From assembly GCF_029962835.1 (NCBI RefSeq), contig NC_080581.1, positions 22,148,001-22,212,000 of the forward strand: DNA of 64,000 bases, in the 5' to 3' direction. The translations under genes were made by a program, and so were the position numbers. The stretch comes from Magnolia sinica. Its lineage: Eukaryota > Streptophyta > Magnoliopsida > Magnoliales > Magnoliaceae. The notes under the pieces were generated by a model. It was not told the origin of the DNA. It worked only from the letters and a program-made list of their open reading frames with translations, and did not search any database. How positions within the stretch are numbered: position 1 is the stretch's first letter; each line of letters opens with the position of its first letter. This document shows, in pieces, positions 1 through 64,000 of the stretch.

Positions 1-390
1 ATAAACAACCTACCCAATGATAAATGCAATGGTCAACCACATCTCATATCAAGCATGCAGATGATGTATATGGGCATGAATTATGGTGATGATATACTCT
101 CCTCATATCAAGGATGGGCCTAGACGGCCTACTCATATCAGGAATGTGCCTAATAATTATGGGGCCCCAATGATTTGGGTTAGTCCACTAAGAGGAGATG
201 ATAATGGGCCTAACAACGGGCCTTAGGGAGGGTTATAATGTGGACGTTTAACCACCATTGCCCTTACAATGTCGTCATTTAACCATCATTGCTCCCAAGG
301 CATGACACATTTTAATACCAACTAGGAAGACGAATGGGCATCATAAACATCTTTACTTACATCATGGTGGAATCACACATCACAATTGGG

Positions 391-713
391 CCTCATATAC
401 ATCAACTTAGGCCTCACACAAGGACGTCACATATATCACATTGGGCCTCGTTCATGGGCCTCATATACATCACTTTGGGCCTGACACAAGGGCCTCATAT
501 ACATCACATTAGGCCTCACTCATGGGCTTCATATACATCACTTTGGGCCTCATACAAGGGCATCATATACATCACATTGAGCCTCACTCATGGGCATCAT
601 ATACATCACTTTGGGCCTCACACAAGGGCCTCATATACATCACAACGGGCCTCACTCATGGGCCTCATATACATCACTTTGGGCCTCACACAAGGGCCTC
701 ATATACACCAATT
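391..713. repeat. 34-bp minisatellite (alternating 68-bp dimers) in LTR A
   Basis: About nine units of the type CATATACATCAC-TTTGGGCCTCAC alternate between variants ending ACACAAGGGCCT and TCATGGGCCT. The unit is 34 bp and not a multiple of three, and it lacks stop codons in the forward frames, so overlapping ORFs appear at 334-732, 522-740 and 590-808. These are repeat artefacts. Confidence 0.9.
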
Positions 714-755
714 TGGATATCAAGCATGGTGATCAACTAGCATGTTTTGTCATCA

Positions 756-758
<3 letters not shown>

Positions 759-787
<29 letters not shown>
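759..787. repeat. (TA)n microsatellite
   Basis: A short alternating TA run directly after the minisatellite. The same TA run sits at the same place in the other LTR copy (about 16549-16579), so it predates divergence of the two LTRs. Confidence 0.9.
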
Positions 788-790
<3 letters not shown>

Positions 791-3700
791 CCATCATCAT
801 TACGATGATGATCATTTTCACTTCATGATTAACATAAACAATGTCATAAGTGTTATAAATAATTACCCATCCATCATCAATGCATATGCTATAATTCACC
901 ATCCATTAAATCATATCTATCATTTCAACAAACAACTCACAATCATCATTATCATGTTACCATACATGTATCATCATCTCACCCATCACTAGGTGCGTCC
1001 TACCTAGTGTGACTTCCACACTGGACTTGAACTATATACAAGGCATGGGGTTGTATAGGTCAAGTGTAAGTCCCACTTGGTGAACCAATAGGCCAACCCA
1101 AGGGCATAAATGTCCAACCATAACGCTTTCAATTGTGGATCTAATTCCACAACTAGGTGGGCTCTACACATTCCACCAACTAGAAACAATGCACAATCCC
1201 AAACACAGGATAACATACTAACATCTTTCATGTCATATATCATATTGGGCCTACTACCCACATACACAATAAATCTAAAAAAAGCCTAATTATCTAGTTC
1301 ATGCATTATAAAATAGGTCTCTCTAAGCATGGTTTACTTGACTAGAGGTAGTATACAAGACACGCTACCCAATAGGCAATGGGCCTGCCCAATGGGCTCA
1401 AGGAAGGTTACCTTTGTGGGTTTCTCATTCCCCAATGATTTCTCCTAGTATTGGGCCTGCTTGGGCCTTAGGGTTGCATCATTTAGATGGGCCCAAGGCC
1501 ACCTATGTCTCAAGAGAACATTTCGATAGCAATATCTATTCACTAAATATTTTATAAGTTATACAACACCCATTTACAAAACATGTCAGGTGGACCTCAT
1601 TACATGAAAGGTAAGGCTCATACAAGACAACCCATATTAGATAACCCACATAAGGTTTTGAGCCCAACAACACCTGAGAGTTAATTTTCAGAGTTTAGAT
1701 ACTGCATTAAATGCTTTGAAAAGGTGGTGGACCCTACTGACGTGGCCTCACATAAAATTTACATCAAAAAGATTTTTGTGCAATGTTGGTTCTGGGCCAT
1801 TTCAAAGTCAGATTCATGATCATGTGGGCCCTACATATGATGAAAGAGAATAACTACCTGGTAGCTCTATGTATGGGCTTTACAAATTATAAAGTAGGCC
1901 TCATTCGTTGGGTGAGTACAATTTACGATGATAGCCCAAACATGGGCATTTGGAGAAACTATGCAGGAAATATAATGCAGAATTAGTTTTGGCCCAATCT
2001 TGAGTACGTCCCATGATCATAGGGGACCTTTCAATGTCCCATCAGGTGACCTTGGTTGTACTATATATGTACTTCAAAAAATATAAGCTGGGACCAATTG
2101 GTTGTGCACACGTAATATTTGTTATAGGGCCAAACATATGTACTTTGATTTTCTACACAACCATGCCTGGCCACATTTTGGGATGCACTCCCTGATCATG
2201 TGGAGTTTGATTTAGCCCGGGTAAAATATTATTTATCTATTCATTGATATAGGTTAGAGGTTCTAAGTAGTGGTTTACTCATATATCTAGCGTGTGATCC
2301 ACTACAGAGGCCCAAAGTTGGTACAAAACATAAATAATCAGACAATTTTCAGCAATGGGGTCTGTCATAACTTAGGGCCCAATTTTCAAACAATTAGGGA
2401 ATTATTCCTAACAAAAAGGTGGGACATCCTAGCTCACTTATATAAGGATTAAACATCCCCCAAAGTAGGACCCTTAACTATAGAGTGTGGGGCCCATTAT
2501 AAGGTGTCAAAGAGGCCTACATGCAATACAGTTAAGTACTTAGAAAATTTTCAGCAAACAAAAAGTGTAAAGGGAAAGAAATAGATCCAATGGCAAGTGG
2601 GGCCCTCATACTAGCAAACCATATATAAAAGACACAAAAATATACATGGGTTCCCTGATTGGATGAACTAATAAAATGCAAAAATCACATGTGATCCCAC
2701 ACCCAAGTGAGTCAATAAGAGGATAATTGTTATGTATAACATAGATCCAACATATTCATCAAGGAACACATGAAATATATATTGATGAAATCCCTATGAT
2801 TAGAGACTCTGTTGGAAGATCTGATCCAATGGAAGGTTTGGGAACAAGTTATTCAGGCCGTTTATAGATTTCCAACCATATAGAGCCTTGGATCCTTCTG
2901 GACCAAGTAGAAATTCAAGATTTGTCCTTACAGAAGTATCTATTGGTCCATAGTTTGTTAAATTTTATTATGAAAGAATCTAACCATAGGGACCATACAT
3001 ATGATTATTAACTATCGCGAGTTAAGAGAAAATATCAAATACATCTAACAGTTGGAATCACGGATATGGCCCAAGCAAGAATGGTCATAATAAGCTTTCA
3101 AATCCATCTTTCGTTTAAGGCGAAGATCTCAACCGTCCGAACTCTGATTGAGGCTTATTATATACCATTGAAAAGTTAGTTCGATTTTTTATAAATCCAA
3201 TGGAACATATGTTTTTAATACATTAATTAAAGGAATTAAAAATGGGTCCTTTTAGGCAAATCAGAATCCTGCATGTGCTATTAGAAAACAACCAAGTAAA
3301 CTTGACATTACGGATGATTAGACCATTAGATGGACATGAAATTTGGTTTAGAGTTAGTTTATATTGTGATTTGTAATATTACCAAGTTTCAACTTCGATC
3401 CTAGCATGGCTGATTTTATATGAATTTTAGAACTTGCTATCGAGAAACAAAAATAGGATTACAAATGAAGGGTGTAGGTATGATGTTCAACATGGTGGAC
3501 CATATTGACATGGGCCACTTTGTTGAACACGATAGATATAAATACATGCACACTAGAACTCCACACCAGTATGGCCCACACATATCAAGAGAAGAAAAAG
3601 AGAAAGAAAGAGGAGGATGAGGAGGATGGGAGGAGGGGTGTAGACTAACCTCAATGGATAGATGGTTGGATGATGATGTGTGGTCCACTCCCTCTAGGAT

Positions 3701-4562
3701 TTATGGTGGGCCACACCTTGGCCCCACTCTCTCTCACTCTCTCTTAAAATCTCAAAATTTTTCTAAGTATAGGAAAAGAATAAGAGCAAAAGAGCTCCTA
3801 CTCTTATATAAGGAATTGGGAGTTAAGGTGGTAAGATGATGTGGCAAGTTTATGGGATCTTATTGGTGCTAAAAGTGAGGTGGTAGATGGTGTATAACAT
3901 GGGTAGTAGATAGGTGAGGTGGATGCTGTTAAGCATGCATTGGCCAAGGTGAAAGAAATCTAGACATGCATTGGCTAATGGATGGATAAGGGTTACGAGT
4001 TGTAGGTGATGCATGGTGGATGATGAAGTGGAGTGTTGCAATTGGTTGTTTGAAGTGATGTGGCACAAATAAAGACATGCATTGGATGCTTGTATAGGAT
4101 GAGGTGGACATGGGTCATGATTAGGCATGGGGAGAGTTCTAATAATGGATTTTAGGATAGAATCTAATTTTGTCTTATAGTGCTTGTCTTATATGTGCTA
4201 GGTTCTTATTTTGTCATGTAGAAATTGTCCTATTTATTAGAAATTTACATGTTCTAAGCCCACATGGGCACAAGTCCAATGGGCTTAGCCTAATAAAGGT
4301 TGCTTGTGTTCTTGGATACATAATTTGGGCCTTACATTCGATGGGTCATATCTCACTAACGGAGCGTCGGATTGATGCGCGGTTTTCACCATTGCGACCA
4401 CAACGATGACGCGGTCCATATGATAGAGGTCTCAAGCTCATCTAGAAAAAATCACTTTGGTGAGTTTTCTAGGTGCACTATGGTGCAGTGTATGGTTTAT
4501 CAACAGTGCTAGATGGGACACATGTGCATACAAGCAGTGTTGCAAAAGACCGGGATCCCACA

Positions 4563-4868
4563 TTATACCCACCTTACAAAAAATTTTGTCCTTAAAATTT
4601 CTAAGGTCACATTCAATTGTGTTAAACAAATGAATAGTCGAATCCCAAAGATCATTGTATAATCACAATTATTTCATAGCATTAGACAGGGCACAACAAC
4701 CAAGAATACCCCAATTGAACATCAAACAAGTAAGAATAATAATCAAGGGACGAGAGTTTTACATTTATACTCATGTGTTTTACATATTGGAAAAACTAAG
4801 TATTCCTAGGTTTTTAAACATCAAGTACACACAGGTTGCCCTAAGATTATTGCTCTGATACCAACTCT
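4563..4868 (-). mobile_element. Element A internal region (306 bp, non-coding)
   Basis: This is everything between the two LTRs of element A. Read on the minus strand it starts AGAGT, then the primer site, and ends in a GAGG/AAGG-type sequence plus AAGGTGGGTATAA just before the LTR start TGTGGGATCC. It resembles the tail of Gypsy chromovirus-type elements (a fixed 'gaggacaaaatttttt' phrase before the polypurine tract). No gag or pol reading frame is present, so replication would need proteins from another element. Confidence 0.75.
4852..4863 (-). other. Primer binding site (tRNA-iMet), element A
   Basis: The plus strand reads GCTCTGATACCA, the reverse complement of TGGTATCAGAGC. That is the standard plant LTR-retrotransposon primer site for initiator tRNA-Met. 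It lies five bases from the LTR end at 4869, as in element B (22211). Confidence 0.92.
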
Positions 4869-6053
4869 TGTCACTCCCTAAACTCGAAAACCGGGCTCAC
4901 AAAATTTTCGATTGCCGAATTCGGCGCAGACAGCCTCCGTAGTATCTCATTCTCCACTCCCGACACTCATATGCCAGATTCTAATCCTGGGGTCTTACAG
5001 GGAGGATTTTCAGTGTGAATTTTTTTTGAACGGTTAATCTATTTAGGCAGTTACACATTTTGTACATGGTATCAACTTATATTAAAGAGACAAACCTGTT
5101 CGACATGTCACACATAATTTGGTGCACTAACTCAACAGTAATGAAGGAAATAATAGCAAACTCCAACAGCTCTTGTAAGCATCCTAAAAAAGTGTAAATC
5201 GTATGTATGAGTAAACCACAGCTCGTGAGTCTACTGCATGCTGGGAATAAAACACGTCTTATCAAGGCACTCTCGTAAAGACATCCAAAACAACCATAGG
5301 TATGTTATCAACCAATCATGTTATCACAGGTGAGTAGGTTATCAATCAAGCATGTCATATAACTATACAAGTTATCATGAATTTGACATCAATAATAGGC
5401 ATGTCACTCAACAAGCGACCATAAACCATTAGAATAGCCAATCATCACGAACAAGATAATCAAATTTCATTTTCTACTATATGACATATGATGGAAAGGC
5501 AATGGCAAGGATGACGTGTAATTGTTCGAATACAAGGACATAATAAACCAAATGTCATACGCTAGGATGTAATGCAATATCCAAATCCTGATGAATCCAT
5601 GAATATGTGAGACAAGGTTTTACCTTCACTGTGTGCATAATATCCTGCTAGCACAGTAGCCTTTCAACCACTGGTAGCTCACCTAGGCCTGTTAGGCCCC
5701 ACTCACATTAGCGTCTGTCTACGTGTTCCCGCCCACATGTGATTATAGTGACGGGGCGTCACAATATGTCATATGTAGAGGATGTAATGCAGTATGCAAT
5801 GCAGAAGAAATGACAAAGCTAAAGTGTGTAGTCCGGATGATAGTACGTGGTATCGCGAGCTGTGGGGTTCATCACAACGGACTTCTATCTAAATCAGTCC
5901 CATACCTAAATTTGGATAGCTAGACTCAATGTGGTAAACTCTTGATCTCAGGTTAGTCACGCGCCCCAACCAAAATCATGGCCATTGCGAAGGTACACAT
6001 AATGATTTGGTTGCGCACCACCAGCCCAAGTGGATAGTGATTGAATGAATGAA
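4869..6053 (-). mobile_element. Element A right LTR, segment 1
   Basis: The segment begins TGTCAC on the plus strand (GTGACA at the LTR 3' end on the minus strand) directly beside the primer site. It matches the reverse complement of the ends of the element B LTRs (for example 22205 back to about 21240) and of the solo LTR near 55168. It includes the recurring block with AGCTTATAGAAAGC-type sequence and CCACTCGGGTTGGTGGT. It is interrupted at 6054 by CACTA-1 and resumes at 14954. Confidence 0.85.
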
Positions 6054-6625
6054 CACTACCAAAAAATGACTAAAGGCTAAGGACTATGCTAGTTTTTGGC
6101 TATGGATATAAACCGTAGCTCTATTACTATGGCTTAAACCCATAGCTAAAAATGCCCAAACCGTAGCTAAAAGCTACCACCTTCACACGTCCATCCAACC
6201 TGCATAGCCCCTTGAGGGACTCTACGAGGCCCATTAAAATTCGTGTGCTCCATCTAATATGTCTATCCGTTTTGAAAAATAATGTTAGGGCAGGACCCAA
6301 AAAATGAAGTAGATTAAACGATCAAGTGGACCACACGTTAGGAAACAGTGGAGATTAATAACTACCATTGAAAGTTCGTGTGGTTCAATTGGACATAATA
6401 TTTGTAGATTTGTTGGGGTCATTTCCTATAAAAAAAATTATAAAATTAATGAACAGAGTGGATTTGTCAAATGCATCAAGATGGACCCCACAAATAGAAT
6501 GAAAAATCCGTCCGTCCAGATCCCGCCAAACGTGTGAACGCGGAGGGGCTGTTACGGACGGAACAATAGCTACGACCTAATGGACTTTTAGCTACGGCTT
6601 TAGACCGTAGTAGGGCTGTAGCAGG
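6054..6625 (+). repeat. CACTA-1 left terminal and subterminal repeats
   Basis: The 5' TIR is followed by several copies of GCTA(T/C)GGATATAAACCGTAGC-like words at 6100-6180 and again near 6570-6612. The words are partly self-complementary (CTACGG...CCGTAG). In CACTA elements such subterminal arrays bind the TNPA-type protein. That role is inferred from family knowledge. 6190-6480 is unique-looking element sequence shared with CACTA-3 (62460-62700). Confidence 0.7.
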
Positions 6626-6649
6626 TACAAAATGTGGAAAACCGCACTC

Positions 6650-6804
6650 ATTTTTCTTTTCCCCCTCTCCCAAAATTTTATTATTTCCCTCTCATGTCCG
6701 TCCTTTTCTCTCTCACTCTCACGTTCGTCCCTTTCTCTCTCACTCTCAATCTCCCACTTCTCTTTTCTCTGTCTCTCTCGATCTCTGACACCATTGTTCC
6801 TGTC

Positions 6805-6839
<35 letters not shown>

Positions 6840-6985
6840 CTCCCGTACCATTGTTCGAAACAGAAAAATCGTCATCAACATTCCTTAGATTGCATCGTCA
6901 GAGAGGATTTTGGTATGCTTTCTTCTCTCTCTCTCTCAATCTCCCGCCCCTTTTCTCTATCTCTTCGATCTCCGACACCTTGATT
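6650..6985 (+). promoter_or_regulatory. CT-rich leader of CACTA-1
   Basis: A pyrimidine-rich run with CTCTCT tracts like a plant 5' UTR follows the left terminal repeats. Equivalent leaders sit just inside the ends of CACTA-2 (30895-31225, and 41281-41500 on the minus strand) and CACTA-3 (62800-63206). ORFs read through it (serine/leucine-rich) are low-complexity artefacts. A transcription start is inferred, not shown. 6986-8165 has no recognisable coding sequence. Confidence 0.45.
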
Positions 6986-8165
6986 AATTGCAAATCAAGC
7001 CTCATCCCAATTATTGGATGATGAGGCATGAATGATGATGAGAAATATTGTAATAAGTCATTGGACTGTAGTAGTCATCCAACCAATGGCATGAGAAAGG
7101 AACTGTTCACTCAAACAAGAAGCATTGGTTGATGGGCTATTGAACACAGAGCCTAGCGAGTGGTCATGGGATGATCAGAAATCCAACGGTGGGATTTCAA
7201 AGTGGGATGGGTTAAAAAATCAAGCCTCAATCATAGAAAATTCCATGCAAGGATAGAAAGTTCTTTGTATGATTACCTATTGCCTGTGGAGCCTTTGTTT
7301 CTGAATTTAATTGCACAGATGGGTTTTCTGAATTTTTTGCCTATATACACTCATGTGGTGGTATCAATGATTTCAATCACTAGAACTCATATGAAGTGTT
7401 CTATATAGCATTTCTCTTTATTTCAATTACTAGATCAATGTTTTCAATCACTTAATTTCAATGAATATGAAATTTTTGTGGAGTTGGTTGTTAAAACATG
7501 CAGGGGAGTTTGTTGTTAAAATGTCAAATAGATGTGATTTTATGGAGTAGTATATTTTCAGTTTGATTGTATTCTCTCTTTATCCGTTGATGGAATATAC
7601 TTTCGGGGTATATTGTTGTTTGATACTCACAACAGACTACTATTTTGTTTGATGATGCTGGAATATTAGTAAAGGGTATTGATGTCAACACCCAACCTGA
7701 TTGATTTGCTTACCCTCCATTTTCCATTTTGGGCATTCTAAAGAGTACATTTGTGGTAATATTTCAAGACCCAAAATTGAAAATAGGGTGCAGCTAAATC
7801 AATTGGAGTAGGCGTTAATAGCAACTCCCCTGGTTAATCAATAACCTGCAATTGATTGCTTTCTTTCAACTCAAACGTTATTTTTTTTTTTTCATTTTTT
7901 GAAGCCGTTATAATTTTTTAGTTTATTTTTGCTTGCAGGCTGGTAGATTTGCTCGCATATGTTGGTGTATGGCCTTACAATTCTCAAAGGTACGCATGGA
8001 ACTTAACAGGATCATTGGCCTATAAGTTCATTTATGTTGTATCTAATGATTTTACATTCAGTAGATTATGATGTCAATAAGATCACCTGGTGATGAGAAA
8101 ATCTGTTGATCTCATTTGCTCATAGATCTACAGTGCATGGGTTGGAGAATGTGTAGCATAAGAGA

Positions 8166-8644
8166 ATGGAAAGTAGAGTGATCTTGCTTCCTTCTGGACC
8201 CTCCATGTGGTTGGCAGGAATGATTTTTGGGTATGGTCTTGGATTTGTGATCATCATGGTCGGGACTACCATTCGTATGACATTGCCATATTTAATTGGG
8301 TTACTTTTTAGTGACCATATTCATGTGAGGCCTCTCTACTTTTCAACTGCAGCAATAATCTAGTTTGAACAGTGATTGTCATTTGTTACTTATTTCCTTT
8401 TCTTCCTGTTACAATTGCATTTCCAGAGATGGTTGAATAGATGGCCCCAGAAAGCGAATGTAATTAGGTTGGCTGGAGAAGGAAGCTGGTTCCATCAATT
8501 TCAAGTGGTGGCACTCTTCCAAGTGTCACCATTTCCCTACACAATTTTCAACTATGCCATAGTGGTAACAAACATGAAATTTGGACCGTACATGTGTGGG
8601 TCAATTGCCGGAATGGTGTCGGAAGCTTTTCTCTACATCTACAA
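8166..8644 (+). pseudogene. Captured fragment of a SNARE-associated Golgi/VTT-domain (TVP38/TMEM64-like) gene
   Basis: Two pieces separated by an intron are recognisable. Piece one (to 8324, then GT) encodes LPSGPSMWLAGMIFGYGLGF, a signature of plant VTT-domain membrane proteins, and ends in the DHIH stretch. Piece two (8427-8644, after TTTCCAG) encodes [20 protein letters not shown], then [15 protein letters not shown] and a GPYMCGS segment, in family order. The rest of the protein is missing, and the reading runs to a stop at 8664-8666. The full-length family protein has about 250-300 residues with several membrane helices, and only its central domain is here. The retained intron indicates capture from genomic DNA. 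Confidence 0.8.
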
Positions 8645-9190
8645 GTCAGTAGTCTCTGAATTTTGAATGATGATATTAGCTGCTTTTTTGATTCAGTGGC
8701 AAATTAAAATAGACAAGCTCTAGAATTTTTCACAGATAGGCAAAGGTCCATGTGACTAGGAAACCCCACTTTTTATTTTTATTGTTTATTTAAGACTGAA
8801 TCTTAGTATATTTTATTTCCTCACTACTACTAATGTCAATATTGTATTTTGTATTTATATCCAAAGATCTGATATGAAAACAATAAAAGGAAAACTTTTA
8901 CTTTTCTATGACTGTATGATTTTTCAAGTTTGTTACAAACCCCTTCTTCTAAAAACCATTGGTTTTATTTTAATGACGACAAGGAAAGTGTAGCATATGA
9001 ACTGTTGCAATGTGATTCAAGTCGAGGAAAAAAGGAAATAAAAGTTCTATTTATGGAGACACTGTTTTTGAAAATTCTGTTTGGTCATTTTAATGATTTT
9101 GAGAAATTGAAACCCATGTAAATATAATAAATATGAAATCTAATTGCAAGGACAATGGAGAACTCCCTAACTAAAATTTCTTATTTCAAG

Positions 9191-9270
9191 CACTTGTTGT
9201 CCTCATGCATGATATGGGTCCAAATTGGGAGCTGATAAGTGATGCTATCAATAGTACCCTGCAGCTCAAG
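9191..9270 (+). pseudogene. Captured exon similar to EAF1/VID21-type chromatin protein
   Basis: After a TTTCAAG acceptor, the exon reads ALVVLMHDMGPNWELISDAI followed by NSTLQLK, then a GTGAAG donor. This matches my memory of the SANT-proximal 'HDMGPNWELVSDAINST' motif of plant EAF1 (NuA4 subunit) proteins. Only one exon of this very large gene is visible. 8645-9190 looks intronic or non-coding. Confidence 0.6.
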
Positions 9271-9620
9271 GTGAAGTTGTATTTAAATCTTTTTCTTTGG
9301 TTATACTAGGAGCACAGTAACTTATAGTGATCTAAGGGAGCTGGAGCATTTTCTGAGTATGGAGAATAGTAATTTTATATTATTTACGAATTACTGGAAT
9401 ATGAAGGACATCTTATTAAATGTGTTGACGCGCTTGGCCGTAATGAAAATGATACTATTTAATAGTTAGAAAATGAGTTTCCAATGGTGGAAATCTAAGG
9501 AGCAAATTGTATGCTGAATATTTACTGCTTGAAGTGCAGTATGAAGACATTATTACAGGATTTTTAATGTCTGTTTAAATTCACAAGCCTCACATTTATT
9601 TTAATGTCTGTAACTTGCAG

Positions 9621-9924
9621 TATGAAGGTCGTAAACACCAAGTGTTTGAGTGTTCCTTGGCTGACCTTCAGGCTGATGAGGATCAGTCCTACAGGATTTT
9701 ACAATCGACAAATTAAGATCGTTGGTCCGTAAGTGGCAAACCTTGATCAAGGCGCATGTACATGTGAAGACGATAGACAACTACACCCTGAGAATGTTGG
9801 ATTCACCAAGAGGCGCCCTAATCAGGTTAAGTGAACCTATTATGCCCAGTCAAGCCAAATCAGAAAAATTTGCAGAAAAATGAGGGAAATCATGGTTAAC
9901 CAGGCAACGTCCTGTGATCTCAAG
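9621..9924 (+). pseudogene. Captured fragment of ribosomal protein eS1 (RPS3a)
   Basis: After a CTTGCAG acceptor, one frame reads [20 protein letters not shown]. It is followed in shifted frames by [45 protein letters not shown] and [16 protein letters not shown]. These are successive eS1 (cyc07/S3a) motifs in the right order. About 20 residues are lost after QSYR, there is at least one frameshift, and stops interrupt it (TGA after RRPNQVK, TAG after DLK). It is a decayed piece, not a gene. The long uninterrupted stretch suggests a large exon or a processed source. Confidence 0.82.
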
Positions 9925-10236
9925 TAGTTGGCGCTTAAGGTTTAGTGTTTTCATTTTCCCTTTCTATCTTCAATTTTCATGGAATGTTTGAGGATTTTGT
10001 TTTAGTAGATGGAGAATTTTGAGAGATGACAATAAGAAATATACATGTAATTGTGGTGCAGATATGGTTTCTGCGAGTTGTGGTGTAGATATACATGTAA
10101 CTATTAAAATAGAAAGTGTAGACTCCACACCAAATCTGCATTCTATCATTTCTACATCTGATGGGGTAATCAACTTAATCATTCCATTGCCAATCTTAAA
10201 AAATGTTGTCAAGTTTAAAAAATATTTACCTTTCTG

Positions 10237-10322
10237 TCTGAACAAATGCTTGTTTCTTTTGTACTGTCTTAGTTATCTTTCTGAACAAATGCTTGTTTCT
10301 TTTGTACTGTCTTAGATATCTT
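10237..10322 (+). repeat. Tandem duplication, 43-bp unit
   Basis: TCTGAACAAATGCTTGTTTC and the bases after it, ending TGTCTTAG, occur twice in direct contact just upstream of the ELMO-like exon. The duplication includes a polypyrimidine-AG stretch, so it may duplicate a splice acceptor region. 9925-10236 shows nothing recognisable. Confidence 0.85.
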
Positions 10323-10327
10323 TTCAG

Positions 10328-11052
10328 AGGTTATTGAACAAGCAAGGTGGAAAGCGAGCTACTTGGGAGTATCCATTTGCTGTGGCTGGTGTAAATATCA
10401 CATTCATGATCATGCAAAGGCTAGATTTGAACTCCCATAAGAGTCATCTCTCTCTCTCTCTCTCTCTCCCTCCCTACCTTCCTCCCTCTGTGTGTGTGTG
10501 TGTGTGTTCATGTGTGTGTTCTTTGTGACACACACTAACAGGTCCCAAGCCCATGTAAATTTGGACGGTTGGTGTCAAATGGGTAGCTCAGCATTCTTGA
10601 GAAGTTGACCCGAAATAACTGAGACAAAGCTATGATGTTGACACACATATACATATAGATGGAATGAGTGTTTTTCCTTTTTCTTTTTTCTTTTACGTAA
10701 TTATTGCCACGGATATTAGTAATATTCTCAAGGCATTGGTATCATCATATCATGATCCTGGTATGAGCACTGCATGAATAATGTTGTGTTCAGTTCATAG
10801 CTATCTGGATCTGGGTTCCATTTTTCATGAAACCAAAAATGGCAAAAAACAAAAAAGAAAAGAAAAGAAAAGGACATGGCACCAATCTCTGCATCAGTGT
10901 TTGTAAATGAATCTATCATAGCTTATAAACTTGAAATTATATGGAATGTGTAGCTACCTGATTGAGAACTTGTCACTAATAATGGCTTATATATATTTGC
11001 AGCAAAACCAAGGACGTTTGTTGGATCAGTTTTCAGCCAAGTGCTTTTAGGT
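10328..11052 (+). pseudogene. Captured fragment of an ELMO-domain gene
   Basis: Exon one, after TTTTCAG, reads LLNKQGGKRATWEYPFAVAG then VNITFMIMQRLDL. Exon two, after ATTTGCAG at 11002, reads AKPRTFVGSVFSQVLL. Together they match the conserved '...EYPFAVAGVNITFMIMQMLDL...SKPRTFV...' core of plant ELMO/CED-12 domain proteins, with the intron in place. The second piece then runs into TAG at 11053-11055. The intron holds CT and GT microsatellites (10447-10510). 11056-12650 contains no recognisable coding apart from a tandem repeat. Confidence 0.78.
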
Positions 11053-12005
11053 TAGACAGAAGTGTCTATGGCCCTCAAACCTGTTTTTATACGTGGGGTA
11101 GGCCCGTGGTGTAGTGATCTAGACTGTTGATTTGATGGCCCATTTTGGAATTGGGAATTTTCAAAAAACCTCACTGATATGACAATCCTAACTGATTGGG
11201 AAGAAGAAACAACAACGACCTACATTTTGAAGGAAAAGGCCAGAGATTGGAACGACTGGGATCTTCCAATCTTTTCATGCCTTGTTTTGCGTCTAAACAG
11301 GGCTGGGTATTTGGGATCCTTTTTTTTTTTTTTAAACAAAAAACTTTTGCCCCTTTGTTTTTCTAAAGACTAAAAACTTTGATACTGGTAGTGTGCAATG
11401 GAGGTTATGCAAGCACCTAGATTACTTAGAAATTGTGTACGTGGCATACAGGTCATTGGTACGTGGCGTACAGGTCATTGAACTGTCCAAATTATGGCCT
11501 AGTTTAGATGTATAATGAACAGAAAAGTTATGCTTGTTTGATCATCTATTCGGTTTGTGCTGAGTTATTTGATGGAAATAATGCCCATGGATCAGTAATC
11601 CAGACCATTCATCCATTGCATCCCAGTGGACAGATTGTGCCCTGAGAATCCCCTGGATTTTTTGCATCCTTTTAGCAACAAATTTGGGACTTCTCTCAAT
11701 TGGAACTAACCACCTACAGGCACCTATACTACTATATGCATTACAAGGCATTTTTTAGCTCCGTGATGTAAAAAAGGTTTTTTTTTTCCTTTTCTTTTTC
11801 CATTTCGTGGCTGAACACCCGTACTACAAATTGTGGTAGAGGTGATTGGAGGTTATCAGTTCTCTTTTTTAATTCAGTGTGGGTCACTTGATTCTCCTAC
11901 TATAGTCCACAAATGGAAATGTTAACATTGTCTCAAAGTAGATTTTTTTTTTTTGCTAGTTACGTTGTTTGTCGAAGATCCTAAAATTGATATGGGTTAC
12001 AGGAA

Positions 12006-12131
12006 TTTGCAGCCCCAAACAAATCACTGTTCTAAAATTAAAAGCCTACCTACTGATTTGCAGCCCTAAACAAATCACTGTTCTAAAATTGAAAGTCTAC
12101 CTACTGATTTGCAGCCCTAAACAAATCACCA
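12006..12131 (+). repeat. Tandem repeat, 51-bp unit, about 2.4 copies
   Basis: TTTGCAGCCC(C/T)AAACAAATC recurs at 12006, 12057 and 12108 with the intervening TGTTCTAAAATT-AAAG-CCTACCTACTGA sequence. The 51-bp period keeps one frame open and produces the ORF at 11969-12178, which I do not regard as a gene. Confidence 0.88.
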
Positions 12132-12655
12132 AAGAAGAAACTGATGTATTGACTCACCAATCGAAAATTTCCCTATGAAGGTAAGTTGTGTACACATCCC
12201 TTTTTATATTCAAGCCATTCCCTTAATTTATGCAAAACTAGGCTACCCAAAATTTATGGACAACTCCCATTGCCTTTGATTTGCTAGAACTAGCATGTGT
12301 GGATTGGCAAAAGTGAGAATGCACTTGGCGTAATTAGTAGCGGTGAGGATCTCCCACAATATTGATAAAACTCTATAAAATAGGAAATAACTCAAATTAT
12401 TATCATAATATGTTGTGTACTCTCTTGGGGCTGTGTATTGAGGCTCAATACATAGTCATATGGTTGTGTATATAGCTGAACATGTATATACCCTTACCAT
12501 TGTGTATATTTTGCCATATGAGGAATTTCCTACATATATACCATCAACAGGATTGTTTTATTTGTACACAGAGATAGACATGCTCTAGGGAGTAACATGA
12601 TGAAAATGTAGAATCAGTATATATAGGGAGTAATATGAAGAAAACATGGAAACAG

Positions 12656-12773
12656 GTCCCCTGGAAATGCATATGTTGAAGGCGATGCATCAAGTACGAG
12701 TTATTTCCTAGCAGGCGCAACAGTCACCGGTGGCACTATCACAGTGGAAGGTTGTAGCACAAACAATTTATAG
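12656..12773 (+). pseudogene. Captured exon of EPSP synthase (shikimate pathway)
   Basis: After an AACAG acceptor the exon reads [20 protein letters not shown], then [13 protein letters not shown], 38 codons in all. It corresponds to a central exon of plant 5-enolpyruvylshikimate-3-phosphate synthase. The last codon before the intron donor is TAG where CAG would be expected, followed by GTATTAC, so the exon end looks mutated by one C-to-T change. Only this exon is present, so no enzyme can be made. Confidence 0.85.
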
Positions 12774-12892
12774 GTATTACAACTCTCTTCCATGTCTACA
12801 TTTGTTGCTTTTTGTACTCATGTACATGTCATCTCATAGATCTTACAATCAGACTATGAGTATTAATTGGACATGACTCCATTTACATTCAG

Positions 12893-13457
12893 CATCAAAC
12901 TGGCTGCAGTTGCTTCTCGTAAGGAACACATAAATTTGGAGCAATGGTTGAACGAAAATTTGAGCACATACAAGGATACTTTTTTCGAGGTGATTCACAT
13001 GCTTTATTTCATTGCCATTGTATGAATGAACTTGTCCTCAATATATGCTACATCTTTTTTTCTCTTAAAGCTTCTTCAACATGAAAATGTTTAGACTCCA
13101 CTCATGGACATGTCTTTCTTTCTTTTTTCCCAGGATTGCCTCAAGTTCTTAAAAGAAATACCTTCTGCAGCAATAAATGATGCATTTGCCAATCCTTTTC
13201 AACATTCCAGCTCTGTCATGAATCTTTATCTAGAGACAAGTTCTACTCTTTTGAAGGTTTTTGCTTCCAAAATTTCTTTTTCTATTACCTATACACAGCG
13301 TCATAGAGAACTACTATGCATATTGTAGTTTACAGGAATATTTCATAGGTCCTTTAAGCCCATTCTGGCCAACTCATCTCCCACCAACTTTCTGAGGAAT
13401 TGAGAAGGTTGCAGGCATCATCTGTGCATGCTAATCCAAGATTGCAAAATGGTGGAG
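12893..13457 (+). pseudogene. Captured three-exon fragment of NOT1 (CCR4-NOT scaffold)
   Basis: Exon 12893-12989 reads KLAAVASRKEHINLEQWLNE, then NLSTYKDTFFE. Exon 13134-13256 begins DCLKFLKEIP. Exon 13349-13457 reads AHSGQLISHQLSEELRRLQA, then SSVHANPRLQNGG. The order, introns and splice signals agree with a plant NOT1 gene as I know the family. An in-frame TAA sits at 13355-13357 at the start of the third exon. The three exons join in the right order, so this was one contiguous genomic capture. The source protein has over 2000 residues. Confidence 0.8.
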
Positions 13458-13638
13458 GTACAAATTCATTTACACATGATGCATCATATCTGATTATTCA
13501 CTAGCCTCTTCAGATCAACAGAAAATAATATTTTTTAGCATCTCTTGTCCAAACACAGTTCAAAATGTATGATTATTCACTGGCCTGTCACTCACTGTTG
13601 AAGCGTATGTTTATTAAGTTGCACTCTTTGTCATGCAG

Positions 13639-13716
13639 CACATTGCGAACCTTGCTGGGATCAAAACTCTAGTTCTGCCTATGCTTGCATTTAACGTCAT
13701 CAATGGAGGATCACAT
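13639..13716 (+). pseudogene. Captured exon of enolase
   Basis: After CATGCAG, 26 codons read [20 protein letters not shown], then INGGSH. This is the well-known enolase segment ending in the INGGSH active-site loop (glycolysis). Homology stops abruptly at 13716 and continues into unrelated sequence. Short but very distinctive. Confidence 0.82.
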
Positions 13717-13852
13717 GGTTTCACTATCAACCTGAATTTTGCGAACCTTGTTGGGAACAGAACTCGGTACAGGTAGATTGTCAATTACTATTTTATTTCC
13801 CATCTTGAAGATTTTATTCATCTCAATGCATGTTATCTTGTTCTCTCCGTAG

Positions 13853-14109
13853 GACATGTTTCCGAGGGGGTAAAACCCAAAGGCAGGGGAGCTCCGAAGA
13901 AGGCTCCTGCTAGAAAGGTGTGTTTGCAAATCCTGAAACTTCTTATTTCCTATCTCCCTATTTTTGTGGACTTCTCATTGCCTTTTTAGTTTCGGTCTTT
14001 CAACAGAAAATGCCGACTGCTATTGATAGTGAAGAGGAAGATGATGAGGTGCTCAAGCTGAAAGAACAACTGGTAGCGTCTAACATTGATTCTCCTTCAG
14101 ATCAAATAG
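13853..14109 (+). pseudogene. Two exon-like pieces, possibly DNA topoisomerase II C-terminus
   Basis: 13853-13917 encodes VKPKGRGAPKKAPARK with AG and GT borders. 14007-14109 encodes an acidic stretch DSEEEDDEVLKLKEQL, then SNIDSPSDQ. The basic-then-acidic pattern with 'LK(D/E)-L-A-N-DS' resembles the C-terminal tail of plant topoisomerase II, but this is low-complexity sequence and could come from another nuclear protein. Confidence 0.35.
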
Positions 14110-14123
14110 GTATATGATCATCC

Positions 14124-14291
14124 ATGTGCAGTAAGCTTTCGGATCAAAGCGAAGCTGAGAATAGGGTGTTAGTTGATTGTAAATTGATAACCAGTAGATG
14201 CACATCCATGGAGTTTTCACTTTCGATTGTTGAGAATCTATTTGGCTGCGAGAAGGCATTGGATCTTGCTATTAATGAGAACTTTAAATAG
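14124..14291 (+). CDS. Unassigned 55-codon ORF near the CACTA-1 right end
   Basis: ATG at 14124 opens 55 codons ending in TAG at 14289-14291. The tail reads SIVENLFGCEKALDLAINEN. I do not recognise the family. It could be the last exon of the chimeric transcript carried by CACTA-1 or another captured terminal exon. Codon content looks protein-like (mixed residues, no simple repeat), unlike its surroundings. Confidence 0.3.
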   Translation: MCSKLSDQSEAENRVLVDCKLITSRCTSMEFSLSIVENLFGCEKALDLAINENFK

Positions 14292-14460
14292 ACATATAAC
14301 TATTATGTTGGCATTATACTTTTGTGAATGGAAATGAATGATTGTGTTTGATTAAATGAATGAATGATTTACCCATGAATTGGATCTTGCTTATATGAGT
14401 TATCAGGGTGTACTACAATGGTAATAGCTGCCATTACAAATTAAATTTTTTATTAACAAT

Positions 14461-14953
14461 AGGCATTAGATACGACTATTAACCGTAGCACTTTGTTGAA
14501 AATCGTAGCTCTTGCTAAATTCAGCTTTTTGCTATGATTCTCATTCTACTTTTAGCTAAAGATAAAATCCGTAGCTATATATAATTTTAACCTACGGGCA
14601 ATGTTGCTACAGATTTAATCCGTACCTATAGTTTAATTAGCTACGGCTATTAACCATAGCTTATTTCCACAAACCGTATTTGTTACTAATTTAAGCCCAT
14701 TGCTACGGATCGTTCATAACTTTTAGCTATAGATATAATCCGTAGCTTTAAATACTTTAGTGCTACAGAAGAAATGACTACAGATTTAATCAGTATCCTT
14801 TATCTCTATGGCTACGGATTGTATCCGTAGCCATAACTTTTAGACCTATGGCTATGGTATCAATGGCTACGGTCGTGCTACGGATCTTAACCGTAGCCAT
14901 AGCCTTTTAGCTACGATTTTTAGCTGTAGCCTTTGACCTGTTTTCTGGTAATG
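14461..14953 (+). repeat. CACTA-1 right subterminal repeats and 3' TIR
   Basis: A dense array of GCTACGGAT / ATCCGTAGC words on both strands at spacings of about 20-50 bp runs to the end AGCCTTTGACCTGTTTTCTG-GTAATG. This mirrors the left end at 6054-6625. The array is longer here (about 15 words). Terminal CATTA replaces CACTA on this side, one substitution. Confidence 0.8.
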
Positions 14954-16543
14954 GAATGAGTTAAATGCTAAGTACATAACTCCTGCTCAGTAAGTCCACA
15001 TATCAATACCATACATCTCTAGAATCATCACCGGGGTTTAGTACAATACTGCCAGTCATACTAGGGTTATGCGATGCAAGGCCTATATGGCCATTGTCAT
15101 ATGCAAGGTACAATTACAAGTCATGTCAGTCCTCATCTGAATCCACATATCAGTACAGTTCCTCTCTGGACAATCTTAGGGGTCTAATACACTATACACC
15201 ACATTGCCGCTCTACACTGGACGCCCAACCGTGCAAGAGAAAAAGACCTCACTACCCGCTTGACTAGTAGTTTGCCAATATCTACCCAGCACGTCGGTAG
15301 CGGACCCATTTATGAGCTGGTCAAACTCAGCCTAGCAATTGCCCCTACCCTTAGGTGGGTAAGGTCACACCCCCTTCCAACTGACCATGACACAGTGGGA
15401 GACGCAGCCCCCTAATATTTGGCCCTCAAGCGCTCATATATCTACTTGGTTTAGGCATTGGAGCATCCTCCATTGTACCATAAAGGTTTGGGGACTTTCA
15501 CACTAGGACATCCTTCACGCCCCCACGCTTAATAAGAATTTTCGATGTCCAATCCTACCATTCATGCTATATCTGCGGATGGTAAAGCCCTAATGTCACT
15601 AGGGTGTATAGTAATCATAATCACATAATACAAGATGTATGAGTCACTCAATCCAATCATGCATCAATCCTATGCATACCGTGTGCTCATGTGGGACAAC
15701 TCCGCCTATCAGGGAGTCCCATAAACAACCTGCCCAATAGCGTATGCAGTGGTTAACCACATCTCATATCATGCATGCAGATGATGCGTATGGGCATGAA
15801 TCATGGTGATGATGTACTCTCCTCATATTAAGGATGGGCCTAGATGGCCTACTCATATCAAGAATGTGCCTAATAATTATGGGGGCCCAAGGATTTAGGT
15901 TATCCCACTAAGAGAAGATGATTATGGGCCTAACAACGGGCCTTAAGGAGGGTTACAATGCAGACATTTAACCACCATTAGCTTTCTAATGTGGTCATTT
16001 AACCATCATTGCTCTCAAGGCATGGCCCATTTTAATACCAATTAAGAAGACGAATGGGCATCATAAACATCTTTACATACATCACGGTAGAATCACACAT
16101 CACAATTGGGCCTCATATACATCACCTTAAGCCTCACACAAGGGCCTCACATACATCACATCGAGCCTCGCTCATGGGCCTCATATACATCACTTTAGGC
16201 CTCACACAAGGGCCTTATATACATCATATTAGGTCTCACTCATGGACCTCATATACATCACTTTGGGCCTCACATAAGGGCCTCATATACATCACATTGG
16301 GCCCCACTCATGGGCCTCATATACATCACTTTGGGCCTTACACAAGTGCCTCATATACATTACATTGGGCCTCACTCATAGGCCTCATATACATCACTTT
16401 GGGCCTCACACAAGGGCATTATATAAATCACATTGGGCCTCACTCATAAGCCTCATATACATCACTTTGGGCCTCATACAAGGGCCTCATATACACCACT
16501 TTGGATATCAAGCATGGTGGTCAACTAGTATGTTTTGTCATCA

Positions 16544-16583
<40 letters not shown>

Positions 16584-17515
16584 TCATCATTACCATGAGG
16601 ATCATTTTCACTTCATGATTAACATAAACTATGTCATTTGTGTTGTAAATAATTACTCATCCACCTCAATGCATATGCCATATTTCACCATCCATTAAAT
16701 CATATCTATCATTTCAACCAACAACTCACAATCATCATTATCATGTTTCCAAACATGCATCATCATCTCACCCATCACTAGGTGCATCCTACCTAGTTTG
16801 ACTTCTACACTGGACTTGAACTATATGTAAGGCATGGGGTTGTATAGGTCAAGTTTGGGTCCCACTTGGTGAACTAATCGGCCAACCCAAGGGCATAAAT
16901 GTCCAACCATAACACTTTCAATGGTGTGGATCTAATTCCACAACAAAGTGGGCTCTACACATTCCACTAACTAGAAACAATGCATACTCTCAAACACAAA
17001 GGATAACATGCTAACATCTTTCATGTCATATATCATATTGGGCCTACTACCCACATATACAAAAATACCAAGAAAAAGCTCAATTATCCACTTTATGCAT
17101 TATAAAATAGGTCTCTCTAAGCATGGTCTACTTGACTAGAGGTAGTATATAAGACACCCTACCCAGTAGGCAATGGGCCTGCCCAACGGGCTCAAGGAAG
17201 GTTACCTTTGTGGGTTTCTCATTCCCCAACGATTTCTCCTAGTGTTGGGCCTGCTTGGGCCTTAGGGTTGCATCATTTAGATGGGCCCAAGGCCACCTAT
17301 GTCATAAGAGAACTCTTGAACAATAAGATATGTCTAGTAAATATTTTATAAGTTATATAACACCCATTTACAAAACATGTTAGGTGAAACTTATTACATG
17401 AAAGGTAAGGCCCATACATGCCAGATGACCCACATAAGGTTTTGAGCCCAACAACACATGAGACTTATTTTTTAGAGTTTAGATACTGCATTAAATGCTT
17501 TGGGAAGGTGGTGGA
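14954..17515 (-). mobile_element. Element A right LTR, segment 2
   Basis: The segment resumes the LTR after CACTA-1. Reverse-complemented 14957-15560 follows the block 20740-21240 of element B, the family-wide 3' module. From 15721 it runs parallel to window position 1 onwards, including the minisatellite. It is interrupted at 17516 by element B. 17511-17515 (GTGGA) and 27480-27484 (ATGGA) are the likely target duplication, with one mismatch. Confidence 0.85.
16111..16500. repeat. 34-bp minisatellite, second LTR copy
   Basis: Same unit and alternation as 391-713, with about eleven units here against nine there. Copy number therefore changed after the two LTRs were formed. The ORF at 16054-16449 is an artefact of the repeat. 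Confidence 0.9.
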
Positions 17516-18893
17516 TGTGAGACCTATATCCTAGCCTGTACCGTTCCATAGGCTTCCACGGTCCTCCCGGTCGAATTCTAGCAACCCTCGACTTGAAATC
17601 AATATTTGTGCACAATCCTATGTCACATCCGATGATTCTGAGTTGGCTTGACTCAAGACTTGTACCCTTGCGACCGCACCGTCTCCGCGGTTTCGATGCC
17701 GCGTCTCGCGCGCCGAGGCGATACCCATACTAGGAGATGTGGGCCCGCATTCAGTTCGAGAAACCGCCACGCGTTTGCAATTTCTAGAGAATCTCTACAA
17801 TATGTCTCATCAATCAAGGGCACATCAATCACCTCATGTCAAGTACAAGAGCAACCCCAAAGCCAACTCTCTCTCTTACACCTTTACATGTCAAGTACAC
17901 ATCACTCACCTTTTCACGCATCACACCCATCCCTCTCTCTCTTACATCCCATCCTCTCTCTCTTTCTCTCATTTTCAAACTCTATCTCCCAAGCAATCGT
18001 CCAAGAAAGAGCTTCCATGAGAGAGAGCTTTATGTGTGGCTCGCCTCTCAACCTCCCATCTCCACCATCTAAGCTTCATCCCAACCCTTGAATCATGATG
18101 CTTAGGAGCTCAAGGATGTGTTGATGAAAGAAGAAGTCCAAGAAGAAGCATAGGTGGGTGATCTAACCGTCAATTTTTTTATTTGAGGGCCCACATATGG
18201 TGGGACCCATCTTTATGTATGCTTTGTATTTAGGGAGGGCCCATAGTGGCGGGGTCCCTCCCCTTCTTACCGATCTCTCTCTCTCTCTCTCTCTCTCGCT
18301 CTCTTTTTCCATTTTGTGGCCCACCTTGATGTTGATCCTCACCCTCCACGGTGTGCGGCGGTGGGACCCATGCAGCCATGTAGCTGCTATATTACGTTAG
18401 CAACCGTGGGCCCCACTGATGTTTGTGTTTCATCCAAGCCGTCCGTCTAAATTGGACACTGGACATTGAAGCCTCTCTCCCTCTTTCTCTATATATATTA
18501 AAATATAATATTATATTATGGTGGGCACCATATGGGACCCACTTGATGAGGAGTGGATTGGCTGGGATCCCTTACGCACTAGCTATATGGCTGAGGGAGT
18601 GATGTCAGCGAGATCCGTGGAGCCTACCATGATGTATTTATTGCACTATCCATTTGGACGGTGCTGTGTAGGGCCACCATGATGTCTTTGTTCTATCTAC
18701 GCTGTCCATCATATGGACGGTGGGCCATCCCACTGCAGGATGTCTGCAAGTTTTGTAGCCCCCACCTCTAATGTATACGTTTTATATCTAAACTGTCCAT
18801 TCAGGACAGTGGACCCCATTATAATGTATGTGCTTTGTATATGTCGTCCATCTATTTCTGCAGAGACGGGGTCCCACTACTGCTGACGTCAGC

Positions 18894-18901
18894 GATCCAT
18901 A
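18894..18901. promoter_or_regulatory. TGACGTCA palindrome in LTR B
   Basis: A perfect bZIP-type (C-box/CRE) palindrome. Identical sites occur in the other B LTR (23990-23997) and twice in the solo LTR (50893-50900, 51261-51268). Binding by plant bZIP factors is an inference. Confidence 0.4.
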
Positions 18902-19194
18902 GGTCCCACACGTGATATTTGTATATCCATAGTCGTCCATCCATCTGGACAGAACCGTGGGGCCCTGATGTATGTTTCCCTTCAACACCGTCCATCCAAA
19001 GGGGCCCCATGTGACGTATATGTTTTATATCCATGCTGCCCATCCAGGGCTGGACGCTAGGTCTGATATAATATTAATATTATATATATATGATATATAT
19101 ATATTATAATATATATATACATTTTTATGTTGTGGGTCCCACGTGGGGACCACAGTGATGTATTTATTTCATCCACACCATCTAGGCCATTTGG

Positions 19195-19312
19195 ACGGTG
19201 CTGGACAATATTTGGATGGTGCTGATGAGCTGGACAATGTCCAGATGGTGCTGATTTACTCGGACATGTTTGGGCGGTGCTGATTTACATAGACGATGTT
19301 TGGACGGTGTTG
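19195..19312 (+). repeat. GGACGGTGCTGA-type tandem units, about 36 bp
   Basis: Four degenerate units of GGACGGTGCTGATTTAC with a GACAATGTTT spacer. The same block lies at 24299-24420 in the 3' LTR. Confidence 0.7.
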
Positions 19313-19974
19313 ATCATCATTAGTATGCTTTGTGGGACCCACCATTAATGTATTTATTCTATATCCACACTGTCTATTAGGTGGATCACTGAAGAAAATA
19401 GTGAAGATTGAACGCCTACCATTGAAACCTTTTTAGGGGTTACAGAAGCTTTGGATTTATATGAAATTTGTTTACCCTCTTAATCCAGGTCTTTGTGACC
19501 TTATGACCTGATCGTAGGAAAAATATGGCGGGCCCTACCTTGATGTATCTATGGCCCATCCATGAGGCCAACTAGGATGTATTTGTGGCCCATTGATGCA
19601 GCCCACTTGATGTATATAAGGCCCATTGGTGTGACCCATTGATGCGGCTTACTCAATGTATAAGGCTCATGTGATATAGCCCATAGTGATATGTATTAGG
19701 CCCAGGTATGTGGCCCACCTGTGAAGTATATTTGAGGTCCAATGTGATGTATTTGAGGCCCATGGACGAGGCCCAATGTGATGTATATGCAACCTAAGAG
19801 TGAGGCCCATAGTGATGTGTATTAGGCCCTTGCGTGAGGCCATGAGCCCACTATATGTAGGCTCTATGTGCGCCACTCCTTGGGAGCAATGTTGGTTAAA
19901 TGTTCACATTGATGGAAAATGATGGTTGAATGTCCACGTTTTGACCTTCCCTTAGGCCCTTTGTTAGGCCAATT

Positions 19975-20160
19975 ACCGATTCCGATTGTCGAGGTCGATT
20001 CCGATTCTAATTGTTGAGGCCGATTTCGATTGTCAAGGCCGATTCCGATTTCGATTGTTGAGGTCGATTGTATAGGCCGATTGTTAAGGTCAATTTCAAG
20101 GCTAATTCTGATTGTCAAGGCCAGATATTGAGGCCGATTGTCGAGGCCCAATGTGATATA
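19975..20160 (+). repeat. CGATTGTCGAGGC short-period repeats
   Basis: Irregular reiterations of CCGATTCCGATTGT(C/T)GAGG. The matching 3' LTR block (about 25078-25435) is roughly twice as long, and a related block in the solo LTR (52420-53110) has become a regular 44-bp array. Confidence 0.75.
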
Positions 20161-22210
20161 TATGTGGCCCATATTTGAGGTCCATTGTGATGTGCATTCG
20201 GCCCGTGTTTGAGGCCCAATGTGATGTATATGCAGCCGGTATTTGAGGCCCGTTGTGATGTGTATTCTGTCCATGTTTAAGGCCCAATGTGATGTATATA
20301 AAGCCTATGTGATGAGGCCCATCGTGATGCATTTAAGGGCCAGGCAATGGAGCTCATTGTGATGTATGTTAAGCCCATATGAAAGGTCCATCATGATGTG
20401 TATTAAGCTTTTGAGTGAGGGTCATGGTGTTGTATATTTGGCCCTTGTGTGAGGTCATGAGTCCACTATATGTTAAGCTCTATGTGGGTCATTCCTTGGG
20501 GGTAACATTGGTTAAATGTCCACATTGTCAAGGTCGATTGTCGATGCCGATTATTGATACCGATTATGAGTATATGATAGCATAGTATCATGATACATGC
20601 CCATACGCATCATCTGCATATTTGTTATGAGATGTGGTTGACCATTGCATATGTCATTGGGCATGTTGTTATGAGACTCCTAGATAGGCGGAGGTTATCT
20701 CACAAGAGTGCACGATATGTGCTGGATTGATGCATGACTAGATTGTATACTATACGCCCTAGCAACATTAGGGCCGTAGCCTCCACAGGCATGTTGTGGA
20801 TAGCTAAATGGGACACCAAAAATGTTTGGTTCGAGCATCTGGGCACTTTAGATATCCGTGGGTGAAAGTTCTTAAGCTTCCTAGGCCAAGAGATGCCCTA
20901 ACGTCTACACCGAGTGGTTACATGAGCGCCCGAGTGCTGAATACCAGTAGGCCACGTCTCCCACTATGTCGTGGTCGATTGGGAGGGGGTGTGGCCTTAT
21001 CCGCCCTAGTGAGGGGGCTATAAGCTAGACTGAGTTTGACTAGCTCCCAATGGGTCCGCTATCGACAAGCCGGGTAGGCATTGGTATACTACTGGTAGGT
21101 GGGTAGTAAGGTCTTTTCCACTCACTAAGTTACGTGGCCGGCTGGGGCTGTAGCCAGCTTGGAGTGTACTAGACCCCAGTGATGATCCCAGAGATGTACG
21201 GTACTGCTATGTGGACTTATTGAGCTGGAGTTACATATTCACTCATTCATTTATTCATTCACTATCCACTCGGGTTAGTGGTGCGTAATTATTTATTACG
21301 TGTATCTTCACAATGGCCACGATTTCGGTTGGGGTGCGCGACTAACCTCAGATCAGGAGCCTACCACATTGAGACTGACTATCCAAATTCAGGTATGAGA
21401 CTAGTTTCAATAGAAGTCCCTTGTGATAGACCCCAGAGCCTACGATATTGCGTATTATTATCCCGACTTCACACTCCAGCTTGGTCATTTCATTTGCATC
21501 GCATATTGCATTACATCTACAGGCATATGACATTTTGGTTTGCTATGTTTCTGCACTTATATGGCCTAGATGGACTTAGCAGGATTTACATATTGCATTG
21601 TACCCTAGGCATCTGATATTGGCTCGTTATGACTCCTCATTTGTATAGTTGATCTGTATTATATACTCTGATATTGTATGACTTATGGACTTATCAGTAT
21701 TTCCGCTTACTCTGATATCATATGATTCATGATCATGTTGGTATTTTCACTTATTTTGATATTGTATAGTTTATGGTATTGTATTTCATATTTGGTACGT
21801 ACCTTGTGCACACACTTTCACCACCCTCTAAGCTTTCTATAAGCTTATGTATGTTAGAGCGTGTAGGTGGCGTTAGGTTGTAGCAGTGTTGAGCTTGGAG
21901 CATGTAGTGGACCTTTGGAGCTTTGATTTTCGATATATGTATTTCCCTTTCAACACTATATTCAAATGTTTATATTAGTGGATATGTGATGATGATGATG
22001 ATGTTGCCTTTTTTATTTGGGTATACTTGTGGTTATGCTTCTTATCAGACAAATGTATGTTGAAAAATCCTCCTTGTAGGATCCCAGGATCGGAATCTAG
22101 CGTATGGACGCTGGGAGCCGAGAATGGTGTATTACGGAGGCTGTCGGCATCAGATTTGGCGATCCAGATTCCTGTGAGTCTGATCTCCGGGTTTGGGGCG
22201 TGACAGAAAT

Positions 22211-22222
22211 TGGTATCAGAGC
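22211..22222 (+). other. Primer binding site (tRNA-iMet), element B
   Basis: TGGTATCAGAGC, five bases after the 5' LTR end GTGACA. Complementary to the 3' end of initiator tRNA-Met. Confidence 0.95.
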
Positions 22223-22586
22223 ATAAATTAGGAATACCTAAGGATAACATCACATATCTACTGATAGTTATCCTACGCTCTATAACTGTTGAGAACCTAT
22301 AATGGTTAGATCCCCGAGTTCGAATAACTTGAAAATTTTCTAACATAACTCCCTACCATTAAGATTATGAGGCTGCATAGTATTCCAAATTTGATCGTTT
22401 CTGATCCAGAATCTGAGGATCAGTGGGTCATCATATCGTTGATAAGGCGTCTTGAGAGGGACAAGGTTTAGATTAGAGAGCGCTATCTTCATTCTTTTGT
22501 AAATTGATTGTTCCTTAACATATATACGTGATGATGTTTCCTCTTCCCTTTTCTGTCATGTAAATTTTGAGGATGAAATTTTTATT

Positions 22587-22599
22587 AGGAGGGGAGAGC
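22587..22599 (+). other. Polypurine tract, element B
   Basis: AGGAGGGGAGAGC immediately before the 3' LTR. This is the expected plus-strand primer. Confidence 0.88.
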
Positions 22600-23571
22600 T
22601 ATGAGACCCGTATCGTAGCCCGTACCATTCCGTAGGCTTCTGCGATCCTCCTGGTCAACTTTCGGCAACCCTCGACCTGGAATCGATATTTGCGCGCAAT
22701 CCTACGTCGCATCCGGTGATTCTGAGTTAGCTCGACCCAAGACTTATACCCTTGCATCTGTGCCGTTGCCGCGGTTCCGATGCCACGTCTCGCGCGCCGA
22801 GGTGATACCCAAGCCAGGAGATGTGGGCCCGCATTCAGTTCGAGAAAACGCCGCATGTTTGCAATCCCTAGAGAATCTATACAACATGTCTCATCAATCA
22901 AGTGCACATCAATCACCTCATGTCAAGATAAGAACAACTCCAAAGTCTACTCTCTCTCTTACCCACCCTTACATGTCAAGTACATATCACTCACCTTTTC
23001 ACGCATCACACCCATCCCTCTCTCTCTTACATCCCATCCTCTCTCTCTCTCTCTCATTTTCAAACTCCATCTCCCAAGCAACCGTCCAAGCAAGAGCTTC
23101 CATGAGAGAGAGCTTTGTGTGTGGCCCACCTCCCAACGTCCCATCTCCACCATCTAAGCTCCATCCCAACCCTTGAATCATGATCCTTAGGAGCTCAAAG
23201 AAGTGTTGATGAAAGAAGAAGTCCAAGAAGAAGCATAGGTGGGTGATATAACCGTCGTTTTTTATTATTTGAGGGCCTACATATGGTGGGACCCATCTTT
23301 ATGTATGCTTTGTATTTAGGGAGGGCCCATAGTGGCAGGGTCCCTCCCCTTCTTACCGATCTCTCTCTCTCTCTCTCTCTCTTTCCATTTTCTGGCTCAC
23401 CTTGATGTTGATCCTCACCGTCCAAGGTGTGGGACGGTGGGACCCACGCAGCCATGTAGCTGCTGTATTGCGTCAGCAACCGTGGGCCCCACTGATGTTT
23501 GTGTTTCATCTAAGCCATCCGTCCAGATTGGACGCTGGACGTTGAAGCCTCCCTCCCTCTTTCTCTCTCTA

Positions 23572-23602
<31 letters not shown>

Positions 23603-26600
23603 TAAAATACAATATTATATTATGGTGGGCACCATGTGGGACCCACCTGATGAGGAGTGGATTGGCTGGGATCCCTCACGCACCAGGTATATGGTTGAGG
23701 AAGTGATGTCAGCGAGGTCCGTGGAGCCTACCATGATGTATTTATCTGCACAGTCCATTTGGACGGTGCTATGTAGGGCCACCGTGATGTCTCTGTTCTA
23801 GCTACGTCGCTCATCATCTGGATGGTGGCCATCCCACTGTAGGACATCCGCAAGTTCTATGGCCCCCACCTCTAATGTATATGTTTTATATCTAAACCAT
23901 CCGTCCAGGATGGTGGACCCCATTATAATGTATGTGTTTTATATATATGCCATTCATCTATTTCTACAGAGACAGGGTCCCACTGCTGCTGACGTCAGCA
24001 AGATCTGTGGGTCCCACATGTGATGTTTGTATATCCACAGCCATCCGTCCATCAGGACAGAACCGTGGGGCCCTGATGTATGTTTCCCATCAACACCGTC
24101 CATTTAAAGGGGCCGCACGTGACGTATATGTTTTATATATAGGCCCCCATCCAGGGTTGGATGCTGGGTCTGATATAATGATAATATTATATATATATAT
24201 ATATGTATATATTATAATATATATACTTGTTTATGTTGTGGGTCTCACGTGGGGATCACAGTGATGTATTTATTTCATCCACACTGTTTATACCATCTGG
24301 ACAGTGCTGGACAATATTCGGACGGTGCTGATGAGCTGTATAGTGTCCAGATGGTGCTGATTTACTCGGACAATGTTTGGGCAGTGCAGATTTACATAGA
24401 CGATGTTTGGACGATGTTGATCATCATTAGTGTGATGTGTGGGACCCACCATTGATGTATTTATTCTATATCCATGTTTTCTAGTAAGTGGATCATCGCA
24501 GAAAACAACGGAGATTGAATGCCTACCATTGAAACCCTTTTTGGGGTTACAAAAGTTTTGGATCTATATGAAATTTGTTTTCCCTCTTAATCCAGGTCTT
24601 TGTGACCTTATGACTTGATTGTATGGAAAATATGGAGGGCCCTACCTTTATGTATCTATGACCCACCCATGGGACCCACCTGGATGTATTTGTGACCCAT
24701 TGATGCGGCCCACTTGATGTATATAAGGCCCATTGGTGCGACCCATTGATGTAGCTCACTCAATGTATAAGGCTCATTGATGTACCCCATAGTGATGCGT
24801 ATTAGGCTCAGGTATCTGGCCCACCTGTGAAGTAAATTTGAGGCCCAATGTGATGTATTTGAGGCCCATGGGCGAGGCCCAATGTGATGTATATGCGACC
24901 CAAGAGTGAGGCCCATAGTGATGTGTATTAGGCCCTTGTGTGAGGTCGTGGGCCCACTATATGTAGGCTCTATGTGGGCCACTCCTTGGGAGCAATGTTG
25001 GTTAAATATCCACATTGATGGGTAATGATGGTTGAATGTCCACGTTGTGACCTTCCCTTAGGCCCTTTGTTAGGCTAATTACTGATTCCAATTGTTGAGT
25101 CCAATTCCAATTCCGATTGTCGATACTGATTCCAATTATCGAGGACGATTATAGAGGTCGATTCCGATTGTTGAGGCCGATTGTTGACGTCGATTCCAAT
25201 TCTGATTCCGATTGTTAAGGCCGATTCCGATTGTTGATACCGATTCCAATTGTCGAGGCTGATTATCAAGGCCGATTCTGATTATCAAGGCTGATTGTTG
25301 AGGCTGATTCTGATTTCAATTGTTGAGGTTGATTGTATAGGCCAATTGTCGAGGTCAATTATCAAGGCTAATTTCGATTGTCGAGGTCGATTGTTAAGGC
25401 TAGATATCGAGGCCGATTATCGAGGCCCAATGTGATATATATGCGGCGTGTATTTGAGGCCCATTGTGACATGGATTTAACCTGTGTTTGAGGCCCAATG
25501 TGACGTATATGTGTCCCATATTTGAGGCCCGTTGTGATGTGTATTCAGCCCATGTTTAAGGCCCAATGTGATGTATATGAAGCCTATGTGATGAGGCCCA
25601 TTGTGATGCATTTGAGGGCCAAGCGATGGAGCCCGTTGTGATGTATGTTATGCCCATGTGAAAGGCCCATCGTGATGTGTATTAAGCTCTTGAGTAAGGC
25701 CCATGGTGTTATATATTTAGCCCTTGTGTGAGGCCATTAGTCCACTATATGTTAGGCTCTATGTGGGTCATCCTTGGGGGCAACGTTGGTAAATGTCCAC
25801 ATCGTTAAGGTCAATTGTCGATGCCGGTTATTAATACCGATTATGAGTATGTGACAGCATAGCATCATGATACATGCACATACGCATCATCTGCATGTTT
25901 ATTATGAGATGTAGTTGACCATTGCATATGTCATTGGGCAGGTTGTTATGAGACTTCCAAATAGGCGGAGGTTATCTCACAAGAACGCACGATATGCGCA
26001 GGATTGATGCATGACTGGATTGTATACTGTACGCCCTAGCGACATCAGGGCCGTAGCCTCCATAGGCATGTTGTGGACAGTTAGATGGGACACCAAAAAT
26101 GTTTGGTTTAAGTATCTAAGCACTTTGGATGTCCATGGGTGAAAGTCCCTAAACCTCTGAGGCTAGGAGACACCCCAACGCCTAGACCGAGTGGATACAT
26201 AAGCGCTCGAGTGCCGAATACTAGTAGGTCGTGTCTCCCACTGTGTCGTGGTAGGTTGGGAGGGGGTGTGGCCTTATCCGCCCGACTAAGAGGGCTGTAA
26301 GCTAGGATGAGTTTGACCAGCTCCCAATGGGTCCGCTATTGACGAGCCGGGTAGGCATTAGTATACTACTGGTAGGTGGTAGTGTGGTCTTTCCTACTTA
26401 TTGGGCTACGCGGCCGGCTGGAGCGGTAGGCAGCTTGGAGTATACTAGACCCAGGTGATGATCCCAGAGATGTACGGTACTGATATGTGGACTTATTGAG
26501 CATGAGTTGTATATTCACTCATTCATTTATTCATTCACTATCCACTCGGGTTGGTGGTGAACAACTATTTATTATGTATATCTTCACAATAGCCACAATT

Positions 26601-27479
26601 TCGGTTGGGGTGCGCAACTAACCTGAGATCAGGAGTTTACCACATTGAGACTGACTATCCAAATTCAGGTATGAGAATAGTTTAGATAGAAGTCCCTTGT
26701 GATAGACCCCATAGCCTTTGATACTGAGTACTATTATCCCAACTTCACACTCCAGCTTAGTCATTTCATTCGCATCGCATATTGCATTAAATCCGCAGGC
26801 ATATGACATTTTGGTTTATTATGTTTCTACACTTATATGGCCTAGATGGACATAGCAAGATTTACATATTGCATTATACCTTCGGCATCTGATATTTGGC
26901 TTGTTATGACTCCTCATTTGTATAGTTGATCTGTATTGCGTACTCTGATATTGTATGACTCATGGACTTGTATTTTCGCTTACTCTGATATCGCATGATT
27001 CATGATCTTGTTGGTATTTTCGCTTATTCCGATATTGTATGGTTTATGGCATTGTATTGCATACTTAGTACTTACCTTGTGCACACACTTTCACCACCCT
27101 CTAAGCTTTTTATAAGCTTATGCACAATAGATGCGTGTACGTGGCATTAGGTTGCAGCAGTGTTGAGCTGGGAGCATGTAGCGGACCTTTGGAGCTTTGA
27201 TTTTTGATATATGTATTTTCCTTTTAGCACTATAATCAAATATTTATATTAGTGGATATGTGATAATGATAAAGATGTTGCCTTTATGATTTGGGTATAC
27301 TTGTGGTTATGCTTCTTATGAGACAAATGTATGTTGGAAAATCCTCCTTGTAGGATCCTAGGATCGGAAGTTGACGTATGAACGCTGGGAGCCGAGAATA
27401 GGGTACTGCGGAAGCTTTCGGGACCGGATTCAGTGATCGGGATTCTTGTGAGTCCAATCTCTGGGTTTAGGGCGTGACA
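22600..27479 (+). mobile_element. Element B 3' LTR (4880 bp)
   Basis: Second copy of the LTR, starting TATGAGACCC and ending GGCGTGACA at 27479. It differs from the 5' LTR by many substitutions and by length changes in the CGATTGTCGAGG block, so the insertion is old. The short ORFs within (for example 22760-23176) repeat those of the 5' LTR and have no recognisable domain. Confidence 0.88.
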
Positions 27480-30335
27480 ATGGACCCCACTGACGTGGCC
27501 CCACATAAATTTTCAATTAAACAGATTTTTGAGCAACGTCGGTTCTAGGTCATTTTAGAGTCAGATTCATGATCACGTGGGGCCTACATATGGTGAAAGA
27601 GAATAACCACCTACTAGCTCTATGTATGGGCTTTACAAATTATAAGGCAGGCCTCATTGGTTGGGTGAGTACAATTTACGGTGATGGTCCAAACATGGGT
27701 ACTTGGAGAAACTGTGCAGGAAATATAGTGCAGAATTATTTTTGGTCCAATCTTGAGTATGTCCCTTGATCACAGGGGACCACCTTTCATTGTCCCATCA
27801 CGTGAACTTGGTTGTGCTATATATGTACTTCAAAAACTGTAAGCTGGGACCAACTAGTTGTGCACACGTAATATTTGATATAGGGCCAAACATATGTACT
27901 TTGATTTTCTGCACTTAATTTTCTGTACATCCATGCCTGACCACATTTTGGGATCCACTCCCTAATAATGTGGAGTTTGATTTAGCTTGAGTAAAATATT
28001 ATTTATCTATTCATTGGTATAGGTTAAAGGTTCCAAGTGATGGTTTACTCATATCTCTAGCGTGTGGTCCACTATAGAGGCCCAAAGTTGGTATAAAATA
28101 CAAATAATTAGACAGTTTTTTAGCAATGGAGACTGTCACAACTTAGGGCCCAATTTTTAAACACTTAGGGAATCATTCCTGACAAAAATGTAGGACATCT
28201 CAATTCACTTATATAAGGATTAAACATGTCCCAAAGTAGGACCCTTAACTACAGAGTGTGGGGCCCATTATAAGGTGTCAAAGAGGCCTACATGCAATAT
28301 AGTTAAGTACTTAGAAAATTTTCAACAAACAAAAAGTGTAAAGGGAAAGAAATAGATCCAATGGCAAGTGGGGCCCTCATACTAGCAAACCATATATAAA
28401 AGACACAAAAATATACATGGATTCCCTGATTGGATCAACTAATAAAATGCATAAATCACAAGTGATCCCACACTCAAGTGGGTCAATGAGAGGATAATTG
28501 TTATGTATAACATAGATCCAACATATTCATCAAGTAACACATGAAATATATATTTATGAAATCTCTATAATTGGATTCTCTGTTAGAAGATCTGATCCAA
28601 TGGATGGTTTGGGAACAAGTCATTTAGGTCGTTTATTGGTTTCCAACCATACAGAGCCTTAGATCCATCTAGACCACACACAGAAGTATCTATCGGTCCA
28701 GAATTTTTTAAATTTTATCATGAAAGAATCTAACCATAGGGACCATACATATGATTATTAACTATCTCAAGTTAAGAGAAAATATCAAATACATTTAACT
28801 CTTGGAATCACGAATATGACCCAAACAAGAATGGTCATAATAAGCTCTCAAATACATCTTTCGTATAAGGCCAAGATCTCAGCCATCTGAACTCTGATTG
28901 AGGCTTATTATATACCATTGAAAAGTTAGTTTGATTTTCTATAAATCCAATGGAACATATTTTTTTAATACATTCATTAAAGGAATTAAAAATGGGTCCT
29001 TTTAGGCAAATCAAAATCTTGCATGTGCTGTTGGACAGCAGCCAAGTAAACTTGATGTTATGGATGATTAGACCATTGGATGGTTACAAAATTTGGTCCA
29101 GAGTTAGTTCATATTGTGATTCATAATATCCCCAAGTTTCAACACGAATCTTAGTATGATTGATTTTATGTGATTTTTAGAACTTGCTTTCCAAAAACAA
29201 AAACAGGATTACAAATAAAGGGTGTAGATATGATGTTCATCATAGTGGACCATACTAACATGGGCCACTTTGTTGGCCACCATAGATATAAATACTTGCA
29301 CACAAGAACTCCACACCAGTAGGGCCCACACATATCAAGAAAATAAAAAGAGGAAGAAAGAGGAGGATGAGGAGAATGGGAAGAGGGGTGTAGATTCATC
29401 TCAATGGATGAATGGTTGGATGATGATGTGTGGTCCAAGCACTTTGGGATTAATGGTGGGCCACACCTTGGCCCCACTCTCTCTCTCACTCTCTCTTAAG
29501 ATCTCAAAATTTTTGTAAGTATAGGAAAAGAATAAGTGCAAGAGAGCTCCTACTCTTATATAAGGAATTGGGAGTTGAGGTGGCAAGATGATGTGACAAG
29601 TTTATGGGATCTTATTGGTACTAAAAGCGAGGTGGAAGGTGATATATGGAATGGGTAGTGGATAGATGAGGTGGATGGTGCTGAGCATGTATAGGCCAAG
29701 GTGGAAGAAATCTATACATGCATTAGCTAATGGATGGATAAGGGTTATGGGTTGTAGGTGATGCATGGTGGATGATGAAGTAGAATGTTGCAATTGGTTG
29801 TTTGAAGTGATGTGGCACAAATAAAGACATGCATTGGATGCATGTATAGGATGAGGTGGACATGAGTCATGATTAGTTTCTAAGGCATGGGGAGAGAGCT
29901 AATAATGGATTTTGGGATAGAATCCAATTTTGTCTTATAATGCTTGTCTTATATGTGCTAGGTTCTTATTTTATCATGTAGCAATTGTTCTATTTGTTAG
30001 TAATTTTCATGTTCTAAAAGTGGGCTTTAGGCCCATATGGGCTCAATTCCAATGGGCTTAGCCTAATAAAGGTTGCTTGTGTTATTGGATATGTAACTTG
30101 GGCCTTACATTCGATGGGTCATATCTCACTAACGGAGCGTCGAATTGATACACAATTTTCACCATTGCGACCGCAACGACGACGCGATCCACATGATAAA
30201 GGTCTCAAGATCATCCAAAAAGAATCACTTCAGTGAGGTTTCTTGGTGCACTAGGGTGTAGTGTATGGTCTATCAACGGTGCAAGTTGGGACACATGTGC
30301 ATACGAGCAATGTTGCAAAAGATCAGGATCCCACA
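27480..30335 (-). mobile_element. Element A right LTR, segment 3 (to LTR outer end)
   Basis: Parallels 1730-4562 to the last base of GGATCCCACA. The bases after it (ACAAA...) are not shared with the other copy and would be the target duplication. The partner flank is outside the window. Coding ORFs are absent. Confidence 0.85.
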
Positions 30336-30781
30336 ACAAAGGTGTTACCTCTTCTACCAAACGGGCTGTTGTTCTAAAGAAATTTAAACTAAATTTGCAA
30401 ACCAAAACATGCAGATGGAATAGTATCAGCCAACAAAAGATCCAAATGCAATCAAAATAAGGATAAGACCAAAAAAGTAATCAAGTGTCTCAAATTTCAA
30501 ACCTATAAACTAGTTTGCGTAGCATCTACTACTTTCTTAACGAAGTCCTCACTTTCCAAATTCAACAAACCAACCTATACAAAAAGCAAGGCATGTAAAC
30601 ATACTCATAAATCTTAAAAATGAATCATATCTAAATCTAAGGTGTATAATGAAATAAGAAAATAGTAATAATTATTCTTTTATTTTTTTCAACAATTCCA
30701 AACAGGCCTGTAGCAGCTTTCAGTTCTAATGAATCGGATCACATGATTCATTGATGCAAACCACTGATGTCATAGGCCTCA
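30336..30781. other. Unassigned sequence between element A and CACTA-2
   Basis: AT-rich, no repeat partner noticed in this window, no convincing ORF. It may be host intergenic or intronic DNA. Confidence 0.5.
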
Positions 30782-30894
30782 CACTACAACAAATTAGGGC
30801 TTAGCTGACTGATGGGCTTACCCTTTGCCCACAACCCGTTTTAACGGCTGCGAGCAAAGGGTCCCTTTCTATTAAAAAAACATAAAGGCCTATC

Positions 30895-31225
30895 ATTTGC
30901 ACAATATCTCCCTCTCTCTGCCTCTCCCTCGTGTTTATCTTCTTTCCTTTTTTCGTTCTTACAACACCCGACAGCAGCGATAAAGGTAAAAGCTCTGGAA
31001 TTTTTCTCCGACCTGCTCCCTCGATTCTCTCAGAAAACCCTACTACTGAATTTCCATCTCTATCTCTCTCTCTCTCTCACTTTAAATGTTGGAGGAGAGA
31101 GCTCTCCTTTAGATTCGCAGATCTCAACGAGCTCACATTTTCAAAGGCGGACCCGTTTGGTTATCGCATTCGCATCGGATATAGGGTTTCTTTTACTTTC
31201 TCGCTTCCCGTTTTATTGATTTAAG
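30895..31225 (+). promoter_or_regulatory. CACTA-2 leader exon-like sequence with splice donor
   Basis: CT-rich 5' UTR-like sequence just inside the left end closes with TTTAAG|GTAAGAG at 31225/31226, a strong plant donor. The ORF at 30931-31224 across it is low-complexity and not supported. 31226-32300 shows no coding sequence. Confidence 0.4.
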
Positions 31226-32308
31226 GTAAGAGCAAACGTAATCTTTTTGATCTCATCTTCCTGCACTGTAAAGTTAGGTTTTCATCGAACTGCATTATGT
31301 TTTCTAGGGTTTTTTAAGTCACATTTATGTTCTGCAACAATTTTTGGGGGTTTCTGGAGCTGCATTTTGATGTTGAGATCGTTTCATAGGATTTTTATTT
31401 TTATTTTAAAAAAATTGTCTGATGTTTTTCATTTCTGCTTTGATGATGTAGATCTTTTGAATATTAATTAATTTATTTTTAAAAATTTTCTATTAATTGA
31501 GGGATTTGAAATTTCTGGGGAGGAGATCACTTTTTGGTGTAGTTCTTTGATTGGGAGGAAAAACAGAGAAATTGAAAAAAGAAAAAAGAAAAGAATAGAG
31601 ATAATGCCTTTTTTGGTAATAGGTAGCATTTGAGAAACTGATATGTGCAGTATTTGATTTCCATTGCAGTTTGGGATGTTTATTTCAGTGATAATGCCTG
31701 CGTGGGAAGAAAATTTGACCAATAACATAATGACTAATATGCAGAATAGTTATTGAGCTCTCCATCTACATTCATATGACAGTGGCAAAGATGTATCGGA
31801 TCGAGATCGTTCATCTGCTAGGCCCCTGTTTGGATGGGTTACACCTATAAACTTACACCAGTGGGATGAATTTATCCTCTGATTTGATGATTTTTGTTGA
31901 TTCGAAACTGATGGTTAGAAAAAAGTCTAACCAATGATTTACATAAAATGAGCAGAAATTCTCTCATAAGGGGCTCCGATCAACCTGACTGTTGGCTTAT
32001 GGCACAACAGATGAGCTGTCTAGATCTCATATGGATGTATATTTGTAATATTAGGAAGATGGTTACAAGAGTACATGTGATCTACAGTTATTCATTTATA
32101 TAATTGATCTTGTCCTTTACCTTTTTTTTTAAAATAAATGTGATCTGCAGTTATTCATTTATATAATTGGAAGCAAGAAATCTTAATTTGTGAATATCAT
32201 TAGCCACAGAATGCATATACTTTCACATAAACCAAATGAGAATTCTTATCTAAAAATTGAAATTTTTTTAAGGCATGGAACTCAACAGAAATTAAACTAG
32301 AATTCTAG

Positions 32309-33149
32309 AAATCAATAGTATCAGCAAGAGAAAAGAAAACATAGAAAATGACTTCCAGAATATGGCAGTTAAGGCCAGTGCTTATGACTTTAGGGGAGTC
32401 CTGAGCTATCATTTAAACTCCTATATTTTAACACTCCACACTACTCAAAACACCACACAATCCTGGACTCTACGTACCATGAGCATACATGTGTTTGCTA
32501 CCCCTTGGATCATGTTTACGATCACTTAAGTAGGGCCTGCAGCATACTCATACATCTTATACATGATAAACCAATCTGATCTGATTTGAATCCAAACTAC
32601 TGGCCAATGATGACCCATTGGTTGAGAATTCTAACAAGTAATTGTAACCAGTGGGTTGTGGCAGGTCCTGTGAGAGAACAGAAGGGAGAGTGTGAGGTGT
32701 GGGGTTGGTTGTACTTGTAAAGTGAGTAAGGCATGTAGTGTGATTGACAGAGTAGTTTCTGTAAGTGGGTTAGGGTGAAATGCAGTTGTAACTGTGGGAT
32801 TCCTAGTGATGCCAAAGGATGAGAATGGTGGGCTGGGGGCATGGTTTCCAAAATAAGGTACTTGTTTGGATCATGGTTTCCTAAATAAGGTGGTCAGGGG
32901 CTATTTGGATGCAATTTCCCCGAAAGGTGATGCGAGGATGAGGGTTGGGGGTCTGGTTTCCAAGGAAGTTTGGTGTGTCATTTTTCCTAAAGAAGGTACC
33001 AACATCCACAAAAGGCCATCAATTGAGGGTTAGGATTATCATACCCCCCTCACATTTATCTTCTTACTTTTTTTCTTAATCTTTTCTTCTTTATGAGAAT
33101 TCATAAAAATCAATAGTATCAGCAAGAGAAAAGAAAACATAGAAAATGA
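32309..33149 (+). repeat. Direct repeat pair of about 42 bp (32309-32351 and 33108-33149)
   Basis: AAATCAATAGTATCAGCAAG and the following GAAAAGAAAACATAGAAAATGA occur identically about 800 bp apart. This could mark a segmental duplication or a template switch. The segment between has no ORF of note. Confidence 0.8.
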
Positions 33150-33172
33150 AATTACTAATTCCAGCCCAATCC

Positions 33173-33175
<3 letters not shown>

Positions 33176-33220
<45 letters not shown>

Positions 33221-33304
33221 GGATATTAAAAAACAAAAAAAAAACAAAAAAAACAAAAACAAATGGAAAGGCATCAATTTCTAAGAATTGGGAAAAAAAC
33301 CTAA

Positions 33305-33369
<65 letters not shown>
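33176..33369. repeat. (GA)n and (TA)n microsatellites
   Basis: GA run at 33176-33217 and TA run at 33308-33369, separated by A-rich sequence. Confidence 0.9.
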
Positions 33370-33372
<3 letters not shown>

Positions 33373-33556
33373 CATTTCTAAGAATCCAATTAAATAATCA
33401 AACACAACCCACAAGAAGGGGATATTCAAGAAAAGCATCAATCAAGGCAAACAAATGGAAAAGGGAAAAATGAAGGGGAAAAAAACACCCAAAAAGAATC
33501 CAATAAAATAACCAAGCACACACACACAAAAGATATACAAGAAAGCTGTCAGTAAC

Positions 33557-33895
33557 ATGAAGCTTCAAATTAACAACCATAAAAGAAAAATGAAAAGCAA
33601 AAGAAACATAAATTTAAAGAGGGGAACAACACGTAGCCAAAGAAGGATTGCCTCCACTGCTCAGAGTAGAAATGAAGAATATAAGGGACTGCAGATTGAA
33701 ATATCATCCCTAAAATCAGAAGTTTCATCCCTAAAATCAAAAGTATCATCCCTAAAATCAGAATTTTCATCTTTTAAAGAATCCGTGGCACAGCTGATAT
33801 CCTCTAGGACAAATCTGAAATCCACAGTATCAAATAATTCAGCTAATCTCAACCTAAACCAACCAGCCTCAGTATCAAGCCAGGTAATTATATGA
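33557..33895 (+). CDS. Coiled-coil ORF, possible CACTA-associated protein fragment
   Basis: 112 residues, basic at the start (KRKMKSKRNINLKRGTTRSQ), then a heptad-like series SSLKSEVSSLKSKVSSLKSE that reads as a coiled coil. A donor-like GTAATTATATG lies near its end. Similar short coiled coils precede the C-terminal domain of some CACTA ORFs, and the next ORF fits that position. The heptads also have a 21-bp DNA period, so repeat expansion alone is possible. Confidence 0.35.
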   Translation: MKLQINNHKRKMKSKRNINLKRGTTRSQRRIASTAQSRNEEYKGLQIEISSLKSEVSSLKSKVSSLKSEFSSFKESVAQLISSRTNLKSTVSNNSANLNLNQPASVSSQVII

Positions 33896-34157
33896 TATAT
33901 ATGCATAAATTTACATATGCATTATGTCCTATATTATATAGAGTTTAGTCAGTATATGATGATTGACATTGATTTATCATTTGTAGGGACACTTAGAGAA
34001 AAAGGGAAAGACTACGACTTGTAGTAGTACCGGGGTAAATTTTCACACAAATTGAATAGTTCTTTTATTATGTTTTGAGATTATTGTGTTCTTAATTACA
34101 TGTGGTATACAAATGATGCAATGTATTGTGTTAAATAGTAAATTTTATTTGTAGGAC

Positions 34158-34427
34158 GTAATCGAAGTTCTTCTTACTAGTATCCGTGAGGTTACTGTCG
34201 CTGGAGGGATTGTCTTGAGTAAGGATCTACTCACAAAAGTAGGCGGGTTCCCACTTGGAAATGGTTTTTGGGAAGTATATATTCAGGTGGCAATTGTACA
34301 TGGAGAGACTTTGATGAGACCCTATGAACGATACAAAAAATTGGGGATGCGGCTGGAACAAGTATTTGTTGGCCTGATTGTTGTTGTTTGGTACAATTTT
34401 TTTTCATATACAATAGAACTTATATAA
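34158..34427 (+). CDS. CACTA-type accessory domain fragment
   Basis: After TTTGTAG at 34154, the reading is DVIEVLLTSIREVTVAGGIV, then LTKVGGFPLGNGFWEVYIQV and GETLMRPYER. The 'VA-G...VGG-PLG...V-V..A......RPY' spacing resembles a domain found downstream of transposase in plant CACTA genes (the DUF8039-like region, from memory). The expected WP motif is absent and the frame ends at 34425-34427. Only this piece remains. Confidence 0.4.
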   Translation, partial: VIEVLLTSIREVTVAGGIVLSKDLLTKVGGFPLGNGFWEVYIQVAIVHGETLMRPYERYKKLGMRLEQVFVGLIVVVWYNFFSYTIELI

Positions 34428-34789
34428 GATTGTAAATATTAACTAATTTCTTTTTGTTATTTTGTTTTATAGGTTGTGACAGCTATGGATTGAGCTAAAT
34501 GGAGGGTTCTCTTTCTCTCTCTCTCTCTCTCACTCTCTCTCTCTCTCTTTGTTATTTCTGAAAACAAAAATAATTGATTTTGACAGTTGGTTGTGACAGC
34601 TAATGTTTGTTTCATGTTAGTAGTTTTGCTTGACTAATGTACAAAGATTTATATTGTGATTTGATTAAGCTTTTCATCTTCTTATGCTTAATAGAAGGTA
34701 CACATTTCTATTATGATTTGTTTTGATTTTTTCTCTACTTATGCGTAAAATATTCTAATTTAAATATTAAGAACTACGTAGTGGCTTGA

Positions 34790-34877
34790 TCCCAATCTTT
34801 CGAACATTGGGTATGTAGACAGCTGTTCATACTAGACCGTATCAATGCTGCCAAAATTTTTTCCCCTTCTTGTAGTG
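34790..34877 (-). mobile_element. Isolated CACTA right end
   Basis: The sequence ends CCCCTTCTTGTAGTG. Reverse-complemented it starts CACTACAAGAAGGGG. The inner sequence differs from the CACTA-2 ends, so this belongs to another CACTA family. No matching left end was found in the window. Confidence 0.45.
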
Positions 34878-34920
34878 TAGATGCATTTTCATCAGGACTA
34901 CTTAGCGGTAAGAGAGGTGG

Positions 34921-36863
34921 ATGATCAATATATACCCTTGTGTTCAGTTTCTATGCAGGTAAGTAGATATTCCACCCCATAAGTTTTTGACATGCTTGTT
35001 TATCTATATGTTAGAAAGATGATCTTAGAACTGTGATGTCCGCTGGCCATCACTAGCTACAACAGGAATTATCCTGATGATAATTACTTAAATAAGTTAG
35101 TAGTTTATTGAAAACCTTTTTAAAAAAGTTTCCGTGATAACTGCACTTTAAAATATGGTTCTATAATGCGGTCAAAAGAGCTCATATGTCTGAATTCAGC
35201 AAACACAGCTACCAATATAAATCAAAGGCCATATCAGTCCACCTTGATGTTTTGAGGCATGGCATCTAAATCTCTTCATGTAGCACCAGTCCTCCAAATA
35301 TATAAAAACTGACTCTCTTGCAAATCTGGGAAGTTCATGGCCTTTGATTTATGTACAAGAAAATGCGGGACGAGAGCTAAACTTGTCATCGTTAGAATAA
35401 GTTATTTATAAAAATATCGATGGATTATTGCGCAGGCATATAGCTGGTATTGTTAGTGGATCAGATTGTGGTTTGTTTTTGTTTATCACTTATCTTATTG
35501 CATGCTATACATTCAGAGGCAGTTCACATTGGCTCATAGGCGGCTTAAAGTAATTTTAGTGATGATATTGACATCTACGTATTTGAATCTTTTCATGTAT
35601 GTCTTTTGTACTGATTATGCAATATTATTTATTTCCCTGGTGTTTCCATTTCTAACATTTTTTTTGCTCATCTCTAGAAGAACAACTTTGAAAAGTTTTG
35701 TATAAGCTATGCAAATGAGAGACTGCAACAACACTTCAGTCGGCATCTGTTCAAACTCGAACAGGAGGTGAACATCCCAGATCTATTGTAGCATCAAGAT
35801 TGCAGGGCATACATGATGCTGAGTTTTATAAAATGTGAGTTTGATGCAGCTTTTAAATGATCATGTACGTGGGTTCTGACATTTTTCGGTTCATGCCTAA
35901 ATGATCCAACAAACCTTTGGATTTGCTTTTTTTTTTTTTGGCACATGCCCTAAAATGAGTCGTAAAATGGACGGATGGCATTGATAAAATACATAGATCA
36001 TGTGGGGCTTACAAAACTTCAACACAAGCTAACTCCTAGTGTTGGGGTCGCCCACCAAACATATTAGCCTCTACGACTTTTTTTTCTTGTAAGGGCTCTA
36101 TGCAATGCATGGCCAATATTCAGTGGAGGCTAGATAGATTTGATTGGGCCATATGCTGTAGTGAGAGATGGGGCTCACATTGGAACAATTTTCAAACATG
36201 TTTTGTTGATGTCTTTGGCCATGGCATGTGGCACAATAAAATCCTACCGTGTCAAGATGTTGGCTCCCAAGATTCGCCCAAACAATGTTCACATGCAACA
36301 TTAGGTAGGAAATGAGACCTTACATGAATCGACACGAGACAGGCGACCTTACATGAATCAACACGAGACAGGCGCGAGTCGCGGTGCGACAGTGGCTAAA
36401 TGAGATGGGTTAGATGGTTGTGTTAGGAGTTGGTGAATACTGTGGGGAAGAGATTCGAGAGAGACCTCTTTGCCTTATATAGGAGCTGTGGGAGCGCAAA
36501 ATGGTAAGAAATTGCCAAAAAATGGCTAGTTTCTCTCCAACAGTCAAAGATGGTATATTGTGTTTATGACTTTGGACTAAAACAACCAGCCACCCTTGCC
36601 AATATAAACAGAGCTTGGTTAATTTATTCGATCATCATCAGCAATCTAATCCATTCTTTCATATGAACCAATAAGCTCCAAGTGTTCTTTGTTCAAGTCA
36701 ACAAGTTCAATACAAATCTGAGACTGCCAGGACAAAAAGGTCCAGAAGAACCAGACTAGTGCAGTGGTCTAAGCATGTGAGTTTGAATCACCGAAATTCC
36801 ATCTAACCAGACCATGATCAATATATACCCTTGTGTTCAGTTTCTATGCAGGTAAGCAGATAT
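34921..36863 (+). repeat. Direct repeat pair of about 50 bp (34921-34971 and 36814-36863)
   Basis: ATGATCAATATATACCCTTG and the next 30 bases, ending CAGGTAAG-AGATATT, are present twice, nearly identical, about 1.9 kb apart, each with an exon-like end and a GTAAG donor. The myosin-like exon lies between. Confidence 0.85.
35678..35767 (+). pseudogene. Captured exon of a plant myosin motor domain
   Basis: After CTCTAG the 30 codons include [20 protein letters not shown], then RHLFKLEQE. This is the relay-helix segment of the myosin head ('[24 protein letters not shown]'). It is followed by GTGAAC and loses homology. One exon only. Confidence 0.85.
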
Positions 36864-37146
36864 TTACAAGAAAAAGCTTGTGTGGTTGATAGGTTGCAAT
36901 CACTTGAGTGGTTTTGTTAACATTAGTTCAACTTTAGGTTGCTTGCATTCATGATGAGTAGGTTTTTCTTGATGTTTCATGTGTTGACTATTACAAAATG
37001 ATTTAATCGTGTTTTAAATTTCTTTGTTTCCTTCAGGTACATTTAAATTGACACTTCAGGTACGTTTAAATTGACACATCGTTCACCTCTAGCACTAACC
37101 ATATTAACTATCCTTGCTGACCACAATCATTGGATGCTTACTCTGT

Positions 37147-37275
37147 AACATGACCCAGCAAGAAAAGCCAACTTCTTTGAAGCAGGCCACCTTTGAAACA
37201 CTTGGTTATGTCTGTGAGGAGATCTCTTCACAAGACCTCAAACAAGATCAGGTGAATTCTGTCCTCATCACCCTT
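37147..37275 (+). pseudogene. Captured exon of importin subunit beta-1
   Basis: Codons read LKQATFETLGYVCEEISSQD, preceded by NMTQQEKPTS and followed by LKQDQVNSVL, with TGA at 37276-37278. This is the HEAT-repeat segment 'LKQATLETLGYVCEEI' of importin beta (nuclear import receptor). Same orientation as the myosin piece. 37279-38390 has no other convincing coding sequence. Confidence 0.85.
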
Positions 37276-38389
37276 TGATTTTTGTTGGTGAAAATGAAAT
37301 GGTCCTAACCTTACATCTTACTGATACTCTTAGATTCGTACACTTACTGATATGCCTAGGATTTGATCTTGATACTTAATTTTGATCATTGCTTGTTTAT
37401 CTCCCTCACCCGCCCACTCACATCTTTATCTCTGTGCTTAAACACTTTGACTTTATTTTGTTTCATAGATTGTAAGGTTAGCTGGTAATAGAATCAAGAA
37501 CTTGGTGCTATTTAAGTCTAGAGGTTCTTTTATATTATTTTTTAATTACATACATCTTTCTCTTTGTATTCAATGTTTATATATCTCTTCTGAGTTTGAA
37601 TCCGAGAAAAACATGCATGTCTATGTTGTTTCAACAGAATCCCCATCATCTACTTTTCCCCCATCTTTCTTTCATGCTAGAAATGCCCATCAGCCCAGGA
37701 TCCTAGTTTTGCAAAAAAGAGAAGAAAACAATGCCCCTTTGTTGATCAAAATCACATTTTTGCTAAAATGGACTGAAAATTTACAGTCCCTTTTAGAGTC
37801 TTTCCTTGGTGCAATCCTTCTATACCATTGTGAATAAAGACCCTCATCTACACCTTATCTTTAAGTGGACCTCAGTTTGTAATAACTCTTACAGCAAACC
37901 CAGCATAGATTTCAGATAGACTCATTAATGAAATACACATTTTTTTCAGTATTTTTACATATAATTAATTGTAAATTAATCACAATTATTTATTTTGAAA
38001 ATTTCTCATTATAGGATGTTTTCAGGTTATAAATCCGTATTAAACTGGTTTGTGGGTATATTCGACTTCTTTGTGGATTTTATTACTAAAGAGAAGGTCT
38101 CAGGTCCAACTGGTTGGACCACAAGTAATCTGTACTTTAAATTATTGTTGGGCTGTTGCACTCAGTAAGTTATGTGTTCAATTAGGGTGAGGTTCATGAT
38201 GCGAGCAAGAAAATGGAGCTAGACCTTCTCAAGCAGTATAATCAGATTTTGTTACTTCTGCTTGTATCTTCCTTGAATTAGTTTCCCCCCTCACACTTGT
38301 CTTTTAATTTCTGGTTAAAAGACAACCAGCTTGGCTTTTAAGACAATGCGAAACTGATTTTCTGAACCCCACTCAGTAGGTTATGCATC

Positions 38390-38500
38390 TACTGTGGCTA
38401 CGGTACCAGTGGCTACGGTCATACTGTGGGCTAGTCATATTTAGCTACGGATTTTATCCATAGCTTTTGACCATTTTTGCAACAAAAACTGACGATTTAG
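38390..38500 (+). mobile_element. Relic of a CACTA-1-family right end
   Basis: GGCTACGGTACC, GGCTACGGTC and TTAGCTACGGATTTTATCC words, then TAGCTTTTGACC, parallel the subterminal array at 14860-14940. The terminus itself is lost. Confidence 0.55.
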
Positions 38501-38665
38501 TGGCGTCCAGTACAACTATCAGTAAAGGTCCTCGCCGTCGGTAAAGCCTTTACCGACTAAAGCTTTACCGGCTGTTAGCTAACCACAGGCAAAGGATTTG
38601 TCGGCAGTTTTCTTGGCCTTTGCCAGCGGTTTTGACCACCGGTAAATGCCAGTTTTCTTGTAGTG
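38501..38665 (+). mobile_element. Third type of CACTA right end
   Basis: Repeated GGTAAAG/CTTTACCG words and a terminus GCCAGTTTTCTTGTAGTG at 38665. The reverse complement starts CACTACAAGAAAACTGGC, a classical plant CACTA TIR. Its left partner is not in view. Confidence 0.55.
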
Positions 38666-39101
38666 TTACCTTGGATGAAATGGATTACTGACACATTAGC
38701 CTCATCTGTTCAAATTGATAAACTCCAGGAACCATGACACGTAGTATGAGTGGGACCTGGGCCGTTCATCACATGCGGCCCATAATCTTGATGACAGGGA
38801 TAATAAATTCATCATTAATGGCATGTATATTAGCGTGTCAATGGACAACTAATAAAATGGCCTATTTTCAAAGTATGGCTCGACATGAGTAGAACTGTCA
38901 ACCTAGAAAGCTGAGGACATGGTAAAGTAGACCTCTCTTCCCTAACAAAACTAGTCATATTCCTTTAGCCATTCATTTACTGAACACTAATTTAATACTA
39001 AAATAAACATCTGTTCAGCAAATGTATGTGGCTCACCTAATTACTAGACCTGATTGCTTCATGTGTTAGGGAATTTTCAAAGTGGATTGTACCAGATAAC
39101 A

Positions 39102-39972
39102 CTTGTATTTTATACTACTTATACAGATCTTAACTATGTTAAATATCTATTCCTATCCATAAATTTTCAAATATGTGGCTCACTTGCTTGTTCTCTCTAT
39201 TTTTGATACTGAGATGTCGAAAGATTGGTTAAAATATCTTCTATTGCATTTGCTTCTTTAAACATGTGCCCACAAGTCAAACTTAGGAATGCTTCAGAGT
39301 GGAAATTTGCAATTCAACAACACGACGCAGTCATTGAATTTGGCTTAATTGAGAAGAGAATCACCCAATTGCTGGTGCAGAAATGCATTTTACTTTGTTC
39401 ATCAAACTTGAAATATCCAACAATGCATTAATTGTTTGTGATGATCTCTAATTAGATCAGCTCCACTACCACTCCCACTAATATACTATTCAAATGATTG
39501 AGGAATCACCTACACCGCTCAAGCGCATTTTACTATGTTCATCAATAGCTAGGCAAAAAGAGTTGAAGAATGAATTTCTACCAATTGGGTCTATTTGAAT
39601 TCCCATTTCCAACATTGCTAAATCTTTGTGTTCAATCATTTCAATTCCAATGCTGAATTACAGATTGGAAAATAAGGGTCCCTTGGATATACTTATGGAT
39701 CTATCATTGGTGAGAATTCTACCAGGAGACATGTCCACCAAAGGAAGAATCTGACTCTAGGGTTGCAGGGAATTTCCAGATAGTTGGAAGGAATTATAAC
39801 AGCCGATGATGAGAAGATGTTATGGTGATTTAACTCAACTCACTAGTATTCAGCAGGGTTGGGTTGACTCAAAAACTCGACCCGACTAACTCTATATTTA
39901 ATAATTTGAAAAATTATGGATAGGAATAGATATTTAACATAGTTAAGATCTATATTAATATAAAATACAAAT
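39102..39972. repeat. Inverted repeat, arms of about 70 bp (39102-39173 and 39901-39972)
   Basis: The left arm contains AGATCTTAACTATGTTAAAT, and the right arm is its reverse complement with few differences. The loop is about 730 bp and AT-rich. It holds a 68-codon ORF (39225-39431) with no recognised domain. Confidence 0.75.
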
Positions 39973-40324
39973 GTTATTTAACATAGATATTTAAATTTTG
40001 AACTTTTACTTTCTTTCGTTCTTTATTTCTTTTTAATTTTCTTTTGTAGTTCTGAACATGCCTTTGTTTATTCTTTTTTGTAAATGAGGACATCTGGTAT
40101 TGAGTGTATCTGAACATTTAATAGGTGATGATAATTTGTGCCCGATAGCTGACTACAAAGAACAACTTGGTAATGTTGCAGTATTTTCTAGAGCTTTTCT
40201 TTAGAGTTGTATTTCAGATGAGCTCGACAATAATGCTACAAGTTCTTCTAGAGTTTTCGAGAAATTTGCAGTTGAGCAGAGTTTTTGAATGGCCTGAAAT
40301 TTGGTGCGAATCCTCATCCAAGTG

Positions 40325-40462
40325 GGCATTTGAAATCCTCAACCAACAAACCCCCTGTTTGAGGAGATTTGAAGCCCCCAGTTACTTTACGGTGCCAAGC
40401 ATACTAGGGGATTTGAAATCCTCATTTTTCTTAGATAATATATGCCATCCAAACAACTTTCC
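40325..40462 (-). mobile_element. Probable Harbinger-type MITE copy
   Basis: CCCCCAGTTACTTTACGGTG here is the near reverse complement of 42620-42650 in the better-defined MITE at 42575-42691. GGATTTGAAATCC words and a TTTGG-type end are shared. The boundaries are approximate. Confidence 0.4.
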
Positions 40463-40573
40463 ATGAAAAACGCATTTCATAAAAACAGTTACCACAATCA
40501 AAATACATTCACTTCCAGAGATAGAAAAAGAGGTGGACATGGATTCCAAAGGTCTAGTCCTAAAAGACCATTT

Positions 40574-40575
<2 letters not shown>

Positions 40576-40647
<72 letters not shown>

Positions 40648-40847
40648 AGAGTACCCACGGAAGTACATTTACTTCAGATCTCTAATACATCTGTAATGGG
40701 AATTGGATGTTCAGGATAGATGGAGCGTTGAACATTGACGGCCTAGATCTTCAGAAGCATGCTGCAATGGTAAAGAATGAAAACTAGATGGATGGGAATT
40801 AGGGAAAAGAAATCTACCCAACTTGTTACAATATCAGATTTATTGCT

Positions 40848-40922
<75 letters not shown>
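40576..40922. repeat. Long (TA)n and (GA)n microsatellites
   Basis: TA run at 40576-40644 and GA run at 40851-40922. ORFs of Tyr-Ile or Glu-Arg runs across them are meaningless. Confidence 0.92.
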
Positions 40923-40924
<2 letters not shown>

Positions 40925-41280
40925 ATAAAACACTAAACACAGATGTCTTTAAATCTAAACCCATCGTAAATCCAGATAAGACCAAATCAAATCCCTAAAA
41001 ATGGATTCAAGAATCTGCAGATGTAATAAGCACTTCAAAATTAGGGATTTGACAATGCAAATCCCTATAAATGGATTCGACAATGCAAATCCCTAAAAAT
41101 GGATTCCACAACGCAAATCCCTAATTAGGGATTTGTATTCGACAAAGCATACTCCTAATCAAGTATTCTAAATTTAAGAAAGCAACAACGAGAAGAGAAA
41201 AGTATTACATCATACCTGAGAATTCAAGATTCACGATTAGCAGAAGACCGAACTACAGTAGAGGGCCGAGGAATAGGGTT

Positions 41281-41500
41281 TTGAGAGAGAGATAGATAGG
41301 GAGAGTGAGAGTGAGAGGAGAGCAAGTGGAGAGGGAGAGGGAGAGGTAGAGGCAGAGAGAGGGAGGGAGAGGGAGAGCACGCGGGAGTTAGAGGGAGAGG
41401 GAGAGAGAGGGAGAAGGAGAGCGCGCGAGAGGGAGAGGGATGGAGAGTGAGAGGGAGTGGAGAGGGAGAGGTAGAGAGAGAGAAAGAGTCAGTGCATAGA
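41281..41500 (-). promoter_or_regulatory. Purine-rich block: CT-rich leader on the minus strand at the CACTA-2 right end
   Basis: GAGAGGGAGAGG-type sequence of about 220 bp. Read on the minus strand it is a CT-rich leader followed by AAAACCCTATTCCTCGG and TCTCAG|GTATGATG. It mirrors the leader at the opposite end, so each end may carry outward-to-inward transcription signals. Confidence 0.35.
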
Positions 41501-41619
41501 AAGAGTTAGGATTATTTATTTATTTATTTTATAGGCATACCCTTTGCCTGCGGCCGGTAAAATTGGCCGCCGGCAAAAGGTTGGCCCATCAGTCGACTTA
41601 GGCCCTTTTTCTTGTAGTG

Positions 41620-42227
41620 AATCTAGTTTCCATTGTAAAAATATATATGCACCCCTTTGGCAATAAGCGGAAATATTTTGATGTATTGTATGCTGCCCGT
41701 TCCAAGACTATGTATAATTGCTTCAATCTTTAGTTTGTATGAGTAGAGTCCATGCTTCAATAACACAAATCATAGATAGGTGAGCCCACAAATCTCTCGA
41801 TAGGAAAATTCCAACCGTTCAATTAATGGCCAGAGGAAATAGACAGTTAAGAAAGAAAATACAAAGACATCCCACATTCAACCGTGAGAAGGCTAAAGAT
41901 CTGATGGCTTGGATCTTCCAGTATAGGAGTTTTTTGGTGCATGGTGCATGCACTCTAGGGCCCACTGCCCACTATCTCAATGGTTTGGATCACCGAACCA
42001 TGGGCTCCACTAGTACAAACTGACCGAAGAAAACCATATATACTCTAAGATTAAGCTTTCACCTAAGATTTTTAGGAACCATAAACACAAGCGGAGACGC
42101 TAAATAGGAAAATCTGACAAGCATAAATATCTAGTCATTTTTCTTTATTGAATGATTGTATAAATATGATATAGGAAATTGTACCAAGAAAATACCTTAT
42201 AACTCTATGAGTAGCATTTCAATAGTT
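41620..42227. other. Unassigned intergenic sequence
   Basis: No repeat partner recognised and no convincing ORF. The 65-codon ORF at 41826-42023 has no domain I know. Confidence 0.5.
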
Positions 42228-42235
42228 GCAAGAAG

Positions 42236-42537
42236 TAGGGCTCCACACAACTTGAGTTCAGGTCAGGTTGGATCAGGTTGTCAAGGTCCTCAGGTTAGGC
42301 TCGGGTTGGAAACCCCAACCCCATTTGAAATCAAGTTGGGCAAAATTGGGTCAAATAAGGTTGGCTTGGGAATAGTCACGTGTATTTGGGTCAGGTTGGG
42401 TCGAGCGTGTTAGAATTTTCGTTGGGTTTAGGTTGGGCAACTTGGGTTAGAATTTGGGTTGGCTCCTTTGGATGTCAAGTTGTGCTAGGGTCGATCCTTA
42501 ACCCAACCCACCCGAGTTACACCCCTAGCAAGAAGGA
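42236..42537. mobile_element. hAT-type MITE, 302 bp
   Basis: Flanked on both sides by a perfect 8-bp duplication, GCAAGAAG (42228-42235 and 42538-42545). The ends are TAGGGCTCC... and ...CACCCCTA, imperfect inverted repeats. The body is rich in GGTTGGG/CAGGTTGG words. Eight-base duplications are the hAT hallmark. It is non-coding. Confidence 0.85.
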
Positions 42538-42574
42538 AAGAAGGACAATTAGTTTTTATCCTAAGGGGTCATTT

Positions 42575-42691
42575 GACATCATGGATTTTGGGGGATTTGA
42601 TGGGATTTCAAATCCCTGGTTGTTTGGCACCATAAAGTAACTGGGGGTTTCAAATCCAGGGGGTTCCAAATCCACACTCCCAAACGAGACC
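42575..42691. mobile_element. PIF/Harbinger (Tourist)-type MITE, 117 bp
   Basis: The left end GGGGTCATTTG...GGATTTGG pairs with the reverse complement of the right end, GGTCTCGTTTGG...GGATTTGG. TAA flanks both ends (42572-42574 and 42692-42694), the Harbinger target preference. Confidence 0.6.
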
Positions 42692-42767
42692 TAATACACA
42701 TGTCAATGTGCGAATCTTTCATGAATGAAAAATAAAAATGGGGTGTAATTTGTGCATAGGCTTCAAC

Positions 42768-43018
42768 AAACTCACCTCATAACTCATATTATCTAGGTCA
42801 ATATATATTATCTTGTCAGCAACCTGCATATCACCATAATCAAACCTAGGTCTGGATATGTAGAACAACCTAGGAATCTGAAAGGTAAACTGAGAAAGGA
42901 AGAAAAAAAATGGTAAATACAAATTTATATATATTACTAGAGCAGTGGTATCTGCATAGTTGGGTTCTTTGTTAACCATGGAAGATGACGAGGGGGTGAT
43001 TTCTTGATTATCCATGTC
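42768..43018 (-). pseudogene. Possible two-exon host gene remnant, unassigned
   Basis: On the minus strand an ATG near 43016 opens MDNQEITPSSSSMVNKEPNY and a few more residues before a GTAATATATA donor. A second piece after a CAG acceptor reads IPRLFYISRPRFDYGDMQVA and ends before GTGAGTTTG. Both borders look like splice sites. I cannot name the family. A leader-like CT/GA region with a donor lies upstream at about 43620-43690. Frame continuation of the predicted ORF through the intron is coincidental. Confidence 0.3.
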
Positions 43019-43075
43019 AAAAGCATAAAAATCAGCCAGGATAGAATCATTACTTGGAAATGATAATAAGTTTAA

Positions 43076-43078
<3 letters not shown>

Positions 43079-43157
<79 letters not shown>
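43079..43157. repeat. (TA)n microsatellite, about 79 bp
   Basis: Uninterrupted TA alternation. Confidence 0.95.
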
Positions 43158-43163
<6 letters not shown>

Positions 43164-43730
43164 GTAGCATATATATAAGCATGACTATGAGGATGATGAC
43201 TTTGAAGAATATAAAAATAAAATCCTCAAAATAAAGCACTTGTTCCTTCAAGAGGACTCATGCAAGCATAGTACCATTTAAAATTGAGAAATAACATGTA
43301 TACAAGTTGCTGTTAAATGTGAGCAGGAGAAGCTAAATGTTCATCCAGTTGGATCCTTCTTTACAAAGATGCATAAGCCAATCAACCATGGAAGTTGGAA
43401 AATGAAAAATGGGGGCCCCATGTTTTCTATGGGGAAAAGGCAATGAATTGAGTGGTTTGGCACAAGATTAGGTGGTCATGTCCATTCACACCCCTATTTT
43501 GGACAATCCACCTTAAAATCCCCAAATCCTTAAATTGGCATTGAGATTGAGAGAGATATTTTGGTCAATCCACCTGAAAATCCCCAAATCCCTAAATCAG
43601 TATTGAGAGAGAGAAAGAGAGAGAAATACCTCAATGTTCGTGAAATTTGTAGCCTTCAACAAGCTTCAGAGAGAGAGAGAGAGGGGGGCATACGTGGGTA
43701 GGGCGTTCGGCAACAATATCTTGGGTGGGG
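43158..43730. other. Unassigned sequence with a two-copy tandem repeat
   Basis: CAATCCACCTTAAAATCCCC and the bases after it, ending ATTGAGA-GAGAGA, are repeated with a period of about 70 bp between roughly 43495 and 43620. The rest shows nothing recognisable. Confidence 0.6.
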
Positions 43731-44841
43731 TGTTGAGACTTAAATATTGCATAATTTTCCCCATTTATATCTTGGTTTTATGAACATGAATCAGGTTAAT
43801 ATTGTATTTTACTTACGTTTGTGTTGTAAGGTGAATTTAAGAGCTTGGATTAAAAAAGAATCTTAAAATTGTCCTGAAAAAGTGTATTCTTACACTCTGA
43901 AGTCTATTTTGGAAAACTGTGCAGAGTAAAGTCTATTTTAGCAAACTGCATAAATTTGAGGTGGGTTTTAGAGTTTTTCAACTTTATGCGAAAGTTGGAG
44001 TTCCCCACTTATAAATAGGGCTTCCCATAGCATTCCTAAGCATTATTCAAGGCATTCCAAAGCAAGATATAAGATTTTTTAGAGAGCTTTATCTAGGGTT
44101 TTTGGAAAGTTTTATAGTTTTTCTTTACAAATTTTTTTATTCTTTCTTCTTACTTTTTATTTCTATAATTTAATTATGTTTTCCAAAGTTCTCTCTAGCC
44201 TAAGCTATCAGGAAAGCAAATTGGTTTAATGTTTTCATAGTCATGATGATTAATTGTTTTAATGATGAGAAGAATGGTGTACGCATGTTATCTATTGTTT
44301 AGGTTTAGTTTTTTATCCTAATCTGACATCCATATGTTTTCATCATATGAGATCCACATTGATGGATGGGCTTGCCCCGGATCAATTAGATTTTCTAAAT
44401 AGGAAAGGTTCTCAACATGCTACATTTCTTTGATTTGTTATCTTATAGATGTGAATTCTTAAAATCACTGGCGCTTGAGAATATATATCAATGGTGCAAA
44501 TCCATAATTTTCTAATCTTTTATATCATTTATTTAAAATTTTTATATTTTTTAATTTTTCGATTAGGCCGACCATAGTGCTCGGATCCTAGTTGTGTTAT
44601 CCAAGTCATCATGATTTTGGAACATTAACCTATGTGTGGAACATTGAAGCTTGAGTGTTATTTTAATTCAGTTGAATTACATCCATTCAAAACTCCCAAA
44701 ATCAAATCATTGGTTTAGTTTTTATTACTTAGTTTGTTTTACATTTGATTTTATCTTTCTTGCAATTCATCTCCTTGTGGGATTGACCCTGTATTCACGG
44801 AATACTACTTACGAACCTCTACAGTTGGAGGCAAGCAATCA
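43731..44841 (+). mobile_element. Probable 5' LTR of the Gypsy element
   Basis: The start TGTTGAGACT is inferred from the TG...CA rule. The end ...AAGCAATCA lies before the primer-site-like TTTTGCGTGCCGGGGAG (44845-44861), a decayed form of the TGGCGCCGTTGCCGGGGA site of Athila-like elements. The typical phrase TTGTGGGATTGACCC precedes it. The 3' LTR is outside the window, so the left border is uncertain. Confidence 0.55.
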
Positions 44842-45149
44842 AGTTTTTTGCGTGCCGGGGAGAGATTGAGATAGATTGTATCTGTGCAAGATAGTTAAGG
44901 TAAGTTCTTTTCTAAGGTAAGTTCTCTTTAAACCCTTCAAAATTTCTGTAGATTTTCTGTTTTTCTTTAAAAATAAATTCAGTTGGGTCTTTCAAGCACT
45001 AACTGTGACATAAGGTTGTCCTGCTTAGGATTTTATTTCCTAAGTGCTATGGTTGTCCTACAGTTGTTGTTTGATCACAAAGATCATTCACTGAATCTAT
45101 TTTCCAGATTAGCATAGTTTAATTTCTACATTAGTTTTACTTCTGTAGA

Positions 45150-45400
45150 TTTATTTTTTATTTTTCTTTTATGGTTTGAACCCTTATGGTCAGCTCCATC
45201 GCCTAGGTTGTTGATTTATTTTTGCTTTGTGGATTGAACCTTCATAGTTGGCCCTGCCGCCTGGGTTAATGATTTACTTTTACTTTGTGGATTGAAATCT
45301 CATGGTCAGCCCTACCCCTTGGGTTGTTGATTTATTTTTGCTTTGTGGATTGAACCCTCATGGTCGACCCTGCCGCCTGGGTTGGTTAAGTTTTTATTTT
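45150..45400 (+). repeat. Tandem leader repeat, about 60-bp unit, four copies
   Basis: TTTGCTTTGTGGATTGAACC-CTCATGGTC-GCCCTGCCGCCTGGGTTG recurs four times with small changes between the primer site and gag. Confidence 0.85.
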
Positions 45401-45570
45401 TATTTTAAGTATCATACTTGCTATTTGAATTAGTGGTATTTGTTGTGTGGTATGGATGGTTTATGTCCCATTAGAGTAGGGATCAAAACAATCGACTCTC
45501 CCCCAAAGGTGGACTAGTTCCAGGCCTTGATCATTAACTTAGAAGAGGCACTTAACATCACTTGGATTCC

Positions 45571-47142
45571 ATGGCAGACCCAGTTGATAATTCAAATCCA
45601 AATCTATCAGATCCAACTACAAATCAAGACAGAGAAAATCAACGTAATCCTCCTCTTCAGGATGAGAATGAAGTTCATAGGAATGTGTTAAACCAACCAT
45701 GGACTTTACATTGACGTCTACACCCTGAGAGATCAATCTTACCATCTTGCATAGTATTCCCTGCTTACATGGGAAACATTGATTTTAAACTAGGTGTGAT
45801 TCAATTGATTCCTATATTTCGTAGCTTGAATTTTGAAAGCCCTTACTTGCACCTCAAGGATTTTGAAGAAGTAATTGCAACATTACATGTAAACAATGGT
45901 AATAGGGATGTACTTAAGCTTAAGTTATTCTCATTTTCTTTAAAGGATCGGGTCAAAGCATGGCTCCACTCTCTAAGACCTAATACCATCACTATATGAC
46001 AAGCCTTAAGTAGAGAGTTTTTGAAAAAATTCTTTCCCAAGCACAAAACAAAAGCACTTAAAAAGAAATCATGTTGTTCTCCCAAAAGGGGAATGAATTA
46101 TTTTTCCAAACTTGAGAGCGCTTCAAAGACCTTTTACTTACTTGTCCACATCATAGTTATGAATAATGGGACGTGATTGATGCGTTCTGAAAGGGGCTCA
46201 CCATGGATACCCGTTAATTCATAGAGATGATGTGTGGTAGAACCATTCTTTACAAAGATCATAATGAGGCTTGAAATTTTCTAAACATGTTAGCAGAGAA
46301 TATGCAGACATGGGATATCTCTGCTCAACTAGACCAAACTAGACCCATTCCTAGAGAGAAAGCGGGGATGTATGTCCTAAAAGAGATGGCAACCTTAATG
46401 CAAAATTCACTATATTGACTAGAAAGGTCGAAAAGCCTTGAAAATTAGGAAGGTTTATAGGGTTAGAGAAAACACTTCCTTAGGTAATTTTTGTACCATT
46501 TATGGTGGTGTAAACCATGACACAAAGGATTGTCCAATAATTCCTGTTGTGCAAAATTTCAAGCATCATCATGAGCAAGCAAATGTTATAAATAACTACC
46601 AAAGGTCAGTTATGTAACTAATGGGAAACACATACAATCCAAATTGGCGTAACCATCCTAATCTTAGTTGGAGGAATGGACCACAAATTAATGTGCCTAA
46701 TGCACCTTAAGGCGCTCCACAAAATAACTTCTTTGGGACATCTAACAATGTACCATATGTGCCCCCACCAAAGCGATCATCTGCAGAGGATGCATTTACC
46801 ATATTCATGAACTCTCAAGCTCAAATAAATCAATCTTTGATCCAATCAAATTAGGAATCAAAGACGGTCGTGGCTAGGATTGAGGCTCAACTAAATGCTA
46901 GGGAAAAAGGGCACTCTTCTCAACCTGTGCCAAACCCTAGAAACACACATTTCATCAGAGACTCAAATCCAAGCGAGCTACATTATGAACAAGCTAAGGT
47001 CATCGTTACCTTAAGAACTGGAAAAGAGGTCGATAACAAGATAATGAAGCTGGTAGAACTGCCAGAGGATGAGCCACCTTCTCAAGAGAATGATGAACCG
47101 ACTATTGTTCAAGAGCCGCAACAAAAAAGGACAAAAGACTAA
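45571..47142 (+). pseudogene. Gypsy gag pseudogene
   Basis: ATG at 45571 starts MADPVDNSNPNLSDPTTNQD. In-frame stops fall at 45712-45714 and 45997-45999. The capsid motif reads SPYLHLKDFEEV, then LKLFSFSLKDRVKAWLHSL, the retrotransposon gag domain. The zinc knuckle (46492-46533) has the C-X2-C-X4-H-X4-C spacing, but its second cysteine codon reads tyrosine. The tail (46870-47142) ends QKRTKD. It packages element RNA in functional relatives. Confidence 0.85.
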
Positions 47143-47302
47143 GTCATATAAACCTCTAGTTCCGTTCCCATCTAGACTTCGGAACCCAATTGTCCCCATG
47201 AAATATCAAGAGGTGTTGGATGTACTTTAAAAGGTTACTGTCAATATTCCTCTAGTTGATGCCATTAGATGAATTCCATTATATGCTAAATATCTCAAGG
47301 AC

Positions 47303-47740
47303 TTGTGTACTGTAAACAGGAAATTAAATGTGCACAAAAAGGTCTTCCTTACTGAGAAAGTGAGCGCTATCATACAGCAAAGGGTCATATCCAAATACAA
47401 AGACTTGGGAAGTCTCATTATTCCTTGTATTATTGGAAATTTCCAAATTAAGCATACTTTGTTAGATTTAGGTGCAAGTGTCAACTTAGTACCTTATTTG
47501 GTATACAAACAAATGGGGTTAGGTGAGCTTAAACCAACCAAGATTACACTCCAACTCACTGACTACTCCATTAAGGTATCAAGGGTAATTTTAGAGGACG
47601 TGCCAGTCCAAGTGAAGAAATTCTACTTCCTTGTGGATTTTTTTATACTAGACACCGAACCTTGTGTAAATGCTAACGTTCAAGTTCTCATCATTTTTGG
47701 TCATCCATTCCTAGCAACTTCAAATGCAATCATAAATTGA
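47303..47740 (+). pseudogene. Gypsy aspartic protease region
   Basis: 145 open codons. The catalytic segment at residues 53-62 reads LLDLGASVNL, as in Athila-type proteases where DLGAS replaces DTGA. A hydrophobic RPFL-like segment (GHPFLATSNA) follows near the C-terminus. Continuity with gag and RT is broken by stops and frame changes, so no polyprotein is possible. Confidence 0.82.
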
Positions 47741-48146
47741 AGAAATGGAATGATGAACTTATCTTTTGGTAATATGACTCTAGAGCTAAATATTTTCAAT
47801 CTATGTAAGCAGTCTATTGACAATAATGAGATCCATGAGCTAAATTTCATGGACTGCTTGATAGAAGAAGAGGAATTGGAACCTAGTCTGACTAAGGAAT
47901 TTATTCAAGTCTTTATGGACTTGAAAAATTTTGATTTAGAAAAAAGTGCTTGCTGAAATTTGTGATGATAATGAGAGCACTACCACCTAGGACATTGGTA
48001 TGTACTAATGAAGACCGCGCACTCAAATCCTATCTATCGAGGACTAGCGACCTCTGCCATCACCAACCAATTTTCAAAAGCTTGATCTAAAACCACTATC
48101 AAATGACCTTAAGTATGTATACTTAGGTGAAAATAAAACTTATCCT

Positions 48147-49098
48147 GTGGTGATGTCTTCATCCTTAGACAAGGATCAAAAGATTAAATTATTGAATGTT
48201 CTAAGGGACCACAAAGGAACCTTAGGCTGGACCATTTCTGACATCAAGGGTATAAGCCCCTCCATAAACACTCATCGGATCCACCTCGATGAGGATGTCA
48301 AACTAATTAGACAACCTCAAAGGCATCTCAATCCAAACATGATGGAAGTTGTAAAAAATGAGGTGATCAAATTGTTGGATGTGGGAATCATCTACCCAAT
48401 ATCCGATAGTGTTTGGATGAGTCCAACTCAAATAGTTCCAAAGAAATTCAGAATAACTATTGTGCAAAATTCTAATAATGAACTCATACCAACACGTGTC
48501 ACCACAGGTTAGCGTGTTTGCATTGACTATAGAAAATTGAACCAGGTCATATAGAAGGAACATTTCCCTCTACCATTCATTGATCACGTTTTAGAGAGGG
48601 TAGTAAGTCACTCCTATAGTTTTCTTGATGGATATTTCAGATATAACCAAATAGAGATAGCCCTGGAAGACCAAGAGAAAACCACGTTCACTTGTCCATC
48701 TGGCACGTTTTCTTTCAAACAGATGCCATTTAGATTGTGCAACACCCCAACAACTTTTCAACGATGCATGTTAAGTATTTTTTCAAATATAGTTGGGAAG
48801 TTTCTTGAGGTTTTCATTGACGACTTTTTTATATTTGGGAGTAGCTTTGAGGAATGCCTCAACAATTTATCTCTTATCTTATCTAGGTGTGAAGAGAAGC
48901 ACATTGTCTTAAATTGGGAGAAATGTCATTTTATGATTCAAAAATGAATTGTTTTGGGCCATGTTATCTCTAAAAATGGAATCAAGGTAAATCGCCCAAA
49001 ACTTGACATTATAGCTAATCTACCTATCCCTTGAACTATTAGAGATATTAGATCACTTCTAGGGCATGCTGGTTTTTATAAAAGATTCATTAAGGCTG
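48147..49098 (+). pseudogene. Gypsy reverse transcriptase, 3'-truncated pseudogene
   Basis: One frame runs from 48147 to the break at 49098, interrupted by stops at 48510-48512, 48552-48554 and 48945-48947 and one near 49033. Motifs in order are VKNEVIKLLDVGIIYPISDS, VCIDYRKLNQV, PSGTFSFKQMPFRLCNTPTT and the catalytic VFIDDFFIFG (YxDD position as FIDD). GHVIS and the FYKRFIK segment of the connection follow. Several stops are explained by single C-to-T or G-to-A changes. Cut by insertion of element C. Confidence 0.9.
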
Positions 49099-49271
49099 TC
49101 ACGCCCCAGACTTGGTGACCGGATTCACAAGGAACCCAATAGCCAGTTTCGGCCACAACAGTTTCCGTAGTACCCCATTCTCGGTCCCTGGCTCAGGTTC
49201 CAATCCTAGGATGCCACAAGGAGGATTTCTATATCATAATTCTGATTCAATCGAGCATACCCAAGATCATA
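49099..49271 (-). mobile_element. Element C LTR, outer end
   Basis: Begins TGTCACGCCCCAGACTTGG directly in Gypsy RT sequence. It is the reverse complement of the giant-family LTR 3' end (compare 22205 and 55168). It breaks at 49271 where the solo LTR starts and resumes at 55174. Confidence 0.82.
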
Positions 49272-50892
49272 TGTAAGACCCGTATCCTAGCTCGTATCAT
49301 TCCATAAACTTCCGCGGTCCTCCCAGTCGAATTTCAACGACCCGCGACACGTAGATAGCATTAGCGCACGCTCTTGAGTCACATCTTGTAAACCCGAGCC
49401 AACTCAAAACGAGACCTATGTCATTGCGACCGCGTCGTCGTCGCGGTTCTGACGACGCATCTTGTGCGTCAATGCGACGCTCAGATTATGAGATCCGGCC
49501 CATGCATTATCTAAGTCATTGATCACTTGATCATGGGACCCACCTACCCTTATTATTGTACTTCCCTAGAAAAAAAAATAATTACTATGATGTCACCCTA
49601 GGGGTGAAATCACCCTACCCTACCCTAGCCATAACCCCTTACAAGCAACCACCCCTTCCCCTTTTCTCCAAAAGTCAAAAATCATTAATTGCCTAGAAAC
49701 CTTCACCCCTCTCTCTCCTATCTCTCTCCCTCACTCTTTCTTCCTCATTCTCCTTGGCAAAAAACCATGGACGTCCAACCATCTCCCACCTTATATCCCC
49801 ACCAATCCAACTTCTAGATCGTCATCTTCACCATTGATAGAGCTTCCTAGAGGCATTGGAGTACATGGGAAGAAGAAGAGTAAGGTGGGTGCTTCTTTTT
49901 TTTTCTCTCTCTCTCTCCATTGTTTTTGAGCGATGATATGGTTGTGTGGCCGCCCTGATGAACCCCACCTTGGTGCATGTTTTATCCACACCCTCCATGC
50001 CTATGGTGGCCCACCTGGACAGCATGTCTGAAGGTGGGGCCCACCTTAATTTGTATGTTGTATCCAAAACCGTCCACGTCAGTGAAGGAAGAGCTAACAG
50101 TGAATGTACAAACATCCAGAAAAAAAAGAAAAGAAAAGGGGGTTTTGGGTGGGTTGCTCATGCAGGCCCCACCCTGATATATATTTTTAATCCAAGCCGT
50201 CCATCCCCTTTCCTACCCCATTTTAAGCATTGACCCAAAAAAAATGGAGCCAATCCAAGGTTCTTGCGGGTCATAGCGTAGCAAATGGTGTTTTTCACCG
50301 TTAAAACTGACCCTGATATTTTGGTACACCAAAACATATTGGATATTGGGCTCTTTTGGACGGTCTCAGGTAGGGAGTCCAGTGGATCGGTTGGATTTTC
50401 TGGAGGTGGGCCCTACCTAAGAAAAACCGCGAGAATACGGTGTTTTTCAAAAAAAAAAACATCAAAGCAGCAGGCGCTGCTGCTGTGCACGTTGCACAAC
50501 AGCGTTCCGCGCTGTTGCGGCGTCCAGAGGGCCAGGAACATGGGTCCCTTCTGTACACTCCACCATGATGTGGTAGAACATCCACACCGTGCATTGGGTA
50601 GGCCCCTTAGGGCAGTTGGTGCCCACCAAAAAAATCAGCAATATATGGAGCTTGGGTGGCCCACGTCATAAGAAACAGTGGGATTGGATGGCTGCCATTG
50701 AAATCTTTTTTGGGGTTATCTAAGAAGTATTGGACCGTTATGAAATATGTTTTTCCCCCTTTATTCTGGTCTTTGTGACCTTATTAACAGTTTGGATGGA
50801 AGATAAATATTATGGTGGGCCCCACGTGGGACCCACTTGCATGGAAATGGATTGGATAGTGTACCGCACGCAGCTATATATAGCTGCTGTAT

Positions 50893-51268
50893 TGACGTCA
50901 GCACCCATGTGGGTCCACACAATATATGCATTGTATCCAACATCCAGATGCTGGACGGTGGTGCACACGATGATGTATTTGCCATCCAACTGTCCGTACA
51001 TCTTTGGGCTGCCGTGAGACCCACTCCACATGTGCTGCACATGTGGAGGTGGAGCCCATAGATGTATGCCTGTATGTGGCTGGGAGGATGTACTGTACAT
51101 CCCAACCGTCCACCCACCACACCTGGACGCTGGAACTTATAAAATTTAAATAATATTATATATGTTATATATAGATATATAATATATACATATATCTTGT
51201 ATTTGGTGGGCATGCACATGGGACCCACCAGAGGGATTGGCTGACATACCTCTGATGTATTGACGTCA
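50893..51268. promoter_or_regulatory. Two TGACGTCA palindromes in the solo LTR
   Basis: Perfect sites at 50893-50900 and 51261-51268. Each sits near a GTGGG(A/T)CC phrase, as in the B LTRs. Confidence 0.4.
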
Positions 51269-52419
51269 CCATGGTCCGTGGGCCACACAAGATAAATGTG
51301 TTTTATTCCTACCCCATTGCAGCCGTGGGACCCACACACATGTGGACTCCACCATGCTGTATGTATCTTATCCACACCATCCAAACACACGGTCCAAACG
51401 GCAAACCACACCTTGATAAATTTTGTGGCCATCTATGAGGCCCACCTTGATGTACTTTGTGGCCCATCCGTCGTGCCCACTTCGATGTATTTTGTGGCCT
51501 AATCGAGAGGCCCACTTTGACATACATGAGATTCATCGTGGTGTATCTGTGAGCGAGGCCCACCTGTTGCGTCTTTTGAGGCCCAGGTGCAGGGCCCACC
51601 TGTTATGTATTTGAGGCCCGTATGATGTGGCCCATTGTGATGTCATAGGGCCCATGGATTGAGGCCCATTATGATATATTTTCGGCCCATTGTGATATAT
51701 TTTCGGCCCATTTGGTAAAGTCCATTGTAGTGTATTTGGGGCTCGTGAGTTGAGGCTCATTGTAATGTATTCGAAACCCGTGAGCAGAGCCCACCTCATA
51801 TGTTCCATCCTAACCATCCAGGTCATATAGGGCCAGCCTCAATGTATGTTTTATTCACGACGTCTGTGGGATGTGTGACCCACTAGATGTATGCCTTCTA
51901 TATCCACAATAACCATTTGGTGGGGCCCATCTGTTGCATGTGCAGGGCCTACCCATTATGCATTTGTGCAGCCCATTGATGTAACCTAGTTGATGTGTAT
52001 GACACCCATTAATGCAGCCCATTGATGTAACCCACTTGATGTGTGTGAGACCCATTAGTGCGCCCATTGCTATATATTGAGTTCCACGAGTCGTAGCCAA
52101 TTATGGTGTATTTATGGCCAGGTGGTAAGGCCCATACAATGTATTATGGCCCTTTACGATGTATACTAGGCCTTTGTGTGAAGCTATGGGCCCACTATAT
52201 ATTTGGCTTTATGTGGATCATTCCTTGGGAGTAATGATCGTTAAATGTCAACATTGTTGGGTAGTGATGGTTACTACATTGTGACTTTTCCTTAGACCTG
52301 ATAAGGCCCATCCTCATCATTCTCTAGTGGGTTAACCCAATAAATGAACCCCATTGATATTGCTTGGTCCATCATCGGTCGTCTACATATGGGCCCCGCC
52401 TTGCGATTGAGGTCGATTA

Positions 52420-53110
52420 TCATGACCGATTTGTCGATTCTGATTATCGATCGATTTCGATTATCGTGACCGATTGTCGATTCTGAGTATCGAGGCAGAT
52501 TACCGATTGATGCCTTTTATCATGACCGATTGTTGATTCTGAGTATCGAGGCAGATTACCGATCGATGCCATTTATCATGACCAATTGTTGATTTCGATT
52601 GACATGACCGATTTGCCGATTCTGACTATTGATCGACCCTGATTGTCGTGACCAATTGCTGATCCGATTGTCGTGACCGATTTGCCGACTCTGATTATCG
52701 ACCGATCCCGATTGTCGTGACCGATTTTTCGACTCTGATTATCGACAGATCCCGATTGTCGTGACTGATTTGCCGACTCTGATTATCGACCGATCCCGAT
52801 TGTCGTGATTGATTTGCCGACTCTGATTATTGACCGATCCCGATTGTCGTGACTGATTTGCCGACTCTGATTATCGATCGATCCCGATTGTCGTGACTGA
52901 TTTGACGACTCTGATTATCGATCGATCCCGATTGTCGTGACAAATTTGTCGACTCTGATTATCGATCGATCCCGATTATCGTGACTAATTTGCCGATTCT
53001 GATTATCAATCGATCCCGATTGTCGTCACCGATTTTTCGATTCTGATTATCAATCGGTCCGATTGTCGTGACCGATTTGCCAATTTGGATTATTGATCGA
53101 TCCCGATTGT
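52420..53110 (+). repeat. 44-bp minisatellite rich in GATC/CGAT
   Basis: The unit CGACTCTGATTATCGA, then TCGATCCCGATTGTCGTGAC, then TGATTTGC recurs every 44 bp (for example 52686 and 52730). About 15 units are visible, the left ones more degenerate. There are no unique spacers between units. Confidence 0.9.
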
Positions 53111-55173
53111 CGAGGCCAAGTATCGAGACCGACTCCGATTGTTGAGTCTGAGTGTCAATTTTGATTATCGAGGCTGATTGTCGGGACCTATATGGTGTAT
53201 ATATGACTCGTAGTTGAGGCCCATGGTATTATATATTTAGCCCTTGTGTGAGGTCATGGGCTCACTATATGAAGGATCTATGAGGGTCATTCTTCGGAGG
53301 CAATGTTGGTTAAATGTCCACATTGTCGAGGTCGATTGTCGATGCCGGTTATTGATACCGATTATGAGTATGTACAGCAAGCATCATGATACATGTCACA
53401 CGCATCATCTGCATGTTTGTTATGAGATGTGGTTGATCATTGCATATTTCATTAAGTATATTGTTATGAGACTCCTTGATAGGCGGAGATTATCTCACAT
53501 GAGCACACGGTATGCACAGGATTGATGCATGACTGAATTGTATGACTCATGCATCTCACATTATGATTACTGTATGCCCTAGCGACATCAGAGCCGTAGC
53601 CTCCACAGGCATATCGTGGATGGCCAAATAGGACACCGGACATGTTTGGTTCTAGCATACGGGCGCCATAGATATCCCTGGGTGAAAATCCCTAAACCTC
53701 TGTGGCCAGGAGATGCCCCAACGTCAAGACCGAGTGGATACATGAGTACCCGAGTGCCGAATACCAGGAGGCCGCGTCTCCCACTGTGTCGTGGTCGGTT
53801 GGGAGGGAGTGTGGCCTTACCCGCCGGAGGGTAGGGAGCAATACTAGGCTGAGTTTGACCAGCTCATGAATGGGTCCGCTATCGACGTGCCGGATAGGTA
53901 TTGATAAACTATTGGCCAGGCAGATAGTGAGGTTTCTTACGCTCACTTGGACTGTGCGGCTAAGAGAGCGGCAGTGCCATTTGGAGTGTACTAAACCCCG
54001 GTGATGATTCCAGAGATGAACCGTACTGATATGTGGACTTAGTGAGTAGGAGTTGCATATTCATTCATTCATTCATCATTCACTATCCACTCAGGCTGGT
54101 GGTGTGCAACTATTTGTTACGTGTACCTTCGTAATGGCCAGAATTTCGGTTGGGGCGCGTGACTAACCTGAGATCAAGAGTTTACCACATTGGGTCTGAC
54201 CATCCAAATTAGGTATGAGACTAGTTTGGATAGAAGTCCATTGTGATGGACCCCATAGCCTGTGATATTACGTACTACCATACCAACTTCACACTCCAGC
54301 ATGGTCATTCCATTTGCACTGCATGTTGCATTACATCTGCAGCATATGGTATGGTTGACGCTATTATTTTACTTATCAGGAATGTATATAGCATTACATC
54401 TACAGCATATGGTATGGTTGACGCTATTCATTTTACTTATCAGGAATGTATATTGCATTGCATCCTCTGCATCTGATATTTGGCTCTCTATGACTCTTCA
54501 TTTGCATACTGATTTGTATTGTGTACTTTAATATTGTATGATTTATGCACTTACCAATATTTCTGTTTACTCTGTTATCGTGTGATTTATGACTTCGTCA
54601 GTATTTCTGTTTACTCTGATAATCCGGCTCTTGTCAGTATTTCTGCTTACTCTGATAATTCATGATCTTGTTCGTATATCTGTTTATTCTGATATTGTAT
54701 GATTTATGGATCACCAGTATTTTCGGTCTTTTATGATGATGGCATTGTATTGAATACTTGGCACTTATCTTGTGCACACACTTACACCACCCTCTAAACT
54801 TTCTATAAGCTTATGCATGATAGATGCGTGCAGGAGATGTTAGGTTGCAGCATTGTCGAGCTTGGAGCGTGCAGCAGTCTTCTGGAGCTTAATTTTCGAT
54901 TTATGTATTTCCTTATAGCATTGTACTCAACTGATTATATTAGTGGATATATGATGTTGGTGTTGCTTTTGTGAATTGGATAATCTTGTGGTTGTGCTTA
55001 TTACAAGTTAAATGTACAAAAAAAAAATATTCCTTCTTGTAGGATCCCAGGATCGGAATCTGGCATATGGACGCTGGGAGCCAAGAATGGGGTACTACGG
55101 AGGCTGTCGGCACCGGATTCGGCAATCGGAAATTTTGTGAATCCGATTTCCGGGTTTGGGGCGTGACATCATA

Positions 55174-57439
55174 GTAAGTAAATCTTAGAAAGTAACTATA
55201 GGAACACATTGCAAAATCCACTAGAAATTTAAACTTTTATAGGTACATAAGGTTCAAAAGGACATACATAAGGAGAGAAAGAAAGAGAAAAGTTTACAAC
55301 GGGTCCTTAGCACGCTCCAATCCAATGCTCCACTGCTATTGCGCCGACCTAGGATCACCTACATGCATCAATCGTGCATAAGCTTATAGAAAGCTTAGAG
55401 GGCGGTGAAGGTATGTGACAATGGTGCTCAGAAGAAATAGGAGGATGCAGAGGGAACCATGAATGATACTAATGCCATTAGTCATACTGAGGCTAAGCTA
55501 TGAATGTAGTAAGCTATACCAAGGCTATGCAATGTAATACATGCGTACTGGGAGCCATACTAAGGCGATGCAACATAAGGATTATACAGCCGATGCCATT
55601 GTAATGCGAAGTAATGTCAGTCCTCATATCCAATCCATATATCAAGTACAATTCCATCTTAAGGAATCCACCGGGGTCAAGTACACTGTAGGAGACTGTC
55701 ACTCTATAAGACCCGTATAATCAAACGAGCGTAGGAGACCTCATTACTCGCCTGTGGACAGCCAATCACCAGCGATGCTTAATGGTAGCAGACCCATTTA
55801 CGAGTTGGTCATACTCAGCCTAGCTATGCCCCCTCACTTAGGCGGGTAAGGCCAAACCCCATCTCAACCGACCTCGCAACTGTGGGAGTCGAGGCCTAAT
55901 GGTATAAGGTACTTAGGCACTCATGGTTTCCACTCAGTCTCGGCGTTGAAGCGTCTCTTTGGTACCATGGAAGTTTAGAGACTTTCACCCAAGGACATCT
56001 TATGCACCTCAAATGCTCAAGAATCATTTTCGTTGTCCATACACGGCCATCCATGATATATCTGTAGAGGTTACAACCCTGATAAAGCAAGGGTGAATAT
56101 CCACATGCTATTTAACGCCAGATACATGAATCACACAATCATACATGCATCAATCCCAAGCATCCATCATGCTCAAGAGGGTAAACTCCATCCCTTGGGG
56201 AGATACTAACATGTCCTATACAATGGCACAACCATGGCCAATCATACCTCAACCAAGCATGCATATGATGTGTATGGGAGTGGGCCATGAATATGAATAA
56301 GGGTGCCAATGAGGTGAATGAGAAGATGACTCTCTATCTACCCAAGAAGGGTCTAGGTACTTAACCAATCCTTCATGAGGAGTATGACCTCAAGTGGGGG
56401 CCCATTTACTTGGGGTATCCTATGAGACAAAATGCATAAAAAACTACGAGCCTAGGTAATAAAGAAGTGGGTGTAGCAAGAGACGAAGGTGGGCATTCAA
56501 CCACACTTAGATACAATGGGCCTAGAGGGGTCCAAATGGGGACTTTCAACCACCATTTCTCCAAGGCATCTAGCCACAAACCATAAGCTACAAAGCTCAA
56601 GGCCCAACATCCAAACCACATGTACATAAGTCCAAAAAAGGCATAGAAGATGGGCCCAGTATAAACTCTAACCACATGGGCCCAAAGAGGGAAAATCAGG
56701 CCCAAAGCCCAAGTCCCAAGGGCCATAAAATTCAAGCATTTAAATGGACTTAATGGGCAACGCATGTACATAATTACATGGCCCAAAAACACATTTAAGT
56801 TGGGTGAAATGGGCCCCACTACATCAGCCCAATAATTAGCAATTTAAGTGGGTATTCAAGGGCCCAAATTCACCTTTTTCCTCAGCCCATAAGTCCAGCA
56901 AATGGTAGAAGGTCAGCCCAACATATGGTTGGCAAAGGTGGGACATTCCAGCCTAATCTGGGCCCACTAGAAAGTCACAAAATCTTGTATAAGTTTGGAT
57001 CCCACAAGTGGTCATCAATGGGTGGCCCAATCATGCATCAATTGAGCCCAAAAATTATTCTAAGAAATAGGTGAGCAATAAGTACACAAATCCCTCAATG
57101 TGGTGGGCCCCTAATTCCAATAAAAATTCATCCATACATTGTATACTTAAAGTCCATTGGCTGGACTTTCAGTCCACTTAATATTTTGGGCCTATTGATG
57201 CCCAAAAACTAGTCAAAAAAGGTGGGAATCAATCCCATAGGGGCTGGTAATGATCAAAAGGGGGCCCCACCAGATGGAGTAAGGGAATTTACCACTCAAT
57301 ACCAAGTAGGCCTGCTATTGGAATGCAGGCCCAGCAGCAGCCCAAGGGTGGGACGGCCCAAGGCCATAGATGGCCTGGCCACATACATCAAAGGTGGGCT
57401 CCACATGTCAAAGGTGGGCCCCACATGGGACGTCCACTC
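55174..57439 (-). mobile_element. Element C LTR, continued
   Basis: Reverse-complemented, this follows the family 3' module (CTTTCTATAAGCTTATGC..., GGTGGTGTAAG block, ...CCACGACACAGTGGGAG-type block) as at 14957-15560. It then enters GGGCCCA-rich sequence. It is cut at 57440 by the Copia element, and the rest lies beyond 64000 or is lost. The 137-codon minus-strand ORF at 56406-56819 is not conserved in sister LTRs as far as I can see. Confidence 0.75.
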
Positions 57440-59254
57440 TGAAATGGCCTAGCTATACTTCCTAGAGGGGGGGGGGGGTGAATAGGATGATGCCAAAATA
57501 AAACTTTAACAGCGGAATAAAGAAAGATAGACAACCAAATAAACTAAATCAAATCACAATGCTGAAATAAAAGCAACCTCATTAAATAAGTATTGAAAGG
57601 TTGATACGAATTCAGTTCTAAGGACAACCTTACACCATAAAAACCAAGGGTTTATGGCAGGACAACCTTATTTCTAGAACGTCCTTTGTATCAAAAACTC
57701 AAACTGGAGAGGAATAAATAAATAGAGTGGAATTGAAATAAATTGCAGGAATTTAAAACTAAATTATTACAACATTCCCACTGTGCTTGAAATGTAAATT
57801 TTACAACATTCACATCTACACATAAATTCTACAAATCTGAATGAAAAGATATATAAAACTTAAGTAAGCATTCAAACTACAAGACAAAGAGTTATAGTGG
57901 TTCGCCTGTGTGTAGATGAACTGTTCAACAACAACCACACAGCGCTACTCCACTCCTAATATCCTCACACAGGAGATATCAGTGTTCATTATCAAAGATA
58001 GATTTTCCAGGTTCACCCAAAACCTTCACAATTGTGTTTTTCTCTGTAGGCTTACACAATTAAAAAAAAAAACCCTCTTCTGAGTTTTCCTGGCTCTCCT
58101 CAGATAACCAATACAATGACATTTTTCTGGCAAATCCCAAAAGAAAACCAAATGAAAGTAAATTACACAAACGTAAAATACCTGAATTTTTCCTTCGTTG
58201 TAGCAGCCCAGAAGAACCAAGTTGGAGTAGAGATTTGAATGTCAAAGTTCAATGTCCAATACTCACTTTATAATGGTTATAGGTTCTAATAGATTTTAAA
58301 TTAAACCAAATTGGGTGTAGCTTTATTTGATTTTGATTCCAAGAAAACGGAATACAGCAATTCCTCTTTTTAAATAAGATTGGAATATAAAAACAAAATC
58401 AAATAAGAAAAGCTAAAGAAAGAGAATATTAAATATGCACACTTAGCTTAAAATGGAGCACATACTTATCTCTCAGAAGGCTGAATTAAATTAGCTTGAA
58501 AATCATATTTAATTCTGAGATTCGTGCTCTATTTATAGGTGAACAAATCACGTCTTCAACTGGTCTAAAGAACTCTATGACTGGTTGTAGAACCAATAGA
58601 TATTTAAAAATTCAGGCACAATAAGATCTGGCAATTTCATGATTGGTCGTAGGTGATCTACGACTGGTCGTAAGTCTCCTTCGACTGGTCGTAGGTTGCA
58701 AATGACTAGTTGATGCCAGCCGAATTTCAACACTATATATTAGGACTACGACTAGTCGAAGAAACAGTCGATACTGTTCATAGGACTAGTCGAACAGTCC
58801 CTAATACTAGTCGAATCCTAACAAAAAATATCCGAATTTTGCAACAAACTTACGACTGATCTAAGAAATTCTTAGACAGGTCGAAGCAGTACTAGGACTA
58901 GTCGAACAAGGTCCAGGACTAGTCTTAGAACAGCCTAAACTCACATATATAAAACATATGAATTATGTATCCAAAATGGCCTACTTTAAAGGTCAACCTA
59001 AGGTCAGTCATGCCTCAATAATGAAGTAAGGACATTGAAACTTAGAGACGAGTGACCTTTGAAAGTAATGAAGCTTGAAGTCTTGATGTAGCTCAAACTT
59101 GAAAGCTTCTTGAGATCTTGACTTGTGAACAGTGTTTGTCAATCAAAGCTGATCTTGAGTAGAGCATTGTTCTTCACAAATGCAAGTTTCATAACATTGT
59201 CTTTAGCACCACAAATTTAACAACAAAAAGGGGCTATAAACTGTAGCGCTTACA
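57440..59254 (-). mobile_element. Copia 3' LTR (1815 bp)
   Basis: On the minus strand it starts TGTAAGCGCTACAG after the purine tract and ends CCCCCCTCTAGGAAGTATAG...TTTCA. The plus-strand phrase CCTAGAGGGGGGGG-TGAATAGG is a common mark of this LTR type in plants. It contains the GACTAGTCGA/GACTGGTCGT repeats at 58560-58935. The outer end at 57440 is inferred from TG...CA. Confidence 0.65.
58560..58935. repeat. Scattered CGACTGGTCGTA / GGACTAGTCGAA repeats
   Basis: About a dozen copies of a 10-12-bp near-palindrome, spaced roughly 20-30 bp, lie within the Copia LTR. More copies lie at 61178-61250, between RNase H and the extra ORF. CGACTAGTCG is a perfect palindrome. Confidence 0.8.
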
Positions 59255-59268
59255 ATCTCCCCCTTTGT
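59255..59268 (-). other. Polypurine tract of the Copia element
   Basis: Plus strand ATCTCCCCCTTTG, that is CAAAGGGGGAGAT on the minus strand just before the LTR start TGTAAGCG. 59269-59729 between it and the extra ORF is non-coding. Confidence 0.85.
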
Positions 59269-59729
59269 CAAATTACTAACAAAACACACTTCCAAGATAT
59301 GTTACATAATACAGAATATCTAATTAAAGAATCATGCACCAGTTGTTATCAACCGGCATATACTAGTATGATCCTGCAAACCTGTAAATCATTATTCAAC
59401 ATAACATACAGTCCACTTCTGCACATACTACTCCCCCTGAGTAACATACAATGCTACTCATTCCTCATAACATAATCATTAGACACATCACATCCATATC
59501 CATTCTCTCCCTTTTTGTCACAATAGGACAAAGGAAGCATAGAACAGATGGCTGAGGAGAAATAAGGAAAGAGAAATATGAGTGGAAATAAGACAAGATA
59601 TGATTAACCAGCATAAACAGCCCACATAATTCATAGACAGAGCTAAGTCAAAGATAGCTACAGTCTCAAAACCAGTTAAGCTAACACAAAAGTAATAAAG
59701 TTATAACAGACCAGCTAACTTAAAAAAAA

Positions 59730-60884
59730 CTAATCTGAACTATATGAAGGAGCAGGGATAGAAGGATCAAGTTGATGCATGCCCTTGTTCAAGAACTTAA
59801 GATATTTGTGCATATACTTGAATTGTAAATCATAGGCAACAGACATGTTTTCCATCTTAACATTCATATTCTCAACTTTATCTTCCAATGCACGTAGACG
59901 TGCATCAAACTCAGAAGGCTCAAAATCTGGATCATTTCCAGCATTAGATCTAAGTTCTTCAAAAATATCATCCATGTTGATATCATCAGGAGGAAGATCA
60001 CTAGCTTCTTCCTTATGTTCAACTTCAGCATTGCCACCACCAACTCCTTGACTAAGAAGGAAATCAAGCTTCATCTTATTGATATTAGAATTGTTAAATA
60101 TCAGATGATGGATAGGGGCTTCTCCAACTAGCATATCGATTAACATATGTGTAGCTAACACAGTCATCAAATAACCAAAAGGAATGTCACTATGACCAGA
60201 ATGGAGTTGAAACTGAATAATGGAGTGATAAATCAAGGATGGTAGACAAACATGAGCACCGCTAACAGCAGCATGAAGGACACGAACCATGAATGAAGTC
60301 AATTTAGATTTATTACCTAATTGAGGATACAAGTTAGATACAGATTTTGTGAAAAACTCTGTATTTGGGTAACAATACTTTGAGAGAAGTGCATTCCCTT
60401 TATGTGTCCATTGAACATCCAAATTGCATAAATCTTTTGTGAGCATATTTTTTTCTAATACTAAGGGTTTTTCATATAAGTTATGGATAGGAACGCCCTC
60501 ATCATTCACAGGAATTTTCATAAGAGCTGAAATCAAATGACGATCAACATCAAATGGTCCTTCTCTTGTGGCTATCTTAAAAGATAAATTTTCCAATGAA
60601 AAATCACATATATATGCGAACATGGACTGGGCAATGGACCGGTATGCTGGCCCACCCCAATGTAATAACTTATCCTAACATATAGCTTGGAGCATAGGAA
60701 GCATATCAAAAGGAGCAACATGATTAGTATCAACAGGATGTTCAACAATAACATTACGCAATCTGATGTCCCGAACATAAGATGGATCGTCCTTGGGAGC
60801 TCGAAGATGATGCTTAGTGATAGGGGCTTATCTGGAGGAAGAAGATGGACCACGGGATGTTGTCTTTCTCTCTCTAGATGCCAT
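59730..60884 (-). pseudogene. Env-position ORF of the Copia element ('putative plant transposon protein' type), two stops
   Basis: ATG at 60884 (MASRERKTTSRGPSSSS) and the open 297-codon stretch from 60623 are in the same frame. They are separated by TAA at 60828-60830 and TAG at 60675-60677 (codons 19 and 70). The intervening residues fit (RDIRLRNVIVEHPVD; WGGPAYRSIAQSM), so the gene was about 384 codons long. The core reads LTSFMVRVLHAAVSGAHVC, then IPFGYLMTVLATHML, similar to the plant-transposon domain found downstream of pol in SIRE-like elements. The C-terminal part is acidic, then a coiled coil (LRALEDKVENMNVKMENMS). I see no clear signal peptide or transmembrane anchor, so a true envelope role is not supported. 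Confidence 0.78.
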
Positions 60885-61342
60885 TTGCAATAAGGATTTC
60901 AAGGAAATAGAGAATTGCAAAGGATTAAGAAGTGGATTTTCTCAAATTAGATTTTACTCAAGAAAAATTTCAAATCTCAACGAAATTTGAAATAGATAAC
61001 TTCAAAAGAAAAATAGAAGAAATCTAGATACAAATCTACAAGAAAAATGTAAATGAAGCACTAATCTTGAAGATTTTGAAGGAAGGGTTCGACTGGGCGT
61101 GCGTTGGCTCGTTGGAGAGTTAAGAAGAAATGAAAAAGAAGAAGCATTTTTCTCAAATTTTAAGTGATTCACACGATTCACGACTGGTCGTGGATGTACA
61201 CGACCGGTCGTAGCACGACTGGTTATGCATACTCACGACTGGTCGAGTACTGGCCAGAAAAACTTAATTTCCACCAATATATACAGAATTTGAAATCTAA
61301 TCAAGCAAATATATACAATATGATACAAATAGGCATAAATAC
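60885..61342 (-). other. Copia spacer between RNase H and the extra ORF
   Basis: AT-rich and non-coding, with four CGACTGGTCG-type words at 61178-61250 like those in the LTR. It might hold a splice acceptor or subgenomic signal for the downstream ORF. None is identifiable. Confidence 0.5.
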
Positions 61343-62292
61343 TCATTTTAAAATGCACATGCTAAGATCAAATTTCATTTTGTTAAACCTGCTTTTGTCG
61401 AGCGGTTTAGTGAAAATGTCAGCACGTTGATTCTCGGTAGAGATATATTCCAAAGATATAACCTTTTCTTCTACTAATTCTCGAATATAATGAAATCTAA
61501 TGTCAATGTGCTTAGTACGAGAATGCTGAATTGGATTTTTTAAAATATTTATAGCACTGGAATTATCATAATATAATAACATAGAATCCTGTTTAATTCC
61601 ATAATCACTTAGCATACGTTTCATCCAAACTACCTGTGTACACGGATTACCAGCTACGATATATTCAGCTTCAGCTGTTGAAAGTGATATAGAACTTTGT
61701 TTCTTGCTAAACCAAGAAACTAAACAGTTTCCAATATAAAAGCAACCACCACTGGTTGATTTTCTATCATCAAGATTACCAGCCCAGTCAGCATCCGAGT
61801 ACCCAACTAATTGAACACTAGTCTCATATGGATACTAGAGACCGAGATTAACAGTACTTGCAAGATATCGCGTAATCCACTTGACAGCAATCAAGTGTGA
61901 CTCTTTACGATCAGACTGATATCTAGCACAAATACCAACACTTAGAGCAATATTGGGTCTACTAGTAGTTAAATATAGTAAACTACCATTCATACTCCGA
62001 TATAATTTCGGATCCACATTTTTACCTTTAGAATCTTTTGAGAGTTTCAAAGTTGTACTCATAGGAGTATCAAAGTTCTTACCATTCTCAAATCCAAATC
62101 TCTTAATCAAATTCATAGCATATTTAGATTGAGAAATGAACATTCTATCAGGTTTTTGTTTTACCTGCAAGCCAAGGAAATAATTCAATTCCCCAACCAT
62201 GCTCATTTCAAATTGAGATTTCATCAAATCTACAAACTCAATAGTCATGTCAGTATAGGTAGATCCATAAATGATATCATCAACATAAATCT
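61343..62292 (-). pseudogene. Copia reverse transcriptase-RNase H, 5'-truncated pseudogene
   Basis: A single frame starts at the CACTA-3 break with GSEIYVDDIIYGS, the Copia catalytic YVDD. It continues through FEMSMVGELNYFLGLQVKQ, SKYAMNLIKRF, YLTTSRPNIALSVGI and GYSDADWAGNLDDRKSTSG. RNase H follows (SLSTAEAEYIVAG) and ends KHIDIRFHYIRELVEEK, then STENQRADIFTKPLDKSRF. One in-frame TAG lies at 61835-61837. The rest is open, so decay is recent compared with the Gypsy element. The N-terminal two-thirds of pol is separated off by CACTA-3. Confidence 0.93.
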
Positions 62293-62799
62293 CACTACCA
62301 AAAAAAGGGGCAAAAGCTACAAACTACGTTAGTTTTTTGCTACGGATATAAACCGTAGCTAATATTGCTACGGTTTTAATCCGTAGCTAAAATGTTGCTT
62401 CACCATTCCTAATTAACGGTGGTGTAAGGGGCCCTATAGGGCTTAAATATATATATATATATATATATGTTATATCTAAGCAGTCCATCTATTTTGAAAT
62501 ATTATTTTAGGATAGGAAATAAAAACTCAGGTAGATCGAAGGCTCAAGTGGACCACACGGTAGGAAACATGGAGATTAAATCACATTTACTTCCTATGGT
62601 GTGGTCCACTTGGGTGTTAAATCTACTTTAATTTTGGGATCATCAACTAAAATAATTTATTAAAATTAATGATCGGAATGGATGACCCAAATACTTCATG
62701 GTGGACCCCACAGAGCTCTTGATAGGACCGTCCAGGTCCGTCTCACGAAAGGGCGCCCAAAATTGGGCGCGTGCTAAAAAATGGAGCCGCGCCCAAAAC

Positions 62800-62801
62800 T
62801 C

Positions 62802-62847
<46 letters not shown>

Positions 62848-63206
62848 TCCCCAATCCTCTGTCCCTCCATTCCCCGATCCTCTCTCTCCCTCCCGGTCTC
62901 TGCTCCATCTTCTCATTCTCCTCGCTCTCTCTCCAACGCATCTCCGCCCTCTCTATCTCTCTCTCCCACTCTCCTTCTCAACCCAAACCCAAACCCTCCT
63001 CTCCCAACATCCATGTCCTGGGATGGCGCTCTCTCCTCTGTCCGATTGATAGTCCAAGGCAAAAATTATGTCCGGAGATCGGGAAAGGCCCGAAGCTCCG
63101 CAGGTGCGAGGTGCGTGTAGTGGTATTTCCGTAGTTCTTATTCTGGGTGTGTCATTTTCCGATGGAAATTAGTGTTTCGAGGGAGTGATCGGCGGTAAAA
63201 AATCAG
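62800..63206 (+). promoter_or_regulatory. CACTA-3 CT-rich leader with splice donor
   Basis: A (CT)n run at 62805-62844, then pyrimidine-rich sequence to about 63000, then a GC-richer exon-like part ending AAAAAATCAG|GTATATTG at 63206/63207. It matches the position of the CACTA-1 leader. Overlapping Ser/Leu/Pro-rich ORFs here (62698-63134) are low-complexity. Confidence 0.4.
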
Positions 63207-63419
63207 GTATATTGTTCTTCCTTCATTTCCTTTCTTGTAATCTATGTTGAATTGAGATTTAATCGGAATTAGGTTTATCTTTGTTGAATTCCTTGTTCTG
63301 CTTTTTGAAATGTTGATTTATGGTTTTAGTGGAGAGATCATTGATTGTAGAAATGAGTCCTTTTTCGTTATGAGATCATTAAGGATAGAAGCTTCTTCAA
63401 TGATCTGATTTGCATGATT

Positions 63420-63512
63420 TTTGGTTCTTATATTTACAATAATGATGCCAACTGTGGTAGCATTGATGATGCCTTGAGGCTGTTTGGTAAAATGCCTGAG
63501 AGAAGGTATTTG
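63420..63512 (+). pseudogene. Captured PPR-repeat fragment
   Basis: The frame reads NNDANCGSIDDALRLFGKMP, then ERR, ending in TAG at 63513-63515. This matches the pentatricopeptide pattern 'MYAKCGSIDDALRLF-KMPER' of plant organelle RNA-binding proteins. The segment TGTAGCATTGATGATGCC is repeated once more at 63510-63530. Only about one repeat is present. The remainder to 64000 shows no clear coding sequence. Confidence 0.6.
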
Positions 63513-64000
63513 TAGCATTGATGATGCCTTAAGGCTTATGCATAACTACGCATATTCTCTGAGAAATTTGTTTCTCTTTATACTCATGCACTTTCAATTT
63601 GTTTCTCTTTTCTTTGTTTTTTTAATCAATTCTCTGAGAAATTCTACTTCATGTTTCTCTGATGGATTTTGCAGGATTTCAGATTGTTTTGTGTTCTTCA
63701 TTGTCCTATGATAGACTAACCATTTGTTCTCGTCAGTTGTTACTTTATCATATAGCCCTTGGATGTTATACTATCACAAGGTCATAACCTTGATTTTCTA
63801 CCTCTAAGGTACCTTGAACTACCTCTGTTTGGACATTTATCATAGAAGTAGCTCATGATCTCAACTTACCTAATGTCTATTTGAGCATTTGTCTAAGGAT
63901 GGCGAGCACTAAAGAACTTAAAAGCTTAGTTCCCATTTTGGCCCAAAGCCTATATTTTGAGAGTAGCTCGTGAACTTAAATGTATTGGTCAAATGGGGAG

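Follow-up and report, generated by a model that had tools for sequence, protein, structure and literature searches.

Broken pieces of eight or nine plant genes lie in one direction within a CACTA element of Magnolia sinica

Results

The element and its captured pieces

We analysed a window of 64,000 nucleotides from Magnolia sinica NC_080581.1, and found that it holds a CACTA element with broken pieces of eight or nine plant genes, all co-directional. The element spans 8.9 kb (6054-14953 of the window, ends placed by eye); its left end CACTACCAAAAAATG starts at 6054, and its right end TTTTCTGGTAATG finishes at 14953. The CACTA of the left terminal inverted repeat is exact, and the right end, TAATG, shows a one-letter change from the CACTA complement. 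These ends and their GAA flanks had been reported in an earlier note on this DNA and were borne out. The terminal inverted repeats, the 3-bp target site duplication, and the 10-20-bp repeats, direct and inverted, in the subterminal regions of this copy are those of the CACTA (En/Spm, CMC) superfamily. Its Transposase_21-type transposase was found in a relative (L011), and the window copy is without it: a six-frame Pfam scan of 6400-14500 detected no transposase. With host gene DNA from six source loci between its ends, the window copy corresponds to a Pack-CACTA. Rfam showed no match within 5000-16000. For 6054-6400, 40 copies were scored at 87-100% identity, the element itself counted.

Table 1 Features of the element in the window
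Feature	Position	Strand	Evidence
Target duplication GAA, left copy	6051..6053		by eye
Left terminal repeat and subterminal repeats, GCTACGG/CCGTAGC units	6054..6620	+	sequence
CT-rich leader	6640..6990	+	CT repeats
EVE-domain piece	7135..7225	+	Pfam 7.5e-4; 93% to host gene
Deletion joint, about 7 kb lost	7875..7882		block present in relatives
VTT (TVP38-type) piece, two exons and intron	8157..8663	+	Pfam 1.5e-4, 7e-8; C3 relative 77%
Possible EAF1 exon	9191..9270	+	tentative name; Pfam Myb E 0.11
eS1 (RPS3a) piece, intronless, internal deletions	9623..9934	+	Pfam and host gene comparison
ELMO-domain exon	10320..10426	+	Pfam 2.3e-7; host genes 71-80%
EPSP synthase (EPSPS) exon	12650..12778	+	Pfam and host gene match
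NOT1 piece, exons and introns	12793..13490	+	Pfam and host gene match
Enolase, intron end and part of exon	13605..13717	+	PDB and host gene match
Topoisomerase II C-terminal piece with intron	13772..14127	+	host topo II genes
Right subterminal repeats and terminal repeat, end TAATG	14458..14953	+	sequence
Target duplication GAA, right copy	14954..14956		by eye

As shown in Table 1, the pieces were identified by Pfam, PDB and host gene comparison, and they go beyond chance expectation. Pfam matched S3Ae/eS1 at 9680-9880 (E 2.8e-10), EPSPS at 12639-12770 (E 1.9e-9), and CNOT1_HEAT at 12867-13022 (E 5.2e-12) and 13095-13325 (E 0.014). The VTT piece was matched in two frames, with E-values just or well below the curated Pfam cut-off. 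The enolase piece was weak in Pfam (E 0.11) and matched enolase in PDB at 1.5e-6. All five of these genes had been named from the sequence alone, and their identities were upheld; the eS1 piece had been called an exon, which it is not, being an intronless and internally deleted copy. Topoisomerase II had been offered with a "perhaps" and proved correct: the piece is 91% identical to the topo II gene on C1 and 90% to that on C13, and a longer piece in the relative L013 matched topo II in PDB at 1.9e-8. An ELMO piece had been drawn from 10328 to 11052. Pfam matched ELMO at 10316-10525, host gene support is limited to about 10320-10426, and the extension to 11052 did not stand. No origin was found for about 2.2 kb (10430-12640). 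The exon labelled EAF1 found no database support, the Myb match being accompanied by nothing relevant in PDB, and the name is therefore tentative. The EVE-domain piece had been overlooked, and with this addition and these corrections the list of pieces holds.

Relatives and loss of the transposase block

In 15 of the 20 relatives fetched, more than 3 kb of a transposase-region block separates the EVE piece from the other pieces, on the same strand as the array. The block in L011 encodes a CACTA transposase with Transpos_assoc, Transposase_21 (4e-79), DUF4218 and DUF4216, again on the strand of the array, and 7/20 relatives show the left part, then the block, then the array in succession. These results showed that the window copy lost its transposase block. 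Three relatives were complete with both ends (L013, L025 and L027), flanked by duplications of TAA, TCA and AAG, respectively. The relatives vary in which pieces they hold and in the extents of the pieces, and two pieces, a second enolase and a PIN carrier, both sense, were present only in them. Since the array is common to many relatives, several of which keep the transposase block, the set predates the window copy.

Sources of the pieces

The donor-locus search proposed in the earlier note was performed in the genome, and six pieces were traced to source loci, which occupy four chromosomes and both chromosomal strands. The EPSPS (14.289 Mb) and NOT1 (11.187 Mb) sources are on the plus strand of C18. 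Those on the minus strand are enolase (C18, 14.937 Mb), EVE (C16, near 62.515 Mb), the eS1 host gene (C6, near 105.146 Mb) and topo II (C1, near 0.233 Mb, or its C13 paralogue, also minus). All six pieces are nevertheless sense in the element. The three C18 sources, 0.65 to 3.75 Mb apart, belong to pieces that are neighbours in the array; the chance of at least three of five DNA-level sources falling on one chromosome was about 0.03, some chromosome lengths being assumed. A single ready-made source with adjoining pieces was rejected for the six, given their spread over C16, C6, C18 (three) and C1 or C13. Four host genes compared with the ELMO piece (71-80%) did not include its direct donor, nor did three loci compared with the VTT piece (70-77% to the window).

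Donor intron DNA was found within the NOT1, enolase (intron end) and topo II pieces. In the window EPSPS piece, the donor match ends at the splice sites of the exon, with no similarity to the donor in the introns on either side. Three relatives (L034, L035 and L036) carry 567 bp that includes the donor introns, at 92-95%; exon-exact capture of EPSPS was thus rejected, and the window copy owes its neat exon edges to a later deletion at one end and to the NOT1 joint at the other. The eS1 piece is without the introns of its host gene and so passed through mRNA.

Order, strand and coding constraint

Across the genome, 289 typed places fell into 178 groups, and at least two kinds of piece were present in 62 groups, with strand conflicts in 0/62 and pieces out of order in 0/62. 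One order across so many relatives indicates that the set was assembled once and then copied. In the window, every piece is on the plus strand, as had been claimed, and the six-frame Pfam scan gave no convincing antisense piece on the minus strand of 6400-14500. The sole minus-strand match there was PANTS-like (E 0.012, below cut-off), antisense over VTT exon 2; the antisense Pfam names in relatives were HTH_ParB (E 0.0043, L013) and PPV_E1_DBD (E 0.042, L024), both below cut-offs, and we judged all three spurious. Some accepted sense pieces were also sub-cut-off in Pfam, and these were retained for their DNA or PDB matches. A Pfam scan misses any piece that lacks a known domain, and 10430-12640 could therefore conceal antisense ones. 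Most pieces matched proteins or host genes, the sources found lie apart, and no convincing antisense piece appeared, the reverse of each finding that the earlier note had named as counting against it.

At splice borders chosen by eye, AG was present before 11/11 and GT after 7/8, VTT being the exception, in agreement with the claim that most pieces keep such borders. Among six NOT1 copies, variable columns numbered 8/75 at codon position 1, 10/74 at position 2, 6/74 at position 3 and 49/471 elsewhere, indicating no codon constraint. Stops, frameshifts and internal deletions were observed in the eS1 and VTT pieces.

Discussion

A CACTA family that collected pieces of host genes and later spread the assembled set is, in our judgement, the probable origin of this element. 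The family, of En/Spm type, would have taken up sequence from ten or more host genes to the left and right of its transposase region: EVE on the leader side, between leader and transposase region, and the others between the latter and the right end. Captures presumably came one at a time. NOT1, EPSPS, enolase, topo II and EVE would have been taken as genomic DNA, and eS1 stems from spliced mRNA, by way of a retrocopy that would have landed in the element or been captured elsewhere. The set would then have propagated along with the family, and the window copy, with about 7 kb of its transposase region gone, would move only with the transposase of its relatives. The observation of a gene-capturing CACTA with unrelated genes in sense direction was thus confirmed with corrections, one being that the array is not unique to the element, as relatives share it. 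The earlier interpretation was supported in part; the two mechanisms that it offered, a chimeric gene that filters for spliceable sense exons and capture coupled to transcription, are candidates.

The uniform direction allows several explanations. Chance with shared descent, in which about ten captures were co-directional by luck and the pattern was inflated by amplification, is a serious possibility that we place somewhat short of even. Order and strand were identical in 62/62 groups, so the copies are not independent, and with shared descent only about ten captures count. For ten captures, a uniform strand of either kind has a probability of 0.002, or 0.001 when measured against the transposase strand, before allowing for the fact that the element had been picked for its look. 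Source genes on both chromosomal strands speak against luck, as do the second enolase and the PIN piece, which are sense too and were discovered after the pattern was first noted. Loss of antisense captures is in our view the likeliest mechanism, proposed tentatively: antisense sequence in the element's own transcript might interfere with an essential host gene or attract silencing to the element itself, whereas sense pieces that bring splice sites would be tolerated. Such a sense-only filter is plausible. It predicts antisense losses, and none were seen. That CACTA elements in general retain only sense host pieces, because antisense ones would silence essential genes or the element, is more doubtful.

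Uptake that itself favours sense, by repair from a transcribed template or by local hops of fixed direction, seems unlikely. The mRNA-derived eS1 piece and the clustering of three sources within 3.75 Mb of C18 are in its favour, and Pack-TYPE local hops are described as keeping orientation (PMC8903248). However, the C18 sources are plus, plus and minus, so a fixed local direction alone gives mixed strands, and the introns in NOT1, EPSPS and topo II argue against mRNA there. Stepwise multi-piece capture is described for maize Helitrons (PMC3288121), but a Helitron or other multi-gene transposon inserted in the CACTA element is very improbable, as pieces flank the transposase block on both sides and their subsets and extents vary among relatives. 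A functional chimeric gene under selection is more improbable still: its splice borders are kept, whereas the broken eS1 and VTT pieces and the lack of codon bias in NOT1 leave a coding chimera unsupported.

This family documents gene capture in many copies; with its known sources, relatives that keep the transposase block and one mRNA-derived piece, it makes the order, mechanism and strand bias of capture testable. A sense bias, if general, would show that exon shuffling by DNA transposons passes through a strand filter, selective or mechanistic; if a general sense-only rule were true, the EPSPS, NOT1, enolase, eS1 and topo II pieces would record a host-imposed one. Our literature search retrieved no paper joining CACTA gene fragments with sense orientation, a result that describes the search and not all of print.

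Soybean Tgm-Express1 appears to be a precedent for a single CACTA that holds several captured exons, all co-directional. It is described as a 5.7-kb CACTA to which five unrelated host genes contributed exons and introns (PMC1947982). According to that account its pieces serve as exons spliced into a single transcript, from which we infer one direction. Tgm-Express1 has fewer pieces, whereas the Magnolia array is common to dozens of groups, has relatives with a transposase block and includes an intronless piece. The Tpn1 family of Japanese morning glory is likewise of En/Spm type; it has captured genic regions and numbers hundreds of copies, and chimeric transcripts are reported for it; as described there, capture replaces the interior of non-autonomous copies (PMC5105172), while in Magnolia it is also found beside the transposase block of relatives. 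Jozin CACTA elements of Chenopodium carry gene pieces inside transposase-bearing elements too, reported as short, single and located upstream of the transposase domain (PMC8978399), in contrast to the long, mainly downstream Magnolia array. Pack-CACTA and other Pack-TYPE elements share the non-autonomous structure with host DNA, and local hops (PMC8903248), and neighbouring elements are proposed to merge and so gain new DNA (as retold in PMC13317346); in the Magnolia family, by comparison, a transposase-bearing ancestry is visible. Maize Helitrons resemble it in their several gene pieces, proposed stepwise capture and internal losses (PMC3288121), but they are another transposon class, and the ends of the Magnolia element are CACTA ends.

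Element ends and transposase-carrying relatives

The element at window 6054-14953 (8,900 bp) is a Pack-CACTA. It starts with CACTACCAAAAAATG, ends with TTTTCTGGTAATG and is flanked by GAA on both sides; a GCTACGG-type unit is repeated, directly and inverted, within about its first 560 and last 490 bases. A 51-bp unit in about three tandem copies was seen at window 12005-12157. The genome (1.84 Gb, 127 contigs; the window is C9:22148001-22212000) was searched with the first 347 bases of the element, and the 40 places scored, the best 40 of 2745 candidates, showed 87-100% identity, its own place counted. A search with window 6900-14400 gave 105 matched stretches (best 40 of 1503 candidates scored).

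Among 20 relatives picked by their left-end match, all 20 carried the left 1.8 kb of the element at least partly. In seven (L009, L011, L012, L015, L019, L020 and L026), extra DNA separated this left part from the array of host gene pieces, which restarted at or near window 7882. The extra block measured about 7 kb in 6 of the 20, and more than 3 kb of it was common to 15, including L011. Protein domains were read in L011, the other relatives being matched at the DNA level, and its block encodes Transpos_assoc, Transposase_21, DUF4218 and DUF4216 on the strand of the array. The open frames after DUF4216 presumably resemble a TnpA-type protein; none of those tested was named by Pfam. In the window copy the block is gone, with the joint at 7875/7882. 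The window Pack-CACTA arose, by internal deletion, from relatives in which host DNA was already present. Three complete relatives had target duplications TAA, TCA and AAG. In L016, L017 and L018, about 3.1 kb of extra DNA interrupted the transposase block, at two distinct positions.

Gene pieces and their sources

Pfam searches of open frames identified VTT, S3Ae (eS1), ELMO, EPSP synthase and CNOT1_HEAT, all on the plus strand, and PDB matches backed eS1, EPSP synthase and enolase. As an unbiased check, window 6400-14500 was translated in six frames with stops read as X and scanned with Pfam. The plus strand gave eS1, ELMO, NOT1, EPSPS and VTT, weak matches to EVE (0.17) and to an acidic region in the topo II part (0.85), and no Pfam name for enolase, while the single minus-strand match (E 0.012, below its cut-off) lay over VTT exon 2. 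The scan showed no convincing antisense piece, in line with the earlier claim that all pieces lie on the plus strand. The list of pieces in the earlier note stood for VTT, eS1, ELMO, EPSPS and NOT1 by Pfam, for enolase by PDB and for topo II by host-gene DNA; its EAF1 piece found no support from Pfam or PDB, and it had missed the EVE domain, recognized by Pfam on open frames.

Source loci of the captured pieces (C, chromosome)
Piece	Source locus	Strand	Window positions	Identity	Extent of match
EVE	C16 near 62.515 Mb	minus	7135-7225	93%	
EPSPS	C18 14.289 Mb	plus		88%	one exon in window copy
NOT1	C18 11.187 Mb	plus	12793-13490	86% by BLAST, 95% without gap columns	exons and introns
Enolase	C18 14.937 Mb	minus		94%	
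Topo II	C1 gene or C13 gene	both minus		91% (C1), 90% (C13)	intron included
eS1 (host gene)	C6 near 105.146 Mb	minus			blocks ending at the gene's introns

Relatives L058 and L059 matched the EVE source at 88-93% over about 550 bp, and EPSPS in L034-L036 comprised 567 bp with introns, 92-95% identical to its source. A NOT1 paralogue on C6 was only 68% identical to the piece, and the enolase copy breaks off within an exon. The eS1 blocks of two older array copies, L046 and L048, were joined with two introns removed exactly; the absence of a third was judged by eye, the host exon beyond lying outside the fetched stretch. Such intron-less joining indicates that the eS1 piece passed through mRNA; the window copy carries additional deletions. 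For VTT and ELMO, nothing nearer than more distant relatives was found among the loci compared, and a 2.2-kb part of the array, at window 10430-12640, gave no source. VTT-like stretches with stops at C3:64405400-64406500 (L056; 77-79% to the captured piece), C17:331662 and C11:40354964 are possibly dead or mobile copies.

L037 and L038 had longer EPSPS pieces (positions 1503-2701 and 1630-2701 of the donor stretch L033), joined to another shared sequence in place of NOT1; here the same gene was captured earlier, or in a separate event. In a different subfamily, the stretch immediately upstream of ELMO (L029 1-310 and L031 1-476, oriented) consisted of other sequence, in which exon borders may be present.

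Order and direction across the genome

Nine genome searches gave 289 places (some rows dropped), which grouped within 15 kb into 178 groups, 62 of them with at least two kinds of piece. Neither mixed strands nor departure from the common order (left end, EVE, VTT or second enolase, eS1, ELMO, EPSPS, NOT1, topo II) occurred in any of the 62; grouping at 30 kb gave 0/60, and a first pass on fewer rows 0/51. A scored left end was included in 16 of the 62 groups. The uniform order and strand show shared descent, so that copies add no independent weight on orientation and only captures do.

The independent captures were all sense (the direction of the L011 transposase strand and the window plus strand). 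Eight belong to the window, EAF1 not counted, and relatives add another enolase piece and a PIN auxin carrier. The second enolase lies upstream of eS1 in another subfamily. It has two exons, differs from the window's enolase and occupies the spot where the window copy has VTT (C8:69605300, C4:13004915, C12:66669759 and similar). The PIN piece was found in L013 (oriented 5836-5967; PDB 1.2e-4, Pfam 0.012) and L022 (Pfam 0.0023), and not in the window copy. When parts of L013, L024, L022 and L028 were scanned with Pfam in six frames, two antisense names came up, HTH_ParB (0.0043) and PPV_E1_DBD (0.042), both below cut-off and judged spurious; PIN, EVE and topo II, also below Pfam cut-offs, were retained for their PDB or DNA matches.

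Origin of the uniform direction

The AG and GT borders need no selection by themselves, because the DNA was copied with introns. Six NOT1 copies showed 94.6-97.1% identity with the donor and 94.2-97.2% among themselves, and their differences showed no codon-position bias, as would be expected for neutral drift after copying. Three adjoining pieces (EPSPS, NOT1, enolase) came from 3.75 Mb of C18, with a chance of about 0.03 when some chromosome lengths are assumed; these sources lie on both strands, and therefore the sense direction was not simply inherited from one chromosome region. Ten of ten captures in one direction have a chance of 0.002 for uniform strand, or 0.001 against the transposase strand, before correction for the element having been selected by the earlier reader. 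Our preferred reading, which we hold tentatively, is a filter against antisense pieces, and uniform direction by chance comes close to it.

Comparison with known elements

In published accounts, soybean Tgm-Express1 has five pieces serving as exons in one transcript (PMC1947982), Tpn1 elements carry genic regions (PMC5105172), and Chenopodium CACTA elements hold single pieces next to the transposase (PMC8978399). Stepwise capture has been argued for maize Helitrons (PMC3288121), and a 22-Mb maize region had gene pieces in 5 CACTA elements versus 187 Helitrons (PMC2773423). The element is a large, well-sourced example of an already known type of gene-capturing element, distinguished by its strict sense direction, its mRNA-derived piece (eS1) and the presence of its array within relatives carrying the transposase block.
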